DNA of 64,000 bases from Candidatus Parabeggiatoa sp. nov. 2. Its GTDB lineage: Bacteria > Pseudomonadota > Gammaproteobacteria > Beggiatoales > Beggiatoaceae. A model generated the notes under the pieces. The model was not told the DNA's origin, did not search any database, and saw only the letters and a list, made by a program, of their open reading frames with translations. A program made the translations under genes and the position numbers. Shown here in pieces: positions 1 to 64,000 of the stretch (the first letter of the stretch is position 1; every line of letters starts with the position of its first letter). The DNA lies in assembly GCA_002085445.1 (NCBI GenBank), contig NBMI01000051.1, positions 1 through 64,000 of the forward strand, in the 5' to 3' direction.

Positions 1-105
1 ATACGCGGATAAACGAATTTAGTACAACGAATTACGCGGATAAACGAATTTAGTACAACGAATTACGCGGATAAACGAATTAAAAACGCGGATAAACGTA
101 CTCAA
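1..105. repeat. 31-bp tandem repeat, GCGGATAAACGAATT family
   Basis: Two full 31-bp units start at 3 and 34 (core ACGCGGATAAACGAATT followed by TAGTACAACGAATT). A partial unit follows at 65 and a degenerate one at 86. The same word recurs at 5136-5405, 13551 and 13750, and in related form (AATCCGTTTATTCC, TACAACGGATT) at 7222, 19380, 56430 and 63448, so this is a window-wide dispersed family. Confidence 0.9.
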
Positions 106-604
106 TAGAAAAATTGACTTTTATCAATCCTTATATTAAGCATAATCGCCATCGTTATTAACTTTCGTACCCGGAAAATGGGAATGCGCCCAGTGCAACG
201 AGAAAAACGAAATCAAGTCATTACACGGAACGTACTTCAAAAGGGTGAAAATGAATTGTTGCTTGGGTTATACTTTGAGCAACAAAAATAATTAATTAAA
301 TAACGGGTTTAAATAATTAAAAACGCCGTCTTTTCTCTGTGTTCCTCTGTGTCAACTCTGTGCCCTCTGTGTTGTATACAAACCACCCACGGCACAATCC
401 GTTAAATTCGATAATCTGTTATACTTCAAAGCTAACCTGACGATATTTGTAACCCAGTCCACACTATTTTTAGTTGAAATTAGATCACTGAAAGCGAATT
501 AATGGTTAAAATGAATCTTATAAAATCAATAACTTATAAAAACATCTTCAGTGAAAGTCATTTTATAAGTCTACATTTTTCATTTTTACATCGATATTCG
601 CATA
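106..604. other. Gene-free spacer upstream of polA
   Basis: No convincing gene. It contains one copy of a dispersed ~33-bp word (CGGAACGTACTTCAAA followed by GTGAAAATGA) at 224-256; other copies lie at 9137, 25903 and, degenerate, at 9014 and 19291. A CTCTGTGT-type short repeat covers about 330-377. Any polA promoter would be here, but I cannot point to clear -35/-10 boxes. Confidence 0.6.
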
Positions 605-3505
605 ATGAATAGGCCCATAATGAACAAAAACACCCTAATTCTAGTAGACGGTTCTAACTATTTCTATCGCGGCTATCACGCCATGTCGTCCCTAAACAAT
701 TCCCAAGGAATGCCAACTGGCGCGATCTATGGCATGACTAACATGCTTAAAACTCTGTTGCACGACTACCAGCCCGCCTATGCCGCCGTGACGTTTGATA
801 CCAAAGATAAAAACTTCCGTCACGAACTCTATCCCGACTACAAAGCCAACCGCCCACCCATGCCAGCTGACTTAGCGGCCCAAATTTCGTCCATCCACGA
901 AATGGTGCAAGCACTTGGTTTTCCATTACTCATAAAAAGCGGTGTCGAAGCTGACGATGTGATAATAGACTATCTCGCCCTGATAGGCGACAAAGTCGAC
1001 AACATACCCGGTGTCAAAACCGTCGGCCCCAAAACGGCCGTCAAATGGCTCAACACCTACGGCAACTTAGACACCGTGATAAAAAACGCCGAACTCATCA
1101 AAGGCAAAGTCGGTGAAAATCTACGCGAAGCGTTATCACATTTGCCGCTAACACAACAATTATTAACGATTAAATGCGATGTGCCACTCTCACACACACC
1201 GCAACAACTCAAACTCAATCCGCCCGATATCGACAAGCTACGTCAACTCTATACCCAACTCGAGTTTAAAAAATGGTTGGCCGATCTTCCAGCCAGCCAC
1301 CCTACACCTCGGCCCCACACAGCCCTCTCAACGGAAGATATCCACACAGCCGAGCGAGAAGTTGCCCATAATTCCCGTCCCCTATCCTTACAAAAACCCG
1401 AAAACCGCCCCGCTGACGAAAATGGGGCCATGCCAAAAATCTCACCCACTCATGACACAACATGGCCCCCTAGAAACGAAAAAAAAAGTCTGAGTACTAA
1501 AAAACCCGAAAACCGCCCCGCTGACGACAATGGGGCCATGCCAAAAATCTCACCCACTCATGACGCAACATGGCCCCCTAAAAAAGAGAAAGAAAGTCTG
1601 AGTACTGAAAAAGAGGAGCAAGGAATATTTTACACCATTCTCAGCCAAACCGAATTTGACGACTGGCTCAACCGCCTTGTTGGAGCGGAACTTTTTGCCT
1701 TTGACACCGAAACCACTAGCCTAGACTACCTAGAAGCCCAAATCGTTGGCGTATCGTTTGCTGTGCAACCTGGAGAAGCGGCCTACGTGCCTCTTGCCCA
1801 TGACTATTTAGGGGCCCCTGCACAACTTTCGCGTGACAACGTATTGGCGGCGCTCAAACCATTACTAGAAAATCCCGACAAACCGAAAATAGGACACAAT
1901 ATCAAATACGATGCCCACGTCCTCGCCAATCATGGCATTCAACTACAAGGCATCGCCTTTGACAGCATGCTAGAATCTTACGTGCTCAACAGCATTGCCA
2001 CCCAGCACAATCTTGACGCGCTCGCCAAAAAATACCTCGGATTACAAACAACCAAGTTTGAAGACATTGCTGGCAAAGGTAAAAAACAACTCACCTTTAA
2101 CCAAATTTATTTAGAACAAGCAACGCCTTATGCTTGCGAAGATGCCGACATGACTTTGCAACTGCATCAAACATTATGGCACCAATTACAAACCGCTTCC
2201 AGCCAAAAAGCGGCCGCCAAACTCGGCCCCATTTCCGAGCCAGAGCCGGTTTGCAACTCTGAGCCTGAATCGGTTTGCAACCTGCGCCATGTTTTCACCA
2301 ACATAGAAATGCCACTTATTCCGGTATTAATTAGAATGGAACGCCACGGCGTCAAAATAGATGCCACGCAACTGTACCAACACAGTGCCGAATTAGCGCA
2401 AAGTTTACAAACGCTTGAAAAACAAGCTTATGACATGGCTGGCAGCGAATTTAATCTCAATTCACCCAAACAACTACAAACCATTCTGTTTGACAAACTC
2501 GGCTTGCCTGTTTTAAAAAAAACGCCCAAAAAAGAACCTTCCACGGCTGTCGAAGTCTTAGAAGAACTCGCCATCGACTATCCGCTACCCCAACTGATTT
2601 TGGAATACCGCAGCCTAAGCAAACTCAAATCCACCTACACCGACACACTGCCCCAGCAAATCAACCCAAAAACAGGCCGAGTACATACCTCCTATCAACA
2701 AGCGGTGGCAACGACAGGGCGATTATCATCAACCAATCCGAACCTGCAAAACATACCCATCCGCACCGCCGAAGGGCGACGGATTCGTCAAGCCTTTGTC
2801 GCGCCAAAAGGCTACCATCTCCTCGCTGCTGATTATTCCCAAATAGAACTCCGTATCATGGCGCACTTCTCTGGAGACAAAAAACTACTCGCCGCTTTCG
2901 CGGCTGGCGAAGACATTCACAAGTTCACCGCGGCAGAAGTTTTTGATGTGCCGCTTGAAGATGTCAGCACAGAACAACGCCGCAGCGCCAAAGCCGTCAA
3001 CTTTGGATTGATTTATGGCATGCAAGCCTTTGGATTAGCCAAACAACTTGGCATTGAACGCAGTGAGGCGCAAACCTATATTGAAGCTTACTTTAGCCGC
3101 TATCCAGGTGTCAAAAGCTATATAGAAGAAACGCGAGAACTCGCTAAACAACAAGGCTATGTAGAAACCCTGTTTGGGCGACGTTTATACCTTCCAGACA
3201 TCAAAACGCGCAACCACCAACGCCGCCAATATGCCGAACGCACTGCCGTTAACGCGCCAATTCAAGGAAGCTCGGCTGATCTGATTAAACTGACAATGAT
3301 TGAAATCGACAAATGGATTTCTCACACTGGCATAGAAGTCAAAATGCTGATGCAAGTACACGACGAACTGGTTTTTGAAATTGCCGAAGACGCGCTAGAA
3401 GACGCGAAAGCGGCTATTATTGACGCGATGACTCAGGTTGCTGAATTACGAGTACCTTTGTTGGTTGATATTGGGGTAGGAGATAATTGGAACGAAGCAC
3501 ATTAG
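605..3505 (+). CDS. polA: DNA polymerase I (5'-nuclease domain with internal deletion)
   Basis: Family-A DNA polymerase for Okazaki fragment maturation and repair. The 5'-nuclease domain is at residues 10-235. The 3'-5' exonuclease domain starts near 350 and keeps Exo I (FDTETTSLDYL), Exo II (IGHNIKYDAH) and Exo III (YACEDADMTL). The polymerase domain has motif A (LLAADYSQIELR), the O-helix (RRSAKAVNFGLIYG) and motif C (MQVHDELVFE). Start codons at 605 and 620 are both plausible; the second (MNKNTLILVDGSNY) matches the family better. Oddity: EADDVI (115-120) runs straight into IDYLALIGD (121-129). Relative to E. coli PolA about 58 residues are missing between these two points, including the GDKD metal-ligand motif. 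Polymerase and proofreading should work; 5'-nuclease activity is doubtful. The linker carries a 36-residue tandem duplication. Confidence 0.95.
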   Translation: MNRPIMNKNTLILVDGSNYFYRGYHAMSSLNNSQGMPTGAIYGMTNMLKTLLHDYQPAYAAVTFDTKDKNFRHELYPDYKANRPPMPADLAAQISSIHEMVQALGFPLLIKSGVEADDVIIDYLALIGDKVDNIPGVKTVGPKTAVKWLNTYGNLDTVIKNAELIKGKVGENLREALSHLPLTQQLLTIKCDVPLSHTPQQLKLNPPDIDKLRQLYTQLEFKKWLADLPASHPTPRPHTALSTEDIHTAEREVAHNSRPLSLQKPENRPADENGAMPKISPTHDTTWPPRNEKKSLSTKKPENRPADDNGAMPKISPTHDATWPPKKEKESLSTEKEEQGIFYTILSQTEFDDWLNRLVGAELFAFDTETTSLDYLEAQIVGVSFAVQPGEAAYVPLAHDYLGAPAQLSRDNVLAALKPLLENPDKPKIGHNIKYDAHVLANHGIQLQGIAFDSMLESYVLNSIATQHNLDALAKKYLGLQTTKFEDIAGKGKKQLTFNQIYLEQATPYACEDADMTLQLHQTLWHQLQTASSQKAAAKLGPISEPEPVCNSEPESVCNLRHVFTNIEMPLIPVLIRMERHGVKIDATQLYQHSAELAQSLQTLEKQAYDMAGSEFNLNSPKQLQTILFDKLGLPVLKKTPKKEPSTAVEVLEELAIDYPLPQLILEYRSLSKLKSTYTDTLPQQINPKTGRVHTSYQQAVATTGRLSSTNPNLQNIPIRTAEGRRIRQAFVAPKGYHLLAADYSQIELRIMAHFSGDKKLLAAFAAGEDIHKFTAAEVFDVPLEDVSTEQRRSAKAVNFGLIYGMQAFGLAKQLGIERSEAQTYIEAYFSRYPGVKSYIEETRELAKQQGYVETLFGRRLYLPDIKTRNHQRRQYAERTAVNAPIQGSSADLIKLTMIEIDKWISHTGIEVKMLMQVHDELVFEIAEDALEDAKAAIIDAMTQVAELRVPLLVDIGVGDNWNEAH
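1393..1608. repeat. 108-bp tandem duplication inside polA
   Basis: Two in-frame 108-bp units (1393-1500 and 1501-1608) each encode about 36 residues around PENRPAD-NGAMPKISPTHD. They lie in the linker between the 5'-nuclease and proofreading domains. The copies differ at few positions, so the duplication looks recent. The encoded peptide is polar and Pro-rich, probably a flexible spacer. Confidence 0.9.
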
Positions 3506-3946
3506 GAATTGGTTTGTAGTCGTCGCTTTAACTGAAACAACAAGGATTGAATATAAGCAAGGATAAGTCAGTTTGTTTGTAGTAGTCGCTTTAGCGACTG
3601 AATCCGTTAACTCTGATGGTGTAGCAAAGCTTACCCATCCGACGCGTTGTTTTACAAGGATTGTATATAATAAAGGATTAGTTCAAAACAATGCCCATTA
3701 ACCAATCCTTTATTATTGCTTCTTTGTAGTAGTCGCTTTAGCGACTGAATCTATCAATTTATAGAAATGTTTGTAGAAATGTTTGTAGTAGTCGCTTTAG
3801 CGACTGAATCTATAAGTTTGTAGTAATGTTTGTAATAGTCGCTTTAGCGATTTCTGATTTTTTCATTCTGTAAATCTTAATTCAGACAAATAGGAAATTA
3901 AATCAGTTTGTTGCGTGGTTAAGACTGATCAAATTTCTTACACCAT
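3506..3946. repeat. GTAGTAGTCGCTTTAGCGACT hairpin repeats
   Basis: Spacer downstream of polA with at least four copies of a ~29-bp word, TTTGTAGTAGTCGCTTTAG, ending in the small hairpin TCGCTTTAGCGA (about 3573, 3723, 3782, 3827). Two copies of an ACAAGGATTG..ATATAA word also occur (3540, 3655) and resemble the 40-bp repeats at 18511. Further copies of the hairpin word are at 8252-8392, 37840 and 61071. No gene is seen. Confidence 0.85.
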
Positions 3947-5118
3947 TTAAAATAATGGCTGATATAGAAACTTCTTAACTCCTCTAATAAGTTGACGGAA
4001 ACGTTTATTCCATAGATAACGTCTCGATAACTTCAAAGCCCTTGACACCTCTTTCTTATCAGCACAAGATGAATTTAAACGTCGCCTCATCCGCAGCGGT
4101 TTGCCAATTCGCCGCTGACTCCGAGGCTTGATAAGTCCGTTGTAACACACTGGCGACTCGTTCTGCTTTCCAGCGCACACTGTCTAATAAACCCGGCAGC
4201 GGATTGGCTAGATTGCTCTCATGATGATGGTAACGAAACCGATCGGCATTAAATAGACAAAATCCGTATAAGCCCGCAGCGGGTGATACAATAACAGCGA
4301 TTCCTGTCATTCCCAAGTCGCAATAGGCGGAGTGGGCGCTCTGCCAACTTATGCCAAATCTTGCCCATTGCTTTACGGTGATTACGGTGAGTCACACATA
4401 AAAAAGCGCTATCGTGCCAATAACAATGCACCCCAACTTGACGTTGTTGGCTATCATCCAACGTGATTTCATCAATCAGGACTAATTGTAAACCGCGATA
4501 GGGTTGAAAAATGGTTTTGAGCGTCTCTAACAAAATATCAACGGATTCCCAAATCTCATCGTCATCAATGGTATTCAGATCAAGCGGTTCATAGAATTTA
4601 ATGGCGTGGCGTAACCGCGCCAGTGATTTTAAAAAACGCCAGCATTCCCCGCCTTGTTCAATCAACCAAAGCTGCGTGTCTTGCGTTGCGGGATTGGTAT
4701 TGGGTTGCTTGGTTAACGTTAACGTGGATGGCTCTAAAATAGCCGCTAGTTTCGATAAAGGCAATGGCACTTTTAATTGCTCACAAGCCAACGACAATAT
4801 CGCACAGCGCCGCAACCAAGTCACCCCACCGCCACAATTGGGATCCAGCAAAGACTCATACACCACCGCTAAGCCGGCTTGTAATTCATCCGTCGCGGCG
4901 GTTAAATGCTGCTGCGTAAACGCCCAATAAAATTGACTGGCAAGCGTGACAAAATGTAAATGGATAAAAGCCTCAAACACATTCAGATAATCTTGCAGCG
5001 TACAAGGCGATTGATCTAAACGTTTTAACGCCTGATACACCGGAAAGGGCCAATCGGAGTTGTCGAGTTCGGCTAGTTCTGCTTTAATTTCATAAACTTG
5101 GGTTAACACGCGTTGCAA
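3947..5118 (-). pseudogene. Unrecognised gene broken by frameshift
   Basis: An open frame runs from 5118 for about 270 codons (MQRVLTQVYEIKAELAELDN...). It then appears to continue in another frame from about 4316 (MTGIAVIVSPAAGLYGFCLF) to a stop at 4059. A third frame continues to 3947. The switch falls close to a GGGAATGAC stretch near 4305. The N-terminal part is helical and Leu-rich with no family motif I recognise. The order of open frames on one strand suggests one decayed or misread gene rather than three overlapping ones. No function is assigned. Confidence 0.45.
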
Positions 5119-5135
5119 TTTTAGCTTTGCTTGGA

Positions 5136-5405
5136 GGATAATCGAATTAGTCTAGTACAGCGAATTACGTGGATAAACGAATTAGTACAGCGAATTACGC
5201 GGATAATCGAATTAGTCTAGTACAGCGAATTACGTGGATAAACGAATTAGTACAACAATTAAGTCTATAGTACAACGGATTAGGGGATATCACTTCTTGG
5301 CGTAATTCGTTGTACTTACTATACTAGACTAATTCGTTTATCCGCGTAATTCGTTGTACTTACTATACTAGACTAATTCGTTTATCCGCGTAATTCGTTG
5401 TACTA
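5136..5405. repeat. Opposed arrays of the GCGGATAAACGAATT repeat
   Basis: Direct copies of the word (TACAGCGAATTACG, GGATAAACGAATTAG) fill 5136-5275. Reverse-complement copies (TAATTCGTTGTAC, TTTATCCGCGTAATTC) fill about 5300-5405. The two arms could pair into a long stem with a short loop. It lies between the broken gene and the toxin-antitoxin pairs; the surrounding 5119-5633 holds no gene. Confidence 0.85.
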
Positions 5406-5598
5406 AGCGTCATTGGCGTTCCAGAACGAAGTTTCGTTGTACTAATGACTAATTAGAAATAATATAATTTAAATCAATCAGTTGAAAAAACATTGACTGG
5501 CTCATTTCACTGTATGGCCCACAATTTTCGGTTATTGACGTATTAATGTTAAGGGTTTTATAGTCAAAAAAGTTTGTTTTATCTTATTATTTTATAAC

Positions 5599-5636
5599 AA
5601 AGAAATCCGAGTTTTTGAAAAAATCGGATTTCTTTG
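5599..5636. repeat. AAGAAATCCGA/TCGGATTTCTT hairpin
   Basis: An inverted repeat of about 14 bp with a short loop, directly upstream of the first antitoxin. The same hairpin word recurs at about 15877-15906, where it forms the beginning of the sigma-54 activator gene. There is no clean T-run, so it is more likely a mobile palindromic unit than a terminator. Confidence 0.7.
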
Positions 5637-5642
5637 ACGATT

Positions 5643-5981
5643 ATGCGAGGACTAGCAGAACCCATCGCTAAAATTAGCACCCCATCTTGTTTAGGAAAAT
5701 TGCTGACACGCGCTGCGGCGAATAGTGAGTGTAAAAGCCCTACGCACCAAAACCAGGCACAAGCCCATTTAGGAGATTTAGTTGATCGCGCTGCTGCCAA
5801 GAAACAACGCATCACTTTGACATACCAAAACCAAGTCTTTGTTGCAATTGTTCCAATAGAAGACGACGAATTGTTTGAAGAGATTGAAGACGGCATTGAT
5901 AATGCCAACGCTGACGATGCGCTTAAAGAAGGTGGACAACCAATACCTTGGGAGCAAATCAAGACAGAATTGGGGTTATAA
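5643..5981 (+). CDS. RelB/Phd-like antitoxin with internal duplication
   Basis: 112 residues from ATG 5643 (an in-frame TTG at 5634 is also possible). The C-terminal half matches its neighbour at 6562: both share IALVPIED/VAIVPIED, I-ANxxDALKE and a Leu-rich end, and both are followed by a small RelE-like gene. This fits a type II antitoxin that binds and neutralises the next gene product. The N-terminal half is unusual: LGKLLTRAAAN-THQNQ looks like a diverged copy of LGDLVDRAAAK-TYQNQ about 34 residues on, so the protein seems extended by a partial duplication. The family assignment rests on gene arrangement and similarity between the two copies. Confidence 0.65.
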   Translation: MRGLAEPIAKISTPSCLGKLLTRAAANSECKSPTHQNQAQAHLGDLVDRAAAKKQRITLTYQNQVFVAIVPIEDDELFEEIEDGIDNANADDALKEGGQPIPWEQIKTELGL

Positions 5982-5993
5982 TTTCTGGATTAC

Positions 5994-6251
5994 TTGGTTG
6001 ATTTTGAACCCGCCGCTTTGCATCAATTTAACAAGCTTAATAAGAATCTTCAGGCGCGATTAAAACCAAAAATAGACGCTTTAGCTAAAAACCCACGCCC
6101 CCACGGTGTTAAAAAACTACAAGGCTATGAAAATCGTTACCGTATTTGGGTTGGGGATTATCGTGTTCTTTATGAGATACATGACAACATTTTACTGGTT
6201 TTAGTCGTTGACGTTGGAAAGAGAGGAGGGATTTATCGTAAAAATAAATAA
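5994..6251 (+). CDS. relE: RelE/ParE-family toxin
   Basis: About 85 residues with the RelE/ParE signature: a helical start (FEPAALHQFNKLNKNLQARL), KPKIDALAKNPRP, KKLQGYENRYRIWVGDYRVLYEI and the closing strand LVLVVDVGKRGGIYR. RelE toxins typically cut mRNA in the ribosome. The gene follows the antitoxin stop (5979-5981) by 12 bp and is in the same frame. No ATG is available near the 5' end: the first usable start is TTG 5994 (CTG 5985 is the alternative). Low-efficiency initiation after the antitoxin would keep the toxin below its partner. Confidence 0.85.
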   Translation: MVDFEPAALHQFNKLNKNLQARLKPKIDALAKNPRPHGVKKLQGYENRYRIWVGDYRVLYEIHDNILLVLVVDVGKRGGIYRKNK

Positions 6252-6561
6252 GCCTTGAAATTAATTTCAAGGCTGAGATACTTGACACTGTCACAATTTG
6301 CGCTTGTCATTTCGAGCAAAGCTCAAAATCTGCTAATCCAATAAGATTTCTCCTCTCGTCGAAATGACAGAAAGAGCTAGGTTTATGACGGTGCTAAGTA
6401 TACTCAACGTGGGCATAACTTGGATTTCCAGGGGCGTTGCCCCTGGGTATATTAATTTCGCTAGTTACACTTGGTTATTTTGGTTTCTCAAAAAGTCCTT
6501 TTCAGGTTTGTTCCCTTCTTGAGTATCTAATCATTTTTCATTACTATAATGAGGTATTACT
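6252..6561. repeat. Spacer with TCATTTCGA palindromic unit
   Basis: About 6287-6407 is one copy of a family whose ends are TGTCATTTCGA and TCGAAATGACA around AAGATTTCTC, followed by TATACTCAACGTGG. Other copies lie at about 9415-9515, 22555-22690, 29450-29545, 54380-54460, 55730-55850 and 58970-59330. A small GGGGCGTTGCCCC hairpin sits at 6432-6447. No gene. Confidence 0.75.
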
Positions 6562-6825
6562 ATGAACACAACTCAACCAGAAACACTAACCCCAGAAACT
6601 GATACTCAACCCAGTTTAGAAGAACTACTCGAACAATCCGCCGCCGAAAAGGAACGCATGACATTCAGCTTCCAAGACAAAGCCCTTATTGCGCTTGTTC
6701 CAATAGAAGACACGGAACTGATAGCCAAAATTTCTGGCTGCATTGATAGAGCCAATATCAATGATGCCTTAAAAGAACAAGGCGCTATTGCTCTAAACGA
6801 TTTAACAAAGGAACTTGAATTATGA
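6562..6825 (+). CDS. RelB/Phd-like antitoxin, second copy
   Basis: 87 residues: an acidic N-terminus (Thr/Glu/Pro-rich to about residue 25), then SFQDKALIALVPIEDTELIAKI, then IDRANINDALKEQG. It is clearly paralogous to the antitoxin at 5643, in the same order with a toxin behind it. A GAGGT sits before the ATG. The stop codon overlaps the toxin start as ATGA (6822-6825), the usual translational coupling in such pairs. The antitoxin is intact although its toxin is broken. Confidence 0.7.
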   Translation: MNTTQPETLTPETDTQPSLEELLEQSAAEKERMTFSFQDKALIALVPIEDTELIAKISGCIDRANINDALKEQGAIALNDLTKELEL

Positions 6826-7079
6826 GCTATACCGTATAAATTAAGCCAACCGCCCAAGAAATCATCAAGTGTCTGCCCCAATCTTGGCAAACTCGCATGA
6901 TCGAGCAACTCAAAGCTTTACAAACTAATCCGCGCCCAGAAGAAGCCATTAAACAACCAGACTTTGAAAACATTTACCGTATCGAAGAAAATTATCGGCT
7001 GTTTTATCAAATACTAGACGAGGCGTTGCGGATTATCGTGGTTAAAATTGATTTCAAATGGGTAACCGATACGGTGTAA
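6822..7079 (+). pseudogene. RelE-like toxin with stop at codon 6
   Basis: Read from ATG 6822 the frame gives MSYTV, then TAA at 6837-6839, then continues open for 79 codons to the stop at 7077-7079. The sequence after the stop (IKPTAQEIIK...ENIYRIEENYRLFYQILDE...IIVVKIDFK) is a complete RelE-type toxin. One base change from CAA to TAA explains it. An internal ATG at 6897 would give only the C-terminal 60 residues. The antitoxin upstream is intact, consistent with inactivation of the toxin while immunity is kept. Confidence 0.85.
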
Positions 7080-7402
7080 TCCTATAGATTTTTACGTGAC
7101 TGATACTAAGTACCTTCGGCAATAATTTTCTTCAGGTGTATTTTCCAATCAAAAGTCAAAGTCAGCTAACAAAATGCGCCCTTGGAAAATACCTGTTTAC
7201 TGTGAAAATAGCCATAACATCTAGTACAACGGATTGGCGAAATAAACTGATTTTCAGGTTCGGGGGTGGCTAAATCGCCTAGCCATGACGATTTATTCCT
7301 AATTAGCTGACAAATGCGCCCTTGGAAAATACAGGTTTATTCCGGCTTCAGTACTTATCCTTTTAAAGGACAGTATTAGTTGATGCACTCCAAAACAAAA
7401 AC
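7080..7402. other. Spacer with short dispersed repeats
   Basis: No gene. Two copies of AATGCGCCCTTGGAAAATAC lie at about 7173 and 7311, each followed by a GTTTA(C/T)T word. A GTACAACGGATTGGCGAAAT word at about 7222 belongs to the AACGGATT/AATAAACGG family. Confidence 0.6.
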
Positions 7403-8242
7403 ATGCTTATTATTAATATAAATGAAAAACCTCTGCTCAGCATTCCGAGCGTCAGTGTCGCCGCTGGGGGAGCTGGTATTGAGGAAAAACACATTCCTGT
7501 TTTGTGGGGTATCGTTGATCAACTCCCTGATGAATTGGACGCGTTGCTCATAACCGCTGATTTGCAAGCTTATGATTCACTAGACAAACCCGTGTATGCA
7601 AGGCGTTTGCTCGGCCACATTGTGGCACAAGAGATGAGTATGATGGCTGAATTTGGGCTTATCCCGGCCGCTCAACGTACCGGGGTTATTCTTGCTGGAG
7701 ATTTCTACGCGTTGCCAGAACTTAACCGACGCGGAGGACTCGGTGATGTGGAAGAGATTTGGTGTGATTTTGCTCACGACTTCCGCTGGGTTGTCGGCGT
7801 TGCCGGCAATCATGATCAATTTAAGGGCAAATGTGAATTTGCCAATGTATTTCGCCGCTGGACAAACATCTATCCACTTGATGGCGATTTCATCAAGTTA
7901 GACAATCTGAGCATCGCTGGTATCAGCGGCATTCTAGGTAAACCTGAGAAACCGTGGCGACATAGCCCAAAAGAATGGAATCGAAAAAGTCAAAGATTAC
8001 TGACTCAAGCACCAGATATTTTGGTACTACATGAAGGGCCGGATATTCCCGAAACACGTCTCGCCGGACAAAAAGAAGTGCGAAGTGTGCTAAACAAGGT
8101 TAAAACTCAAACGGTTGTCGTTTGTGGACATTGTTACTGGAAGTCGCCGGTTGTTTCATTGTCAGAGAGTGTTCAGGTGCTTAATGTTGACTCTCGTGTT
8201 GTCTTGTTGACACGAGAAAGCGGGTTGAAAGCATGGGAGTGA
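7403..8242 (+). CDS. Calcineurin-like metallophosphoesterase
   Basis: 279 residues. The metallophosphoesterase blocks appear in order: ITADLQ near residue 50 (in place of the usual D-x-H), AGDFY (GDxx block) near 98, GNHDQ near 135, LVLHEGPD near 210, and CGHCYW (GHxx block) near 235. Two-metal phosphoesterases of this fold hydrolyse phosphomono- or diesters; substrate unknown. The first metal motif and the last (GHCY instead of GHxH) are unorthodox, so activity may be altered. The gene stands alone, with repeats on both sides. Confidence 0.8.
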   Translation: MLIININEKPLLSIPSVSVAAGGAGIEEKHIPVLWGIVDQLPDELDALLITADLQAYDSLDKPVYARRLLGHIVAQEMSMMAEFGLIPAAQRTGVILAGDFYALPELNRRGGLGDVEEIWCDFAHDFRWVVGVAGNHDQFKGKCEFANVFRRWTNIYPLDGDFIKLDNLSIAGISGILGKPEKPWRHSPKEWNRKSQRLLTQAPDILVLHEGPDIPETRLAGQKEVRSVLNKVKTQTVVVCGHCYWKSPVVSLSESVQVLNVDSRVVLLTRESGLKAWE

Positions 8243-8251
8243 GAGCGTTTG

Positions 8252-8465
8252 TCGTTTGTAGTAGTTGCTTTAGCAACTTAAGTTTGTAGTAGTTGCTTTA
8301 GCAACTTAAGTTTGTAGTAGTTGCTTTAGCAACTTAAGTTCGCCTACTACAAACGGTGAGGCGATAAATCGCCTACTACAAACTACAAACGCTAATTTAT
8401 GAGCACTTTATGAGCAGTTTATGAGCAGTTTATAAGTAATTTATGAGCAGTTTATGAGCAATTTG
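8252..8465. repeat. TTTAGCAACTTAAGT hairpins and 11-bp tandem repeat
   Basis: Three direct copies of GTTTGTAGTAGTTGCTTTAG (8252-8340) are followed by two opposed copies (CGCCTACTACAAAC). Then TTTATGAGCAG repeats with an 11-bp period at about 8397-8465. The remaining sequence to 8649 holds no gene. Confidence 0.85.
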
Positions 8466-8649
8466 ATGAGCGGCCGGTGCCATGATTTATCTATCTTATT
8501 GAAATATAGACTCTTAAAAAGTTGGCATATATATTGTCTATAATAATTCCAAACAGAAGTTCTGAATAACTCAGCTTTTCTAAAGCAACAAACTCAAAAT
8601 TCAATTGATTGAATGGCTAAACCTCTAGCCACAATGGAGCGAAAAAAAA

Positions 8650-8943
8650 ATGCCAAATTCTGAAATGAATCAACAAGCCGAAACCACTCAACGGGTACAA
8701 CAAATCACTCATACGGCACTGGATGTTGTCGAGTCGGTGATGATGGATGTGGAGACACCGGTGAGCGTACGACTAGAAGCCGCTTTTAGGTTTTTTCAAA
8801 TGTTCGATGTTAAACCAACTGACAACGCGAGCAAAATGGTTACTCAAGATTTTGAGAATAATGCACTGCAACTGGCACAGCTTTCAGCACTCTTAAAAGG
8901 CAACAATATACTATCCCCCCCCATCTCCACCGCCATTAATTAA
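8650..8943 (+). CDS. Small conserved-looking protein of unknown function
   Basis: 97 residues with a GGAGCG ribosome site before ATG 8650. A Gln/Glu-rich N-terminus is followed by a helical core (TALDVVESVMMDVETPVSVRLEAAFRFF split over residues 26-55). No membrane segment, no cysteines, no motif I recognise. Coding is supported by length, ribosome site and amphipathic composition only. Confidence 0.5.
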   Translation: MPNSEMNQQAETTQRVQQITHTALDVVESVMMDVETPVSVRLEAAFRFFQMFDVKPTDNASKMVTQDFENNALQLAQLSALLKGNNILSPPISTAIN

Positions 8944-9670
8944 CTAGAACTTACCAATTGGAGCACCGAAAAGCCTCTAGGCGAAAGAGCCTTGGGGCTG
9001 TTGTTTGATGATTTTACTGTTATGCGGAACGTACAGACGCGGGTGAAAATGAAAGGCATAAAACGGTAACGAAAATCTTTACCAAGGGCACTCAAAAATG
9101 CCTTGGAAAAATCCGTTTATTCCTAAAAGAAGTTGTATACGGAACGTACTTCAAAACAGTGAAAATGAAAATGGGCCAATAATTGATTAAATTGTTTGTA
9201 AAATTAGTAGCTTATAATTAATAGTTTCATTTTTCATTTTTCAGTTTTCAGTTTTCATTAGCACTAACCTCCTGTCCTTGTTCATCCTTTTCAAAAGAAC
9301 GCACGAGCGTGCAGATACTATCCCGTCGAGGGATGGTATCTATTCAGTGTGCGTTTTCCACAGATACCCTCCCTTTTAAAACACCCTCTAAGTATACTGA
9401 GCATTGCCATAAACTGAGCTTTTCTGTCATATTTTTGACGGAGAAATCGAAAGCCCATCAACTATAAGATTTTTTCTTTAGTCGAAATGACTTTCAGCGC
9501 AAATTGTGACGGTATGAAGTATATATACTGGTGGGAGCGGCACTTTAACTTACCAATTCAAGAAAGAAAACCGTGCCTTTTAAAGAAACCTTAGCTTTAA
9601 AGCGCAAGACAACTCAAATTGAAAGGGATAAGTGGGACACCGCAGATTTTTTCCCCAAGTTGCACTTGGG

Positions 9671-9766
9671 CAGTGCCCTTTAGGGCACTTCAGCTATTAG
9701 ACGACGGCTTTACCAAAGGCGGGGGGATTATTTGTTTCTAATTCCGCAAACTGTGTGGCATTGAGG
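9671..9766. repeat. 96-bp inverted repeat arm, partner inside higB
   Basis: The reverse complement occurs at 10999-11094 with almost complete identity. The outer end carries the near-palindrome AGTGCCCTTTAGGGCACT. The partner copy lies inside the higB coding sequence, so this 96-bp sequence behaves like a small transposable or copied unit. Confidence 0.85.
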
Positions 9767-10074
9767 TTTCACCTATTCAAATTCAACCCCTGTCGGGGTT
9801 GGATTTCATAGACAAAATTTCTTAAAACATAAAAGTCCAATTCTAAACCGTTTGCAGTATAAGCAAAAGCCAAAAAAAACACATAAACTGTATTGGTTCA
9901 TTCCAGTTGATGGCCCACAAATAAGGCTTATTCACGTATTAATGCTATGCTTATTTTTAACTGCTGAGTTGATAATAGGTTCACATCATGCGGACGGACG
10001 CGAAAATAATTCAAATGTTCAGAAAAATGGGATTGTCTGACAAAAACAAATCAACGCGTTTTCCTAGGCTATAT

Positions 10075-10172
10075 TACCTGGTAGATACACAGGCTATATT
10101 AATGTCGCCCCTTTGGGGCTTTTTTTGAGCAAGAAAGGGGCGTGTTATTAAAGCCTGTGTATCTACCAGGTA
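10075..10172. repeat. 21-bp perfect terminal inverted repeats around a hairpin
   Basis: TACCTGGTAGATACACAGGC at 10075-10095 is repeated inverted at 10152-10172. Between them CGCCCCTTTGGGGC with a T-run and a second opposed AAAGGGGCG arm can form an inner stem. The whole 98 bp could fold into one long hairpin; it may be a miniature palindromic element or a strong terminator. Confidence 0.85.
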
Positions 10173-10199
10173 AAAATCAATAGGTTATATATTAACTTA

Positions 10200-10316
10200 A
10201 TGGCATTGGATCGTGCGTGGGGATGCTTGGGTATGGGTAAAAGCTTGGATGAAATTGATCAAGAAATCAATGAAATGCGTAAAGAATGGGAGAGGGAGGT
10301 AACAACTGTTACTTGA
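10200..10316 (+). CDS. Possible short antitoxin-like fragment
   Basis: A 38-codon frame (start MALDRAWGCLGMGKSLDEID, ending REVTTVT) is charged and amphipathic. It resembles the C-terminal ends of small antitoxins and lies in a toxin-antitoxin neighbourhood. There is no convincing ribosome site. It could be a remnant; low certainty. Confidence 0.2.
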   Translation: MALDRAWGCLGMGKSLDEIDQEINEMRKEWEREVTTVT

Positions 10317-10370
10317 TTTCTATCTAAATCGATGCAAAAATAACGACATGAGTAGAATAGATAGCATAAG

Positions 10371-10680
10371 TCAATTAGTCGAGTTGCAATTAATTAAACC
10401 ATTCCTGTTCCAAAAATTACCTACCGTCCATCCAGAATCGTGTCTTGTTGTTTCTGGAATGACGTAAGGAATTTCCGAAACCACTGAAACTTCAACTCGT
10501 CAGTCGTTGGCGGTAGGTGGGCGAGTTCGACAGGAGAAAAAACCGCTAAAAAACAGTTTTTTTTCATTGATATTAAGGAGGCGATGAGTAGCGTAAATTA
10601 ACAAAAAGTCCAATGATTTTGCAAATTTGATCTATTTTCCATTATCGTTAGAGGTGATAAAGATGAAAACCCAATTGAGC
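10371..10680. repeat. ~310-bp direct repeat, first copy (higA 3' end plus truncated secreted-protein start)
   Basis: Near-identical to 11436-11748. The first ~50 bp encode the last residues of HigA (VELQLIKPF), so the upstream copy is a higA remnant. Its end contains AGAGGTG plus ATG 10663 and the start MKTQLSK, which stops after 10 codons. The pair indicates a former tandem duplication of a higBA-plus-next-gene block. Confidence 0.85.
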
Positions 10681-10839
10681 AAGAGCGTAGCATGAAGAGA
10701 ACTCAAAACCTCCATACTAAAATCAGATAAATTGTCAATATTTGAGTGGGTGTTGATATGTCAATTAAAACCCCAAAGCGACGTTTTTTTTTATCGCCTT
10801 CCCCTTTCATCTGTTATAACAAGTCCATGCTGTCTATAA

Positions 10840-11172
10840 ATGATTATCTCATTCAAAAACAAAGCAACAGAAGACATATTTAATGGGGAAAACACTAAAG
10901 ACGCGAGAAAAACCTGTCCCCAGTCTCTTTGGCGTGTTGCCTCAAGAAAACTAGATCAACTTGATTCCATCCAAATATTGGAGGAACTGCAAGTGCCACC
11001 TCAATGCCACACAGTTTGCGGAATTAGAAACAAATAATCCCCCCGCCTTTGGTAAAGCCGTCGTCTAATAGCTGAAGTGCCCTAAAGGGCACTGAAGACT
11101 CAATGGGCAATATAGAATTTGCTTTATATGGACAGATGCTGGTCCAAATGAAGTGGATAAAGGTGACATAAG
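10840..11172 (+). pseudogene. higB: HigB-type toxin gene split by a 96-bp inserted repeat
   Basis: The N-terminal part from ATG 10840 reads MIISFKNKATEDIFNGENTK...WRVASRKLDQLDS...LEELQVPP, the start of a HigB/RelE-superfamily mRNA interferase. At 10999 the sequence enters the 96-bp inverted repeat and the frame closes. At about 11100 the HigB C-terminus resumes: LNGQYRICFIWTDAGPNEVD. About 17 residues of the normal middle are missing. higA starts immediately downstream, the normal higBA order. The toxin is therefore interrupted by a defined repeat while its antitoxin is intact. Confidence 0.85.
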
Positions 11173-11478
11173 ATGCGTATTCCTACACATAGAGAGCCAA
11201 CCCATCCCGGAGAAATGTTATTGGAGGAGTTTTTAATCCCAATGGAAATGAGCCAAGACGACTTAGCAATTGCCATTCGTGTGCCGTACCCAATAATTAA
11301 CGACATTATTAATAAAAAAAGAGAGATAACGCCAAGTATAGCGTTAAGGCTCGCAAAATTTTTCGGTGTGTCAGAAGACTTCTGGATAAACTTGCAATTG
11401 AGATGGGACTTATACAATGCCAAAAAATCTGAAGAAGTCGAGTTGCAATTAATTAAACCATTCCGGTTCCAAAAATGA
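11173..11478 (+). CDS. higA: HigA-type antitoxin (XRE helix-turn-helix)
   Basis: 101 residues with the HigA start block (THPGEMLLEEFLIPMEMSQ), then a helix-turn-helix (DDLAIAI, PYPIINDIINKKREIT), then SIALRLAKFFGVSEDFWINLQ near residues 55-80. It represses its operon and neutralises HigB. It follows the broken higB at the normal close spacing. The last ~45 bp lie inside the 310-bp direct repeat, so the C-terminus (LQLIKPFRFQK) is shared with the upstream remnant. Confidence 0.9.
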   Translation: MRIPTHREPTHPGEMLLEEFLIPMEMSQDDLAIAIRVPYPIINDIINKKREITPSIALRLAKFFGVSEDFWINLQLRWDLYNAKKSEEVELQLIKPFRFQK

Positions 11479-11748
11479 CCTACCGTCCATCCAGAATCGT
11501 GTCTTGTTGTTTCTGGAATGACGTAAGGAATTTCCGAAACCACAGAAACTTCAATTCAACTCGTCAGTCGTTGGCGGTAGGTGGGCGAGTTCGACAGGAG
11601 AAAAAACAGCTAAAAAACATTTTTTCATTGATATTAAGGAGGTGATGAGTAGCGTAAATTAACAAAAAGTCCAATGATTTTGCAAATTTTATCTATTTTC
11701 CATTATCGTTAGAGGTGATAAAGATGAAAACCCAATTGAGCAAGATTG
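11436..11748. repeat. ~310-bp direct repeat, second copy
   Basis: Partner of 10371-10680. After the higA end it contains AGAGGTG and ATG 11724, opening a 20-codon signal-peptide-like frame (MKTQLSKIVLVISLSVSLLP, then TAG): the truncated 5' end of a secreted-protein gene. About 11830-11936 repeats 9945-10045 and runs into the 3' end of the O-antigen ligase gene. No other gene lies in 11479-11906. Confidence 0.85.
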
Positions 11749-11906
11749 TGTTGGTGATTAGCTTGTCAGTGAGTTTACTACCCTAGCACCTCACTGAACA
11801 ACTGTTAAACGAAGAGATTGTGGAATTTTATGCTATGCTTGCTTTTAACTAGTTGAGTTGATAAGAGGTTCACACCATGCGGAAGACGAGGAAATAAATA
11901 AAATGT

Positions 11907-13474
11907 TCATAAAAATGGGATTGTCTGACAAAAAGCATTCGTGACACCGAAAGCAATACCTCTATTCAAAGCCCGACGGCGACGATACAGGGCAATCAGT
12001 ACCATAGCTAATGTCAACAACAGGGCAATACCCAACAGCAACGCGCCAATAATACCCGTCTCGACTGCAAATTCCAGATAATCATTATGCGCGTGATTCC
12101 AAAAACCCTTCACATCCGCGCCTTGATAACGGGGGAACGTCGTGTAATAGCTACCCAGCCCAGAACCTGTCAAAAAATAATCCTGCCAGTACGGAATCGT
12201 ATATATATCGACTTCATCGCGCTTTTCCGTGGAGAAACTGGTTTGTTCCAGACGTTGTGCCACCTTCTCGACACCAAACCAAGCACCAACAATAAATATA
12301 TCAATCACAATCAGGCTGACTAACAAGATGACGGTGGCGCGGTTGGCTCGTCTGGATAACATTAAAGTCAGTATCCCGGCAATCAACATACTGGCAAAAA
12401 AGGCGGTATTTCCCATGCGTGAGTGCGTCATAACCAACGCAATCACCATGATCACCAGAAAAAGCCTTAACAGCATTTTGGGACTCAAGATCCAATCCAA
12501 TAGCCCAACAACTCGTTTGCGCCAACTGCTGGGTGCTTTTCCGTCTCCCAATTGGGCAATCAACAAACCAATCCCCACCGATAGACACATCACCAAATAA
12601 GCGGCCAAATGATTCCGATTGATAAAAGTGCCGGTGGCGACATCTCGGTAATACACTTTTTCATGGAAAAACCCATATTCCAATCCCGATAAAGTCATGA
12701 GACTGCCATAGAGTGCTTGAAACAGGCCACTGAATACCAGTGCATAAGCAACCCAGCGCAGACGAGAACGAGTATTGACAAGCAATAAAGTCAACGTAAA
12801 CAACAACACATAACTTTGAAAAAGGCATAAGCTTCAGCGGCTTGGGGAGAGAGCAATTGAATCCAAGCATAAGGCAGGGGCGTACATTGGAACGTGATAT
12901 AAAGAAGCCAGATAACCCATATAACCAATATAGGAATCGCTTTATAGAAAACTGGGGTTAGCTTATGTAGCCCTCGCACATATTGCCATAACCACAGCAA
13001 TGCCATGCCAAATATCCACACTTCCATCACCGCCCACGCCCAGTCATGATTACTCCCATAAGGCAGAGGCAACCATACGATTAAAATCAATAGCCCAATA
13101 AAAGGAATAGAGGGCGCTTTTTTGAAAACGGTGAAAATCGGTTGACGGAGGACGGATACCCGACGCTTAAACCGCCTTGCCTGACTAGGACTTTTTTTTA
13201 TGGTTTCGGCAACGGGAGGCGTTGTTATGGTTTCGGCAACGGTAGGCGTTGTTTCTTTTAAAGGCTGTGTTGGGGGAACTTTCAAATCAGTAGCCGAACT
13301 TCTGACTTCGTCCCGTTGGTGTTTCTTGAGGTGCGAGATTTCATTTTCCAACTGCTTGATGTGTTCTTGCAGTTGCAAAATGATTTGCAACATCTGCCAA
13401 ACCGACGGCGTTTGCTCCTCGGCTGGAATCTCTGGTAAATTGAAAGTGGGTGTTTTCATACGCACAATTTGCAA
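11907..13474 (-). pseudogene. O-antigen ligase/polymerase-type membrane protein, frameshifted and 3'-truncated
   Basis: The N-terminal frame (13474 to 12791) has a coiled-coil start (ILQLQEHIKQLENEISHLKK), a Pro/Thr linker and four membrane segments ending AAEAYAFFK. The C-terminal frame (12809 to 11907) continues the same protein (SYVLLFTLTLLLVNTRSRLRW) with the Wzy_C/O-antigen ligase hallmarks: GTFINRNHLAAYL, MTHSRMGN, SGLGSYYTTFPRY and NHAHNDYLEFAVETGIIG. Restoring one C near 12824 (GCTTATGCC-CTTTTTCAA) joins the frames. The 3' end is replaced by the dispersed repeat at 11830-11936, so the last ~10 residues (NAFCQTIPFL) are foreign. Role: cell-surface polysaccharide assembly. The frameshift may be real or a sequencing error. 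Confidence 0.8.
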
Positions 13475-14221
13475 AGTTTAATTTGTTCGGTGAGTGCTTA
13501 GGCACTTTCTCAAGCCGCATAATATGTAAGACGCGGCAATCTTAGTACAACGAATTACGCGGATAAACGAATTTTTTCTTTATGAAATCTTGGACTCCTG
13601 TATAAGTCATGACGCGGCAACTCTCGAAAACGTAACAGTGCCTTCGTTGGTTTCTTGCTATAGACTGGCTTAGGCACTTTCTCAAGCCGCATAATATGTA
13701 AGACGCGGCAATCTTAGTACAACGAAACGCAGTGGCGAAGCGCCAATTACGCGGATAAACGAATTTTTTCCAAGATTTCTCGATGACTCCTGTATAAGTC
13801 ATGACGCGGTAACTCTCGAAAACGTAACAGTGCCTTCGTCGGTTTCTTGCTATAGACTGGCTTAGGCACTTTTTAAAGCCGCATAACATAAGCGAATTAA
13901 GGGTTAAATTGAATCTTATAAATTCAACTGAAGTGGAAAAATCAACGCGCTTTGACGCGCTTTGACGCAAGAGATATTTTCTGGTTATTTAGACTACCTG
14001 ATTTAGGGGCCATAAAATGTTTCAAATTAAGTTATGGCCCCCAATTGCGCCTCATTAGCCATACTTTTTGTAGGTGTTTTCTGACAACGAGTCCTTATAG
14101 CATCTCGATTGAATGGGCTATAAAATAAACGCGCTTTGACGCGCTTTGACGCAAGAGATAGCGCGGCGCTTGCATGCGTCATTTGCGTATGCAAGCGTTA
14201 TATTTTCTTTACCAAGGACAC
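13475..14221. repeat. Two ~180-bp tandem units plus short repeats
   Basis: Units at about 13497-13670 and 13671-13862 share CTTAGGCACTTTCTCAAGCC, TAAGACGCGGCAATCTTAG and ACTCTCGAAAACGTAACAG. The second unit has an extra ACGCAGTGGCGAAGCGCC next to its GCGGATAAACGAATT word. A 142-codon minus-strand frame across them just mirrors the repeat and is not credited. ACGCGCTTTGACGCGC words at about 13950 and 14130 and a long GCATGCGTCATTTGCGTATGC hairpin near 14170 follow. Confidence 0.85.
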
Positions 14222-15928
14222 TCAAAAATACCTAGGAAAAATCCGTTTATTCCTAAAAGAAGTTGTAGTCTCACTATAAGGTTGACGATAATAGGAACCT
14301 CGCCGTTCACCTTCGCGCACTAACCTCCCGTCCTTGCTCATCCTTTTCAAAAGATAAGAGGCTCGATGGTAATTTGATTTAAGCAACTGCCGGCACTGAC
14401 TATTGGTAATGCTGCCATATTCGCGCACATAAGCCAGAATGGTTTCCTCCTCAATGAATATCTCCCCTTTTGGGATGGGATTTGGGGGTATTTTCAGCAA
14501 AAGGTTTTCAGCTTGAACACCGGTTTGATGGTTTTGAACAGTCAGGCCGGTTTGAGAAGGCAACGAAACCGTCTCAATAAGTTGGCGCGTTGTTGTAACT
14601 GGAGTAGAAGCGGCCCGTGCCGACTCAATGAAATGGAAATGCTGCGGTTGAATTGGGGCACCGCCACTGCTGATCATGGCATGTTCAATGAGGTTTTTTA
14701 ATTCCCTGATATTGCCGGGAAAATGGTAATTCTCCAAGGTTGCCAAGGCTTGTGATGTCAATTTCGCCTTAGGGCGGCCCATCTCCGCCGCCAACCGAGA
14801 TAAAAGATGATCGACCAACAACGGAATATCTTCTTTGCGCTCACGCAGGGAAGGTACCTGAACAATGTAACTTGCCAACCGGAAGTAGAGATCATCACGA
14901 AATTCACCTGCGGCAATCTTCGACTGTAGCTCAGCATTAGTCGCGGCAATAATACGGACATCCACTTTTTTTTCATGACTGCCGCCCACCGGCATCAAGG
15001 TACCATCTTCTAGGGTGCGTAGGAGTTTGGCTTGCAATCGCTTTGGCATGTCAGCTATTTCATCCAGAAATAGAGTCCCGCCGTTTGCCAATTCAAAGTG
15101 ACCCTTGCGATCAGTGACTGCCCCCGTGAAAGCACCACGTACATGACCAAAAAAGACTGATTCTGCTAATTCATCAGGAATCGCAGAACAGTTGACGGGA
15201 ATAAAAGGCTCTTTAGCACGAGGACTGCCAAAGTGAATGGCGCGTGCAATCAGTTCTTTGCCGGTACCGCTTTCACCGAGAATCAAGACACTGGTTTTTT
15301 CCACACTTTGTAAACGGCGAATATTATCGAGAATCGTGATAATGGTTTGACTATTACCGATAAAACCAGATATGCCCCAGCGTTCAGCTTCCTGCTCGGT
15401 AATCACCGAAAGCTTTGCATCTGCTAGTTGCAGCGCATTTTCAGCTTCTTCTCGCTGGGCAATCTCCTGTTTGAGTTGTTCGTTCAATTTAGTTAATTTT
15501 GCGTTCAACTTGGTTAACTTGGTGTTTAGTTTTATTAGATCGGTATTTTGTTTTTCTAACTGTGTTTGTTGATTGCGAAGGGTTATATGGGTATTGATTC
15601 GTGCCAAAACCTCTTTATGTTGAAAAGGTTTGGTGATGTAATCCACGCCGCCAGCTTCAAAACCTTTAATTTTATCAACCGTTTCCGAGAGTGCCGTCAT
15701 AAAAATAACCGGAATGTCTTTGGTATTTTTATCTTTCTTCAAACGGCGACAAGTTTCAAAACCATCAATGCCGGGCATGAGGATATCCAGAATAATAATA
15801 TCAGGTAAAAATTCCTTGGTTAATCCAAGTGCATCCTCACCATTCAACGCGACAGAAATAGAAAAGCCCCGTGAAATCCTATTTTTTGGAAAAATCGGAT
15901 TTCTTTGGTTTCGTACCTCCACCTCCAT
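14222..15928 (-). CDS. Sigma-54-dependent activator with truncated receiver and winged-helix tail
   Basis: 568 residues. A partial response-regulator receiver (residues ~20-120) keeps the phospho-acceptor Asp ([11 protein letters not shown]), the Thr (MTALSE) and the Lys (VDYITKPF), but lacks the first strand with its metal-binding acidic pair. Its place is taken by [15 protein letters not shown], encoded by a hairpin repeat also found at 5599. A coiled coil follows ([20 protein letters not shown]), then the AAA+ domain: [51 protein letters not shown]. The C-terminus ([20 protein letters not shown]...[19 protein letters not shown]) is a winged-helix type, not the usual Fis helix. The last residues ([11 protein letters not shown]) are encoded by another repeat. 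It probably pairs with the kinase just upstream. Confidence 0.9.
15877..15906. repeat. Hairpin repeat forming the 5' end of the activator gene
   Basis: A copy of the AATCCGATTTTT/AAAAATCGGATT hairpin seen at 5599-5636. On the minus strand it encodes residues of the aberrant N-terminus (NPIFPKNR) of the sigma-54 activator, suggesting insertion with loss of the original receiver start. Confidence 0.65.
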
Positions 15929-16034
15929 AATTAGTCATTTTTCGCAATAGCGCAAAATAAAGCAGTAATCGGCTCTAAGTTATTGATTTTTCGTTCAGCA
16001 AAGTGGCTTTTCTGCCGAATTTTGCGGTATTGCA

Positions 16035-16090
16035 ATTTTTCATTCTTCATTCTTCATTCTTCATTCTTCATTCTTCATTCTTCATTCTTA
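16035..16090. repeat. CATTCTT heptad array over the kinase stop codon
   Basis: About seven direct copies of the 7-mer CATTCTT. On the minus strand they encode the last residues of the histidine kinase (RMKNEE) and contain its stop codon. One of several different heptads in the window. Confidence 0.9.
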
Positions 16091-18428
16091 ATTCGCATTC
16101 TACCTTTTCTTTTCTTATGACAATACGTTTCTGGACAATATCCAGATAGGCTTGTTCTATAAATTGAATAAGTTGTTTAAATTGATATTTTTCCAAAAAT
16201 TGCTCAACTTTTTGAATAAATGGAATAAATTTAGTATCAAATGCCTTAATTTTTTGGGCACATTCTTGGATATCAGTAATGTTATGCCTCTTCGCGCTCT
16301 TTAACAAACTCTCCAGCGCGTCAATGGGAGGAATAATGAACGGCTGCTGCTCTTCAGCGTTTTGTGCTACTTCTGTTCCTGCTGTTTTTTCATAAATCCA
16401 TTGAACACCTAAGTGAACTTGCAAACACTTGAAAAGTTTATCTGTTTCCAGCGGTTTTTTGAGAAACCCATCACAACCGGCTGCTAACGTTTCTTTTTGG
16501 CTCTGTTTGGAGACGTTTGCAGAAATGCCAATAATAACCACATTTGTCATAGTTGGCAGTTGTCGGATATGGCACAGAAACTCAAAACCGTCCATTACTG
16601 GCATAACCAAATCCAATAAAATCAGATCAGGCTGAAATGTGGCCGACTTTTGCAACGCATCACGTCCATTGAAGGCTTCTGCAATTTCAAAGTTCAAGGG
16701 CAAAAGTATCGCTTTTAAAACTTCCCTATTGATGTATTGATCATCCGTAATCAAAATTTTACGTTTTTCGCCCTGAAAACCTATAATCTTTGGCGTTTTT
16801 GTTTTTTCGGTTTTTTCTACTTTTTCTGGGGTTGGTGGTAAATCCAATTCATAAGTTTCTGGGGTTGGTGGTAAATCCAATTCAAATTCAAAAACGCTAC
16901 CCTGATTTGGTGTGCTTTCCACAGACAATTCACTCCCCATTAAGCGAACAATCCGCCTACTAACCGCTAAGCCTAGCCCGGCACCTTCGGTTTGAAAACG
17001 CCGATCACCCACTTTATGAAAAGGTAAGAATATTTCTTCTAATCTTTCTGGCGAAATACCGATGCCGGTATCTTTCACTTGGAAAGACATTTTTTGAGGC
17101 TGCTGCTCAATAGGCGCTTGGAAATCAGTCACTTGAGTTGGTTCCGTTTTCCGCATTTCAACTGTAAACGTTACACTGCCAGTATCCGTAAATTTAATAG
17201 CATTACCAAGTAAATTTAACAGAACTTGACGCAAGAGTTTTTCATTTGCCTCAACATAGCTCGGTAAATCTGGTGGAACTTGATATATAAAGGAAATACT
17301 TCTTGATTGCGCCCGATTCTGCATCATTTGCACCACGGTTTTCAGACAGTCGGGTAAATGAAAAATTTTTGGCTCTAATTCCAGTTTACCAGCATCAATT
17401 TTATACAGCGCCAAAATGTCATTAATCATCATCAAGAGATGTTCACCACAGCGATGAATCGTGTCAATCGGTTTTCCATATTTTTCCATTAAGCTTTGAT
17501 CGCGCTTAAAGATTTGCGTATACCCCAAAATCGCATTGAGCGGTGTGCGTAATTCATGGCTCATGTGGGCCAAAAATTCACTCTTAGCGCGATTGGCAAT
17601 TTCGGCATTTTCTTTGGCTTGTTGCAGCTTTTTTTCGGCCCGCTTACGTTCTGTTATATCGCGAAAATGCCAAACCCGGCCATAATTTTCACCACTTGGA
17701 AAGATCATGGGAGCAGAATGGCGTTCAATAATACGTCCGTCCTTTAATGGAATCTCATCCTGACTGATTTCATTGGATCGTTTATAAAGGTATTCTACTT
17801 TTTCTAAAAATTCATTTGGAAACTCCAATTGTGGCTGCACAAATTCGATGAGCTTGTTATCTTCTTGACTATCAACAATCGTCTGCGGAATCTGCCATAG
17901 TTTGATAAATTGTTGATTAGAATAAAGTACCTTGCGATGTTCATCGACAACCAAAATAGCTACTTCAACGGTTGCTTCCCGTTGGGCTTCAAGCATAGCA
18001 TTTTGACGAAAAAGCCGGGCATTTTGCTCCTCTAACCTTTTTTGCATCAGGCGTAGTTCCAGATGGATTTTAACTCGCGCCAAGACTTCCCCAGGCTGAA
18101 AAGGTATGGTAATGTAATCTACACCACCGACTTCAAAGGCTTTTACTTTGCTGGCGACTTCATCTAAGGCACTGAGAAAGATAATTGGAATTTCTTGTGT
18201 TTGTTTATGGGCTTTTAATTGTTTACAAACTTCATAGCCATCCATTTTAGGCATTTTAACATTTAGCAAAACCAAGTCAGGTGGTGCCTTGTGGGCTGCT
18301 TTCAATGTTTTAGCACCATTTTCAACACCGCGCACTTTGTATCCTTGCTTGGTTAGCATCCGAGATAATAAGAGTCGGTTAGTTGAGGTGTTATCTACAA
18401 CCAAAATACTCGCTTTCTGTGGTTTCAT
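16068..18428 (-). CDS. Hybrid sensor histidine kinase with degenerate N-terminal receiver
   Basis: 786 residues. Order: receiver (5-125), coiled coil, PAS (~150-265, ending [13 protein letters not shown]), HisKA ([20 protein letters not shown]), HATPase ([28 protein letters not shown]), a linker with the duplicated ELDLPPTPE, a second receiver ([20 protein letters not shown]) and a helical tail. There is no membrane segment, so it is cytoplasmic. The second receiver is complete. The first is not: VVDNTSTN replaces the acidic pair, the acceptor Asp is Asn ([12 protein letters not shown]) and the conserved Lys is Ile (VDYITIPF), so it should act as a pseudo-receiver. CAGGGA precedes the ATG. 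The activator follows 139 bp downstream on the same strand. Confidence 0.92.
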
Positions 18429-18510
18429 TTTATCCCTGCTGTTGTGTTTTATCGAACAGATTTGTCAGATTATTTATCTGAACATCTATCCTTCGGTTCG
18501 TTAATCGAGA

Positions 18511-18670
18511 CGGATTTAAAAGCAATAGCTACAAGGATTACATATAAGAAAGGATTAAAACGCAATAGCTACAAGGATTCGTTATAAGAACGGATTTAAA
18601 AGCAATAGCTACAAGGATTCGTTATAAGAACGGATTTAAAAGCAATAACTACAAGGATTGAATATAAGAA
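18511..18670. repeat. Four 40-bp tandem repeats
   Basis: Units start at 18511, 18551, 18591 and 18631 with core AAAGCAATAGCTACAAGGAT and end TATAAGAA. They lie directly upstream of the histidine kinase on its promoter side, so they could influence its expression. Related words occur downstream of polA. Confidence 0.9.
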
Positions 18671-18700
18671 AAAATAAAAGATATTTAAGAAACGACAGAT

Positions 18701-19260
18701 TTTTGTCAAGCTTGCTCGGAAAAAGACTTCGCCATGAAATTTTTTCATAAGCATTTATTCCTTGTCGTTATGACTGCTAACAAAAACAAGGGTTTTTGTC
18801 AAGCTTGGTCTGAAAAAGACTTCGCCATGAAATTTTTTCATCAGCATTTATTCCTTGTCGTTATGACTGTTAACAAAAACAAGGGTTTTTGTCAAGCTTG
18901 GTCTGAAAAAGACTTCGCCATGAAATCTTTTTATAAGCATTTAATCCTTGTGGTTATGACTGCTAACAAAAACATCAGCATTTAATCCTTGTGGTTATGA
19001 CTGCTAACAAAAAAAATGTTTTTTGTCAAGCTGGCTCCGAAAAATACGTCGGCATGATTTTTTTTCATAAGCATTTAATCCTTGTGGTTATGACTGTTAA
19101 CAAAAAAAATGTTTTGTCAAGCTGGATCATAAAAAGACTTCGCCATGATTTTTTTCATAAGCATTTATTCCTTGTCGTTATGACTGATAACAAAAACAAG
19201 GTTTTTTGTCAAGCTGGCTCAGAAAAATACGTCGCCATGATTTTTTTTCATAAGCATTTA
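18701..19260. repeat. 91-93-bp minisatellite, about six copies
   Basis: The word TTTTGTCAAGC recurs at 18701, 18794, 18887, 19021, 19112 and 19204. The first two periods are exactly 93 bp (31 codons). The frame from ATG 18734 reads a 31-residue repeat around MKFFHKHLFLVVMTANKNK and FCQAWSEKDFA before it breaks near 18985; a second frame covers 18991-19314. There are no unique spacers, so this is not CRISPR. A partial extra ~37-bp duplication (CATTTAATCCTTGTGGTTAT) lies at about 18940-19010. Coding is possible but unproven. 19261-19500 holds no gene. Confidence 0.9.
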
Positions 19261-19500
19261 ATTATTCCTTTTTCCTTTTTCATTAGTATATACGGAATGT
19301 ACATATGCGGGTGAAAATAAAAATTGACCCGTTTGGTTATTTTTATTGACTTTCAACCCGAAAATGAAGCAGATAAAAAATCCGTTTATTTCGCGTATCC
19401 GTTGTACTATCAGTATAATCCTTGTCGTTATTTTTTAATAAGCTTGGGTCGTACAAGCTTGGGTCGTACAAACTAAAGTTTGTACTCCATAAAAAAACAC

Positions 19501-19540
19501 AAAAAAAAGCCCAACCATTTCACAACGGTTGGGCTTTTTT
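19501..19540 (-). terminator. Rho-independent terminator of aprBA
   Basis: AAAAAGCCCAACC and GGTTGGGCTTTTT pair around a 10-base loop 37 bp beyond the aprA stop. The stem has A-runs and T-runs on both sides, so it can end transcription from either direction. Confidence 0.9.
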
Positions 19541-19576
19541 AATGGGTTATAGATTTAGCTAACGCTAACTACTCGC

Positions 19577-21523
19577 TTATGTCTTAGCCGTCGGCTTGGC
19601 AACCAAATCAACGTGAGGCACTTTTTTCAGACTCCACTGCTTACTCTTGCGATCATAAGTGGAGTTCACAAAGCACTTCCAATTCTCTTCATCAACGTAG
19701 TTGTGATCCATGCGATAGTAGAAGCCCGGGTAACGGGATTCTTCACGGAATTGGATGTGTTTCATGTGGGCTTCCGCCGTGATGATGCGGTGGTAGTTTT
19801 CCCAGGCACGGAGCAGTTCGTGCAAGTCTTTGGCACGCATCTTCAGAGAGTCTTCCTTGAGCATCTCCAGTTTGTCTTCGCAGACTTGTAACATGTGGGC
19901 ATTGGTTTGATACCAAGTCGCTACGCCCGCGCAGTATTCGTCCATGATCTTTTGCAGACGGAATTGCAACATCTTCGGCGTGATGTAGTGCGGGTTGATG
20001 TCGATAGCGGTGGTGTAATCCTTATGTTCCAAGAAGGTACGCACCGGACGGTAGATTTCTTCGACCAACTCGTCAATCGACGTATCCAACTCTGGTTTCC
20101 AATCCTTGTTATCCAGCGCGAATTTCACCATGGCTTTAGCAGCAAGACGGCCTTCTGCGTGGGAGCCAGAAGAGAATTTGTGACCAGACGCACCCACACC
20201 GTCACCGGCAGTGAACAAGCCCTTCACTGTCGTCATGGAACGATAACCCCAAGACCATTCAGGCGGCGCACCCAAATCGGTTGGGCCAGATACCCAAATA
20301 CCACAGCAACCAGAGTGAGAGCCAAGCAAGTACGGTTCGGTTGGCATCAATTCAGACGGTTTCTTCTCAGGCTCAATGTTTTCACCGGCCCAGACACCCG
20401 CCTGTCCAATACACATATCCAAGAAGTCTTCCCAAGCTTCAGCCTCTAAGTGCTTGATTTCCTTCTTAGTCATGGTTTCGGCCAGTTTGCCAAGTGCCGT
20501 CGGCGTATCCATGTAAATGGGGCCACGGCCTTCTTTCATCTCGTGCAGCATGAGATGGTTACGCAAACAGGAGGCTGGAACCGCCGCCTGACCATAAGGC
20601 GGATATTGATCCAACATCGCCTTGTTCTTATCCATGTAGACTTCGCCAAAAGCGTTGGTCGCTTTGGCTTTAAAGAGCAAGAACCATGCACCGACTGGGC
20701 CATAACCGTCTTTGAAGCGAGCGGGCACAAAGCGGTTTTCCATCATGGTCAACTCTGCACCGGCCTCGGCCGCCATCGCGTAGGTAGAGCCAGAATTCCA
20801 AACCGGATACCAAGCACGGCCGCTACCTTCACCAACGGAGCGCGGACGGAAAAGATTCACACAGCCACCGGCGGCGAGCAGACAGGCCTTGAACTTGTAC
20901 AGATGGAGTTTGTGTTCACGCACAGAGAAACCGATAGCACCGGCAACACGCTCAGGATCGTTTTTGTCATTGACCAATTTGACAATGAACACACGCTCTT
21001 GGATATTGTCGGTACCAAGGGCTTTCTTAGCGGCTTCAGCGACAATCCACTTATAGGATTCGCCGTTGATCATAATTTGCCATTTACCAGAGCGGACGGG
21101 TTTGCCACCCTCTTTTAGGGATGGCATATCTCTATTAGAACCGTCATGACGTTCGCCGTTTTCGTCAGTTTTCCAAATGGGAAGACCCCATTCTTCAAAC
21201 AGATGAACAGAATCATCAACATGACGGCCTAAATCATAAGCCAAGTCGTCGCGGGTAATGCCCATCAAGTCATTGGCAACCATACGTGCGTAATCGGCCG
21301 GATCCTGATCGCCCAGATAAGTATTAATCGCGGACAAACCTTGAGCCACCGCACCAGAGCGATCCATTGCCGCCTTGTCAATCAGTTTGACTTTCAAATC
21401 GGTGCCTTCGATCCAGCGCATAATTTCATAAGCAGCACCGCAGCATGCCATCCCTCCTCCAATCAAGAGAATATCGACTTCTTCTTCAATGACTTGTGGA
21501 TTACCAAAAGTGCCTTCTGCCAT
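19577..21523 (-). CDS. aprA: Adenylylsulfate reductase, alpha subunit
   Basis: 648 residues, normal for AprA. It holds FAD at the N-terminus (DILLIGGGMACCGAAYEI, residues 17-34) and the conserved AprA blocks SGAVAQGLSAINTYLG, NGESYKWIVAEAAKKALG, SGSTYAMAAEAGAELTMMENR, SHSGCCGIWVSGP and GVGASGHKFSSGSHAEGRLA. In the cytoplasm AprBA interconverts adenylylsulfate and sulfite plus AMP; with reverse-type DsrAB in the window the expected direction is sulfite to APS. It lies 82 bp behind aprB on the same strand, with a strong terminator after it. No aprM, qmo or sat gene is adjacent. Sequence is intact. Confidence 0.98.
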   Translation of the reverse strand: MAEGTFGNPQVIEEEVDILLIGGGMACCGAAYEIMRWIEGTDLKVKLIDKAAMDRSGAVAQGLSAINTYLGDQDPADYARMVANDLMGITRDDLAYDLGRHVDDSVHLFEEWGLPIWKTDENGERHDGSNRDMPSLKEGGKPVRSGKWQIMINGESYKWIVAEAAKKALGTDNIQERVFIVKLVNDKNDPERVAGAIGFSVREHKLHLYKFKACLLAAGGCVNLFRPRSVGEGSGRAWYPVWNSGSTYAMAAEAGAELTMMENRFVPARFKDGYGPVGAWFLLFKAKATNAFGEVYMDKNKAMLDQYPPYGQAAVPASCLRNHLMLHEMKEGRGPIYMDTPTALGKLAETMTKKEIKHLEAEAWEDFLDMCIGQAGVWAGENIEPEKKPSELMPTEPYLLGSHSGCCGIWVSGPTDLGAPPEWSWGYRSMTTVKGLFTAGDGVGASGHKFSSGSHAEGRLAAKAMVKFALDNKDWKPELDTSIDELVEEIYRPVRTFLEHKDYTTAIDINPHYITPKMLQFRLQKIMDEYCAGVATWYQTNAHMLQVCEDKLEMLKEDSLKMRAKDLHELLRAWENYHRIITAEAHMKHIQFREESRYPGFYYRMDHNYVDEENWKCFVNSTYDRKSKQWSLKKVPHVDLVAKPTAKT

Positions 21524-21605
21524 GTTTTTTTACCTAATTTGATGTTGTGTTGTTCCAAATCGACACCCGCCCAAAGGTGGCAGGTGATGCCATAAGAGTC
21601 GGCCG

Positions 21606-22070
21606 TTACAGACGAATTAACTGGCTTCTATCGCCCGGAAATTCCGTGTCGGTGGTAAAAAAGCCGGGCTTGTCAATATCGTCCATGTTGGACTTCGGCT
21701 TATTCGCATAAGGATCGATAGAACCTTCAGGGGTGGTACGAATGGGGAATTTGAAACGCTTCGTGTTGCCGTTGCGGAACTTAATCGTCCAGACGACAGA
21801 GTCGCTACCACGCATGGGCTGCACAGAGGCCCCTAACGGCACGATGTCAGCATAGTGACGGACTTCGATAGCTTGTTGCGGACAAATCTTCACGCAAGAA
21901 TAGCACTCCCAGCATTGTTCAGGCTCTTGGTTATAGGCCTTCATGGCATGACCGGTCTCGGAGCCGTCTTTGTCCAGCATCATCAAGTCATGGGGGCAAA
22001 TATACATGCAGGCAGTTTTGTCTTGACCTTTGCAACCGTCACATTTTTCAGTCCGTACAAATGTAGGCAT
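21606..22070 (-). CDS. aprB: Adenylylsulfate reductase, beta (iron-sulfur) subunit
   Basis: 154 residues. Two [4Fe-4S] clusters are bound by Cys10, 13, 21, 25 and Cys53, 56, 59, 63. The conserved AprB tail follows (WTIKFRNGNTKRFKFPIRTT). It passes electrons between AprA's FAD and the membrane acceptor. An AAGAGGAAA ribosome site precedes the ATG. It is first in the aprBA operon; the promoter should lie between 22071 and about 22300, but I cannot identify its boxes. Confidence 0.98.
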   Translation of the reverse strand: MPTFVRTEKCDGCKGQDKTACMYICPHDLMMLDKDGSETGHAMKAYNQEPEQCWECYSCVKICPQQAIEVRHYADIVPLGASVQPMRGSDSVVWTIKFRNGNTKRFKFPIRTTPEGSIDPYANKPKSNMDDIDKPGFFTTDTEFPGDRSQLIRL

Positions 22071-23365
22071 TGTTAGAGTTTCCTCTTAAAAGGTATTTAT
22101 ATAAAGTGTTAAAATGCTTTTCGATTCCCGCTCCAAATGAGAAAAACGGTACAAATCGACTGACGGAAAGTCGTTTATCAGCCGATCACGTTGACCGAGC
22201 GGTTAGGCCAACGATTCTTTAAGGGAATTTAGGGGTGAGGGTGAAAACACCCAACTATTATAAAATATAAAGATATACTTATTCAATAAGCCTGTCAATA
22301 GCATACGAATTTAGAAATGCTAATAATAGGGTACAGATTTTGACAGTTTCTAGGCTCTCACTTGGCGGTGGTGCCGTGGCGGGACTTGATTCGTGCCAGA
22401 CGCACAGGTGGCGCGAAGGCAATCCAAAAGACGCGCCATATACTAATAGATGATGCCTATTGAGCCAAACGGATTTATTTTTAATTAGATAAGGAAAATT
22501 TATCGAAAAATTTCATCGACAAATATATACTAAACACCGTCATTCTAGAGTTTTTCTGTCATGGAGAGCGGATATGTCATTTCGAGTCCCGACTCAGTGA
22601 GGGAACTTTGTCATTTCGAGCGGCTCTGTTTTGCTCCGCGAAAAATATTATTGAGGTGACAAAAGCGCAATTTATGGTGCAAAGTATAGACATGTCTACT
22701 AATGATGTCTACATGTTCAATATTGGGCCGACTAAAGAGTATTAATTTTATCCCTTCGCCTTAAAGATCTCAGGGTTACTTTATGGTATAGGCCTCAAAA
22801 CCACCGCTTTATCAAGCACTTTCTATAACTGTTCCTATAAATCGACTCAAAACGATGAATATGTAATTCGCGGACTAAAGAAAACCCCAAGGGGGTGCAA
22901 CTAGAGTCCTGGTTGGTCCGTCCCAACCGTTGGTACGCAGTCCGACAGAAGTCCTAAAAGTACAACTCATTGAAGTCACGCACGAAAAGGAGTCCCATTG
23001 GGTCAAATTGATCTTCTTTCCTAAAAGGAATGAACACCAATTTACCAACCTTCTAAATCCAAAAGTGAGTACGAGAAACAGTTGTTTGCTCCATGTCTGA
23101 CTGTCATTTTGACCGTCCCAACGTTTTTAAAAGCGGGACACCAATCTTTTTGCCAGAAAACGCAATAGGCATCATACTCTAAAATTGAATTTCAGTCAAA
23201 ATTGAATTTCAGTCAAGCGAAATTTCTGTCACATTTTTTATAGACATGTCTACAAATGCTTATGTTTTTCTGGACTATATTATTCTAGGTTTTGATTCAA
23301 CACTTGCCGCCCGTCTAACAAGCACTTAGCCTAACACCTTTTTTTTAACCGGAGACAGTGGATTT
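22071..23365. other. 1.3-kb spacer upstream of aprB
   Basis: No gene. It contains a TGTCATTTCGA-family region at about 22555-22690 and the 12-bp palindrome TAGACATGTCTA at about 22687 and 23242 (a third near-copy is at 47571). The regulatory region of aprBA must be here, and the palindrome is the only candidate operator-like site I see, but its distance from aprB (over 600 bp) argues against a direct role. Confidence 0.5.
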
Positions 23366-23683
23366 ATGAGTGCCATCCCGGATTTTAATGACAGTGAACT
23401 GTGGATGATTCGCACAACGCTCAAAGAACGTTATGGACGAGAGATTGAGATACAACTGGCTGACAGTGAAATTAGGCTCGATCCTAATTCATATGAACTG
23501 ACTTGGTGTCCCACCATCTATTGGGAAGTTGAGCCGGTCAACTTTGTTATTTTTAAGACTGCCCCAGAGCGTTACCGTTGTCATTTTTTTTACGGTGAAA
23601 ATGAATTTTATGGTACCGGTATTGAGGAATATGACAACATTTCCGAGTGTGTGACGACTTTACTACAAATGCAGGCCGATTGA
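23366..23683 (+). CDS. Small acidic protein of unknown function
   Basis: 105 residues, from an ATG preceded by CCGGAGACAG. Acidic and aromatic-rich (SELWMIRTTLKERYGREIEI, CPTIYWEVEP, ERYRCHFFYGENEFYGTGIE). No signal peptide or membrane helix. The composition and sharp ribosome site support coding; I do not recognise the family. It is isolated between repeat spacers. Confidence 0.55.
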   Translation: MSAIPDFNDSELWMIRTTLKERYGREIEIQLADSEIRLDPNSYELTWCPTIYWEVEPVNFVIFKTAPERYRCHFFYGENEFYGTGIEEYDNISECVTTLLQMQAD

Positions 23684-24305
23684 TAAGCAAAAAAAACTTA
23701 CAACAATAAGGAGTGCTTAGCGAACCTTGCGACTGGTAATCGGTACGCTATGGACTGCGCTCAACTCGCACGGAAATGGATCGCTATGTACGACAAGCAC
23801 CTTGAGTTGGCAAATGAAATTGGTGCCCTCTCCTATCAGTCTTCGGCCTTGAAATTTATCTTGAGCGTGCGGTAACAGTCAAAACGTAGGGTTCCTTAGC
23901 CGCCAAGCGTAATCGGCCCCATTAAGGTTTTGGTGGATTTATACTTGGTGCTGGAACAAACTTATCTCGCTTCGCTCGGAACGCGGTTTATCTGCGGAAG
24001 CGGAAGTTACTGCGTTTCGTTACCGCGCTCTTGTACGATAATTTGGACTTCCTACACACCCCTCTCCAGAGGGGACTTGCCACCCCCCCTGTAGTCCCCC
24101 TTGAGGGGGGTAGGGGGTGTTTAGAGAGGGTGTGTCAGGGGGGGGGGATAAATCATAACCGTTTGCAGTATAACGAAGCTAAAGAACCTTACAAACCACC
24201 CTAACCGCACCGGTCGAAATTTATTTGAAGCGAAGAAGGGAGCGCTGTTAAGGAGTTGGTTGGGTTAGCGCCGCGCCACCAACCACTCAGGCCTTTGCTA
24301 TCCGC
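23684..24305. other. Spacer with gene debris and GC-rich palindromes
   Basis: About 23745-23870 reads CAQLARKWIAMYDKHLELAN-like on the plus strand and may be the end of a lost gene. A TAATCGGCCCCATTAAGG / CTAAAGAACC / CTAACCGCACCGGT set (about 23910-24215) resembles 54125-54200. A C/G-run palindrome (CCCCCTTGAGGGGGG) lies at about 24095. Confidence 0.5.
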
Positions 24306-24752
24306 TCACACCGGCCGTCTGCTTGCCCGAGGAACGGGTATTGCCGCCAGTTTTCTGTCGATTTCAGCAAACTTTTCAGCAAATATCCGGTGCATCTCGG
24401 CAATCGTAACAAACTTTTCGTCTTTCCGGTCGAGCGAGGCGAATTTCTCAGCAAAGATTTGGTGCATCTCGCCAATGGTGGCAAATTTCTCCTCTCGGTG
24501 CTCGATATCGGCAAATTTCTCAGCAAAGATTCGATGCATCTCGCCAATGGTGGCAAATTTTTCGTTTACGTCTTGTTCAACCGTAGGCAACGCTTGGAAT
24601 TTTTCGTGAACCATGTCAACACAAGCAACAAACAGATTTTTCAGTTCAGTTTCGGTCAAAGGGCCGTCCCCAGCCGTTGCTTTCGCGTGCATGGCTTTTC
24701 CGGCCAAATTGGCCGAAATTTCAAGTAACTTTAGGGCGTCTTGTTGATTCAT
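24306..24752 (-). CDS. Coiled-coil protein with three 24-residue repeats
   Basis: 148 residues. A helical N-terminus (DALKLLEISANLAGKAMH) is followed from about residue 60 by three tandem repeats of the form EKFATIGEMHRIFAEKFA plus a DRK-type linker (periods 24-25). Regular Phe/Met/Ile spacing suggests an elongated helical bundle. No signal or membrane segment. Function unknown. The start is preceded by GACAAGGATTT and, 25-85 bp upstream, by a heptad array (24776-24836). Confidence 0.6.
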   Translation of the reverse strand: MNQQDALKLLEISANLAGKAMHAKATAGDGPLTETELKNLFVACVDMVHEKFQALPTVEQDVNEKFATIGEMHRIFAEKFADIEHREEKFATIGEMHQIFAEKFASLDRKDEKFVTIAEMHRIFAEKFAEIDRKLAAIPVPRASRRPV

Positions 24753-24775
24753 AACATTAAATCCTTGTCTTTCTT

Positions 24776-24836
24776 CAGTGCTCAGTGAACAGTGCTCAGT
24801 GAACAGTGATCACTGTTCAGTAAACAGTGCTCAGAA
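24776..24836. repeat. AGTGNTC/CAGTGAA heptad array
   Basis: Direct 7-bp-period repeats built from CAGTGCT, CAGTGAA and CAGTGAT, directly upstream of the minus-strand repeat protein. The same heptad class precedes dsrM, dsrL, dsrO and the TrpD2-like gene. Confidence 0.9.
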
Positions 24837-25059
24837 TTTGTGGGGTGGATTATACTTCGCTACGGTGGCTCGAGTGAGAGAAATTTATTTATTATGAGAT
24901 GGCAATGGGACACTCCCTCTCCCTTGAAAAGGCCGGGGTGAAGGTGCCACCACCCCCTTTCCGACGGGGCCGGGGTGAGGGTGAAAAAAAGCTTCATTAT
25001 ACGCCACGCCGCCACTATTTGATAGGCTCTTACCCGCCATCTCCAAACGCGGTGCCCAA

Positions 25060-25690
25060 AAATAGAGTTATTTAAACATTGGGCTGGAGCGCCCTAATAA
25101 ATCAAATTTGCTTTGCCGTAGTGCCTCAGCCAACGGCCGACCTTTTTTGAGATATTTGGCTTGGATCAAATATCTGGCTGATTGGGTTTCCACAGATCAT
25201 AAATGTCACAGAAACGGCCGGTGTGCCTGCATACATAAAGGCCCGAGTCAACCCCATCACGCCTTCGCCTTATTCACCGCGCCCCGTATTGCAGGCCGAC
25301 AGCGCAACGAGATCAGTCTAAACGTTCAGCATCCGCCATTGTCAGATAGTCGTCCGCTAACACGATGGCCGATTGGTTAATGTCGTCAATTTCCTGCGGC
25401 TTTCAATGCCTGGGCCGAAAATAGCACATATTGGTAATCGTCCAAGCGTTTTTGCTCAACGAGACGCTTTGTCGCGCAAGCTTCTTCGCCATGAAAGCAA
25501 TGGCTTTGGCTTCCTTTTTAGTTTCAGGCAACTCATCCTTCTTGGTAAAACAATCATTATTGTTCTTTGCCCATTGGTGCGTAGCATCTGAGAAATCCCC
25601 CCTAACCGCCCTTTTTCAAACTTACCTTTACCCACAAAGTCTCCAAAATAAGAAAACCGGTCAAAACCCGATTTGGGGCGTTGTTGAGCC
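25060..25690 (-). pseudogene. CHAT-domain (caspase-like) protein, decayed
   Basis: Reading the minus strand across frames gives GFDRFSYFGDF, LPETKKEAKAIAFMAKKLA, then NQSAIVLADDYLTMADAERL, a stop, DLVALSACNTGRGE, a stop, GEGVMGLTRAFMYAGTPAVS, and finally KKGRPLAEALRQSKFDLLG-like debris. These are the CHAT landmarks in order, including the SACNTG block with the catalytic Cys. At least two stops and several frame changes break it, and the His block is degraded. It lies at the downstream end of a decayed CHASE2/FecR-like gene group on the same strand. Confidence 0.8.
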
Positions 25691-25699
25691 TCCGCTTGT

Positions 25700-27289
25700 T
25701 CTTTGAAGCAAAAATAGGCAAAAATTTCTGTTTAGGGCGGTAACGCTAGTGGGCATACCTTCATTACACGACCATTTTTCATCATTCTCAGCTGCCCATT
25801 CCACGGCCCCTATCCCTAGCGGCATTCCCAAAGTTACTAAGTACCCGTGCAAAAGTTTTCCAGTATTTTGGAGACAAGTTTTTATTAGGTTTATTTTTTT
25901 AATATACGGAACGTACTTCAAATCTGTGAAAATGACTTGTAGGAACTTTTCATAAAATTTAACCAGAAATATTTAATGGAATTTCGAGCGACTGAAAATA
26001 GAACTCACAAAACGACTATAGTTGTCAAGTGATTTTAGCGGATTATCAGTCACAATCAATAAGCGGGTTGAACGCACAAGCAAGGTTTCAGCCACATCAC
26101 GTTGTTAGATTTGCTCTGTGTACGCTTTTTTGCGTCGTAGCCAGGTATCAAAAATGCCTCAAAGCGGCTAAACTCGGCGCGAGTCTCTTCAACAGCATCA
26201 TAACGTGCCAGTTTGCCCGACATAAGCACAGCTGCCCTATAGATGTTCAGAAAAATAATTTCACGTTCATAGGGCAAACACACAGGTTTGCCCCTACATA
26301 AAATCTACGACATAACGTATTGTAGGGGCAGACCATCGCGAATGCCCTTTGTGAAGTTCGGAATCTGAAAGTCTATAGTAGTCTGTCAACATTGTTTTGA
26401 CGGGTAAAATACTCGGTTTATGTAGTCCAAACGGAAGGCAGTCGTCCAAACTTTAGTTTGGCAGTGCCCTTAAACCCGTCCAAGAAGGCAGTCGTCCAAA
26501 CTTTAGTTTGGCAGTGCCCTTAAATCCGTCCAAAAAGGCAGTCGTCCAAACTTTAGTTTGGCAGTGCCCTTAAACCCGTCCAAACAGGAAGGCAGTGCCA
26601 GAGAATTAATGGCCGTGCCAAGTTAAAACGGTTACCCGTCAATAGAACATTGACAGAGCACTAGAGCACAGGGGCCTTCTGGGGTGGTGAAAATCAGGTT
26701 ATTTTGGCCCAAAAACGGATCCCGTTTTTATTCCGCATTATCTAAAAATAGTCACTTAAATAACCCTAATTTTATTAGGAACGCGCAGGAATTAACTCAT
26801 TCAATTTGGCGTTGTTTCGGGAATGAGGTTGGAATTCCCGAAACATTTTCCTGACTAAATTATTTCATGCACATTCCTTAACAATTCGTTTACTTCGTTC
26901 TCGTCGTTTGCGTCACAATTTTCATCACCCCAGGGGCCTTCCCCTTTCATCCGTTACAATCAGCATCGTCAAATAAGCTTGTTTGCAACCCCCTTGATTT
27001 GACATTCTCTGGTACCATCCACCGTCGCCATAATCCCATACAAATCCTCATAAAAAAGGGCATAATTAGTACACAAAATGTGTGAATGTTTAGTTTAAAC
27101 CATAAAAATAATAATTCAAAGCGAGAACCCAAACTGGCAAATGCTCCGCGAGCCTGACAGTGGATTTATGAGCTAAAATTCGCTACCCGCTATGTTTATT
27201 TAAGTGAGTCCCCCCTTTATGGGAATGCCTATCGCTTTGGCGATAACCTAAAATCGATGCCTATCGCTGGGGCGATAGGCTAAAAAACT
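25700..27289. other. Spacer with repeats and weak coding traces
   Basis: No intact gene. 25903-25936 is a copy of the CGGAACGTACTTCAAA word. The minus strand at 26056-26283 reads SGKLARYDAVEETRAEF-like and may be a gene relic. TTGCCCCTACAT and TTGTAGGGGCA words (26290-26330) form an inverted pair also seen near 59470-59500. A GATAGGC/GCCTATCGC small palindrome cluster lies at about 27220-27280. Confidence 0.5.
26435..26584. repeat. Three 50-bp tandem repeats with CCAAACTTTAGTTTGG palindrome
   Basis: Units start at 26435, 26485 and 26535: AAGGCAGTCGT, the perfect palindrome CCAAACTTTAGTTTGG, then CAGTGCCCTTAAACCCGTCC. The same palindrome occurs repeatedly at 61003-61060 and, opposed, at 61597-61678. 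Confidence 0.9.
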
Positions 27290-28510
27290 CCTACGGTTTT
27301 TGTAAACGTTGCCCTGCTTCCAACGCTGTCTGAATCAATAAAGCCGGATAATATCCGATTATTCACGCCACTCGTTGATACGCTTCAAGCCCCCACGCCT
27401 CGTTTTCTTGCACCGCTAACCAAGCAGTCAGCAAAGTTTGTTTAGATAGCTCTGGCAAATCGCTTTGCTGGATGGCATTCGCTTCAACGTGTGACAACAG
27501 CGACGAATCGGCAACGGCGGTAAACTCACCCTTTACCAATTCACCCTTTACCTTTTTGCCGTGGCTTTAAAGTGGCAACCACGCGATAACGCCCTGCGGT
27601 TGGTTATAGCCTTTTTTTCCAAGACTACCGTTGCCGATTCGTTTATGTTAACAAAAGTTAACAATAGCACTCCATCGATAGGGTGAATCTACCACTCCGC
27701 AGTAGAAAATGGGAGATAGCCGCTTTATACAATCTGAATTCGCGGCATGCAAAAGCAAATTGATAGATTGTAAGTCGACGGTTTTGCCCGTACTCCAGGG
27801 TGAGTACTGAACCAGATACCTGCCGCTTTCTAACAAGGAACCGTCTAAAAAAAACTCTCATCAAAGTCAATCATTTTGGAAAGCACCTGCCGAAGAATTG
27901 GTACTCATCGTTACGGTTTGTTAATAAATTGGGTACTATGCATGAACCTCTTTAATATTAGCTTCATCCCACAAAACATTATCCGCCCCAATCCGATACA
28001 CTCGCGCCCGATAAGGCGGCTCGCCACCGTGCCACGCCAAATACAAAACACGCTCACCGGCTATGAGCGTTTGATTATCCCCTTCGAGCAACGGCATAGT
28101 TAGCCCAGCGGTGCTTTCGCCTCTCCCCTTAGTTCCTACTCCCACCGCTGAAGCAAAATTGCTCCACAACTTGTTAAACCAAATTGAAACCGAATTCATC
28201 ACATTGCCGAGTACGGATGGGGCGGAGTATGTGTCTTCGATTTGATAAGGACTCTCCTCACTGGCATTTTCATAAGTGAGAATCACCTTTTCCCCGTTAT
28301 TCCAAACGAGTCTGATGGAAATTTCCCTGTCCTCTTCCTCTTCATCATCTTCCGGTTCAAGAACACTTATCTCATCGCCGACTTGCAATGGTTTAAAGGG
28401 AACAATCTCGTCAAGTTCTTGCCCATCGCGCATGATAATGAAATCGGTGGGTGAACCGGCAATGGTGTGGATATAGGCGCTTGTCCATGTTGGTAGTGCT
28501 ATAGATTTTC
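27290..28510 (-). pseudogene. FecR-like or unknown gene interrupted by a miniature element
   Basis: The 5' part (about 28505 to 27936) reads ALPTWTSAYIHTIAGSPTDF, EIVPFKPLQVGDEISV, an acidic loop, IRLVWNNGEKVILTY, then VLYLAWHGGEPPYRARVYRI and stops in the miniature element at 27634-27948. Beyond it the frame resumes: GYNQPQGVIAWLPL, FTAVADSSLLSHVEANAIQQ, LPELSKQTLLTAWLAVQENE, then a TGA, then IIGYYPALLIQTALEAGQRL. The 5' end lacks a start codon and abuts another repeat. The family is not certain; the context is downstream of a CHASE2 relic. Confidence 0.65.
27634..27948 (-). mobile_element. ~300-bp miniature element, copy a (reverse orientation)
   Basis: Reverse complement of copy c (34149-34463) over its whole length, with related copies b (30407-30683) and d (47242-47532). 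In element orientation it begins near GGTTCATGC and ATTTATTAAC and ends GTTAACATAAACGAATCGG; the ends form imperfect terminal inverted repeats (AAACC-ATTCATT type). There is no open frame long enough for a transposase. It interrupts the gene described at 27290-28510. Confidence 0.8.
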
Positions 28511-28978
28511 ATAAAAATAATTTCTTTGCATGAAATAAGCACAAGTCGTGATCTCGCTTAAGCGGAGTTACCGAAACGCAGTAACTTACCAATACCAAAG
28601 ATAAGTTTGTCTGAAGAGCTACTGTACCCTAAAGGGGACTAAATAATTATACTCAACGTGGCCGTAAGGCGGGATTTTTATGACGGGTTAATATATAAGG
28701 CGTATTATTAAAGCTAGGGGCGTTGCCCCTGGCTAGAAAGGGGCGGTGCCCCTGGCTGTATTAATCTCGTACCAAAGGGGCTGACTTTAAAACCTCTATG
28801 AGATCGGTCGGGGCGTATTATTAAAGCTAGGGGCAACCCCCCTTACGTTATTTTTGTTTCTCAAAAAGTTTTGTTCCCATCTTGAGTCTATCTGAATATC
28901 TATAGGAAAAGCGTTAACAGGTAAAAATTTATACCTGCTTGAATTTGCTTATTATTTTCTCCACTCAAACAGACAAAG

Positions 28979-29064
28979 GAGTGCTTCGCGGCGCGAAGCA
29001 TGTCTAACGGAGTGCTTCACTGCGCGAAGCACGTTTAACGGAGTGCTTCGCAGCGCGAAGCACC
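28979..29064. repeat. Three tandem GTGCTTCGCNGCGCGAAGCA hairpins
   Basis: Three ~31-bp units, each GGAGTGCTTCGC plus GCGCGAAGCA and a (T/A)GTTTAAC-like spacer. Each unit is a strong small stem, so an RNA across it would form three successive hairpins. Confidence 0.9.
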
Positions 29065-29181
29065 CTTATATTCCTCTTCGAAGTACGGGACTTTAGTTCG
29101 TAACCTATTGATTTATTATAGGGCCTATCATTCAGACACTAAACAAAAACAATGAATTGTCAGGTACTTAAATACTTTAGA

Positions 29182-29276
29182 CTATAGACTTTCAGAAAAA
29201 TCAAAGCTATCAGACCTGTCAGGTTTTTAAAAACCTGACAGGTCTTTAGGCCAAAAGATTAATCTGAAAAACTATA
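29182..29276. mobile_element. CTATAG/TCAGA-ended palindromic element
   Basis: Ends CTATAGACTTTCAGA and TCTGAAAAACTATA are opposed. The centre is a long perfect palindrome built on AGACCTGTCAGGTTTTT. Elements with the same ends but other centres are at 31684-31781, 37745-37837 and 56122-56230. Confidence 0.75.
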
Positions 29277-29600
29277 AATAAAGTCATGCTAACGGGTATC
29301 AAAATAAAGACAATAAATCCGACAATGATTATCGCGCCCCAACCATAACGAACCATAACGTGCCGGTACTAAACTCATAAGAACAACTAATATCAAATAG
29401 ATTAGGAATTTTTGCCACAGGGTAAAGGTTTATACTAGACGAAGAAGTTTTTTGTCATGTCTCACGCAGCGGAACACGCTCAGCCATGAAAACCAGATTT
29501 CGTATCTGTCGAAATGACTTGAGCGCGCAATTTGTGATATCGGAATCAGTTTTTTAAGCGAAAAACTGATTCCGATATCGGTGCAAAGTCTAAAAGAGCC

Positions 29601-31390
29601 TTATGGCAATAGCGTATGAATGGCATTGATGATAATTAAAGAGCCGGGCATATCGCGTAACGGTGTTAATTGAATATCGCGCCCGTCTTGGTTGCAGCCC
29701 CCAATGATAACGATGCCGTCTTTGAGGGCTTCCAGACTGGCAGTGGGGCGCATTTCTTTTTTCCCGCTTACAATAATCAATAACAAAAACGATTTACCCC
29801 GAAGGGGTTGGGGCGGTGGGTTCGATTTTTTCCCCAGCTCTTTCACATTTTACCCCTTCGGGGTAAGTAAAGTGAGCGGGAAAATAGAAACGCACCCCTG
29901 GCAGTGGCGATTGAAGCAAAAGGTTGGGCAGAAAAAATGGTCAGATTCGTCTTACGGTTTTGGTCTATTAAAGAATACGGCAAACGTACCTTACTCACCT
30001 AGATAGAGGGTTCGCGGCAAAAGTTTTTTCTTGAATTATTTTATTTTGCCGCGAAGGGGGTGTGTTGCAACCAAGGCATACTAAACATCACCCGTTGACT
30101 AATCCCGTATGAGCAGGTGCTGACGGTGAGTTTTCCGATGTCGATGGTTGCAGGTAGCGAGTCAATGCTTATGGCTAAAGCCATAAGCATCGATATCTAA
30201 ACCCTAACGGGTTGTCGTTTTTTAATCGCAGCCTTGGCAAAAGCCAAGGCATTTTGCTTAACTTAATGGCAGTGAGGTAGCGAGTGCGTGGTTAGCGTGC
30301 CAAGACAATCTTGGGGTTGAAACGGTTTCTGCGCATTCTTAAAAGTATCGAAGGCGGCAGGAGAAGTGCCATTACGCACCAAGGCGGCAGCTAACAGTTC
30401 AACAGAGGGTTCACTTATAGTAAACCATTCATTAACAATCATACTCAAAAATCATAACGGAGGTGTTTCTCTTTAAAAGAATCCTTATGAGTTGTCATCA
30501 AGCTTTTGCGTCGGGGGTTGCTGTAATTAGGGTCAAACTTGAGACTGACAAATCGCGGCTTTTGCGAGAACCAAGCAAATAAGGATTGTACAAAGCGGCT
30601 AAAGATATGTCTCTTTGGCCTTTGGTAGATTCACTTAACGGAATCAGTGCTATTTAAAACGTTTGTTAACATAAATGAATCGGAATATTGTGCCGTACAA
30701 GCGGGTTGCCATAGCAACCAGTGTCGCACAACACGATCACTTGAGCGATAAAATAAAGGCGAGGCCCATTTTGCACATAAGGTGTAGAATATTTAACTGC
30801 CTCATCCAAAAAGCTTGGGCGTGTGATTAGGAAAGGTTGAGAAGTCGCTTGGAAAGTACGGATAAGAATGATAGGTGGGCAAGCGGCTTTTTTACATAAG
30901 CAAGCACGAGCAAGCCGCCGCCGCGTCGTTTTTTAGATCGTCATACAATGCCTGATCATAAGGATGATGTTGTCACAAAATTTGTCTAATCCATCCTAAC
31001 CATTTCGACTAAATAGCCAACATCGACTCTTATCAAAGCCTCGGCTTTAATAGCGAGCGGCATCAATCAAATTGATTAACCAATTGCGCGGCGTAAACCT
31101 CGGCGCACCCCAAGCTTGATGTGTTTAGTTATCAATGTATAAAAACACAAAGGGGGGAATGTTTTTGTCATCTATATATAGGCAGGCGGGATGATTTTCT
31201 GCCGAATGAATTCGCATCAGTTTATCTATGCCTTCATCTGAGGGCGCCCATGAACAAGGGGTAGTTATGAAAAAACGGTGCATTGACAACGATGCCCAAG
31301 CCTAATAGCATGTTAAGTTTGAAACGGGGGCCAATATCTCGTTTCAGATAAATCTTTTCGATTTGGCTCGAACCCAAGTTTCATGCAGAA
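29601..31390 (-). pseudogene. CHASE2-domain sensor gene, decayed and interrupted
   Basis: Minus-strand fragments in CHASE2 order: EKIYLKRDIGPRFKLNMLLG with a membrane segment (about 31390-31240), FVFLYIDN and HQAWGAPRFTPR with NWLINLIDAA (about 31165-31060), DRVVRHWLLWQPACTA (about 30755-30700), then the miniature element, then SVELLAAALVRNGTSPAAF (about 30405-30345), KLTVSTCSYGISQRVMFSMP (about 30150-30080), and MRPTASLEALKDGIVIIGG with RDMPGSLIIINAIHTLL (29760-29601). CHASE2 is a periplasmic sensory domain. Stops and frame changes throughout make it a pseudogene; the element insertion probably came early. Confidence 0.75.
30407..30683 (+). mobile_element. ~300-bp miniature element, copy b
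   Basis: Begins GGGTTCACTTATAGTAAACC and ends GTTAACATAAATGAATCGG. Closest to copy d (47242-47532), sharing GGTCAAACTTGAGACTGACA and AAATAAGGATTGTACAAAGC. It separates QPACTA from SVELLAAALVRNG of the CHASE2 relic, so it sits inside former coding sequence. Confidence 0.8.
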
Positions 31391-31683
31391 ACTTGGGTTC
31401 TCAGAGTTGATTTTTCTGAAAGTCTATATAAGTTCCAACGGGAGAGGGTGAAGGTGAGGAAAAATCGCCAAAATTAACGGTAGCGCTCTTCACTCTCACC
31501 CTTTCCTTTCCTTCAAGAAAGAGGGTGATTCACTTTCCCCGCCCTTTCTCTCAAGTCCAAGGACAATTCCCTCTCTTATCAAGGGAAGAAAGTGAGGATG
31601 AAGGGAAATAACGAAAGTTTTTTAACATGACGGTTTGCGGTAGTGAGTCGCTTTTGCTCCTACGGAGAATAAATATAACTGCA

Positions 31684-31781
31684 ACTATAGATATTCAGAT
31701 AATTATTTAGTCCCCTTTAGGGGACAATAGCTCTTCAGACAACTGCTTTAGTTGGCTACCAAATTTTCTGAAAATCTATAG
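31684..31781. mobile_element. CTATAG/TCAGA-ended palindromic element
   Basis: Ends CTATAGATATTCAGATAATT and TCTGAAAATCTATAG are opposed. The core TTTAGTCCCCTTTAGGGGAC forms a hairpin that is shared, inverted, with 56122-56230. Confidence 0.8.
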
Positions 31782-34148
31782 AGTCACCAAAAATGCTAAG
31801 AGATTCTCGTTATAACGGATTTTTGGGAGCTAAGAATTTCAAAGGGTTATACTTAGCATTCAACGGTGTTTAGGCCGTTTCCATCGAGTGATGCTAATGC
31901 CAAAAACCTAAATATGCCCCTTCAAATAACCCTCCCTAAAATCCGTTACAATCAGAAAATATTTACCTAATGTGCAATAATTTTTATTGATATAATGTCT
32001 TACGCTTACGCTTTTCAAGGAATCAAAGGCCGGTTTTCGTCCTTCCTTCAAGCTTTGGACTTGCCTTTTTTTAAACCAGATTAACTTTAATCCGATCATA
32101 AAATCGCACAGGGCACAACAATCGTTGTTCCCCCGGCTCAGTGCCGTCAGTAAATCCCGTGCGATTATGTAGGACATAATTACAAAGTACACCTTAATTG
32201 GGTGCGAGTTGATGTAGAAAGAGCTAAGGTGAGTCGCTTTTAAATAAATGGGTTAGACATTCCTTTCGTCGTAACAGTGGTGGAATGAAAGCTTCCAAAT
32301 AATGTTGCGAATGCGAGCAGTACAGCGTATATATAACGCGCCCGTTTGTGGATTCACTGAAAAAACGGGGCCCGTTTGGGCCAGGCACCATTCGACACCC
32401 GCTTCAACATTGGCTTCAATCACCATCACATCAGGTTTCCTTGACGCTGCAATATAGTCGGCCCAAAAGTATTGATAACTCTGTTTGACTTGTTACGTGA
32501 GTCTTTTGAATCAAGACGAAACGTAGTAACGTCACTTGTGACGGTAACGGGGCAAAGTCAAAAGCCATAAAAGTTTACTTTCGGAGGCTTAAATATAGTA
32601 TTATCATTATGCCGCTTTCTTTTGAAAGAGGCCGGTTCGGGCTTTGCCGAACAAAACTCAAAAAGTAACCCATTGCTCCTGCGAGGGGATAATGGGTTGA
32701 TCGTTCCCGTGTTCTGATGGTGTGACATGGTGCAATAGATGTTAATCACGATCAACCCCAATTGCGATCTAGTCATGATTTTCATATCAAGATTGGAGGT
32801 AAGCCATTTCAGGACGTCCAAAAACATAAATTATCCCCCAGTTAAAACAGGCAGAGCGCAGTGCATATCGATGGCCGGTACTTGCTCAACTGGTGTGTTA
32901 TAGTAACTAAACTTGGCGCGTTAACAAAGTTTGTGACCGTGTGCAGTATATCTGTGTGCTAATTAATAAACCTATTGGTATAGTCAACAAAAATATCAAA
33001 ATTTTCTATAAAAAAGATTAATATATTCTCTCCTTACCACCTATCAGTTGTTTATAACTCATTGAATATCAAGTAAAGTACCACGAATGACGGGCAGATA
33101 AACGAATTGGCCTATCGGGCGTAGACTGAGAACTGGTGGCTATAGTGAAACCAAAGTTGTGTTGGGATATGGACGCTCATCAAGAGGAAATCGATATTCG
33201 TTTATCCCAAGAAGGACGCTGCTAACTTGCAGCGCCGCAAGCATTAAGCGAGGGGCAAGCCACGTTCTTCGCTAAGCGAGCTCATTGATTCTGAGGCTTG
33301 CAGTAATGAAAGCAAGAGGCTCCCAAGTGTCGTTGCACTATGAGACGTGGTGCCTTATGTGATTTTCCTGATAGGTAGGTGGTCAGATATCGTCTCAATG
33401 CCACTTGACTTTCATTTTCATATCAATGAGTATAAATAATTCGTTTTTGGCATAAGAAACTATCAAGTTTGAGTACACCTAGTTGGTACTTTTCAAAAAG
33501 TAAAGGAAATAGTGAGCGCGATTTTTGGCGGGTGGTGGCTGTAAGTCGTTGGAGAAGATGTTACCCTAAGCTCGAAAGCGAGGGGATATAGGGCCGGTCA
33601 CGCCCCTGTACACATTTATTTAAGTGGGTAAGCAAAAGATAACGAGCGGCTTGTGAGTAGCTTTTGCGACTACTACTCTAGTCACCAAAAATGATTTATG
33701 CGTACCTACTTATAAAGTTGACCAAAAATATAGTCGGCCCAAAAAGATTGATAACTATTGATATTGGCTGGACATTATCTAAAAATGGGTTATTTTTAAA
33801 GTATCATTATAAACGCTTGAGGTGGTTAGCCTTTGCAAGTAAAAAAAAATGGACTCTCAAGCATTAATGTTACCCTAAGCTCTCATTAGGCGAGGGGATA
33901 AAGGGCTGATACTCCCTACTACGCTTAATTCCGTTGCGGAAACTTTTGCGTAGTATTCCTAATTGTTGAAAGACATACTCTTGATAAGTATGCATGTCAA
34001 TAGTTATCAATAGAATTGCTATCTCAACATGTACATAAATAGAATTGTTCCAAAATAAGGTATAAAAACTAAACATTACTCTTCGGTAAGCCACCCAATT
34101 AGCTCAAATATATTAACTATTTGTTTAAAAAAATAACAACCTTAAAAA

Positions 34149-34463
34149 GGGTTCATGCTTATGACCCAATTTATTAACAAACCGTAACGATGAGTACCAA
34201 TTCTTCGGCTGGTGCTTTCCAAAATGATTGACTTTGATGAGAGTTTTTTTTAGACTGCTCCTTGTTATAAAGCGGCAGATATCGGGTTCAGTACTCACCC
34301 TGGAGTACGGGTAAAACCGTCGACTTACAATCTATTTGCTAAGCTTTTCCCCAAGCGAATTCAGATTGTATAAAGCGCCTATCTCCCATTTTCTGTACGG
34401 AGTGGTAGATTCACCCTATCGATGGAGTGCTATTGTTAACTTTTGTTAACCTAAATGAATCGG
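34149..34463 (+). mobile_element. ~300-bp miniature element, copy c
   Basis: Begins GGGTTCATGCTTATGACCC and ends TTGTTAACCTAAATGAATCGG minus its last bases. It is near-identical in reverse to copy a at 27634-27948 (shared words include GACTTTGATGAGAG and CACCCTGGAGTACGGG-type). No coding capacity. Confidence 0.85.
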
Positions 34464-35823
34464 ACAACTCTAATGTCTATAAAATTGAAATTAAGTTGAA
34501 GATATTCTTGAGAACAGCCTTTGGTAGCAACCTGTAAAGCGGCTACGCCATCGTCGTCGGCACCTAAATTAGAGTCTAGGCAACGCAGCCGAAATTGCGC
34601 AGCCAAGGAAATAAGTGCGGGTTTATCCTGATCAGTGAGAAGTGTAAGTGATCAGTGATCAGTTATTTCGTTCTTCGCTGTGCGAGATAAACTTTATCTC
34701 GCGTAGCGAAGAACGATGTTTCAGAGAGGGCCATAACTTAAATTGAAAACTGAAGTTTTTTATGGCCCTCAAAATCGATAGTCCAAAAACCTGCCAAAAA
34801 ATAGGTCAATAACAGAAGCCCACTGATGGAGGTACTGACTCATGGTGGGCAGCTAAGCGATAAGATCGGGGTACCATCCGATTACATACTGCCCGCTTAC
34901 CCACTTAAAAGAAAATCCCTAATATTTGCTTGTGTCATTGATTTTTAAGACCTGCATTGCTTTGTAGGGACTACCTAGCCCTTCAATCCGGGGAATCAAA
35001 CTGCGGCAAGTCACCTTGATAGAAGTGTGTGGGAAGTCCAAATTATCGATCCGCAAGCTCGGTAACGAAACCTCGGATCGAAGCGACGCGAGATAAGTTT
35101 GTTCCCGCGCCAAGTCATCCTTGGTTGGTTTTGCGACATCGTATTAGAAGTTCTGCTTATGATGGTTAAATTAATTGATATGGATTTTTAATTGGTACAA
35201 TTAACTTATGTATATTAGTAGCATAATCTGCCAACTTTCTGGTACGCCATGCCAGATAAGTGGCCTTATCCTCTAATAAAAAAATATTTTTCGGACAGTG
35301 TTTTTTCGGGGGTAAACAATTTTTTTACAGAAATGTTGAACCGGGGGTTGTAATAGTTGAGTAAAATAGTCTACTATAACTCCCCTCGAAATGAAGCCTC
35401 GCTGACCTACTCCAATAACGGGGTAAGTTTGCTTATGACCTTATTAATGTAGGCCAGAAAGTAAGTTGCTGAGTACAGAAAAAAGGCCTTGACTTTAAAT
35501 CATCAAATTACTATATTATGAAATAATGATTGATAGGAACATGATGTCGGTCAAATATACTGGACGGGCATAAATTGGACTTAAATGTTTCCCGAAAGCC
35601 ACACCCCCGTTACTAATTATTAATAATTGAGCCTCTTCTCTACTTATTGAGGAATGGGTAATGGGTAATGGGTGAGAGCATATCAGTCTTAAAAAATTCA
35701 ACGATGGGCACTTGCTGTAACACCGAGCAACACTCAGGTGCCCTAGAGACTTCTATATCTTACGTGTCTAAAGTCGGAACGAAAGTTCCGCCAAGTGCGT
35801 ATACCAAGTAACAAGGCGATTCC

Positions 35824-35872
35824 CAATTACCAATTACCAATTACCAATTACCAATTACCAATTACCAATTAC
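35824..35872. repeat. CAATTAC heptad array upstream of dsrA
   Basis: Seven exact consecutive copies of the 7-mer CAATTAC (49 bp), about 330 bp upstream of the dsrA start. The same heptad appears as a short array just before dsrE (about 40476-40500). A GGGTAAT array is at 35641-35673 and an AATTATT-type run at about 35993-36024. Confidence 0.95.
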
Positions 35873-36204
35873 CTTTTTGGAGAAAAAATTTCAATAATAA
35901 AGGCATCTGCCTTTTAGACGTAACTAACTTTCTCTCAATCCGAGACGAGAAGACTTTCCGAAATTTATGAAAGTCAATGCGTCAGTCCTATATTAATAAT
36001 TAACAATTAATTATTAATTATTTGTTACCTCAAGGGGGGACTTTAGGCAGTCCCCTCAGACAGAAGGGGAGAAGGTGAGGGTAAGGGTAAAGTTGAAATT
36101 ATAAGCGTGCCAAGTATAAAATACTAGAGCGTTAAAATGCGGCCGTATATAGTGTGACGGCAACCGGCATAGAAAACTTTTCAAAACCAAAGGAGCTTGT
36201 ACCC

Positions 36205-37473
36205 ATGAGTAAAGCAATGCACAATACCCCGATGCTCGATCAGTTGGAGAGCGGCCCTTGGCCTAGCTTTGTCACGGGACTGAAGCGTCTGGCTAACGAT
36301 GAAGGTAAACCGTACCAAGATATGATGGTTGACCTTTTAGGTCAATTGGAACATTCCTACAAAACCCGCAAAGGTTACTGGAAAGGTGGTACGGTAGGGG
36401 TTATAGGCTATGGCGGTGGCATTATCCCACGCTTTTCTGAGGTAGCGGCTCAATACCCAGAATCCAAAGAGTTCCATACTTTGCGTATCCAACCACCTGC
36501 TGGGATGCATTATGACAGCAAAATCATGCGTCAATTGTGTGATATTTGGGAAGAGCATGGTTCGGGGCTGATCGCCTTCCATGGTCAAAGTGGCGATATT
36601 ATGTTCCAAGGTGCCACGACTAAGAAGGTTCAAGAGGCGTTTGATGCGTTTAATGATATTGGCTTTGACTTGGGCGGTGCTGGGCCGGCTGTGCGGACGG
36701 GGATGTCTTGTGTCGGTGCGGCCCGTTGTGAACAGTCTTGTGCCAATGAGCAGAAAATTCTGCGCACGTTGGTGAATAACTTCTTGGATGACATGCACCG
36801 TCCGGCATTGCCTTATAAATTCAAATTTAAGGTATCCGGTTGCCCCAACGATTGTATGAACTCAATCGAACGGGCCGACATGGCAGTGATTGGCACTTGG
36901 CGCGACGACATGAATGTCGATCAAGAAGAAGTCAAGGCCTTTGTCGCGCAAAAAGGGCGCAAGTATGTGATTGACAACGTAATTACTCGTTGCCCAACTC
37001 AAGCCTTGTCGCTCAATGATGACGATACCTTGGCCGTTGATAACCGCAATTGTGTGCGTTGTATGCACTGCATTAATGTGATGACTAAGGCCTTGTCTCC
37101 GGGCGATGACAAGGGTGTGACCCTTCTCATGGGCGGTAAGCGTACCCTGAAAATTGGTGATTTGATGGGTACGGTGGTTGTGCCGTTTATGAAATTAGAA
37201 ACGGAGGATGACTACGAGCGGCTGAAGGAAATTGCCGAGAACACCATTGACTTCTTCGCCGAGAATGCGTTAGAACATGAGCGTACTGGGGAAATGATTG
37301 AGCGTATCGGTTTGGTCAATTTCCTCGAAGGGATTGGCTTGGAGGTTGATCCGAATATGGTGTCCGAACCACGTCAATCTTCTTATGTCAGAATAGATAG
37401 TTGGGATGAGGAAGCCCAAAAGTGGTTTGCCCGTAAGGCGGAAGAAAAACAATCAGTAGCCGCTGCGGCTTAA
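36205..37473 (+). CDS. dsrA: Reverse-type dissimilatory sulfite reductase, alpha subunit
   Basis: 422 residues from ATG 36205, chosen because AGGAG at 36191-36195 is correctly spaced and MSKAMHNTPMLDQLESGPWP matches the family start; a GTG frame opens at 36154 but lacks a ribosome site. Siroheme/[4Fe-4S] ligand region: Cys169, 175 (GMSCVGAARCEQSC) and Cys213, 217 (SGCPNDCMN). Inserted ferredoxin domain: Cys263 and Cys283, 286, 289. In the cytoplasm DsrAB oxidises DsrC-bound or free reduced sulfur to sulfite. Unlike in other sulfur oxidisers, dsrB does not follow directly: 1.56 kb of repeats lie between them. Confidence 0.97.
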   Translation: MSKAMHNTPMLDQLESGPWPSFVTGLKRLANDEGKPYQDMMVDLLGQLEHSYKTRKGYWKGGTVGVIGYGGGIIPRFSEVAAQYPESKEFHTLRIQPPAGMHYDSKIMRQLCDIWEEHGSGLIAFHGQSGDIMFQGATTKKVQEAFDAFNDIGFDLGGAGPAVRTGMSCVGAARCEQSCANEQKILRTLVNNFLDDMHRPALPYKFKFKVSGCPNDCMNSIERADMAVIGTWRDDMNVDQEEVKAFVAQKGRKYVIDNVITRCPTQALSLNDDDTLAVDNRNCVRCMHCINVMTKALSPGDDKGVTLLMGGKRTLKIGDLMGTVVVPFMKLETEDDYERLKEIAENTIDFFAENALEHERTGEMIERIGLVNFLEGIGLEVDPNMVSEPRQSSYVRIDSWDEEAQKWFARKAEEKQSVAAAA

Positions 37474-37744
37474 CCCTAATCCCTACCCTTTTTTTCTAGC
37501 CACTCCCCTCCTTCAAGGGGGGATGAGAGGGCGTTTTGCAGGGTGCCATTAAAAATAATAAGTAGGCTTTTGTAATAGTTGCATTTGCTCCTACTACAAA
37601 CCCGTTATGTTAAAAAACTTTTTTTACCGACTTACGGCGCGAGGTGTAAGTTTTACTGGAAATATTGGGTTGAGACGCGCTGCAATATCACCCTAGAGTT
37701 ATAAAATAAAGTTCAACACCGCGTTGCTTGAGTTTCTTTAATGG

Positions 37745-37837
37745 TATAGTTTTTCAGATAAATATTTTGGTGGCTCAAAACCTCCAGGTAAGGCATACTT
37801 GGAGGTTTGTCCCCCGAATTTTTCTGAACAACCATAG
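37745..37837. mobile_element. TATAG/TCAGA-ended palindromic element in the dsrA-dsrB spacer
   Basis: Ends TATAGTTTTTCAGA and TCTGAACAACCATAG are opposed around the hairpin AAACCTCCA...TGGAGGTTT. Same end type as the elements at 29182, 31684 and 56122. Confidence 0.7.
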
Positions 37838-38807
37838 TAGTCGCTTTAGCGATGAAAGAATCTGTACAAATGAGTTAAAATACGGAGCAACCGGTTTTTG
37901 GTTTGAGTCGCTTTGACTATTATACTGAGCGCGGTCTTGGACATTTGAACATCGTTATTTCGCAAGCGGAAGTTACAGCGGATCGAAGCTGTGCGAGATC
38001 ACTTCTTTCACCCTCACCCCGGCCATCTCCCTAGAGGGAGATGGAGCGTCTCCTCTCCCACTCTCCGAGGGTTAGGGTGAGGGGGAAGTTGTAACCGCGC
38101 AAAGTATAACGTGAGTTCGACTTTCAGTTCAACAAGTTATAAAATATAAAACTTCTCACTCATTGACGATAAAATTCAAATTATCAGTGAGTTATAAAAC
38201 CCGTTAACACTCTCTGCTGTTTTAATCGTTGTGGCCTCTAAACTCCTTTCATGGCCCGTTGAAAGTGCCATTATAACAATAATAATTGCAAGACTTTTAA
38301 AGTTAAAATCGCCTTATCTTCAATAATTTATAGATAACACATTGATTTAACTTAGTATTTGCAACTATTAGAGTTATTTAGTCAGACTCACGTTATTACT
38401 ATTACACCACAAAAGTCAATCCGTCCCCCTAGTGCCCGGCTTTTTCCTTTGCACGGCGATTCTCGACGAGTTCCAACCCGTTAGGGCCACAGCTCTCAAA
38501 GCCTTTTTTTTGGCACCCGCCTCAAAAAATGGGACGAATTAACGGGTTAAAAACCAGTTCTTCAATATAGGCCGATAAAAATTGACCGTACGTACAATTT
38601 TCCTATTATTACAAGGCCGGTTTTTGATAAAGTACTATAGATATATCTGTTTAAAAAAAAAGCATACGGTGTTCTACATTCATGGATGTAATTTTTCCTG
38701 GCTCAGGTGGACTATAGAAGCGATTGTGATGAAATCGTCTGAAAAAAGTGCCTGAACCAAGCATTCAACCCTTTTACCTAAAAGTGGTTGGATGCCTTGA
38801 GTCAAAA

Positions 38808-38950
38808 AATACGGCGAGTTCTGCCCATAACACGCCTGTGGACAAAACGGCTCTGTTACCTAAAGCCTTATGGGTAGCAACCAGCTTGGATGAAACCAAA
38901 ACCTGACCGTGAGACATTTGTCCACAAACCGGAGAACGGTAGCCAAATCC
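38808..38950 (+). pseudogene. TnpB C-terminal tail and right-end relic (IS200/IS605 type)
   Basis: A 32-codon frame (NTASSAHNTPVDKTALLPKA... to TGA 38904) resembles the tail of TnpB proteins. The DNA (TGTGGACAAAACGG, GCAACCAGCTTGGAT, TTGTCCACAAACCGGAGAAC) matches the end of the TnpB relic at 51110-51200 (TGTGGACAAGACCG, GCTTGGATTTGTCCATAAAT, CGGAGAACGG). In active elements this right end supplies the guide (omega/reRNA) scaffold. Only the end survives here. Confidence 0.65.
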
Positions 38951-39032
38951 TTCTATCTATTGTAAGATAGAAAAAGCGTGTCGTTTTATATATCACAATA
39001 TTATAATATTTGACTCTATTAGGAGGTTATTT

Positions 39033-40100
39033 ATGCCACCACGGATGCCTATAGAAAGTGGAGTGCCGGATCCGTTCCAGTACATGCACCCTGTGATGAC
39101 TAGAAATTATGGTGCATGGAAATACCATGAGCGTCCGCGTCCAGGGGTGTTGTGCCATACGGCGAAAAGCGGCGATAAAATTTGGACGGTGCGTGCCGGG
39201 ACACAGCGGCAAATGGATTTGTACACCATTCGGAAACTGTGTGATATTGCGGATGAGTACGGGGATGGCTTTATTCGCTTTACCATTCGCAGCAACATTG
39301 AATTTATGGTTGCGGATGAAGCCAAAGTGCAGCCGCTGGTTGAGAAATTGCAGAAAGAAGGTTTTCCAGTGGGCGGTACCGGTCCGTCCGTCACTATGAT
39401 TGCCCACACGCAAGGGTGGTTACATTGCGATATTCCGGGTACCGATGCCTCTGGTGTGGTGAAATCGCTGATGGATGAGTTGCACGAAGAATTCATCCGC
39501 GAAGATATGCCCAACCGCGTCCATATCACCACTTCTTGCTGTCAAATCAATTGTGGTGGGCAAGGTGACATTGCTATTAACATTCAACACACCAAGCCGC
39601 CTAAGATTAACCATGATTTGGTCGCTAATGTGTGTGAACGGCCGTCCGTTGTGGCACGGTGTCCGGTCGCCGCTATCCGCCCGGCATTGGTTAATGGTAA
39701 ACCGTCGCTGGAAGTGGATGAGAAGAAATGTATTTGCTGCGGGGCCTGTTATCCGCCCTGTCCGCCCATGCAAATCAATGACCCAGAACATTCTAAGCTC
39801 GCCATTTGGGTCGGTGGTAACCATTCTAATGCTCGCAGCCGGCCGACTTTCCAAAAGTTGGTTGCCGCGGGTATCCCTAATAATCCGCCCCGTTGGACGG
39901 AACCCGCTGCCATTGTCAAGAAAATTCTGCGCGTTTACAAGGAAGATGCCAGAGATTGGGAGCGTTTGTCTGACTGGATAGCGCGAATTGGCTGGCCTCG
40001 TTTCTTTGAATTAACGGAGCTGCCATTTACCAAGTTCCATATTGATAACTGGCGCGGCGCACGTCATAGCTTGAATGCTTCCACGCATATCCGCTTTTAA
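39033..40100 (+). CDS. dsrB: Reverse-type dissimilatory sulfite reductase, beta subunit
   Basis: 355 residues, with the strong ribosome site TTAGGAGGT nine bases before the ATG. The siroheme-side [4Fe-4S] block is TTSCCQINCGG (Cys169, 170, 174) after HCDIPG (Cys132). The ferredoxin domain has Cys233, 236, 239, 243 (KCICCGACYPPC). It pairs with DsrA as alpha2beta2. Full length with no damage, so the wide spacers around it have not cost the gene its integrity. Heptad repeats begin directly after its stop codon. Confidence 0.97.
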   Translation: MPPRMPIESGVPDPFQYMHPVMTRNYGAWKYHERPRPGVLCHTAKSGDKIWTVRAGTQRQMDLYTIRKLCDIADEYGDGFIRFTIRSNIEFMVADEAKVQPLVEKLQKEGFPVGGTGPSVTMIAHTQGWLHCDIPGTDASGVVKSLMDELHEEFIREDMPNRVHITTSCCQINCGGQGDIAINIQHTKPPKINHDLVANVCERPSVVARCPVAAIRPALVNGKPSLEVDEKKCICCGACYPPCPPMQINDPEHSKLAIWVGGNHSNARSRPTFQKLVAAGIPNNPPRWTEPAAIVKKILRVYKEDARDWERLSDWIARIGWPRFFELTELPFTKFHIDNWRGARHSLNASTHIRF

Positions 40101-40522
40101 TGAACAGTGATCAGTTCTCAGTTCTCAGTTCTCAGTTCTCAGTGAGAAGTGATCGTTCGAAGTGTAAGTGTTCAGTGTTCAGTGATCAGTTGAGGTTTCA
40201 AAGAACGTTCTCAGTGAACAGATGAAAACTCGTTCCAAGAAATTGTACATAAAAACTTTAGCCGCGGGTAGGTAGTTGGTAATGGGTAATAGAGATTTGG
40301 CTCAAGGGATTCATGAGAAATGACATTCATCACTCATTTATCATTTTTTCTTTGCGAAACCATTGCAATCCTTGGTATCCTTTATGGTTTTTTTTATCAC
40401 CACTGCCAAGGAACTTTTATCAGCTTTGGTAAATAAAGGTGAATAAAATCAATGGCAACTTTGGCCAATAAAATTACCAATTACCAATTACCAATTACCA
40501 CCAAAAGGGGGAAATCTATACC
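40101..40522. repeat. Heptad arrays between dsrB and dsrE
   Basis: From the base after the dsrB stop: AGTTCTC repeated five times (about 40112-40142), then AGTGATC/AGTGTTC variants to 40190. A second array of CAATTAC (about 40476-40500) ends 20 bp before the dsrE ATG, where GGGGGAAA can act as ribosome site. No gene lies in the 422 bp. Confidence 0.9.
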
Positions 40523-40915
40523 ATGAAGTTTGCCATTTTGGTCAACGAAGGCCCGTATCAACATCAAGCCTCTGATTCTGCTTACCAATTTACTAAGGCA
40601 GCTTTGGAAAAAGGACATGAAATTTTTCGTGTCTTTTTTTATCACGATGGTGTCAATAATGCGTCGCGCTTGACAGTGCCACCGCAAGATGATCGCAATA
40701 TTGTCAATCGCTGGTCGGAATTAGCCAAAGAGCATCACCTTGATATGGTGGTGTGTATAGCAGCCGCGCAACGGCGTGGTCTGTTGGATGAGAAAGAAGC
40801 CAAGCGGCATGGCAAAGATGCCAATAACATCGCCGAAGGATTCCGCATTTCAGGTTTGGGCCAACTGATTGAAGCCGGCATACAATCAGAGCGTTTAGTG
40901 GTTTTTGGAGACTGA
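40523..40915 (+). CDS. dsrE: Sulfurtransferase subunit DsrE
   Basis: 130 residues of the DsrE fold (MKFAILVNEGPYQHQASDSA). The active-site cysteine is Cys78 (MVVCIAAAQRRG), the position known from Allochromatium DsrE, where it carries a persulfide. DsrEFH is a cytoplasmic alpha2beta2gamma2 carrier that hands sulfur from the TusA/rhodanese route to DsrC. First gene of a tight EFHC block; dsrF begins 16 bp after its stop. Confidence 0.97.
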   Translation: MKFAILVNEGPYQHQASDSAYQFTKAALEKGHEIFRVFFYHDGVNNASRLTVPPQDDRNIVNRWSELAKEHHLDMVVCIAAAQRRGLLDEKEAKRHGKDANNIAEGFRISGLGQLIEAGIQSERLVVFGD

Positions 40916-40931
40916 CATAAACGGAGGTGAG

Positions 40932-41318
40932 ATGATGGAAGAGCAGGGCGTAATCAAAAAGTTCCTGTATGTCAATCGCAAAGCTCCTTATGGCTCCATC
41001 TATGCGTTAGAGTCATTGGAAGTGGTGCTGATTGGGGCTGCATTTGAGCAGGATATCAGTTTGGCCTTTATTGATGATGGCGTTTATCAACTGAAGAAAA
41101 ATCAACAAACCTCAGTCTCGTCTGGGATAGGGGTAAAGGATTTTTCCAAAACTTACCGCGCCCTTGAGGGTTATGATGTCGAGAAACTCTATGTCGATAA
41201 CAAGTCTATGGAAGAACGCGGACTGACTGTGGACGATCTGATCGTGGATGTTCAATTATTGGACGACGCGCAAATGGCCCAGTTAATGGAACAACAAGAT
41301 GTAGTATTAAGTTTCTAA
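40932..41318 (+). CDS. dsrF: Sulfurtransferase-associated subunit DsrF
   Basis: About 128 residues from ATG 40932 (a second ATG follows at 40935), placed behind GGAGGTG; an in-frame ATG at 40905 overlaps dsrE and has no ribosome site. DsrF fold: KKFLYVNRKAPYGSIYALES, FIDDGVYQLKKNQ, DVEKLYVDNKSMEERGL. It has no cysteine, as expected for DsrF, which is structural in the DsrEFH hexamer. Confidence 0.96.
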   Translation: MMEEQGVIKKFLYVNRKAPYGSIYALESLEVVLIGAAFEQDISLAFIDDGVYQLKKNQQTSVSSGIGVKDFSKTYRALEGYDVEKLYVDNKSMEERGLTVDDLIVDVQLLDDAQMAQLMEQQDVVLSF

Positions 41319-41335
41319 GCGGGGAGAATAGCATA

Positions 41336-41638
41336 ATGTTACATACTGTGAATAAATCGCCGTTTGACAGAAATTCGTTGGAGAGTTGTTTGCGTTTCGC
41401 CCATCAAGGCCACAGCATTTTGTTGTTTGAAGATGGGGTTTATGGCGCACTCAAAGGGACACGCTTTGAAACGCTTCTCACGGAGGCCTTGAAAAGCTAC
41501 AATATTTATGTTTTAGTGCCAGATATCGAAGCGCGAGGCATGAGAACGGATGGTATTATTGAAGGCATCAAACCGACCGATTATGCCGGCTTTGTTGATC
41601 TGGTCGCTCAAACTAAAGCGGTACAGGCTTGGTTGTAA
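41336..41638 (+). CDS. dsrH: Sulfurtransferase subunit DsrH
   Basis: 100 residues, third partner of DsrEFH. A single conserved cysteine, Cys18 (SLESCLRFAHQG), is equivalent to the reactive Cys of DsrH/TusB proteins; ILLFEDGVYGAL and YVLVPDIEARG follow. GGGGAG ribosome site; 17 bp after dsrF. Confidence 0.96.
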   Translation: MLHTVNKSPFDRNSLESCLRFAHQGHSILLFEDGVYGALKGTRFETLLTEALKSYNIYVLVPDIEARGMRTDGIIEGIKPTDYAGFVDLVAQTKAVQAWL

Positions 41639-41732
41639 CCAGGTTTGTGCTTTAGAATAGACAGAACCAAGACATTTTTCTTGAGCCACCCATTACACTT
41701 AATTGAGACAGACGAAAAGGGGACAATACATC

Positions 41733-42065
41733 ATGGCAATTGAAGTCAACGGTAAAACCATTGAGACTGACGAAGAGGGCTATCTCATCAATCTGGCTGA
41801 ATGGAATGAAGACATTGCCAAAATCTTGGCAGCCGAAGATGAACTTTCAATCACTGACAATCACTGGGAAGTGATTAAATTCCTGCGTGATTACTATGAT
41901 GAGTATCAAATCGCACCGGCCGTGCGTGTGCTAACCAAGGCTATCGGCAAGAAATTGGGCCCTGAAAAAGGCAACAGCAAATACCTATATGAATTGTTCC
42001 CTTATGGCCCGGCCAAACAGGCTTGCCGTTATGCTGGTCTTCCAAAACCGACCGGCTGCGTCTAA
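41733..42065 (+). CDS. dsrC: DsrC sulfur-carrier protein
   Basis: 110 residues from ATG 41733 (AAAAGGGGAC ribosome site; an upstream in-frame start at 41703 would add ten unconserved residues). The flexible C-terminal arm KQACRYAGLPKPTGCV holds both redox cysteines, Cys98 and the penultimate Cys109, the arrangement of true DsrC rather than TusE-like relatives. It shuttles sulfur as a persulfide or trisulfide between DsrEFH, DsrAB and DsrMKJOP. Last gene of the EFHC block, followed by repeats and a GC-rich hairpin. Confidence 0.98.
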   Translation: MAIEVNGKTIETDEEGYLINLAEWNEDIAKILAAEDELSITDNHWEVIKFLRDYYDEYQIAPAVRVLTKAIGKKLGPEKGNSKYLYELFPYGPAKQACRYAGLPKPTGCV

Positions 42066-42518
42066 AAACGAAACCATCCCTTGCCTTTCAGTGAGAAGTG
42101 ATCGTTCACTGTGATCACTGTTCACTGAGAAGGAATTCCCTCTTGAGAGTATAGGTATTGGTAAGCTTTGCTGACGTGAAAGCCTTGGCTTATGATCTCA
42201 GGTTTAGTGTTTGACCGAAAATTCTTTTTTAGCACCGGCTTAGTTACTCCCCCCGTAGGCTTTTGGGGGGAGGCTAGGAGAAATTTTCCGTCAGGCACAA
42301 CTTAAGTGTTTGAAATATAAAGAAGCTTCAACAGTTCAGTGATCACTGAAAACAGGCACAACTTAAGAATTTTATTTATAAAGATGATCACTGAACACTG
42401 AAAACAGGCACAACATAAGAATTTTATTTATAAAGAAGCTTCAACTGTTCACTGATCACTGTTCACTGAACACTGTTCACTGAACACTGTTCACTGAACA
42501 CTGAAAAAGGATGTACTT
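42066..42518. repeat. Repeat spacer between dsrC and dsrM with heptads at the dsrM start
   Basis: CTCCCCCC/GGGGGGAG (about 42246-42275) forms a GC stem that may end the EFHC transcript. Then three ~60-bp units share AGGCACAACTTAAG, AATTTTATTTATAAAGA and a heptad end. Finally heptads (TTCACTG, AACACTG, ATCACTG) run from about 42441 to 42505, ending 14 bp before the dsrM ATG with AAAGGATG between. TGTTCACTGAACA inside the run is a perfect palindrome. Confidence 0.9.
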
Positions 42519-43268
42519 ATGGGATTTTGGACGGCGTTTTACGCCATTTTATTCTATATAGCAACCCTGATTTTCGTGGGTGGATTGGCTTATAAAATCT
42601 ACCAATACGCTACCACGCCGGCGCCTTTTTCCGTACCCACCATGCCCGCTCCCTTAACGACCGGGGGTGTTATCCTGCGTGTTCTGAGCGAAGTCATCTT
42701 ATTCAAAAGCTTGTTTCGTTCCAACAAATGGATTTGGTTGTTCGGGATGCTGTTTCATGGAGCGTTGTGGGTCGTACTGTTTCGCCATCTACGCTATTTC
42801 GTAGCAGAGCCAGGGGCTTTGATTGTTCTGATACAACCCTTTGGCAAATATGGCAGTTTTGTTATGTTTTTTGGACTGCTTGGTTTGCTGGTACGACGTA
42901 TCGTTGTTGAACGGATTCGCTATATCAGTAGTCCTTCCGACTATTTAATGCTGATTTTGTTGCTGGTGATTGGTGGCAGTGGGACGATGATGAGCTTTGT
43001 CACGCACACTGATATTGTCCAGTTTAAAGCTTTCATGTTGGGCGTGATGTATTTTGACTGGCAACGTATTCCCACAGATGGCATATTATTGCTGCATCTC
43101 GCTTCAGTCATACTGTTGATGATTATTTTTCCGTTTAGCAAATTGCTGCATGCCCCGGGTGTGTTTTTTAGTCCTAGTCGCAACCAAGTCGATAATGCGC
43201 GGGAAAAACGCCACGTTGCTCCGTGGGCCATTGAAAAATTTGAAACTCCACCCCCGGTAGTGGATTAA
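42519..43268 (+). CDS. dsrM: DsrM, membrane cytochrome b of the DsrMKJOP complex
   Basis: 249 residues of a NarI-like cytochrome b with five to six membrane helices (first: FWTAFYAILFYIATLIFVGG). Membrane His candidates for heme b lie in GMLFHGALWVVLFRHLRYF and in LLLHLASVILL. It exchanges electrons between quinone and DsrK. GAAAAAGGA precedes the ATG. The stop overlaps the ribosome site of dsrK (TAAGGAGG), so the two are translationally linked. Confidence 0.96.
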   Translation: MGFWTAFYAILFYIATLIFVGGLAYKIYQYATTPAPFSVPTMPAPLTTGGVILRVLSEVILFKSLFRSNKWIWLFGMLFHGALWVVLFRHLRYFVAEPGALIVLIQPFGKYGSFVMFFGLLGLLVRRIVVERIRYISSPSDYLMLILLLVIGGSGTMMSFVTHTDIVQFKAFMLGVMYFDWQRIPTDGILLLHLASVILLMIIFPFSKLLHAPGVFFSPSRNQVDNAREKRHVAPWAIEKFETPPPVVD

Positions 43269-43277
43269 GGAGGGTCT

Positions 43278-44780
43278 ATGGCTGCTAAAGCAAAATTTGA
43301 AACCCCCGCATTCAGACCCTATCCGGTCATACCGATTCTTAAAGCCGATGTGATGAAGGGGGATGGCCCCTTTGTCGCAAAGCCCCAGATGCAAGAGGCA
43401 TTAGGTTATCCGGGGGAGTTGATAGACAATTGGCATGAAGTCGCCATTTCCAAAATGGGCGAATTGCTGAAAAAATATCGCTCACTAAGAGTCTATCTGG
43501 ATGCTTGTGTGAAGTGCGGAGCCTGTACGGATAAGTGCCATTATATGATAGGCACTCACGATCCAAAAAATATGCCAGTGGCTCGGCAAGATTTGTTACG
43601 GCAAGTGTATCGCCGTTATTTTACGTTGGCCGGTAAATGGTTTCCCAAATTAGTGGGGGCCAAAGACCTGACTAAAGAGGTGCTTGATGATTGGTATAAC
43701 TACTATCATCAGTGTTCGCAATGCCGCCGCTGTTCAGTGTTTTGTCCTTATGGGATAGACACGGCCGATATTTCTATGGCAGCCCGCGAAATTTTGGGCA
43801 CGGTGGGTAAAGGCCAGAAATACTGTAATGAAATCATCGCCAAAGTCTACAAAATTGGTAACAATTTAGGGTTACCGGAACCGGCGTTGCGTGATACTTT
43901 AGATGGTTTGGAAGAAGATATTAAGGATGAGACGGGCGTGGATGTGCGCTTACCCTTGGATGAGGAAGGCGCGGAGGTATTGGTAGTCACGCCCTCGGCT
44001 GACTTTTTTGCCGAACCTCATATTGATGGTTTAATCGGGTATGCGAAAGTCTTTCACCAAGCTGGTGTCTCTTGGACGCTCAGTTCTCACGCTTCCGAAG
44101 CCGCTAATTTTAGCATGTTTATCGGTAGTTATGAAAACATGCACCGCGTCGCTTTGCGTATCCGCGAGGCCGCGATCAATCTCAAAGTCAAGCGAATCAT
44201 CTTTGGCGAATGTGGACATGCGTGGCGCGTGGCTTATAGCTTTTTAAATACCTTAGTGGGGCCCTTTGATTTTCTTGATCAGCGCTATCCCATACCACAA
44301 CATATCTGTGAATTCACTTATGATTTGATTCAAAAAGGCGCGTTAAAACTGGATAAATCGGCCAATGATCATCACCGTGTGACTTTCCATGATTCCTGTA
44401 ATGTGGCACGGGCTTCCCGGATGGGCAATATCCCGGGCGGACAATTTATCATTCCTCGTGAGATTATCAAGGCAAGCTGTAATTATTATTACGATATGCC
44501 GGCCGACACTATTCACGATCAAACTTACTGTTGTGGTGGCGGCGGCGGATTATTAACAGATGATCTCATCGAATTGCGAGTGAAAGGCGCGTTACCGCGC
44601 ATGGAAGCTTTAAAACATGTGGTTGATAATTATGGTGTGACTCACATGGCAGCTATTTGTGCCATTTGCAAAACCCAGTTTAGCAAAGTGCTGCCCTATT
44701 ATGGCTTTGAAATGGATCAAATTGTCAGCGTTCATCAATTGGTCAGCAATGCGATTGTATTAAGTCGTGATGAATTTTAA
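43278..44780 (+). CDS. dsrK: DsrK, catalytic iron-sulfur subunit (HdrD-like)
   Basis: 500 residues. Two [4Fe-4S] sites: Cys77, 80, 83, 87 (ACVKCGACTDKC) and Cys146, 149, 152, 156 (CSQCRRCSVFC). The C-terminal half has CCG-type motifs of HdrD/GlpC proteins: FGECGHAWRVA, DQTYCCGGGGG and AAICAICKTQF, which form the special cluster acting on the DsrC disulfide or trisulfide. Cytoplasmic face of DsrMKJOP. Intact. The next dsr gene is 420 bp away. Confidence 0.97.
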   Translation: MAAKAKFETPAFRPYPVIPILKADVMKGDGPFVAKPQMQEALGYPGELIDNWHEVAISKMGELLKKYRSLRVYLDACVKCGACTDKCHYMIGTHDPKNMPVARQDLLRQVYRRYFTLAGKWFPKLVGAKDLTKEVLDDWYNYYHQCSQCRRCSVFCPYGIDTADISMAAREILGTVGKGQKYCNEIIAKVYKIGNNLGLPEPALRDTLDGLEEDIKDETGVDVRLPLDEEGAEVLVVTPSADFFAEPHIDGLIGYAKVFHQAGVSWTLSSHASEAANFSMFIGSYENMHRVALRIREAAINLKVKRIIFGECGHAWRVAYSFLNTLVGPFDFLDQRYPIPQHICEFTYDLIQKGALKLDKSANDHHRVTFHDSCNVARASRMGNIPGGQFIIPREIIKASCNYYYDMPADTIHDQTYCCGGGGGLLTDDLIELRVKGALPRMEALKHVVDNYGVTHMAAICAICKTQFSKVLPYYGFEMDQIVSVHQLVSNAIVLSRDEF

Positions 44781-45200
44781 AAGTCATTTTCTCTACAGGG
44801 TCTTATTCCCTAAAATAGTCTCTGTAAAGGTAGTGATGCCTGATTCCAAATCCTTAGTTTTTATTATAAAATAACGTTTTGGGAGCCAAAATCACGACTT
44901 GATTCACCTTCGTTACCGCTTTGGACTCCAAGATCACTACCTCATTTACTAACGACTCATTTTTTTTTTTAGCTTTTTTAGCACGTTGTAAAGGTAGTGA
45001 TGCCGGAGTCCTTCCTTACCTGTTTGGACTTCAAATAAAGTTTTGAAGTCCAAAATAACGACTTTATTCACCAAAGCGTCAGCGTAGGACAGAAAGATCA
45101 CCACTTGTTTAGGACAGCTAAATGTGAGGGAATATCTGAACTTTTAAAACAATGAATAAACAGATCACTGATATCTGATAACTGAAAAAACGGAGGCAAT
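44781..45200. repeat. Two related ~150-bp units between dsrK and dsrL
   Basis: Units from about 44824 and 44986 share GTAAAGGTAGTGATGCC at the left, an internal GGAGCCAAAATCACGACTT / AGTCCAAAATAACGACTT word, and an opposed GATCACTACC/GATCACCACT at the right, so each can fold end to end. A heptad-like run (ATCACTG ATATCTG ATAACTG, about 45165-45185) ends 16 bp before the dsrL ATG with GGAGG between. Confidence 0.8.
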
Positions 45201-47183
45201 ATGCGGGCCCAAAACGTCACAGCAGAAACGAAAGCACTCACTTTCCGCAAATTTAAAGACGGCGATGAAAAACACGTCGCGTGGAAAAATCAGATTTTCC
45301 AAGCCAGTTGGACCCACAAATGTCCCACTTATGTCCACCGCACCCCGCCCTGTCAAGGGAGTTGTCCATCCGGTGAAGAGATACGTGGGTGGTTAGGCAT
45401 TGTACGCGGTATGGAAAAGCCACCCAAAGGTATGGATTGGCAAGAATATGCGTTTCAGCGCTCTACCAATGCGAACCCATTTCCCTCAGTGATGGGGCGC
45501 GTTTGTCCGGCCCCGTGTCAAACCGGGTGCAATCGCAATATGGTTGAGGATTTTGTGGGGATTAATGCCGTTGAACAATTCATTGGCGATACGGCCCTAG
45601 AGAAAGGCTATAAGTTAGTGCCTCCGGGTGAAGATACCGGTAAAAAAGTCGCCATTATTGGCGGTGGGCCAGCGGGTTTATCCGCAGCCTATCAACTTCG
45701 CCGTCGTGGACATGGCTGTACCGTGTTTGATGATCATGCTGAATTAGGTGGCATGATGATGTATGGCATCCCCGGCTATCGTACTCCCCGTGACATGCTC
45801 GCTGGTGAAATCAAGCGTATTATTGACATGGGCGTTTCGTTGCGTCTAAACACTTATGTAGGCAAAGATGTCAGCATTGAGGAATTAGAGAAAGAATTTG
45901 ATGCCATCTTGTGGGCTATTGGTTGTAAATATGGACGTGCATTGCCGGTGCCCGGTGCATATGCCCCCAATTGTGTGTCTGGCGTGGATTTTCTGAGTGA
46001 ATTTAACCAAAAACAAAAGCATTTTGTACCCAAGCGCGTGGTTGTCGTCGGTGGTGGTGACACCTCTATCGACGTGGCTTCAGTCGCACGACGCTTAGGT
46101 TATAATTCTGTGCCCGAAGACCAAGTCAAGGATATGGGACATGATAATGCGGCTGATGGTTCGCAAATCGGCTATGTGGCACATGATGTCGCCGAACTGG
46201 GTGTACGCGAAGGCGCCGAAGTCACGCTGACTTCATTGTTCCCGATTGAAAACATGACCGCGGCGGAACATGAAGTCCAAGATGCTTTGCGCGAAGGTGT
46301 GGATATTCAAGGCGGTGTCATGCCAGTCGAAGTGATTTTGAATGATGAAGGGCTTGCCACCGGTCTCAAAATGGCTAAATGCAGCCTAGACAAAAAAGGC
46401 ATTCCTTCGCTCATCGACGGCACGGAATATGTGATTTCTGCCGACATCATCGTCTCCGCCATTGGGCAATATGGTAATTTAGAAGGTTTAGATGAACTGA
46501 ACAACGGGCGCGGCTTTATTGATGCCGATCCTTATTACCAAGTCAAAGGTCGTCAGGGTCATTTTGTGGCGGGAGATATTGTTAGACCACATCTGTTGAC
46601 GACGGCGATTGGTCAAGGTGCGATTGCTGCTGATACGATTGACCGCTATATGCAAGCAACGGAATTAAAAAAACGGCCTAAAGTGGACGTGCATCATTTT
46701 AATTTATTAGCTAAACTGAATGAAGCCGATCTCGCGCCAGAAGAATTCCTCATTGAAGAAGGCAGCGATATGCGCGGCACTTCTTCATCCGATTATGCTG
46801 TGCATAATTATGAAGATCGGTCGGCCTTTGAAGTCATTCCATACGATGTGTTGTTCCTTGGTCATTTTCCGTATACGGCCCGCAACCTCCGCAAAGACAT
46901 ACCCGTCACGGCGGATGAGGTGTTAGGACACTTTGGGGAACGCATGAAAGGCTTGAGTACGGAAAATGCCCAAACCGAAGCCAAGCGTTGCATGAGTTGC
47001 GGTATGTGTTTCGAGTGCGATAACTGCGTGTTATACTGCCCACAAGATGCGGTGAAGCGCACCCCGAAAAAAGAGACAACCACGGGGCGGTATGTATATA
47101 CTGACTACAATCGTTGTATCGGTTGCCACATTTGTGCGGAGGTTTGTCCGACGGGCTATATCAATATGGGACTTGGTGAGTAA
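45201..47183 (+). CDS. dsrL: DsrL, NAD(P)H-linked iron-sulfur flavoprotein partner of DsrAB
   Basis: 660 residues, glutamate-synthase beta-subunit-like. N-terminal cluster region: TPPCQGSCPSGEEIRGWLG and CPAPCQTGCNR. FAD site IIGGGPAGLSAAYQLRRRG (near 152). NAD(P) site VVVGGGDTSIDVASVARRLG (near 280). A C-terminal ferredoxin domain has two four-Cys sets (CMSCGMCFECDNC, CIGCHICAEVCP). In sulfur oxidisers DsrL accepts electrons from DsrAB sulfur oxidation and passes them to NAD(P)+. AAACGGAGG ribosome site. It stands as a single-gene block with repeats on both sides. Confidence 0.97.
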   Translation: MRAQNVTAETKALTFRKFKDGDEKHVAWKNQIFQASWTHKCPTYVHRTPPCQGSCPSGEEIRGWLGIVRGMEKPPKGMDWQEYAFQRSTNANPFPSVMGRVCPAPCQTGCNRNMVEDFVGINAVEQFIGDTALEKGYKLVPPGEDTGKKVAIIGGGPAGLSAAYQLRRRGHGCTVFDDHAELGGMMMYGIPGYRTPRDMLAGEIKRIIDMGVSLRLNTYVGKDVSIEELEKEFDAILWAIGCKYGRALPVPGAYAPNCVSGVDFLSEFNQKQKHFVPKRVVVVGGGDTSIDVASVARRLGYNSVPEDQVKDMGHDNAADGSQIGYVAHDVAELGVREGAEVTLTSLFPIENMTAAEHEVQDALREGVDIQGGVMPVEVILNDEGLATGLKMAKCSLDKKGIPSLIDGTEYVISADIIVSAIGQYGNLEGLDELNNGRGFIDADPYYQVKGRQGHFVAGDIVRPHLLTTAIGQGAIAADTIDRYMQATELKKRPKVDVHHFNLLAKLNEADLAPEEFLIEEGSDMRGTSSSDYAVHNYEDRSAFEVIPYDVLFLGHFPYTARNLRKDIPVTADEVLGHFGERMKGLSTENAQTEAKRCMSCGMCFECDNCVLYCPQDAVKRTPKKETTTGRYVYTDYNRCIGCHICAEVCPTGYINMGLGE

Positions 47184-48096
47184 AACTCAGTGACGAGTGA
47201 TCAGTTTTCTGTGATCAGTTCTTCGAGAGATTTGTGTACAAGGGTTCACTTATAGTAAACCATTCATTAACACATACTCAAAAATAATTCATTTGCCCCA
47301 GGTTTTTCTTATTTCGAATCCTTATGATTTTTCATTAAGCGGCAAGTAGGGGAGTACAAAAAGACGGGTCAAACTTGAGACTGACAACTCTTAAAATTTG
47401 CGTTTCCCCAAGCAAATAAGGATTGTACAAAGCGGCTAAAGAAACATTCAAAATGTCTCTTTGGCCTTTGGTAGATTCACCCTATCGATGGAGTGCTATT
47501 GTTAACTTTTGTAAATCGTCTAAATGAATCGGTTTAATAATCATACCGTCAATAAAAATATCAATATTTGTAGACATGTCGGTTTGTTATATACTTAGCA
47601 CCGTTACAAACTTCGTATCAAGCGAAGCGAGCTTCGCTCTCTTTAAGTTTGACACCACCCCCTGAAAGTTTTTTTTGAATTATGATCACTGATTGTAAGC
47701 CTGATCTTGTAAGCCGTCCAAACCAAAAGGAATGGACTTTTTGAAAAAAGAGTTGTACATTAAGTGTTATACTTTATATTAGCTATAATATTTGCCATAA
47801 ATTAAACTGCCCCTCACCACTCCCTTTACCCGAACCTTGAATCACCCTTTTCGGGAGAGAGTCCCCTTTGATGGGGCTCACTATGACCCATAAGTCAGTA
47901 TCTTATTGAAAATTATTAATTTTTCATTTTTTTGTAGACGGGTTAATGATTCACTCACTTGGCACTTAAGTGATTGTTCTCATTAATAATTAATTATTAA
48001 TTTCTCCAACTTGTGGGTAACAGCAAGTGTTCATTTTTCATTTTTCATTTTTCATTTCGATGGGGGGAGGTGTGAATTAGGGATGTCAAATTTAAT
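47184..48096. other. 0.9-kb spacer between dsrL and dsrJ
   Basis: No gene. AGTGATCAG-type words (47190-47222) are followed by the miniature element copy d (47242-47532), a TAGACATGTC near-palindrome (47571), GC-rich opposed CCCTTT/AAAGGG words (about 47820-47880), an ATTAATAATTAATTATTAAT run (about 47978-48002) and a CATTTTT heptad array (about 48030-48055) 40-65 bp before dsrJ. Confidence 0.75.
47242..47532 (+). mobile_element. ~300-bp miniature element, copy d, inside the dsr locus
   Basis: Begins GGGTTCACTTATAGTAAACC and ends TAAATGAATCGG followed by TTTA. TAAACC-ATTCATT at the left pairs with AATGAATCGGTTTA at the right, giving about 14-bp imperfect terminal inverted repeats. Closest relative is copy b. 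No coding capacity. Confidence 0.8.
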
Positions 48097-48513
48097 ATGA
48101 AAGTACGTTTAAAACTAAGCACGTTAGGAAAGCTTGGCATCGGACTACTGTTAAGCCTAGCCGTCAGTGCCGCTGAACCGACAAGCAGTGGGCGTGTGCC
48201 TATACCAAAACCGCCCAAAGCCAAAGAACCGTTTTCTGCCGAGCAGCCATGTGTCGAGCCAATTGATGATATACGCCGCAATCATGGTCACTATCTCAAA
48301 CATCATCGTGATGACACCGTGCATAGCGGCGTGCGTACCACCAAACATAGTCTGGAGGCGTGCATTAACTGTCATGTCACTAAAGACGCGGCGGGTAATT
48401 ACCCAAGTATCAAAACGGGGGAGCATTTCTGTCGTAGTTGTCATATCTACGCGGCTGTTACCATTGATTGTTTCCAATGTCATGCCAGTCGTTCTAACGA
48501 ACCGTCTCAGTAG
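48097..48513 (+). CDS. dsrJ: DsrJ, periplasmic triheme cytochrome c
   Basis: 138 residues. An N-terminal membrane anchor or signal (LGKLGIGLLLSLAVSAA) is followed by three CXXCH sites at Cys89, Cys112 and Cys125, plus Cys52 in EQPCVEP, the conserved residue thought to ligate one heme with His/Cys coordination. RRNHGHYLKHHRDDTVHSG is family-typical. It is the periplasmic redox unit of DsrMKJOP. No consensus ribosome site close to the ATG (GGGGGGAGG is about 30 bp upstream). The locus normally continues with dsrO, but here 3.5 kb intervene. Confidence 0.96.
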   Translation: MKVRLKLSTLGKLGIGLLLSLAVSAAEPTSSGRVPIPKPPKAKEPFSAEQPCVEPIDDIRRNHGHYLKHHRDDTVHSGVRTTKHSLEACINCHVTKDAAGNYPSIKTGEHFCRSCHIYAAVTIDCFQCHASRSNEPSQ

Positions 48514-48865
48514 GTGTCATTAGTTAAAGTTGGACACCGCCAGACAATTTTTTTTCTCATTCCCACTCGTCAAATCAGTGCCATTAAGTTAATATATTCA
48601 GTTCAATGTTATTTCATGAACGTGGACAGTCAGGGAGAACCTGGAGTACAAGGCTTGCCTTGTACTTTGACACGGATTTTACTTGCACTTCTCTTGATTT
48701 ACTTTTAACATAATAAGGGCACTCACTTTTGGCGAGGGAATGGAAATCAAATCAATCCCCGCACACTTAAAAGGTAAACCTTGCACTCCTTATTAATGGC
48801 AACAAGGTAAACCTTGCATAATGAGTCGTAAAATCCGCGTAAGTAAGTACTGTTTGGAGAACATA
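48514..48865. other. Spacer after dsrJ with GGTAAACCTTGC repeats
   Basis: No credible gene; a 64-codon frame at 48514-48708 lacks a ribosome site and family features. An ACAAGGCTTGCCTTGT palindrome lies at about 48649-48664. Two copies of AAGGTAAACCTTGCA are at about 48771 and 48805, just upstream of the next gene. Confidence 0.55.
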
Positions 48866-50110
48866 ATGTCAATTGAACAAAAAGTTGAACAATTTGCTCG
48901 ACAAATTATTGAACTTCATGGTTTTCGTTTTAACGAAGGCTTTTCTTGCCTCATCCCGGACAAGGAGCCGTTTCCCTCCAATGAAGGACTGTTTTTGTGG
49001 GGTTTTTCCCAAAAGCGTATGCGCTTTGAAACGAAGGTTGAAAAGTTCCATACCTCTACCAGAATGAAGAGAATGGAACAAATGCTCAAATTGACGGAAA
49101 AGGAATACAAAAAACTTTTCTCGTCGGTTGAGGCTTATTTGAAATCTCTCAAAAAACTCGGTTTCGAGGAGATTGGTAAAGGTGTCAACCTGTTCGGTAG
49201 AACGAAGGTGTATAATGTTCAAGCCGACGCGAAGTTTTTTGAGAACAAATTGGTTCTTTTGAAGGAATTTGAGGAACTCAGCCTCGATAATCCGATTCTC
49301 GACTTTGCTGCAAAACACAGCTATTTTGAGGTTAAAGATCGGGATAAGCTGGCATGGGATAGTATTTTTGGAGGTGGAACGACCAAACCTTCAACCAAAC
49401 CCTCAACCAAACCTTCAACCAAACCCTCAACCAAACCTTCGACCAAGCCTTCAACAAAACCTTCAACCAAACCTTCAACCAAGCCTTCAACCAAACCTTC
49501 AACCAAAAAGTCAACTGGGAAGTCAACAGGGCCGTCTCGCACCAAAGCCGCGGCAGCCACCACGGCAGCAGCCACCACGGCGGCTGCCCCCACGGCAGCA
49601 GCCCCCACGGCGGCAGCCCCCACGGCGGCAGCCCCCACGGCGGCCGCGGCAGCCCCGAAGCATCTTGCTGACAAGCTCAAAAAATTGGCCGCGAGCCAAC
49701 CGGCCTTGGCTCTTGACTTGAAAGCTTGGAGCAGGCAAGTCAATGGCTTATACAAGAATGTTCGGACTTGGTTGTCTGAACATTCTAAAACGGGTTACCT
49801 CACTTTTAGCACCCGGAAAATAAAATTGTCTGATGTCAATTTAGGCGACTATGAAATTGACTCATTAGAGTTGGGCGTAGTGGGTGGACATCAATTGGTA
49901 TTCCAACCGGTTGAAATAAATATGCCGGGTGCTTCAGGTCGTGTTGATTTATCTCGTCGTGGTAACAATACTCACAAAGTCATGCTGTTACTCGTCGAAC
50001 AAGGTGACAACAATCTGCAATGGGAATTGTGGAAAAGTCTGGGGGATAAGCGGCTGCCTTTTGATAAAGAAGCACTTGAGGCTTTGTTGGCTCAATGGAT
50101 TGAATCCTGA
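48866..50110 (+). CDS. Unknown two-domain protein with Thr-Lys-Pro-Ser repeat linker
   Basis: 414 residues from ATG 48866 (TTTGGAGAAC before it; an in-frame ATG at 48821 has no ribosome site). Residues ~1-170 form a charged helical domain (QKVEQFARQIIELHGFRF, KEYKKLFSSVEAYLKSLKKL). A linker follows of about ten TKPS tetrads (12-bp DNA period), then KKSTGKSTGPS, then Ala-rich TAAAP pentads (15-bp period). The C-terminal ~140 residues form a mixed alpha/beta domain (KLSDVNLGDYEIDSLELGVV, VMLLLVEQGDNNLQWELW, DKEALEALLAQWIES). No signal peptide, membrane helix or cysteine cluster, so probably cytoplasmic. I do not recognise either domain. It sits inside the dsr locus between dsrJ and dsrO on the same strand, with no known link to sulfur metabolism. 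Confidence 0.8.
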   Translation: MSIEQKVEQFARQIIELHGFRFNEGFSCLIPDKEPFPSNEGLFLWGFSQKRMRFETKVEKFHTSTRMKRMEQMLKLTEKEYKKLFSSVEAYLKSLKKLGFEEIGKGVNLFGRTKVYNVQADAKFFENKLVLLKEFEELSLDNPILDFAAKHSYFEVKDRDKLAWDSIFGGGTTKPSTKPSTKPSTKPSTKPSTKPSTKPSTKPSTKPSTKPSTKKSTGKSTGPSRTKAAAATTAAATTAAAPTAAAPTAAAPTAAAPTAAAAAPKHLADKLKKLAASQPALALDLKAWSRQVNGLYKNVRTWLSEHSKTGYLTFSTRKIKLSDVNLGDYEIDSLELGVVGGHQLVFQPVEINMPGASGRVDLSRRGNNTHKVMLLLVEQGDNNLQWELWKSLGDKRLPFDKEALEALLAQWIES

Positions 50111-50187
50111 TCTGAACACCCTCAATGCCTTCAACTTCCCCTCACCCTAATCCTCTCGAACCCTTGAGGGGTAAGGGGTGATGAAAA

Positions 50188-51145
50188 TTGTTAATATTTA
50201 ATGCCAGAAAACCACTTGATTTTCCTTGGAGGTATGAGGTCACTAAGTATGCCAGTCAACAACCGTTTATCTTTTTACAAACCGCGTTTAATCGTTTTTT
50301 TCAAGGACTAGGAGGTTATCCACAATTCAAACAGAAAGGTCATCATGACAGCATTGGTAATGAAAAGAAAAAGTTGGATGGCAAACATATTAAGTTACCT
50401 AAACTGGGTTGGATATTAATGTTTGAGCGTGCGTTTTTTTTGGAAGGTGATAAGTGCCACCATTTCCTGTGTAGCAAATAAATAGTTTGTAAGTCTTAAT
50501 GTCAAATTGGAGAAAGCACCTTCATCATGCGATAGCCAAGCTGGTGTAGGTGTTGATCTAGGTATTAAGGCACTTAGAACGAACTCAAACGGAGAAGTAT
50601 TTGAAGCACCAAAACCACTTAAAAAGTTCCTAAAAAAGTTGAAACGCTTGGCTTAGTGACCTCTCACGGAGGAAAAGAGGTTCTCATAACGGCACGAAAC
50701 TCAAGCTGAGAAGGGTACACGCTAAAATAACGAATATCAGGCAAAATGATCTCGCTTCGCTCTCAACGATGTTTCGCTTCACCAAATCACCTGTTACTTG
50801 ATAAATAATTTTGGTGGAATTGTGATTGAGGATTTGAATGTTTCTGGCAGGTTGTCAAACCGTAAGCTTTCCCGTGCGATTGCCGATTTGGTTTTTACGA
50901 GTTTCGACGGCAACTTGAGTACAAATATTCGTTAAAAGGTAACTACCTATTAATTGTTGATAGGTGGTTCCCTTCATCTAAAACGTGTTCCAACTGTGGT
51001 CATAACGTGTTTTCAAAGTGAAGCCTGTGGTCACGAACAAGACCGCGATTTAAATGCGGCGATTAACTTAAAAAACGTCTTATATACAGGGAGTTCCTCG
51101 GAAATTTTCTTGTGTGGACAAGACCGTTTTTTTGGCAGCTAGAAG
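50188..51145 (+). pseudogene. TnpB (IS200/IS605-type) relic with several frameshifts
   Basis: TnpB landmarks appear in order but in different frames: SQQPFIFLQTAFNRFFQGLG and YPQFKQKGHHDS (50260-50350), GVGVDLGIKALRTNSNGE with the first RuvC Asp (about 50535-50600), KAKLRVARLHAKITNIRQ-like debris (about 50700-50745), GGIVIEDLNVSGRLSNRKLS with the RuvC Glu (about 50812-50870), CSNCGHNV and CGHEQDRDLNAAINL with zinc-ribbon Cys and the last RuvC Asp (about 50990-51070). Stops and frame changes in every section make it inactive. No TnpA remains. The right-end-like sequence extends to about 51200. Confidence 0.9.
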
Positions 51146-51362
51146 CACTTTTAGCAGTAACCTGCTTGGATTTGTCCATAAATCGGAGAACGGAGATAGT
51201 ATCAGTCGATTGTCGTTCAAGACTTTTTTTTAGAATGAGTCATGGGACTATTTGTTCGGCTACCCTCAGGGAGTTAATTGATAGGGGTTTATTTTGTACT
51301 CATAAAGCCTATTATGTGTTTATGGTGAGTAATTAATTATGAACCACAAATAGATCAATAGG

Positions 51363-51660
51363 TTGTTCAGTAAAAACCCTGAGACTTTAGTTTTGATGGC
51401 CAATCGTACTGCAACCGGGCGAAGAGATTACTCTCATGACCAATCTCTTGAACCGGCAAGGTCTAAAAACTTTTTTATTGGAATAATTGACCGTGATTTG
51501 AATGCGGCAATAAACATTGAACGAAAAGAAAATACCGGGGGCTAACCGGGAATTGACGTGCGGGGACGTTTCTGGAAGTACTTCCAAAAGCAACCAGCTT
51601 TCCCGATACGCAAATTGAACCGTGAGCGATTTTTAGGCTCACAAATCAAGTAGCAGGAAC
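51363..51660 (+). pseudogene. Second TnpB C-terminal relic with right end
   Basis: The frame to 51545 ends IIDRDLNAAINIERKENTGG, the TnpB C-terminal block with the last RuvC Asp. Only the end of the gene is present. After the stop, CGGGAATTGACGTGCGGGGA and AAGCAACCAGCTTTC with a GTGAGCGA/GGCTCAC hairpin resemble the right ends of IS605-like elements. GCAACCAGCTT is shared with the relic at 38808-38950. It is distinct from the first relic. Confidence 0.75.
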
Positions 51661-52048
51661 TGGGGACATTACAAAAAAAAACGGCATTGATACCATGCCA
51701 AGGAACGATAAGATAATTGAACACTGATCACAGATCACATATGCCCCTTCCTTTGAAAAACCTGTCAAAACCCTTATGTCGGTAAGTCCTTGATGATTAT
51801 GAATGATGACTTATGAATTCCTCCCCTTTAAACTAATGAAGTGATCACTGAGCACTGAACACTGATATCCCTTGGCTAACGGGCATTTTGTACATAACTC
51901 GCTGAATATTAGAATAATTAAATTTGTCAAGGCGTCAATTATAATTGAGTGGGGGGTAAATATTAGTTTTAAAAAGGGTTTTTTTGGACCAGGGCAGGGG
52001 GGAGGTGTCGCTTTGCGCTCAGATTAATAATTATTTTCAAATATAACT
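51661..52048. other. Spacer upstream of dsrO with heptad words
   Basis: No gene. AACACTGATCACAGATCAC at about 51720-51740 and GTGATCACTGAGCACTGAAC at about 51842-51868 are heptad-type words. GGGGGGAGGTGTCGC (about 51998) is the only purine-rich tract, about 40 bp before the dsrO start, so dsrO has no close consensus ribosome site. Confidence 0.65.
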
Positions 52049-52807
52049 ATGAACGAAAAAACTTCACCTACCCAACGAGAACGCCGTGACTTTCTCAAAA
52101 CCACGGCAGTCGTCGCTGGGATGACGGTGGCACCCGGCGTACTGCTGTACAGTGTGTCTCAGGCGAAACAGGCTGAAGATGCAGTCACCTCAAAGGTACG
52201 TTGGGGAATGTTGATTGATACCAACAAATGTGCCAAAGGATGCAATGAGTGTGTGAGTGCTTGTGCAACCGAGCATGGTTTTATTGATGATCCCCACCGA
52301 GATAGCCATCCAGAAATGGCGGCGCAGTGGATACGCAAAGTAGGTTTGCGTGATAAGCAAACAAAAAAAGAATACTCTCTACCGGTGATGTGTCAGCATT
52401 GTGAACATCCACCTTGTGTGGATGTTTGTCCTACGGGTGCATCGTTTAAACGTGCTGATGGCATTGTCTTGGTAGACAGGCATATTTGTATTGGCTGCCG
52501 TTATTGCATGATGGCCTGTCCTTACAAAGCACGGTCGTTTATCCATGAAACACTAGAAAATCAGAAGCCCTATTCTCCGCGTGGTAAAGGCACCGTGGAA
52601 AGTTGCACTTTCTGTGTGCATCGGATCGATAAAGGCAAACAACCGGCCTGTGTAGAGGCTTGTAATAAGGCTGGTCACAAAGTTATGCTATTTGGAGATA
52701 TGAATGATCCAAGTAGTGAGATTTACAAAAAGTTGAAGGAGGTCAGTAGCACGGCATTGCGGCCTGATATGCGACTGAATCCGGGAATTCGTTATCAAGG
52801 ACTTTAG
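52049..52807 (+). CDS. dsrO: DsrO, periplasmic iron-sulfur subunit
   Basis: 252 residues with a twin-arginine signal (ERRDFLK, Arg12-Arg13, then TTAVVAGMTVAPGVLLY), so it is exported folded. Four four-Cys sets of the HybA/DmsB type: NKCAKGCNECVSAC, MCQHCEHPPCVDVCP, HICIGCRYCMMACP and SCTFCVHRIDKGKQPACVEAC. It links DsrJ and the quinone-reactive DsrP. The stop (TAG 52805-52807) is two bases before the dsrP ATG, so O and P are translationally coupled. Confidence 0.96.
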   Translation: MNEKTSPTQRERRDFLKTTAVVAGMTVAPGVLLYSVSQAKQAEDAVTSKVRWGMLIDTNKCAKGCNECVSACATEHGFIDDPHRDSHPEMAAQWIRKVGLRDKQTKKEYSLPVMCQHCEHPPCVDVCPTGASFKRADGIVLVDRHICIGCRYCMMACPYKARSFIHETLENQKPYSPRGKGTVESCTFCVHRIDKGKQPACVEACNKAGHKVMLFGDMNDPSSEIYKKLKEVSSTALRPDMRLNPGIRYQGL

Positions 52808-52809
52808 TT

Positions 52810-54021
52810 ATGAAGAATGTGACTTACAGTATCATTGAAGGCAAAAGTGTCGGTTTTTACGGTGGGATAGTGATATCGGTTTTATTTATTTTACTGGGCT
52901 TATTCGCAGCCTATAACATGGAGCATCACGGACATGTTATCACCGGCATGAGTAATCAGATTGTGTGGGGAATGCCCCATATTTTTGCCATTTTTCTTAT
53001 TTTGGCGGCATCAGGGGTACTGAATGTGGCATCAATCAGTTCCGTCTTTCGTAAGACTTTTTATCATCCCCTCGCCCGTTTATCCGCTTTGCTTGCCATT
53101 ACTTTACTTATTGGTGGGCTAAGTGTTTTAGTGCTGGATTTAGGTCGTCCAGATCGCCTCGTGGTTGCCATGACCAGTTACAACTTGAGCTCCATTTTTG
53201 CTTGGAATATGTTCTTATATAATGGATTTTTACTGGTATGCGTTGTGTATCTGTGGTTTATGATGGAGCGGCGTATGCAACGTTATTACCCCACCGTCGG
53301 CCTCGTTGCGTTTATCTGGCGTTTAATACTCACCACCGGTACTGGCTCAATTTTTGGTTTTTTGGTGGCGCGGGAAGCTTATAACACAGCGATTATGGCT
53401 CCTCTATTTATTGCCCTCTCATTAGTCTTAGGGCTTGCGGTTTTTTTGATTGTCTTAATTATTGATTGTTGGGAGACGCGCTGCCACTTGGGAGAAGCTA
53501 TCTTACATCGACCAAAAACCCTGTTAGGTGTATTTATTGCTGCGGTGTTTTATTTTGTGCTGGTTTATCATATCAGTCACCTGTATATGACCGGCCGTCA
53601 CGGGGTTGAATACTTTATACTGGCAAACGGTGGTATTTATACGGTACTTTTTTGGGGCGGCTATATGTTTTTAGGGACTGTACTGCCGTTGCTACTGCTT
53701 TACCACCAAAGATTTACTAAAAGCCGAGCCAGTGTTGCGGCGGCCTCTATACTGTCAATTCTAGGCGGATTTGCCTTATTGTATGTGATTATCATCGGTG
53801 GACAGGCCTACCCGTTGGAAATTTTCCCGGGTATGGAAGTCACGTCTTCAGACTTTTTTGACAAAGGCATACATGCTTATACGCCGAGTGGTTGGGAAAT
53901 CATGTTAGGCCTCAGCGGTGTCGCTATATCGGCGTTGTTGACCGTGATCGCCTTGAGAATCTTGCCATTTATGCCCCGTAGTTTGGCCGATGCCGATATC
54001 GATGACACATTTAAACATTGA
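52810..54021 (+). CDS. dsrP: DsrP, NrfD-type quinone-interacting membrane subunit
   Basis: 403 residues, about ten membrane helices, NrfD/PsrC family. It exchanges electrons between the quinone pool and DsrO. Conserved blocks: YNMEHHGHVITGMSNQIVWG, VLDLGRPDRLVVAMTSYNL, MFLYNGFLLVCVVYLWFMM, TGTGSIFGFLVAREAYNT, IIIGGQAYPLEIFPGM. Directly coupled to dsrO. A second, highly similar copy follows at 54477. Confidence 0.96.
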   Translation: MKNVTYSIIEGKSVGFYGGIVISVLFILLGLFAAYNMEHHGHVITGMSNQIVWGMPHIFAIFLILAASGVLNVASISSVFRKTFYHPLARLSALLAITLLIGGLSVLVLDLGRPDRLVVAMTSYNLSSIFAWNMFLYNGFLLVCVVYLWFMMERRMQRYYPTVGLVAFIWRLILTTGTGSIFGFLVAREAYNTAIMAPLFIALSLVLGLAVFLIVLIIDCWETRCHLGEAILHRPKTLLGVFIAAVFYFVLVYHISHLYMTGRHGVEYFILANGGIYTVLFWGGYMFLGTVLPLLLLYHQRFTKSRASVAAASILSILGGFALLYVIIIGGQAYPLEIFPGMEVTSSDFFDKGIHAYTPSGWEIMLGLSGVAISALLTVIALRILPFMPRSLADADIDDTFKH

Positions 54022-54476
54022 TTTATGGTAATTGGTATACTTTGCCGGGCTGAAAATTGGGTTTTTAACACCTCATTACTTTCATTAATAATTAATTATT
54101 AATTATTAATGACTCGTCGGGGGCCGATTAGCCGCGAAGCCTAATCGGCCCCATTCAATTACGGTGGATTTCGCAAAGCTAAGGAACCCTACTAACCGCA
54201 CTGGTGGAAAAATGTTACCTAAGAAGTTAGGAAGTGACTAAAAGTGCGGAACAATGCCGGGAGGGAAATACCAAAAAAACCTTCCTAGAAAGGGATGGTA
54301 TCTGTATGCTTCACCCAAGGACTTGCCACATTTTTAATCGCTCCTATTGAGTTATACTTAACTAGGCCACAAACTAAACTAAACTGTCATTTCTTGCAAC
54401 GGCCAAAGATTTCTCCCGTTGGTCGAAATGACAAAAGCGCAAGTTGTGCTGAGTATCTCCTAACTTGAACCTTGCC
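54022..54476. other. Spacer between the two dsrP copies
   Basis: No gene. An ATTAATAATTAATTATTAAT run (about 54082-54108), then TAATCGGCCCCATTCAATT with CTAAGGAACCCTACTAACCG (about 54135-54205), which resembles 23910-24215, then a TGTCATTTC...GAAATGACA unit (about 54384-54432). CTAACTTGAACC before the second dsrP offers no good ribosome site. Confidence 0.6.
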
Positions 54477-55682
54477 ATGAAAAATGTTACTTACCGCGTT
54501 ATTGGGGGCACACGCCGCACTGATTACGTTATATTAACGGTCTCGATTTTCTTTATTCTACTGGGCTTATTCGCCGCCTATCAAATGGAACATCATGGAC
54601 ATGTTATCACCGGCATGAGTAATCAGATTGTGTGGGGAATGCCCCATATTTTTGCCATTTTTATGATTTTGGCGGCCTCCGGGGTGCTGAATGTGGCATC
54701 AATCAGTTCCGTCTTTCGTAGGACTTTTTATCACCCCCACGCACGTTTATCAGTCTTGCTTGCCATTACTTTACTTATTGGTGGGCTGAGTGTTTTAGTG
54801 CTAGATTTAGGTCGTCCTGATCGCCTCGTGGTTGCCATGACCAGTTACAACTTAAAATCCATTTTTGCTTGGAATATGTTCTTATATAATGGGTTTATAC
54901 TGGTATGCGTCATATATCTATGGTTTATGATGGAACGGCGTATGCAGCGTTATTATCCTGCTGTTGGCTTTGTTGCGTTTATCTGGCGTTTAGTACTGAC
55001 GACCGGTACTGGCTCAATTTTTGGTTTTTTGGTGGCGCGGGAAGCCTATAACACCGCCATTATGGCTCCCCTGTTTATTGCCCTCTCTTTGTCTTTGGGA
55101 CTGGCAGTATTTCTGCTGGTGTTAATTATGCAATTTCGGTCACTGGGAGAAGGTGTATTGCACCGGCCCAAAATCCTGTTAGGGATGTTTGTTGGTACCG
55201 TGTTTTGTTTTGTACTGGTTTATCATCTCACGCATCTGTATTTTACCGGCCGTCACGGGGTTGAATACTTTATATTAGGCGGCGGTGGCGGTATCTATAC
55301 GGTACTGTTTTGGGGCGGCTATATTTTCTTAGGGACGATACTCCCGTTGCTACTCCTTTACCATGAAAGATTTTCTCGTAACCGTGCCAGTGTTGTAGTG
55401 GCATCGATGCTAACGATTGTAGGGGGATTTGCCTTATTATATGTGATTATTATCGGTGGACAGGCTTATCCATTAGACATCTTTCCGGGGATGGAAGTAA
55501 CCTCTTCAGGCTTTTTTGATGAAGTCGCCAGGCATACTTACACCCCGAGTCGTTGGGAAATGATGTTAGGTATGAGCGGCATTGCGATTTCAGCACTGCT
55601 CACTTTGTTGGCTTTGAAAATATTGCCATTTGTACCTCACAGTTCAGCTGATTTTGAAGTCGATCCTGAATTTCTGGAGTGA
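54477..55682 (+). CDS. dsrP: Second DsrP (NrfD-type) paralogue
   Basis: 401 residues from ATG 54477, aligned to MKNVTY of the first copy; a TTG at 54465 is the only earlier start. It shares long identical blocks with the copy at 52810, including the HHGHVITGMSNQIVWGMPHI and TSYN/FAWNMFLYNGF regions. Differences are concentrated in the N-terminus (RVIGGTRRTDYVILTVSIFF), one soluble loop (MQFRSLGEGVLHRPKILLG, lacking three residues around the first copy's DCWETRC) and the C-terminus (FFDEVARHTYTPSRWEMM). Both frames are intact, so either is potentially functional. It is not preceded by its own DsrO. Confidence 0.95.
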   Translation: MKNVTYRVIGGTRRTDYVILTVSIFFILLGLFAAYQMEHHGHVITGMSNQIVWGMPHIFAIFMILAASGVLNVASISSVFRRTFYHPHARLSVLLAITLLIGGLSVLVLDLGRPDRLVVAMTSYNLKSIFAWNMFLYNGFILVCVIYLWFMMERRMQRYYPAVGFVAFIWRLVLTTGTGSIFGFLVAREAYNTAIMAPLFIALSLSLGLAVFLLVLIMQFRSLGEGVLHRPKILLGMFVGTVFCFVLVYHLTHLYFTGRHGVEYFILGGGGGIYTVLFWGGYIFLGTILPLLLLYHERFSRNRASVVVASMLTIVGGFALLYVIIIGGQAYPLDIFPGMEVTSSGFFDEVARHTYTPSRWEMMLGMSGIAISALLTLLALKILPFVPHSSADFEVDPEFLE

Positions 55683-56508
55683 GGTATTGGTAATTGGTAA
55701 TAGCAAATCTGAGTACCGGACATTTTTTCTACTGTCATTTCGACCTGCAATCTTTTAAAACAGCAAGATTTCTCAAGTTCAAGTTCAAGTTCAAGTTCAA
55801 GTTCCCTCCGTTCAAAGGGATCGTCGGGACTCGAAATGACAATCAATGACTTAAAGAAATTGTCCGGTACAAAGATAGCAAATAGCGAATAGCAAATGGG
55901 CGTATCCGCTAGTTGGGGAGGCCAAATTCTAGTTATTTCGGTAATGAAGAATGAATTCCCTAAAACATTGAGAGGAAAACTGTTTTTCGGAATCATTTTT
56001 TGACGCAAAAACTGATTGAGAGAATTCATCCGTTTTTGCTCATAAAAACGCATTGATAGAAAAGAGGTTGTGGTTCTTCACTTATCAAAGCTTTTCTATT
56101 GACTTTCAAGCCTTTTAAGGCCTATATATTTTCATAAAAATAATTATCGAAGGCAGCCAACAGCTTGCATATGTTGTCTGAAAGCTCAAGTCCCCTAAAG
56201 GGGACTAAATAATTATCTGAATATCTATAGAACTTACGCATTGACAAACTTAAATTTTTGTATTCACTCTTAATATCAATGAGTTATGAATATTTTACCA
56301 ATGGCTAAATTGATGAAAATTGCCCAAAAAAACTCTCTTAGTTTTATATAAAAACGCCGTTATTCCTAACTAAAACGTCTATTTTACTCTAAAAACGCCG
56401 TTTATTCCTAAAACTCTCTTTTACTATAAAAAATCCGTTTATTCCAAAATCCGTTGTACTTACTCTCACTACACATGATCACTGTTCACTGATTACTGTT
56501 AACTGATT
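55683..56508. other. Spacer between dsrP2 and the TrpD2-like gene
   Basis: No gene. GTATTGGTAATTGGTAATAG (55684), a TGTCATTTCGACC...CGAAATGACA unit (55730-55850) with five AAGTTC hexamers inside it (about 55776-55805), a palindromic element (56122-56230), several AAAACGCCGTTTATTCC and AATCCGTTTATTCC words (56350-56455), then heptads (ATCACTG TTCACTG ATTACTG TTAACTG, about 56470-56500) up to the next ATG. Confidence 0.75.
56122..56230. mobile_element. CTATA/TCTATAG-ended palindromic element
   Basis: Ends CTATATATTTTCATA and TCTGAATATCTATAG. The core GTCCCCTAAAGGGGACTAAA is the inverse of the hairpin at 31684-31781. A related partial copy is at about 28498-28660. Confidence 0.75.
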
Positions 56509-57534
56509 ATGACGACAAGATTTTACGAAGAACACCCTTTTGCACAATATGTCCGTATTTTGGGCAAAGGCAAAAACGGCGCTCGCCCCTTAACACAAGA
56601 AGAAGCGTACTCCGCTATGCGTCTGATTATGGCGGAGGAAGTTGAGCCGGTACAGTTGGGGGCCTTTATGATGCTGATGCGCGTCAAAGAAGAAACCCAC
56701 GAAGAATTGGCGGGATTTATTCGAGCGGCGCGTGATTCTTTTAAATTGCCGACGGGCATGGTGGAAGTCGATTTAGATTGGTCGTCTTATGCCGGTAAGC
56801 GTCGGCATTTGCCTTGGTTTATTTTGTCTACTTTGCTGTTGGCAGAAAATGGCATCAAGGTATTTATGCACGGTACGAAAGGACATACTAATGGGCGTAT
56901 TTATACCCAAGATGTGTTGTCCTATTTAGGCATTGAATACGCCAAGTCATTTGAAGAGGCGGCTGAACAAATTAAGCAAAATAATTTTAGCTATTTGCCG
57001 CTGCAATATCTGTGTCCAAAATTACATGAAATCATTGAACTCCGCCCTCTCATGGGTTTGCGCTCTCCCGTCCACACGTTAGCCCGTATGCTCAATCCCT
57101 TTGATGCTCCCTACGTGATGCAAGGTATTTTTCACCCCGGTTATCGCCCAGTTCATCAAGAAGCCGCGTTGTTGCTCAATCAACCCCATTTGGCCGTGAT
57201 AAAAGGCGAAGGCGGTGAAATTGAACGTAATCCTGATATGGAGTGTCTGGTGCAAAGTGTCCATAATGGCGAACTTTCCGACGAAACCTGGCCGCCCTTA
57301 TTCAAGAAACGGCATGTCAAAGAGGAAGTCTTGGAGCCGCAACGTTTACCGGCAGTATGGCGCGGTGATATTGAAGAGAAATTTGCCGAGAGTGCTGTGG
57401 TAGGTACCGCGGCGATTGCTTTGAAATTGATGGGAAAAGCGGTGAGTATTGAAGAAGCGCAGGAAATGGCGCGGCAAATGTGGGCCAGTCGTCCTAAAGA
57501 AAAGTATGGGGCAGTGACGGCGTTGGATTTTTAG
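56509..57534 (+). CDS. ybiB: TrpD2/YbiB-like protein (anthranilate phosphoribosyltransferase fold)
   Basis: 341 residues of the glycosyltransferase family 3 fold: an N-terminal helical domain (LTQEEAYSAMRLIMAEEVEP, QLGAFMMLMRVKEETHEELA) and an alpha/beta domain (VFMHGTKGHTNGRIYTQDVL, ELRPLMGLRSPVHTLARMLN, HLAVIKGEGGEIERNPD). Compared with TrpD the phosphoribosyl pyrophosphate site is replaced (HGTKGH), as in YbiB/TrpD2 proteins, which bind DNA rather than make tryptophan. Heptad repeats reach within 10 bp of the ATG, with no clear Shine-Dalgarno. A partial copy of its 3' end lies at 59811. Confidence 0.85.
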   Translation: MTTRFYEEHPFAQYVRILGKGKNGARPLTQEEAYSAMRLIMAEEVEPVQLGAFMMLMRVKEETHEELAGFIRAARDSFKLPTGMVEVDLDWSSYAGKRRHLPWFILSTLLLAENGIKVFMHGTKGHTNGRIYTQDVLSYLGIEYAKSFEEAAEQIKQNNFSYLPLQYLCPKLHEIIELRPLMGLRSPVHTLARMLNPFDAPYVMQGIFHPGYRPVHQEAALLLNQPHLAVIKGEGGEIERNPDMECLVQSVHNGELSDETWPPLFKKRHVKEEVLEPQRLPAVWRGDIEEKFAESAVVGTAAIALKLMGKAVSIEEAQEMARQMWASRPKEKYGAVTALDF

Positions 57535-57639
57535 CACTGAAGAAAAGTTCAAATTCTAGCCATTTGCAGTATATAATCGCCTGATATCCATTAGGAACCT
57601 TTGTTTAATCACTTTCAAATAAGATAGGAAAGGAGGAGT

Positions 57640-58797
57640 ATGACAAACCACTCTGACAAAAGCATTTGTGAATTGAATGAATCAGTTCGCAAATCGGATG
57701 AAACCATCCAGAAACACACTGAGGCACTCGCGAGAAGTGAAAGCCGTTATCACTCCATTGAAAGACTCTTTCGGCAACTGGGTATCTCTGTCATCGGCTT
57801 GGTGATAGTGGCTTTTTATACGGGTTTCGATCTTGTCGCCAAAGCTCAAGCGGAAACGACGAATACCCAAACCCAAGAAATGATGGTTCAGTTGCCCGCC
57901 CAGGTAATAAAGGCGTTGAGTATTCTCAAGGAAAACGAGTATGAGGATGCTCAACATACACTTGACTTAGATAAGTGTAAACAGGAGCCGACTCCCCCAG
58001 AGTGTGTGATGGCTGCTCAACTGGTTAAGAAAGTCGAAAAAGCGGAAAAGGCATGGAAAGAAGCGGGAAAGGCATCGGAACCAGAACAAGCCGATGATAA
58101 ATCTCCACAAAAGGGCACCAGTAAGCCCCCACAAGATAACCGCACGGTCAACGAGGGCGTTTTCTTAACTTATGTGTTATGGGATGTGACTAAGGGAGTG
58201 GAAGAAATAACCACACTCACCCAAACCATAAACATGACAGTCAGTCAAATGGCGACACTTGCCGGCCAAGCTGAGACTTCTGTGGTGTGGAAGGCATTGT
58301 TGTCTCTGGCAGAGAATGCGTATTTAGAAGCAAGACAAGCTTGCTCAAAAGACTCTCAATCGTGTAACCAGTCTCTGGTTAAAGAGGTAAATAAAGTGAT
58401 AGCGGCCGTGGTATGTCAAGAGCACCCAAAAATACAAGGGTGTCCACAACCCGATATCGAAAAACTCATACAAGAGTGTAAAAGTAATCGTAATCAACCC
58501 CCATGTAAGATCAATGAACCCGGCGTTTTATCAACCTATTTACTATGGGAAACGGTTAATGGTCTCCATCTTGCGGTGAGTGCTCTGACGGCTCTTGAGG
58601 ATATGAATAACATTCACAAGGTTCTGCTGGGAGTTCGCACGGCTCTTGATGAGCTGAAGAAGATGGTGGATGTCATGTTCCTGATGAACAGAAACATAGA
58701 AATGATGAGACATGATATGGGAATCATGAGACACGATATGGACTCCACCATGGGCCGCATGGGCCGAGGAATGTCTTGGATGCCTTGGGGGTGGTAA
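57640..58797 (+). CDS. Membrane-anchored protein with Met-rich C-terminus, unknown function
   Basis: 385 residues behind a strong AAAGGAGGAG ribosome site. Residues 1-45 form a charged helix; one membrane helix is at ~46-66 (QLGISVIGLVIVAFYTGFDL). A long soluble part follows with two similar halves, each with a Cys-containing stretch (CKQEPTPPECV near 120 and CQEHPKIQGCPQ near 260) and the shared phrase LSTYLLWETVNG / LTYVLWDVTKG. The tail is Met/Arg-rich (MNRNIEMMRHDMGIMRHDMD, MGRMGRGMSWMPWGW). Probably one-pass membrane with a large periplasmic domain; the Met-rich tail could bind metal (inference). 105 bp after the TrpD2-like gene, possibly cotranscribed. Confidence 0.8.
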   Translation: MTNHSDKSICELNESVRKSDETIQKHTEALARSESRYHSIERLFRQLGISVIGLVIVAFYTGFDLVAKAQAETTNTQTQEMMVQLPAQVIKALSILKENEYEDAQHTLDLDKCKQEPTPPECVMAAQLVKKVEKAEKAWKEAGKASEPEQADDKSPQKGTSKPPQDNRTVNEGVFLTYVLWDVTKGVEEITTLTQTINMTVSQMATLAGQAETSVVWKALLSLAENAYLEARQACSKDSQSCNQSLVKEVNKVIAAVVCQEHPKIQGCPQPDIEKLIQECKSNRNQPPCKINEPGVLSTYLLWETVNGLHLAVSALTALEDMNNIHKVLLGVRTALDELKKMVDVMFLMNRNIEMMRHDMGIMRHDMDSTMGRMGRGMSWMPWGW

Positions 58798-59810
58798 CAA
58801 ACTTGAGTTTGACAGGAGTTTAGTTCGGCAATGACTCCTGTTACCCGTCAATAGAACATTGACAGAATACTAGGCTGGGGTGGTGAAAATAATTAATAAT
58901 TAATTATTAATGAAAGTAATGATATTTAACTGATTGTTTTTACGAGTAATTTGTACTTTACAATTTGCGCTTTTGTCATTTAACTTCGTTGAGCTTCGGT
59001 TCGAGCTTTGCTAGAATATTTCGGCTGTGTCCCACTTATCCGACAGACTTTGAGTTGTCTTGCCGCTTTAAAGGTAAGGTTTCTTTTGAGGGCCCTGTTT
59101 TAAAATTGATTTGGTAAGCTTTTGTTAATGGCTTACCATACCAAGGTGTCTACATTAAACGCTTTTTTGAGGGCCAGGTTAGCAAATTGATTTGATTGAA
59201 GGCCCTATTGATAAAAACTTCTAAAAGGACAAGTGGGACACACCCAATATTTCTCCTACCTGATAAGATTTCTCTCAAGCGAAATGACAGAAAGAGCTAT
59301 GTTTATGACGGTGCTCAGTATAATAAGAGGATTTTATAGTTCCTTTTTCATTTTTATGGAACAAAAACGGGACAAACAATGGAACTACAATTAACCTAAA
59401 GACACCTTATTTTCATCACCCCAGGGTAGGGCTCAATGCCATTAAGTTAAGGGCAACCATAAAGGATTGCCCCTACATAACATGACGGTTCGTAGGGGCA
59501 ATCCCACGTGCAAAGCCCTCACGAAAAAGCTTAACTCATTAAACTCATTAATCATTAATCATTAATTGTTAATTATTTTCACCACCCCAAGGGCCGTCCA
59601 TCAATAAACCAATCATTTAAATATCATTAAACTCATTAATCATTAATTGTTAATTATTTTCACCACCCCAGGGTAGGGCCGTCCATCAATAAACCGCGTT
59701 TTTACTCGTCGTGGTGGACACCAGACATTACACACGAAAAAACAACTTAAATATTTGAGATAAAACTAAAAACTGTTTTAGTCTATGTGTTAAGTATGCT
59801 GTCCCTCACT
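58798..59810. other. 1-kb repeat spacer
   Basis: No gene. ATTAATAATTAATTATTAAT (58892), a TCATTT..CGAGCTTTGCTAG region (58970-59010), two GAGGGCC(C/A)(T/G)G units related to the 80-bp repeats at 61151 (about 59093 and 59174), a CGAAATGACA unit (59255-59330), a TTGCCCCTACAT/GTAGGGGCAA opposed pair (59470-59500), and a ~90-bp tandem duplication (ATCATTAATTGTTAATTATT, GGCCGTCCATCAATAAACC) at about 59550-59695. Confidence 0.7.
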
Positions 59811-60137
59811 ATCAATCAACCCCATTTAGCCGTGATAAAAGGCGAAGGCGGTGAGATTGAACGTAATCCTGATATGGAGTGTTTGGTGCAAAGTGTCCAT
59901 AATGGCGAACTTTCCAATGAAACGTGGCCGCCCTTATTCAAGAAACGGCATGTCAAAGAGGAAGTGTTGGAGCCGCAAGGTTTACTGACAGTGTTTTGCT
60001 TTGAGATTGAGGATGAATTTGCCGAGGCTGCTGTGGTAGGTACCGCGGCAATTGCTTTGAAATTGATGGGAAAAGCGGTGAGTATTGATGAAGCGCAGGA
60101 AATGGCGCGGCAAATGTGGGAAAATCGGCTATCATAA
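59811..60137 (+). pseudogene. Duplicated 3' third of the TrpD2-like gene
   Basis: Near-identical to 57174-57512: NQPHLAVIKGEGGEIERNPD, then CLVQSVHNGELSNETWPPLF, then AAIALKLMGKAVSIDEAQEM. It encodes about 105 residues of the C-terminal domain without the rest. The frame can be read from an upstream in-frame ATG (59796 or 59787) in unrelated sequence, but there is no clear ribosome site. A divergent patch replaces RLPAVWRGDIEEK by GLLTVFCFEIEDE. Probably a non-functional fragment of a recent duplication. Confidence 0.8.
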
Positions 60138-60469
60138 ACATAAGGGGTGGCGAAGGCGTTGGCTTAAATTAAATAAACATAAGGGGTAGCGACGGCGTTG
60201 GCTTATTAAAAATATAAGGAACGCCTGAGCTGGAATTCAACAACCTCTATTTAAATAAAAAGTTATAGCGCCTGAGTTTTTGAAGCCGAAAATAAACCGC
60301 CTTTATTGACTTCTACTTTGTCACATTGAGCGATATCGATTGGGCATTGATAGCCCATTAATTTTCAATAACATACCGACTTTTTTTAAATCAATGAGTT
60401 ACTTTGAAACTGACCAAGTAGAAGCTTTCATTGCTTTCATTAATTCACATCAGCAGTAAGGACTCTTCA
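60138..60469. other. Spacer upstream of the RDD gene
   Basis: AAACATAAGGGGTGGCGAAG and AAACATAAGGGGTAGCGACG (about 60135 and 60174) are a short direct duplication at the end of the TrpD2-like fragment. Nothing else recognisable. Confidence 0.5.
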
Positions 60470-60949
60470 ATGACAGAACACAATCCTTATAGCCCACCAA
60501 CAGTGGAAATGTCCAGCACCTCGGAACAATCAGACGTTGAATATGTTGGATTTTGGTTACGAGTCTTGGCTACAATCATTGATTCGCTTATTATTCTGCT
60601 TGTTACTTTGCCGCTATTGATATCTATTTACGGCATGCAATATCTCGAATCTGATGCGACTGTGCAAGGCCTAGCGGATTTCTTGATTTCGTATGTATTC
60701 CCCGCCATAGCCGTCATTTTGTTTTGGAATTATAAACAAGCTACGCCCGGCAAAATGGCAATATCCGCAGTAATTGTTGATGCCAATACCGGTGATAAAC
60801 CCTCAAACGGACAACTGGTTGGTCGATATTTTTCCTATATCATCTCTTCGCTTCCCTTGGGCTTAGGTTTAATTTGGGTAGCCTTTGACGCTAGAAAACA
60901 AGGCTGGCACGATAAACTGGCAAACACTGTTGTAATAAAACGTCGGTAG
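60470..60949 (+). CDS. RDD-family membrane protein
   Basis: 160 residues from ATG 60470 (TAAGGACT before it; an in-frame TTG at 60431 is less likely). The N-terminus is soluble (NPYSPPTVEM). The RDD block is VGFWLRVLATIIDSLIILLV, a second helix (FLISYVFPAIAVILFWNYK) and ATPGKMAISAVIVDANTG. A third helix (GRYFSYIISSLPLGLGLIWV) and RKQGWHDKLANTVVIKR, the usual RDD end, follow. Function of the family is not well defined (some members are transport-linked). Single-gene unit. Confidence 0.9.
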   Translation: MTEHNPYSPPTVEMSSTSEQSDVEYVGFWLRVLATIIDSLIILLVTLPLLISIYGMQYLESDATVQGLADFLISYVFPAIAVILFWNYKQATPGKMAISAVIVDANTGDKPSNGQLVGRYFSYIISSLPLGLGLIWVAFDARKQGWHDKLANTVVIKRR

Positions 60950-61002
60950 TGTTCCAAAAAGTGGTGATGGTTTCTCTCCTCAAACCGCAATTAATTTTGG
61001 CA

Positions 61003-61678
61003 GGAGTCCAAACTTTAGTTTGGCAGGAGTCCAAACTTTAGTTTGGCAGGAGTCCAACTATAGTTTGTAGTAGTCAGTTTGTAGTAGTCGCTTTAGCGAC
61101 TTAATCTTGCTTGTTTGTAATAGTCGCTTTAGCACCTTAAGGTTTCGTTAGAGGGCCAGGTTTTCAAATTGATTGGGCCAGTTTTTGTTAACGTACTTTC
61201 ACAGTATCTAAAACCTACTGGTTTCTTTAGAGGGCCAGGTTTTCAAATTAATTGGGCCAATTTTTGTTAACGTACTTTCACAGTATCTAAAACCTACTGG
61301 TTTCTTTAGAGGGCCAAGTTTTCAAATTGATTGGGCCAGTTTTTGTTAATTAATGTACTTTCACAATTTCTAAAACCAAGTGATTTATTTTTGAGGGCCA
61401 AGTTTTCAAATTAATTGGGCCAGTTTTTGTTAATTAATGTACTTTCACAATTTCTAAAACCGAGTGATTTCTTTTGAGGGCCAGGTTTTCAAATTGATTG
61501 GGCCAGTTTTTGTTAATGTACTTTCACAATTTCTAAAACCGAGTGATTTCTTTTTGAGGGCCAGGTTGTCAAATTGATTCAGTTAATTTTATTGCCAAAC
61601 TAAAGTTTGGACTCCTGCCAAACTAGGACTCCTGCCAAACTAAAGTTTGGACTCCTGCCAAACTAAAGTTTGGACTCC
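61003..61678. repeat. Opposed CCAAACTTTAGTTTGG arrays bracketing an 80-bp repeat block
   Basis: GGCAGGAGTCCAAAC units run at 61003-61065 and their reverse complement (AAAGTTTGGACTCCTGCC) at about 61597-61678. The two arms are inverted around the six-copy array, so the whole ~680 bp is a large imperfect inverted structure. The right arm reaches within 35 bp of the GH13 start codon. GTAGTAGTCGCTTTAGCGAC hairpins lie at 61071-61130. Confidence 0.85.
61151..61575. repeat. Six ~80-bp tandem repeats
   Basis: GAGGGCCAGGTTTTCAAATT recurs at 61151, 61230, 61309, 61393, 61476 and 61556 (periods 79-84), with shared TTGGGCCAGTTTTTGTTAA and GTACTTTCACA-TCTAAAACC. The later copies carry a TTAATTAATG variant. 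There is no reading frame across them. Related single units are at 59093 and 59174. Confidence 0.9.
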
Positions 61679-61711
61679 TATTGTACTCTCACGATAAAAG
61701 GAAAACAAAAA

Positions 61712-63442
61712 ATGCCCTATAACACAATACTGGCAGATGTCCAAAACAAAGTTCGTCCTTTGCTCGTTGAGCTATATGCCGATAGCGACAAGATCACTGA
61801 TGAACTGTGTAATCGTTTTGTTCACTTGATTGACGATCATCTGGAGCAACGATCTGAAGAATTAAAAACATTTGACAAAAACAATCAAGCAGATTGGTTT
61901 AAATCCTCTGAAACGATTGGCTACGTTTTATACGCAGATTTATTCAGCCCAGAAGCGCCCCAAGGGCAAAAACTTGACGCGCTCAAAAAACAACTCAACT
62001 ATTTTAGTAAGTTAGGTATTAATTTAATTCATATTCTTCCCATCTTAAAAAGTTCGGGCGATGCGGGTTTTGCTGTCGATGATTATGAAAAAGTCGATGA
62101 AAGATTCGGTACGAATGAGGCGCTCCAAGAATTAATCAGCGAATTTCATCAGCAGGGTATTCATATCGCCTTAGACTTCGTGCTAAATCACGTTTCCGAT
62201 AAACATGCCTGGGCAGTAGCGGCAACGAGTAACGATTCACACTATCATAAATTCTTTATTTGGAGTGAATCGGGAGAGCCTTGGGAACAAGTGCCGGACA
62301 TTTTTCCTGATTTTGCGCCTGGACATTGGGATTACGTTAAAAAACTTGATCAATGGATTTGGTCAACATTTTACAAACGTCGCCCGCTAGGATATGCAAA
62401 AGACCAGTTTGACTTTGCACAATGGGATTTAAATTACAAAAACCCAGACGTGCTTTTTGGTATGCTCAATTATCTGTTGAGTCTTGCCAATTGGGGCGTA
62501 GATGTTTTTCGTCTTGACGCGGTGCCTTTTCTCTGGAAAGAACGAGGGACATCTTGTACCAGTCGGCCGCAAGTGCATACCATTCTAAAGATTTTCCGTC
62601 TTGGCTTACAGTCCGTTGCGCCGCGGGCCGTTTTTTTAGCGGAGGCCAACCAACATTTTGAACAACTCGTCGAATACTTTGGACAAGGCGATGAAGTTCA
62701 GATAGCCTATCACTTTAGTTTGATGCCATACCTTTGGCAAGCCGTTACTACCGGACAGGTAAAAAACATCCAAAATGTGCTAACCACGCGGCTGCCAGCC
62801 ATTGACAAAACTCACTGGTGGTGGGTATTTAGCGAATGTCACGACGACTTAAGCCTTGAGATGTTGGACGCTGAGACAGCCAAAAAAATGGCAGACTATT
62901 TTCTTGATAACGGTAATCTTCCCTTTCGACAACGCCAGAATGAAGATTTTCCGCGAGCGATTTCAGGAACAACCTTCAGTTTGTTGCAAGGTGATTTAGA
63001 AAAAATTCGGCTACTGTGGCAGTTGAAATTGAGTTTGGGTTGGACACCCTTATTTTATATGGGAGAGGAATTGGGTGTCGAAAATGATTTGAATTATCAA
63101 AAAGACCCCATTCGCTGCAAGGATAGTCGCTTTGTTAAGCGCGTGGCGTTGACTGAGGAAAGGAAAAACCGGCGACTTCAAGTTGAGAGTAGGGAATCTA
63201 CGTGGTATAACACTCTGAAAGAATTAATCGCTTGGCGAAAACAACACCCGTGTTTGGTAAAAGCGCCGGATTTTTTTGACACTGGAAATCCTTCGGTGTT
63301 AGGCTTTGCTAAACAAGACGAACAACAGAAAATGGTCATTTTCGCTAATTGTTCTGACTTATCGCAAACGGTGAAGGTTCCATCGCTTGGGACTATGAGT
63401 TTGAAACCGTTTGAATTTTTATGGAAAAACGTTGAAATATAG
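61712..63442 (+). CDS. GH13 amylosucrase-like enzyme
   Basis: 576 residues from ATG 61712 (AAAAGGAAAA before it; the frame is open from 61670). An N-terminal helical domain (residues ~1-75) is typical of amylosucrases. (beta/alpha)8 barrel motifs: region I ALDFVLNHVSD, region II GVDVFRLDAVPFLWKE with the nucleophile Asp, region III VFLAEANQ with the acid/base Glu, region IV FSECHDDLSLE with the transition-state Asp. GTSCTSRPQVHTIL also fits amylosucrase. Amylosucrase makes alpha-1,4-glucan from sucrose; sucrose hydrolase or a trehalose/glycogen role are alternatives. No signal peptide, so cytoplasmic. Related to carbon storage rather than to the sulfur genes. Confidence 0.85.
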   Translation: MPYNTILADVQNKVRPLLVELYADSDKITDELCNRFVHLIDDHLEQRSEELKTFDKNNQADWFKSSETIGYVLYADLFSPEAPQGQKLDALKKQLNYFSKLGINLIHILPILKSSGDAGFAVDDYEKVDERFGTNEALQELISEFHQQGIHIALDFVLNHVSDKHAWAVAATSNDSHYHKFFIWSESGEPWEQVPDIFPDFAPGHWDYVKKLDQWIWSTFYKRRPLGYAKDQFDFAQWDLNYKNPDVLFGMLNYLLSLANWGVDVFRLDAVPFLWKERGTSCTSRPQVHTILKIFRLGLQSVAPRAVFLAEANQHFEQLVEYFGQGDEVQIAYHFSLMPYLWQAVTTGQVKNIQNVLTTRLPAIDKTHWWWVFSECHDDLSLEMLDAETAKKMADYFLDNGNLPFRQRQNEDFPRAISGTTFSLLQGDLEKIRLLWQLKLSLGWTPLFYMGEELGVENDLNYQKDPIRCKDSRFVKRVALTEERKNRRLQVESRESTWYNTLKELIAWRKQHPCLVKAPDFFDTGNPSVLGFAKQDEQQKMVIFANCSDLSQTVKVPSLGTMSLKPFEFLWKNVEI

Positions 63443-63572
63443 TGATAGTACAACGGATTTTTGGAATAAACGGATTTTTCATTGAGCAATTGCATAAGGG
63501 CCCTTGGTAAATATTTATTTAGGCGGATTTTCGAGGCGAAACATTTTATTTAAAACTGTTAAGGAGGTTTTA

Positions 63573-64000
63573 ATGCGTCAATTATTGATTGTTTCACTTT
63601 TACTCTTTGTGCCAGTCGGTTGCTCTTATAACGACAATGGCCTTGTCAACGTCGAAGCCACTCGCAGTGTCAAAGAAACGACCGATCATCTTGAATCGCT
63701 GTTAAAAGAAAAAGGCATGACAATTTTTGCTAGAATCAATCATGCCGAAGGCGCAAAGCGGATTGGAAAGGAATTAAGGCCAACAGAATTACTGATTTTT
63801 GGTAATCCGAAGGCCGGCGCGCCCTTGATGCAGTGCAAGCAGGCAATGGGTATTGACTTGCCCTTAAAAATGCTTATTTGGGAAGATGAAAACGGTCAAG
63901 TGTGGCTGACTTATAACAATCCCGAACACTTGGCAAATCGTCACAAGCTGGCCGGTTGCGCGGAAAAAGTCATCAAAACCGTGGCGGGAAATTTGACTAA
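63573..64000 (+). CDS. DUF302-type lipoprotein, cut by window end
   Basis: Ribosome site AAGGAGGTTT precedes ATG 63573. A lipoprotein signal (LLIVSLLLFVPVGC, lipobox Cys17) is followed by a DUF302-like domain: ATRSVKETTDHLESLLKEKG, MTIFARINHAEGAKRIGKEL, PTELLIFGNPKAGAPLMQ, MGIDLPLKMLIWEDENGQVW. The last full codon is Thr at 63996-63998 and the next begins AA, so the stop lies outside, or the window ends within the last codons. Envelope-attached, function unknown. Confidence 0.85.
   Translation, partial: MRQLLIVSLLLFVPVGCSYNDNGLVNVEATRSVKETTDHLESLLKEKGMTIFARINHAEGAKRIGKELRPTELLIFGNPKAGAPLMQCKQAMGIDLPLKMLIWEDENGQVWLTYNNPEHLANRHKLAGCAEKVIKTVAGNLT

Follow-up and report, generated by a model that had tools for sequence, protein, structure and literature searches.

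dsrP-B, a probable old paralogue of DsrP with a likely gene-conversion tract, in the dsr locus of Candidatus Parabeggiatoa sp. nov. 2

Two intact NrfD-type genes, designated dsrP-A and dsrP-B, stand in tandem at the end of the dsr locus of Candidatus Parabeggiatoa sp. nov. 2. dsrP-B is very probably an old paralogue that belongs to a separate clade, and we are confident that its codons ~45–148 were overwritten by dsrP-A in this lineage via gene conversion. The explanation as a whole, i.e. an old, tract-converted DsrP paralogue serving as an alternative module with different cytoplasmic contacts, is evenly poised in our estimation. The pair is real and informative, and it represents a known kind of protein, not a new system. 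DsrP is the proposed quinone and ion-conducting subunit of the oxidative Dsr pathway; to our knowledge, the exit of electrons from this pathway is unsettled. The DNA analyzed (“the window”, 64,000 nt) belongs to a genome of 8.45 Mb in 406 contigs that is 91% complete. The features discussed are listed below.

52049..52807, + strand: dsrO, Tat-exported periplasmic 4x[4Fe-4S] protein (NCBIfam NF045797, 319.5 bits vs. a cut-off of 200)
52810..54021, + strand: dsrP-A, canonical NrfD-type DsrP, 403 aa, 10 predicted TMHs (PF03916, 165.7 bits)
52942..53253, + strand: putative donor tract in dsrP-A, codons 45–148 (site-likelihood scan)
53461..53484, + strand: TMH5-6 loop of dsrP-A, I-D-C-W-E-T-R-C, codons 218–225, with the Cys pair (alignment, 49 rows)
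54022..54476, + strand: intergenic region between the dsrP copies (hairpin at 54120–54152, without a T-tract terminator)
54477..55682, + strand: dsrP-B, probable paralogue from an older clade, 401 aa from the ATG (PF03916, 179.2 bits; tree)
54609..54920, + strand: putative recipient tract in dsrP-B, codons 45–148, probably overwritten by dsrP-A (dS, trees, scans)
55128..55139, + strand: TMH5-6 loop of dsrP-B, M-Q-F-R; it lacks the Cys pair and is shorter by four residues (alignment)
55206..55208, + strand: TGT codon of dsrP-B, encoding Cys at the site of A position 248 (the remaining 48 rows of the 49 have Tyr)

The dsr genes of the window start at 42519 (dsrM), 43278 (dsrK), 45201 (dsrL-like; the name is our interpretation of the sequence), 48097 (dsrJ), 48821 (an unnamed gene), 52049 (dsrO), 52810 (dsrP-A), and 54477 (dsrP-B). 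The ATG at 54477 was taken as the likely start of dsrP-B; the open-reading-frame listing used an in-frame TTG at 54465. A first-pass annotation of this DNA had correctly placed two intact NrfD-type genes here, with the second ending at 55682 and only the first coupled to dsrO: dsrP-A begins 2 nt behind dsrO, and dsrP-B begins 455 nt behind dsrP-A. A trpD2-like gene (56509–57534) is located downstream of dsrP-B. Among the relatives' loci that contain both genes, dsrP is followed by trpD2 with nothing recognized between them in L090, L089, L092, L093, L091, L040, L041, L057, L048, and L051. The synteny of dsrP-A is kept in relatives, and because the dsrP–trpD2 junction is otherwise uninterrupted in them, dsrP-B is an extra gene at this position. 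A second duplicated fragment, a partial trpD2-like copy (59787–60137, 79% over 120 aa), lies just downstream.

The 455-nt region between the dsrP copies folds better than 100 of 100 shuffled sequences (z = -4.87). It contains a perfect GC-rich hairpin with 12-bp arms (54120–54152) that is the single instance in the genome and has no T-tract. No intrinsic terminator was found between the copies by pattern search, and no known RNA family matched within 51500–57000. The protein encoded at 48821–50110, between dsrJ and dsrO, features a long (STKP)n and Ala/Pro linker joining two conserved ends. It had no Pfam or NCBIfam match; a relative was located upstream of dsrO in 22 of 24 dsrO-dsrP loci, and was not found in L047 and L053.

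Both proteins exceed the curated cut-off of PF03916 (NrfD; 25.8 bits), with scores of 165.7 bits for A and 179.2 bits for B. Both fall below the 350-bit cut-off of the NCBIfam DsrP model NF045798 (60.6 and 58.0 bits, respectively), whose description refers to sulfate reduction and which fails to recognize even A, the canonical copy. The AlphaFold models (pLDDT 77.8 and pTM 0.83 for A; 79.7 and 0.84 for B) each feature ten long helices and agree with the definition of NrfD as two four-helix bundles with 8–10 TMHs. A fold search carried out with A returned 8k9e_C, 6lod_C, 6btm_C, and 6f0k_C, then 6btm_F, as the best solved folds, and PsrC (2vpw_C) was also found; no solved DsrP structure was matched by sequence in the PDB. 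In the passages of PMC8076601 that treat A. vinosum DsrP, 18 residues are assigned to the quinone site and the half-channels. All 18 are present in A and in three B proteins, and 17 are present in the window B (the exception is Y248C). The quinone-site residues H57, D110, S128, and T178 are complete (4/4) in A and in every B protein, and the 14 listed N- and P-side half-channel residues are found as 14/14 in A, 13/14 in the window B, and 14/14 in the other three B proteins. A is placed directly behind dsrO; B is not in any of the four genomes that contain it. As dsrP-B does not stand behind dsrO in the dsrMKJOP locus, it was filed as a DsrP paralogue and not as the DsrP subunit. Its clade nests among the beggiatoacean DsrP rows of the tree.

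The two window proteins are 79.9% identical, and their genes are 81.5% identical over 1197 aligned bases. The long identical stretches that had been noted earlier are present, as exact runs of 66, 44, 35, 35, 34, 32, and 30 nt. The accompanying claim, that divergence is limited to the termini and one loop, holds for amino-acid changes, which cluster at codons 1–26, in the loop at ~218–229, and at the C-terminus, but it does not hold for synonymous sites: outside the N-terminal bundle, silent sites are strongly diverged along most of the gene. A codon-level substitution map, which the annotation had proposed as a check, features a tract of low NG86 dS (0.25, codons 27–145) but a dS of 0.82 in codons 146–403. 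Likewise, 89 of 301 same-residue codons differ between A and B, with 16 of 105 inside codons 27–145 and 73 of 196 outside. Given this contrast, the close match in the N-terminal bundle and the conservation seen in the remaining helices are separate phenomena.

dsrP-like matches were found in 37 of the 42 genomes of the family; an order-level search gave the same 42. The alignment comprised 49 rows, and partial, duplicate, or more distant matches were kept out (e.g. G009, G018, G019, G034, G035, and G038:C168; also L059, L061, L063, L071–L075, and L077–L081). The outgroups L069, L070, and L076 were dropped for the 46-row protein tree, and 27 of the 49 rows were used for DNA trees and scans. Four of the 42 genomes, representing three genera, contain a B-type copy (the window genome, G030, G022, and G010). 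It is in tandem behind A in two of the four, with a spacing of 248 nt in G030; in G022 and G010 it is on short contigs that contain no other dsr genes. Outside the two tandem cases, the neighbors of B have no gene in common between genomes. In HSG11 (L085 503–5758), B stands alone behind a gene for a 973-aa NHL-repeat multihaem c-type cytochrome, then a rhomboid-like gene (both names are our interpretation).

The four B proteins constitute one clade (support 100/99), and the grouping of A with B was rejected both over the whole gene (p-AU = 0.0019) and over codons 150–403 (p-AU = 0.006). Since this clade is common to several genera, the duplication, or transfer, is older than the species. The first-pass suggestion of a recent tandem duplication in this species, for which the tandem position, the 80% identity, and the long identical runs would speak, is contradicted by these groupings, in which the window B joins the B of three other genomes and not its neighbor A, and we regard it as scarcely credible. 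The patchy distribution of B may reflect vertical loss or transfer alike. The absence of B from close relatives, which the annotation had named, together with a lack of transcription, as what would refute its reading, was found in part: among same-genus genomes, B is present in G030 but missing from G028 and G029, whose contigs are unbroken from dsrP to trpD2 and had no B remnant between these genes. Because G028 is ~90% and G029 ~80% complete, a B located elsewhere in them could have been missed. The upstream regions of the four B genes had no common element beyond short chance-like matches, and neither B nor its relatives were found on viral contigs. A second dsrP copy in G033 was rejected as B because it is A-like and has its own dsrO. 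A fragment in G038 (L086 3–908) was rejected as a distant partial NrfD (45% identity); its short contig, on which it adjoins a methionyl-tRNA-synthetase-like gene, is possibly from another organism. A literature search within PMC returned no account of Beggiatoaceae with a second DsrP.

Several results argue for gene conversion within dsrP-B. In a DNA tree of codons 27–145, the window A and window B pair together (99/95) in a set with the GMC7 A (95/88), while codons 150–403 place the window B with the HSG14 B (97/83). The 145/150 split was picked after the dS profile had been seen; the site-likelihood scan is independent of it. In that scan, codons 45–148 favor A+B by 31.4 log units, and the remainder favors the B clade by 96.7; none of 5000 codon shuffles reached the score of the segment. 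Control scans featured no notable segment (shuffles as high: HSG14, 789/2000; HSG11, 1092/2000; A versus a foreign B, 814/2000), and their sums over codons 45–148, in which negative values are for the pair, were -0.1 (HSG14), +24.1 (HSG11), +19.3 (RS_1_20), and +3.1 (A versus foreign B). A is the probable donor because the tract nests beside A genes. The tract has few diagnostic sites, and they disagree (A-like at 55.3, 81.2, and 82.3; B-like at 109.3), so it either has soft edges or is a patchwork. Alternatively, the similarity of the tract could stem solely from constraint that is strongest in the N-terminal bundle of the protein. Consistent with this, dS between the window A and its nearest orthologue, the GMC7 A, is also lower there (0.44, compared to 0.79 in the remainder), and an AU test on the tract alone did not reject monophyly of the B clade (log-likelihood 19.4 lower, p = 0.11). 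However, dS in codons 27–145 is 1.32, 1.45, and 0.86 in the A/B pairs of HSG14, HSG11, and RS_1_20, respectively; the window A is closer to the window B (0.25) than to its nearest orthologue; and no such segment appeared at codons 45–148 of the controls. Constraint without conversion is thus improbable. The other option of the first-pass annotation, that the copies are kept similar by gene conversion, survives for codons ~45–148, in this lineage and with A as donor, but fails for the remainder of the gene; with silent divergence elsewhere, the identical stretches are accounted for by the tract plus ordinary constraint.

The sides of the membrane on which A and B differ were assessed from the models. 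According to passages of PMC8076601, both termini are on the P-side in 8-helix NrfD forms, and 10-helix forms, including A. vinosum DsrP, have two additional helices equivalent to ActC helices A and B. One additional helix is present at each end of our models, so both termini are predicted to be cytoplasmic. Charge counts in the two copies agree with this placement: Lys and Arg number 11 and 10 in the 56 and 52 residues of the predicted cytoplasmic loops, and 5 and 7 in the 82 and 84 residues of the periplasmic loops. Paralogue-specific divergence was calculated per column as within-group minus between-group identity, using the three unconverted B rows and 18 A-type rows that were picked as near relatives among 45 non-B rows. 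Its mean was 0.218 in 58 cytoplasmic columns vs. 0.029 in 83 periplasmic columns (Mann-Whitney p = 3e-5). Three other choices of boundaries gave 0.151–0.178 vs. 0.020–0.031 (p = 1.5e-4 to 7e-4). Codons 218–220 joined the cytoplasmic set after the alignment had been seen, and a repeat test omitted them. The difference between sides stayed when the four-residue deletion in the TMH5-6 loop was left out (p = 2.6e-4), the columns being not fully independent. In the modeled topology, the paralogue-specific changes (N-terminus, TMH5-6 loop, and C-terminus) are probably mainly on the cytoplasmic face, and the DsrO-facing side appears conserved between A and B. The periplasmic loop at 260–275 contains up to three paralogue-specific positions.

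In most beggiatoacean DsrP, the TMH5-6 loop opens with D-C-x-x-x-x-C. Both C220 and C225 occur in 23 of 49 rows of the alignment, whose more distant rows all lack the pair. In all four B proteins, M-Q-F-R replaces this stretch and is four residues shorter. The single DsrP of M2_G024 and that of CSMAG2822_G025 also lack the pair; as the M2 DsrP nevertheless adjoins dsrO (L051), a DsrP can be linked to dsrO without having the pair. At a guess, it could form a disulfide or serve as a contact, redox or metal, on the cytoplasmic side. Of the 49 rows, 48 have Tyr at position 248, and the window B has Cys. Y248 is a proposed P-side half-channel residue in the passages on DsrP in PMC8076601, and the loss of an otherwise invariant channel tyrosine is compatible with a weakened spare copy.

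Candidate partners for B were sought in the genomes that contain it. A and B were the only NrfD proteins found in the window genome in the PF03916 search. Of five DsrO-like matches in this assembled genome, none is a second DsrO, for which the annotation had recommended a search: besides DsrO itself, they are relatives of Mo-enzyme type, which we interpret as a SoeB-type protein beside a DmsC-type membrane subunit, a NarH-type protein, a small Fe-S protein beside a Mo enzyme, and an EBDH/DMSO-reductase-type beta subunit. G030, G022, and G010 contain one DsrO each (69–80% identity) and nine weaker Fe-S matches (38–48% identity). The three of these that were inspected (G010:C30, G022:C424, and G022:C197) were rejected as a second DsrO, being in Mo-enzyme-type loci with their own membrane partners. 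An additional DsrM was rejected as the partner of B, since each of the four B genomes has one DsrM. Each also has one DsrK, plus a remote DsrK relative (33%) in G000. With no spare DsrO at hand, the available periplasmic partner of B, if it works in electron transfer, is the same DsrO.

We propose that an old dsrP paralogue has stayed intact in a few genomes of giant sulfur bacteria (Beggiatoaceae sensu lato), and that in this lineage a stretch of dsrP-A (~codons 45–148), which includes three of the four residues proposed for the quinone site, was probably copied into it. B would still be a quinone-binding, ion-conducting NrfD module, and it could dock the same DsrO, given that its periplasmic loops are mostly not paralogue-specific. 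Our best guess is that B may serve as an alternative quinone/proton module that shares DsrO, giving the Dsr electron-transfer complex an alternative membrane module with different cytoplasmic contacts (on the DsrK/DsrM side or with another protein). This functional reading is tentative and falls somewhat short of an even chance; the presence of B on contigs without other dsr genes in two of four genomes makes a shared Dsr complex fit less well. It is doubtful, in addition, that two interchangeable or simultaneous NrfD modules operate on one DsrO in a doubling like that of ActC/ActF, with a Cys-free cytoplasmic dock routing electrons or protons differently and conversion keeping the quinone-binding bundle common.

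Alternatively, dsrP-B could be a redundant or decaying spare from an old duplication that has been mostly lost, with the window copy going and conversion slowing its decay. Its occurrence in only 4 of 42 genomes and the Cys at position 248 of the window B suggest weak constraint, and the want of a common gene neighbor outside the tandem cases also speaks for this possibility. On the other hand, the reading frame of B is intact in all four genomes; dN is well below dS (0.12 and 0.90, window B vs. HSG14 B, codons 146–403); the window B keeps the other 17 published residues; and the end branches of B (0.067–0.19) are within the range of A. A decaying spare is therefore the less probable account, albeit one to be taken seriously. 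The first-pass annotation had instead supposed that the variable parts decide the periplasmic partner. B is indeed not adjacent to dsrO, the HSG11 B is downstream of the cytochrome/NHL gene with the rhomboid-like gene between, and the loop at 260–275 has a few specific positions. That cytochrome neighbor, however, occurs in one of four genomes, and the variable parts are predicted to be cytoplasmic. As the divergence is mainly on that side, A and B are the only NrfD proteins, and there is no second DsrO among Fe-S relatives that are of Mo-enzyme type with their own neighbors, selection of a different periplasmic partner is unlikely. A DsrO-sharing module with altered cytoplasmic contacts remains our preferred reading. 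If true, a second DsrP that is altered on the cytoplasmic side but unchanged on the quinone/DsrO side would uncouple two functions that otherwise go together. The residues singled out are C220/C225, the N-terminal R13/D16, and Y248.

Known systems resemble the pair in part. The DsrP of sulfur oxidizers (the “DsrP2” branch in passages of PMC8076601, e.g. Allochromatium vinosum Alvin_1262) has the same NrfD fold, 10 TMHs, and quinone-site/half-channel residues (18 of 18 in A, 17 of 18 in the window B). The genomes searched typically have a single copy, placed behind dsrO, whereas B has no dsrO of its own, differs at the predicted cytoplasmic face, and has lost the local Cys pair. The labels A and B are used here because the published names DsrP1/DsrP2 mean something else. 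ActC and ActF of alternative complex III, the best solved folds for A (10–18% identity), provide an earlier example of a single complex with two NrfD subunits (in part from passages of PMC8076601); unlike A and B, they are separate branches of the NrfD tree in that source. PsrC (2vpw_C) has the fold of A and, in passages of the same source, a P-side quinone site; it differs from the 10-helix A and B in having 8 TMHs and being part of a Mo-enzyme complex. In the dsrOhPh-tetrahaem locus of cable bacteria, as described in passages of PMC13047784, a second DsrP-type protein is likewise found outside the dsr operon. There, the protein is accompanied by a DsrO homologue and groups near reductive DsrP, whereas B has no DsrO and falls within beggiatoacean DsrP.

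The mosaic is a warning that, in polyploid giant bacteria, identity measured over whole genes can mask old paralogues. PMC5587575 includes a discussion of gene conversion in polyploid giant sulfur bacteria, in passages that are not about dsrP. In the RS_1_20 pair (L084 and L088), a weak pairing segment was observed at codons 342–366 (24 of 2000 shuffles as high), which is suggestive only of a second, independent conversion.
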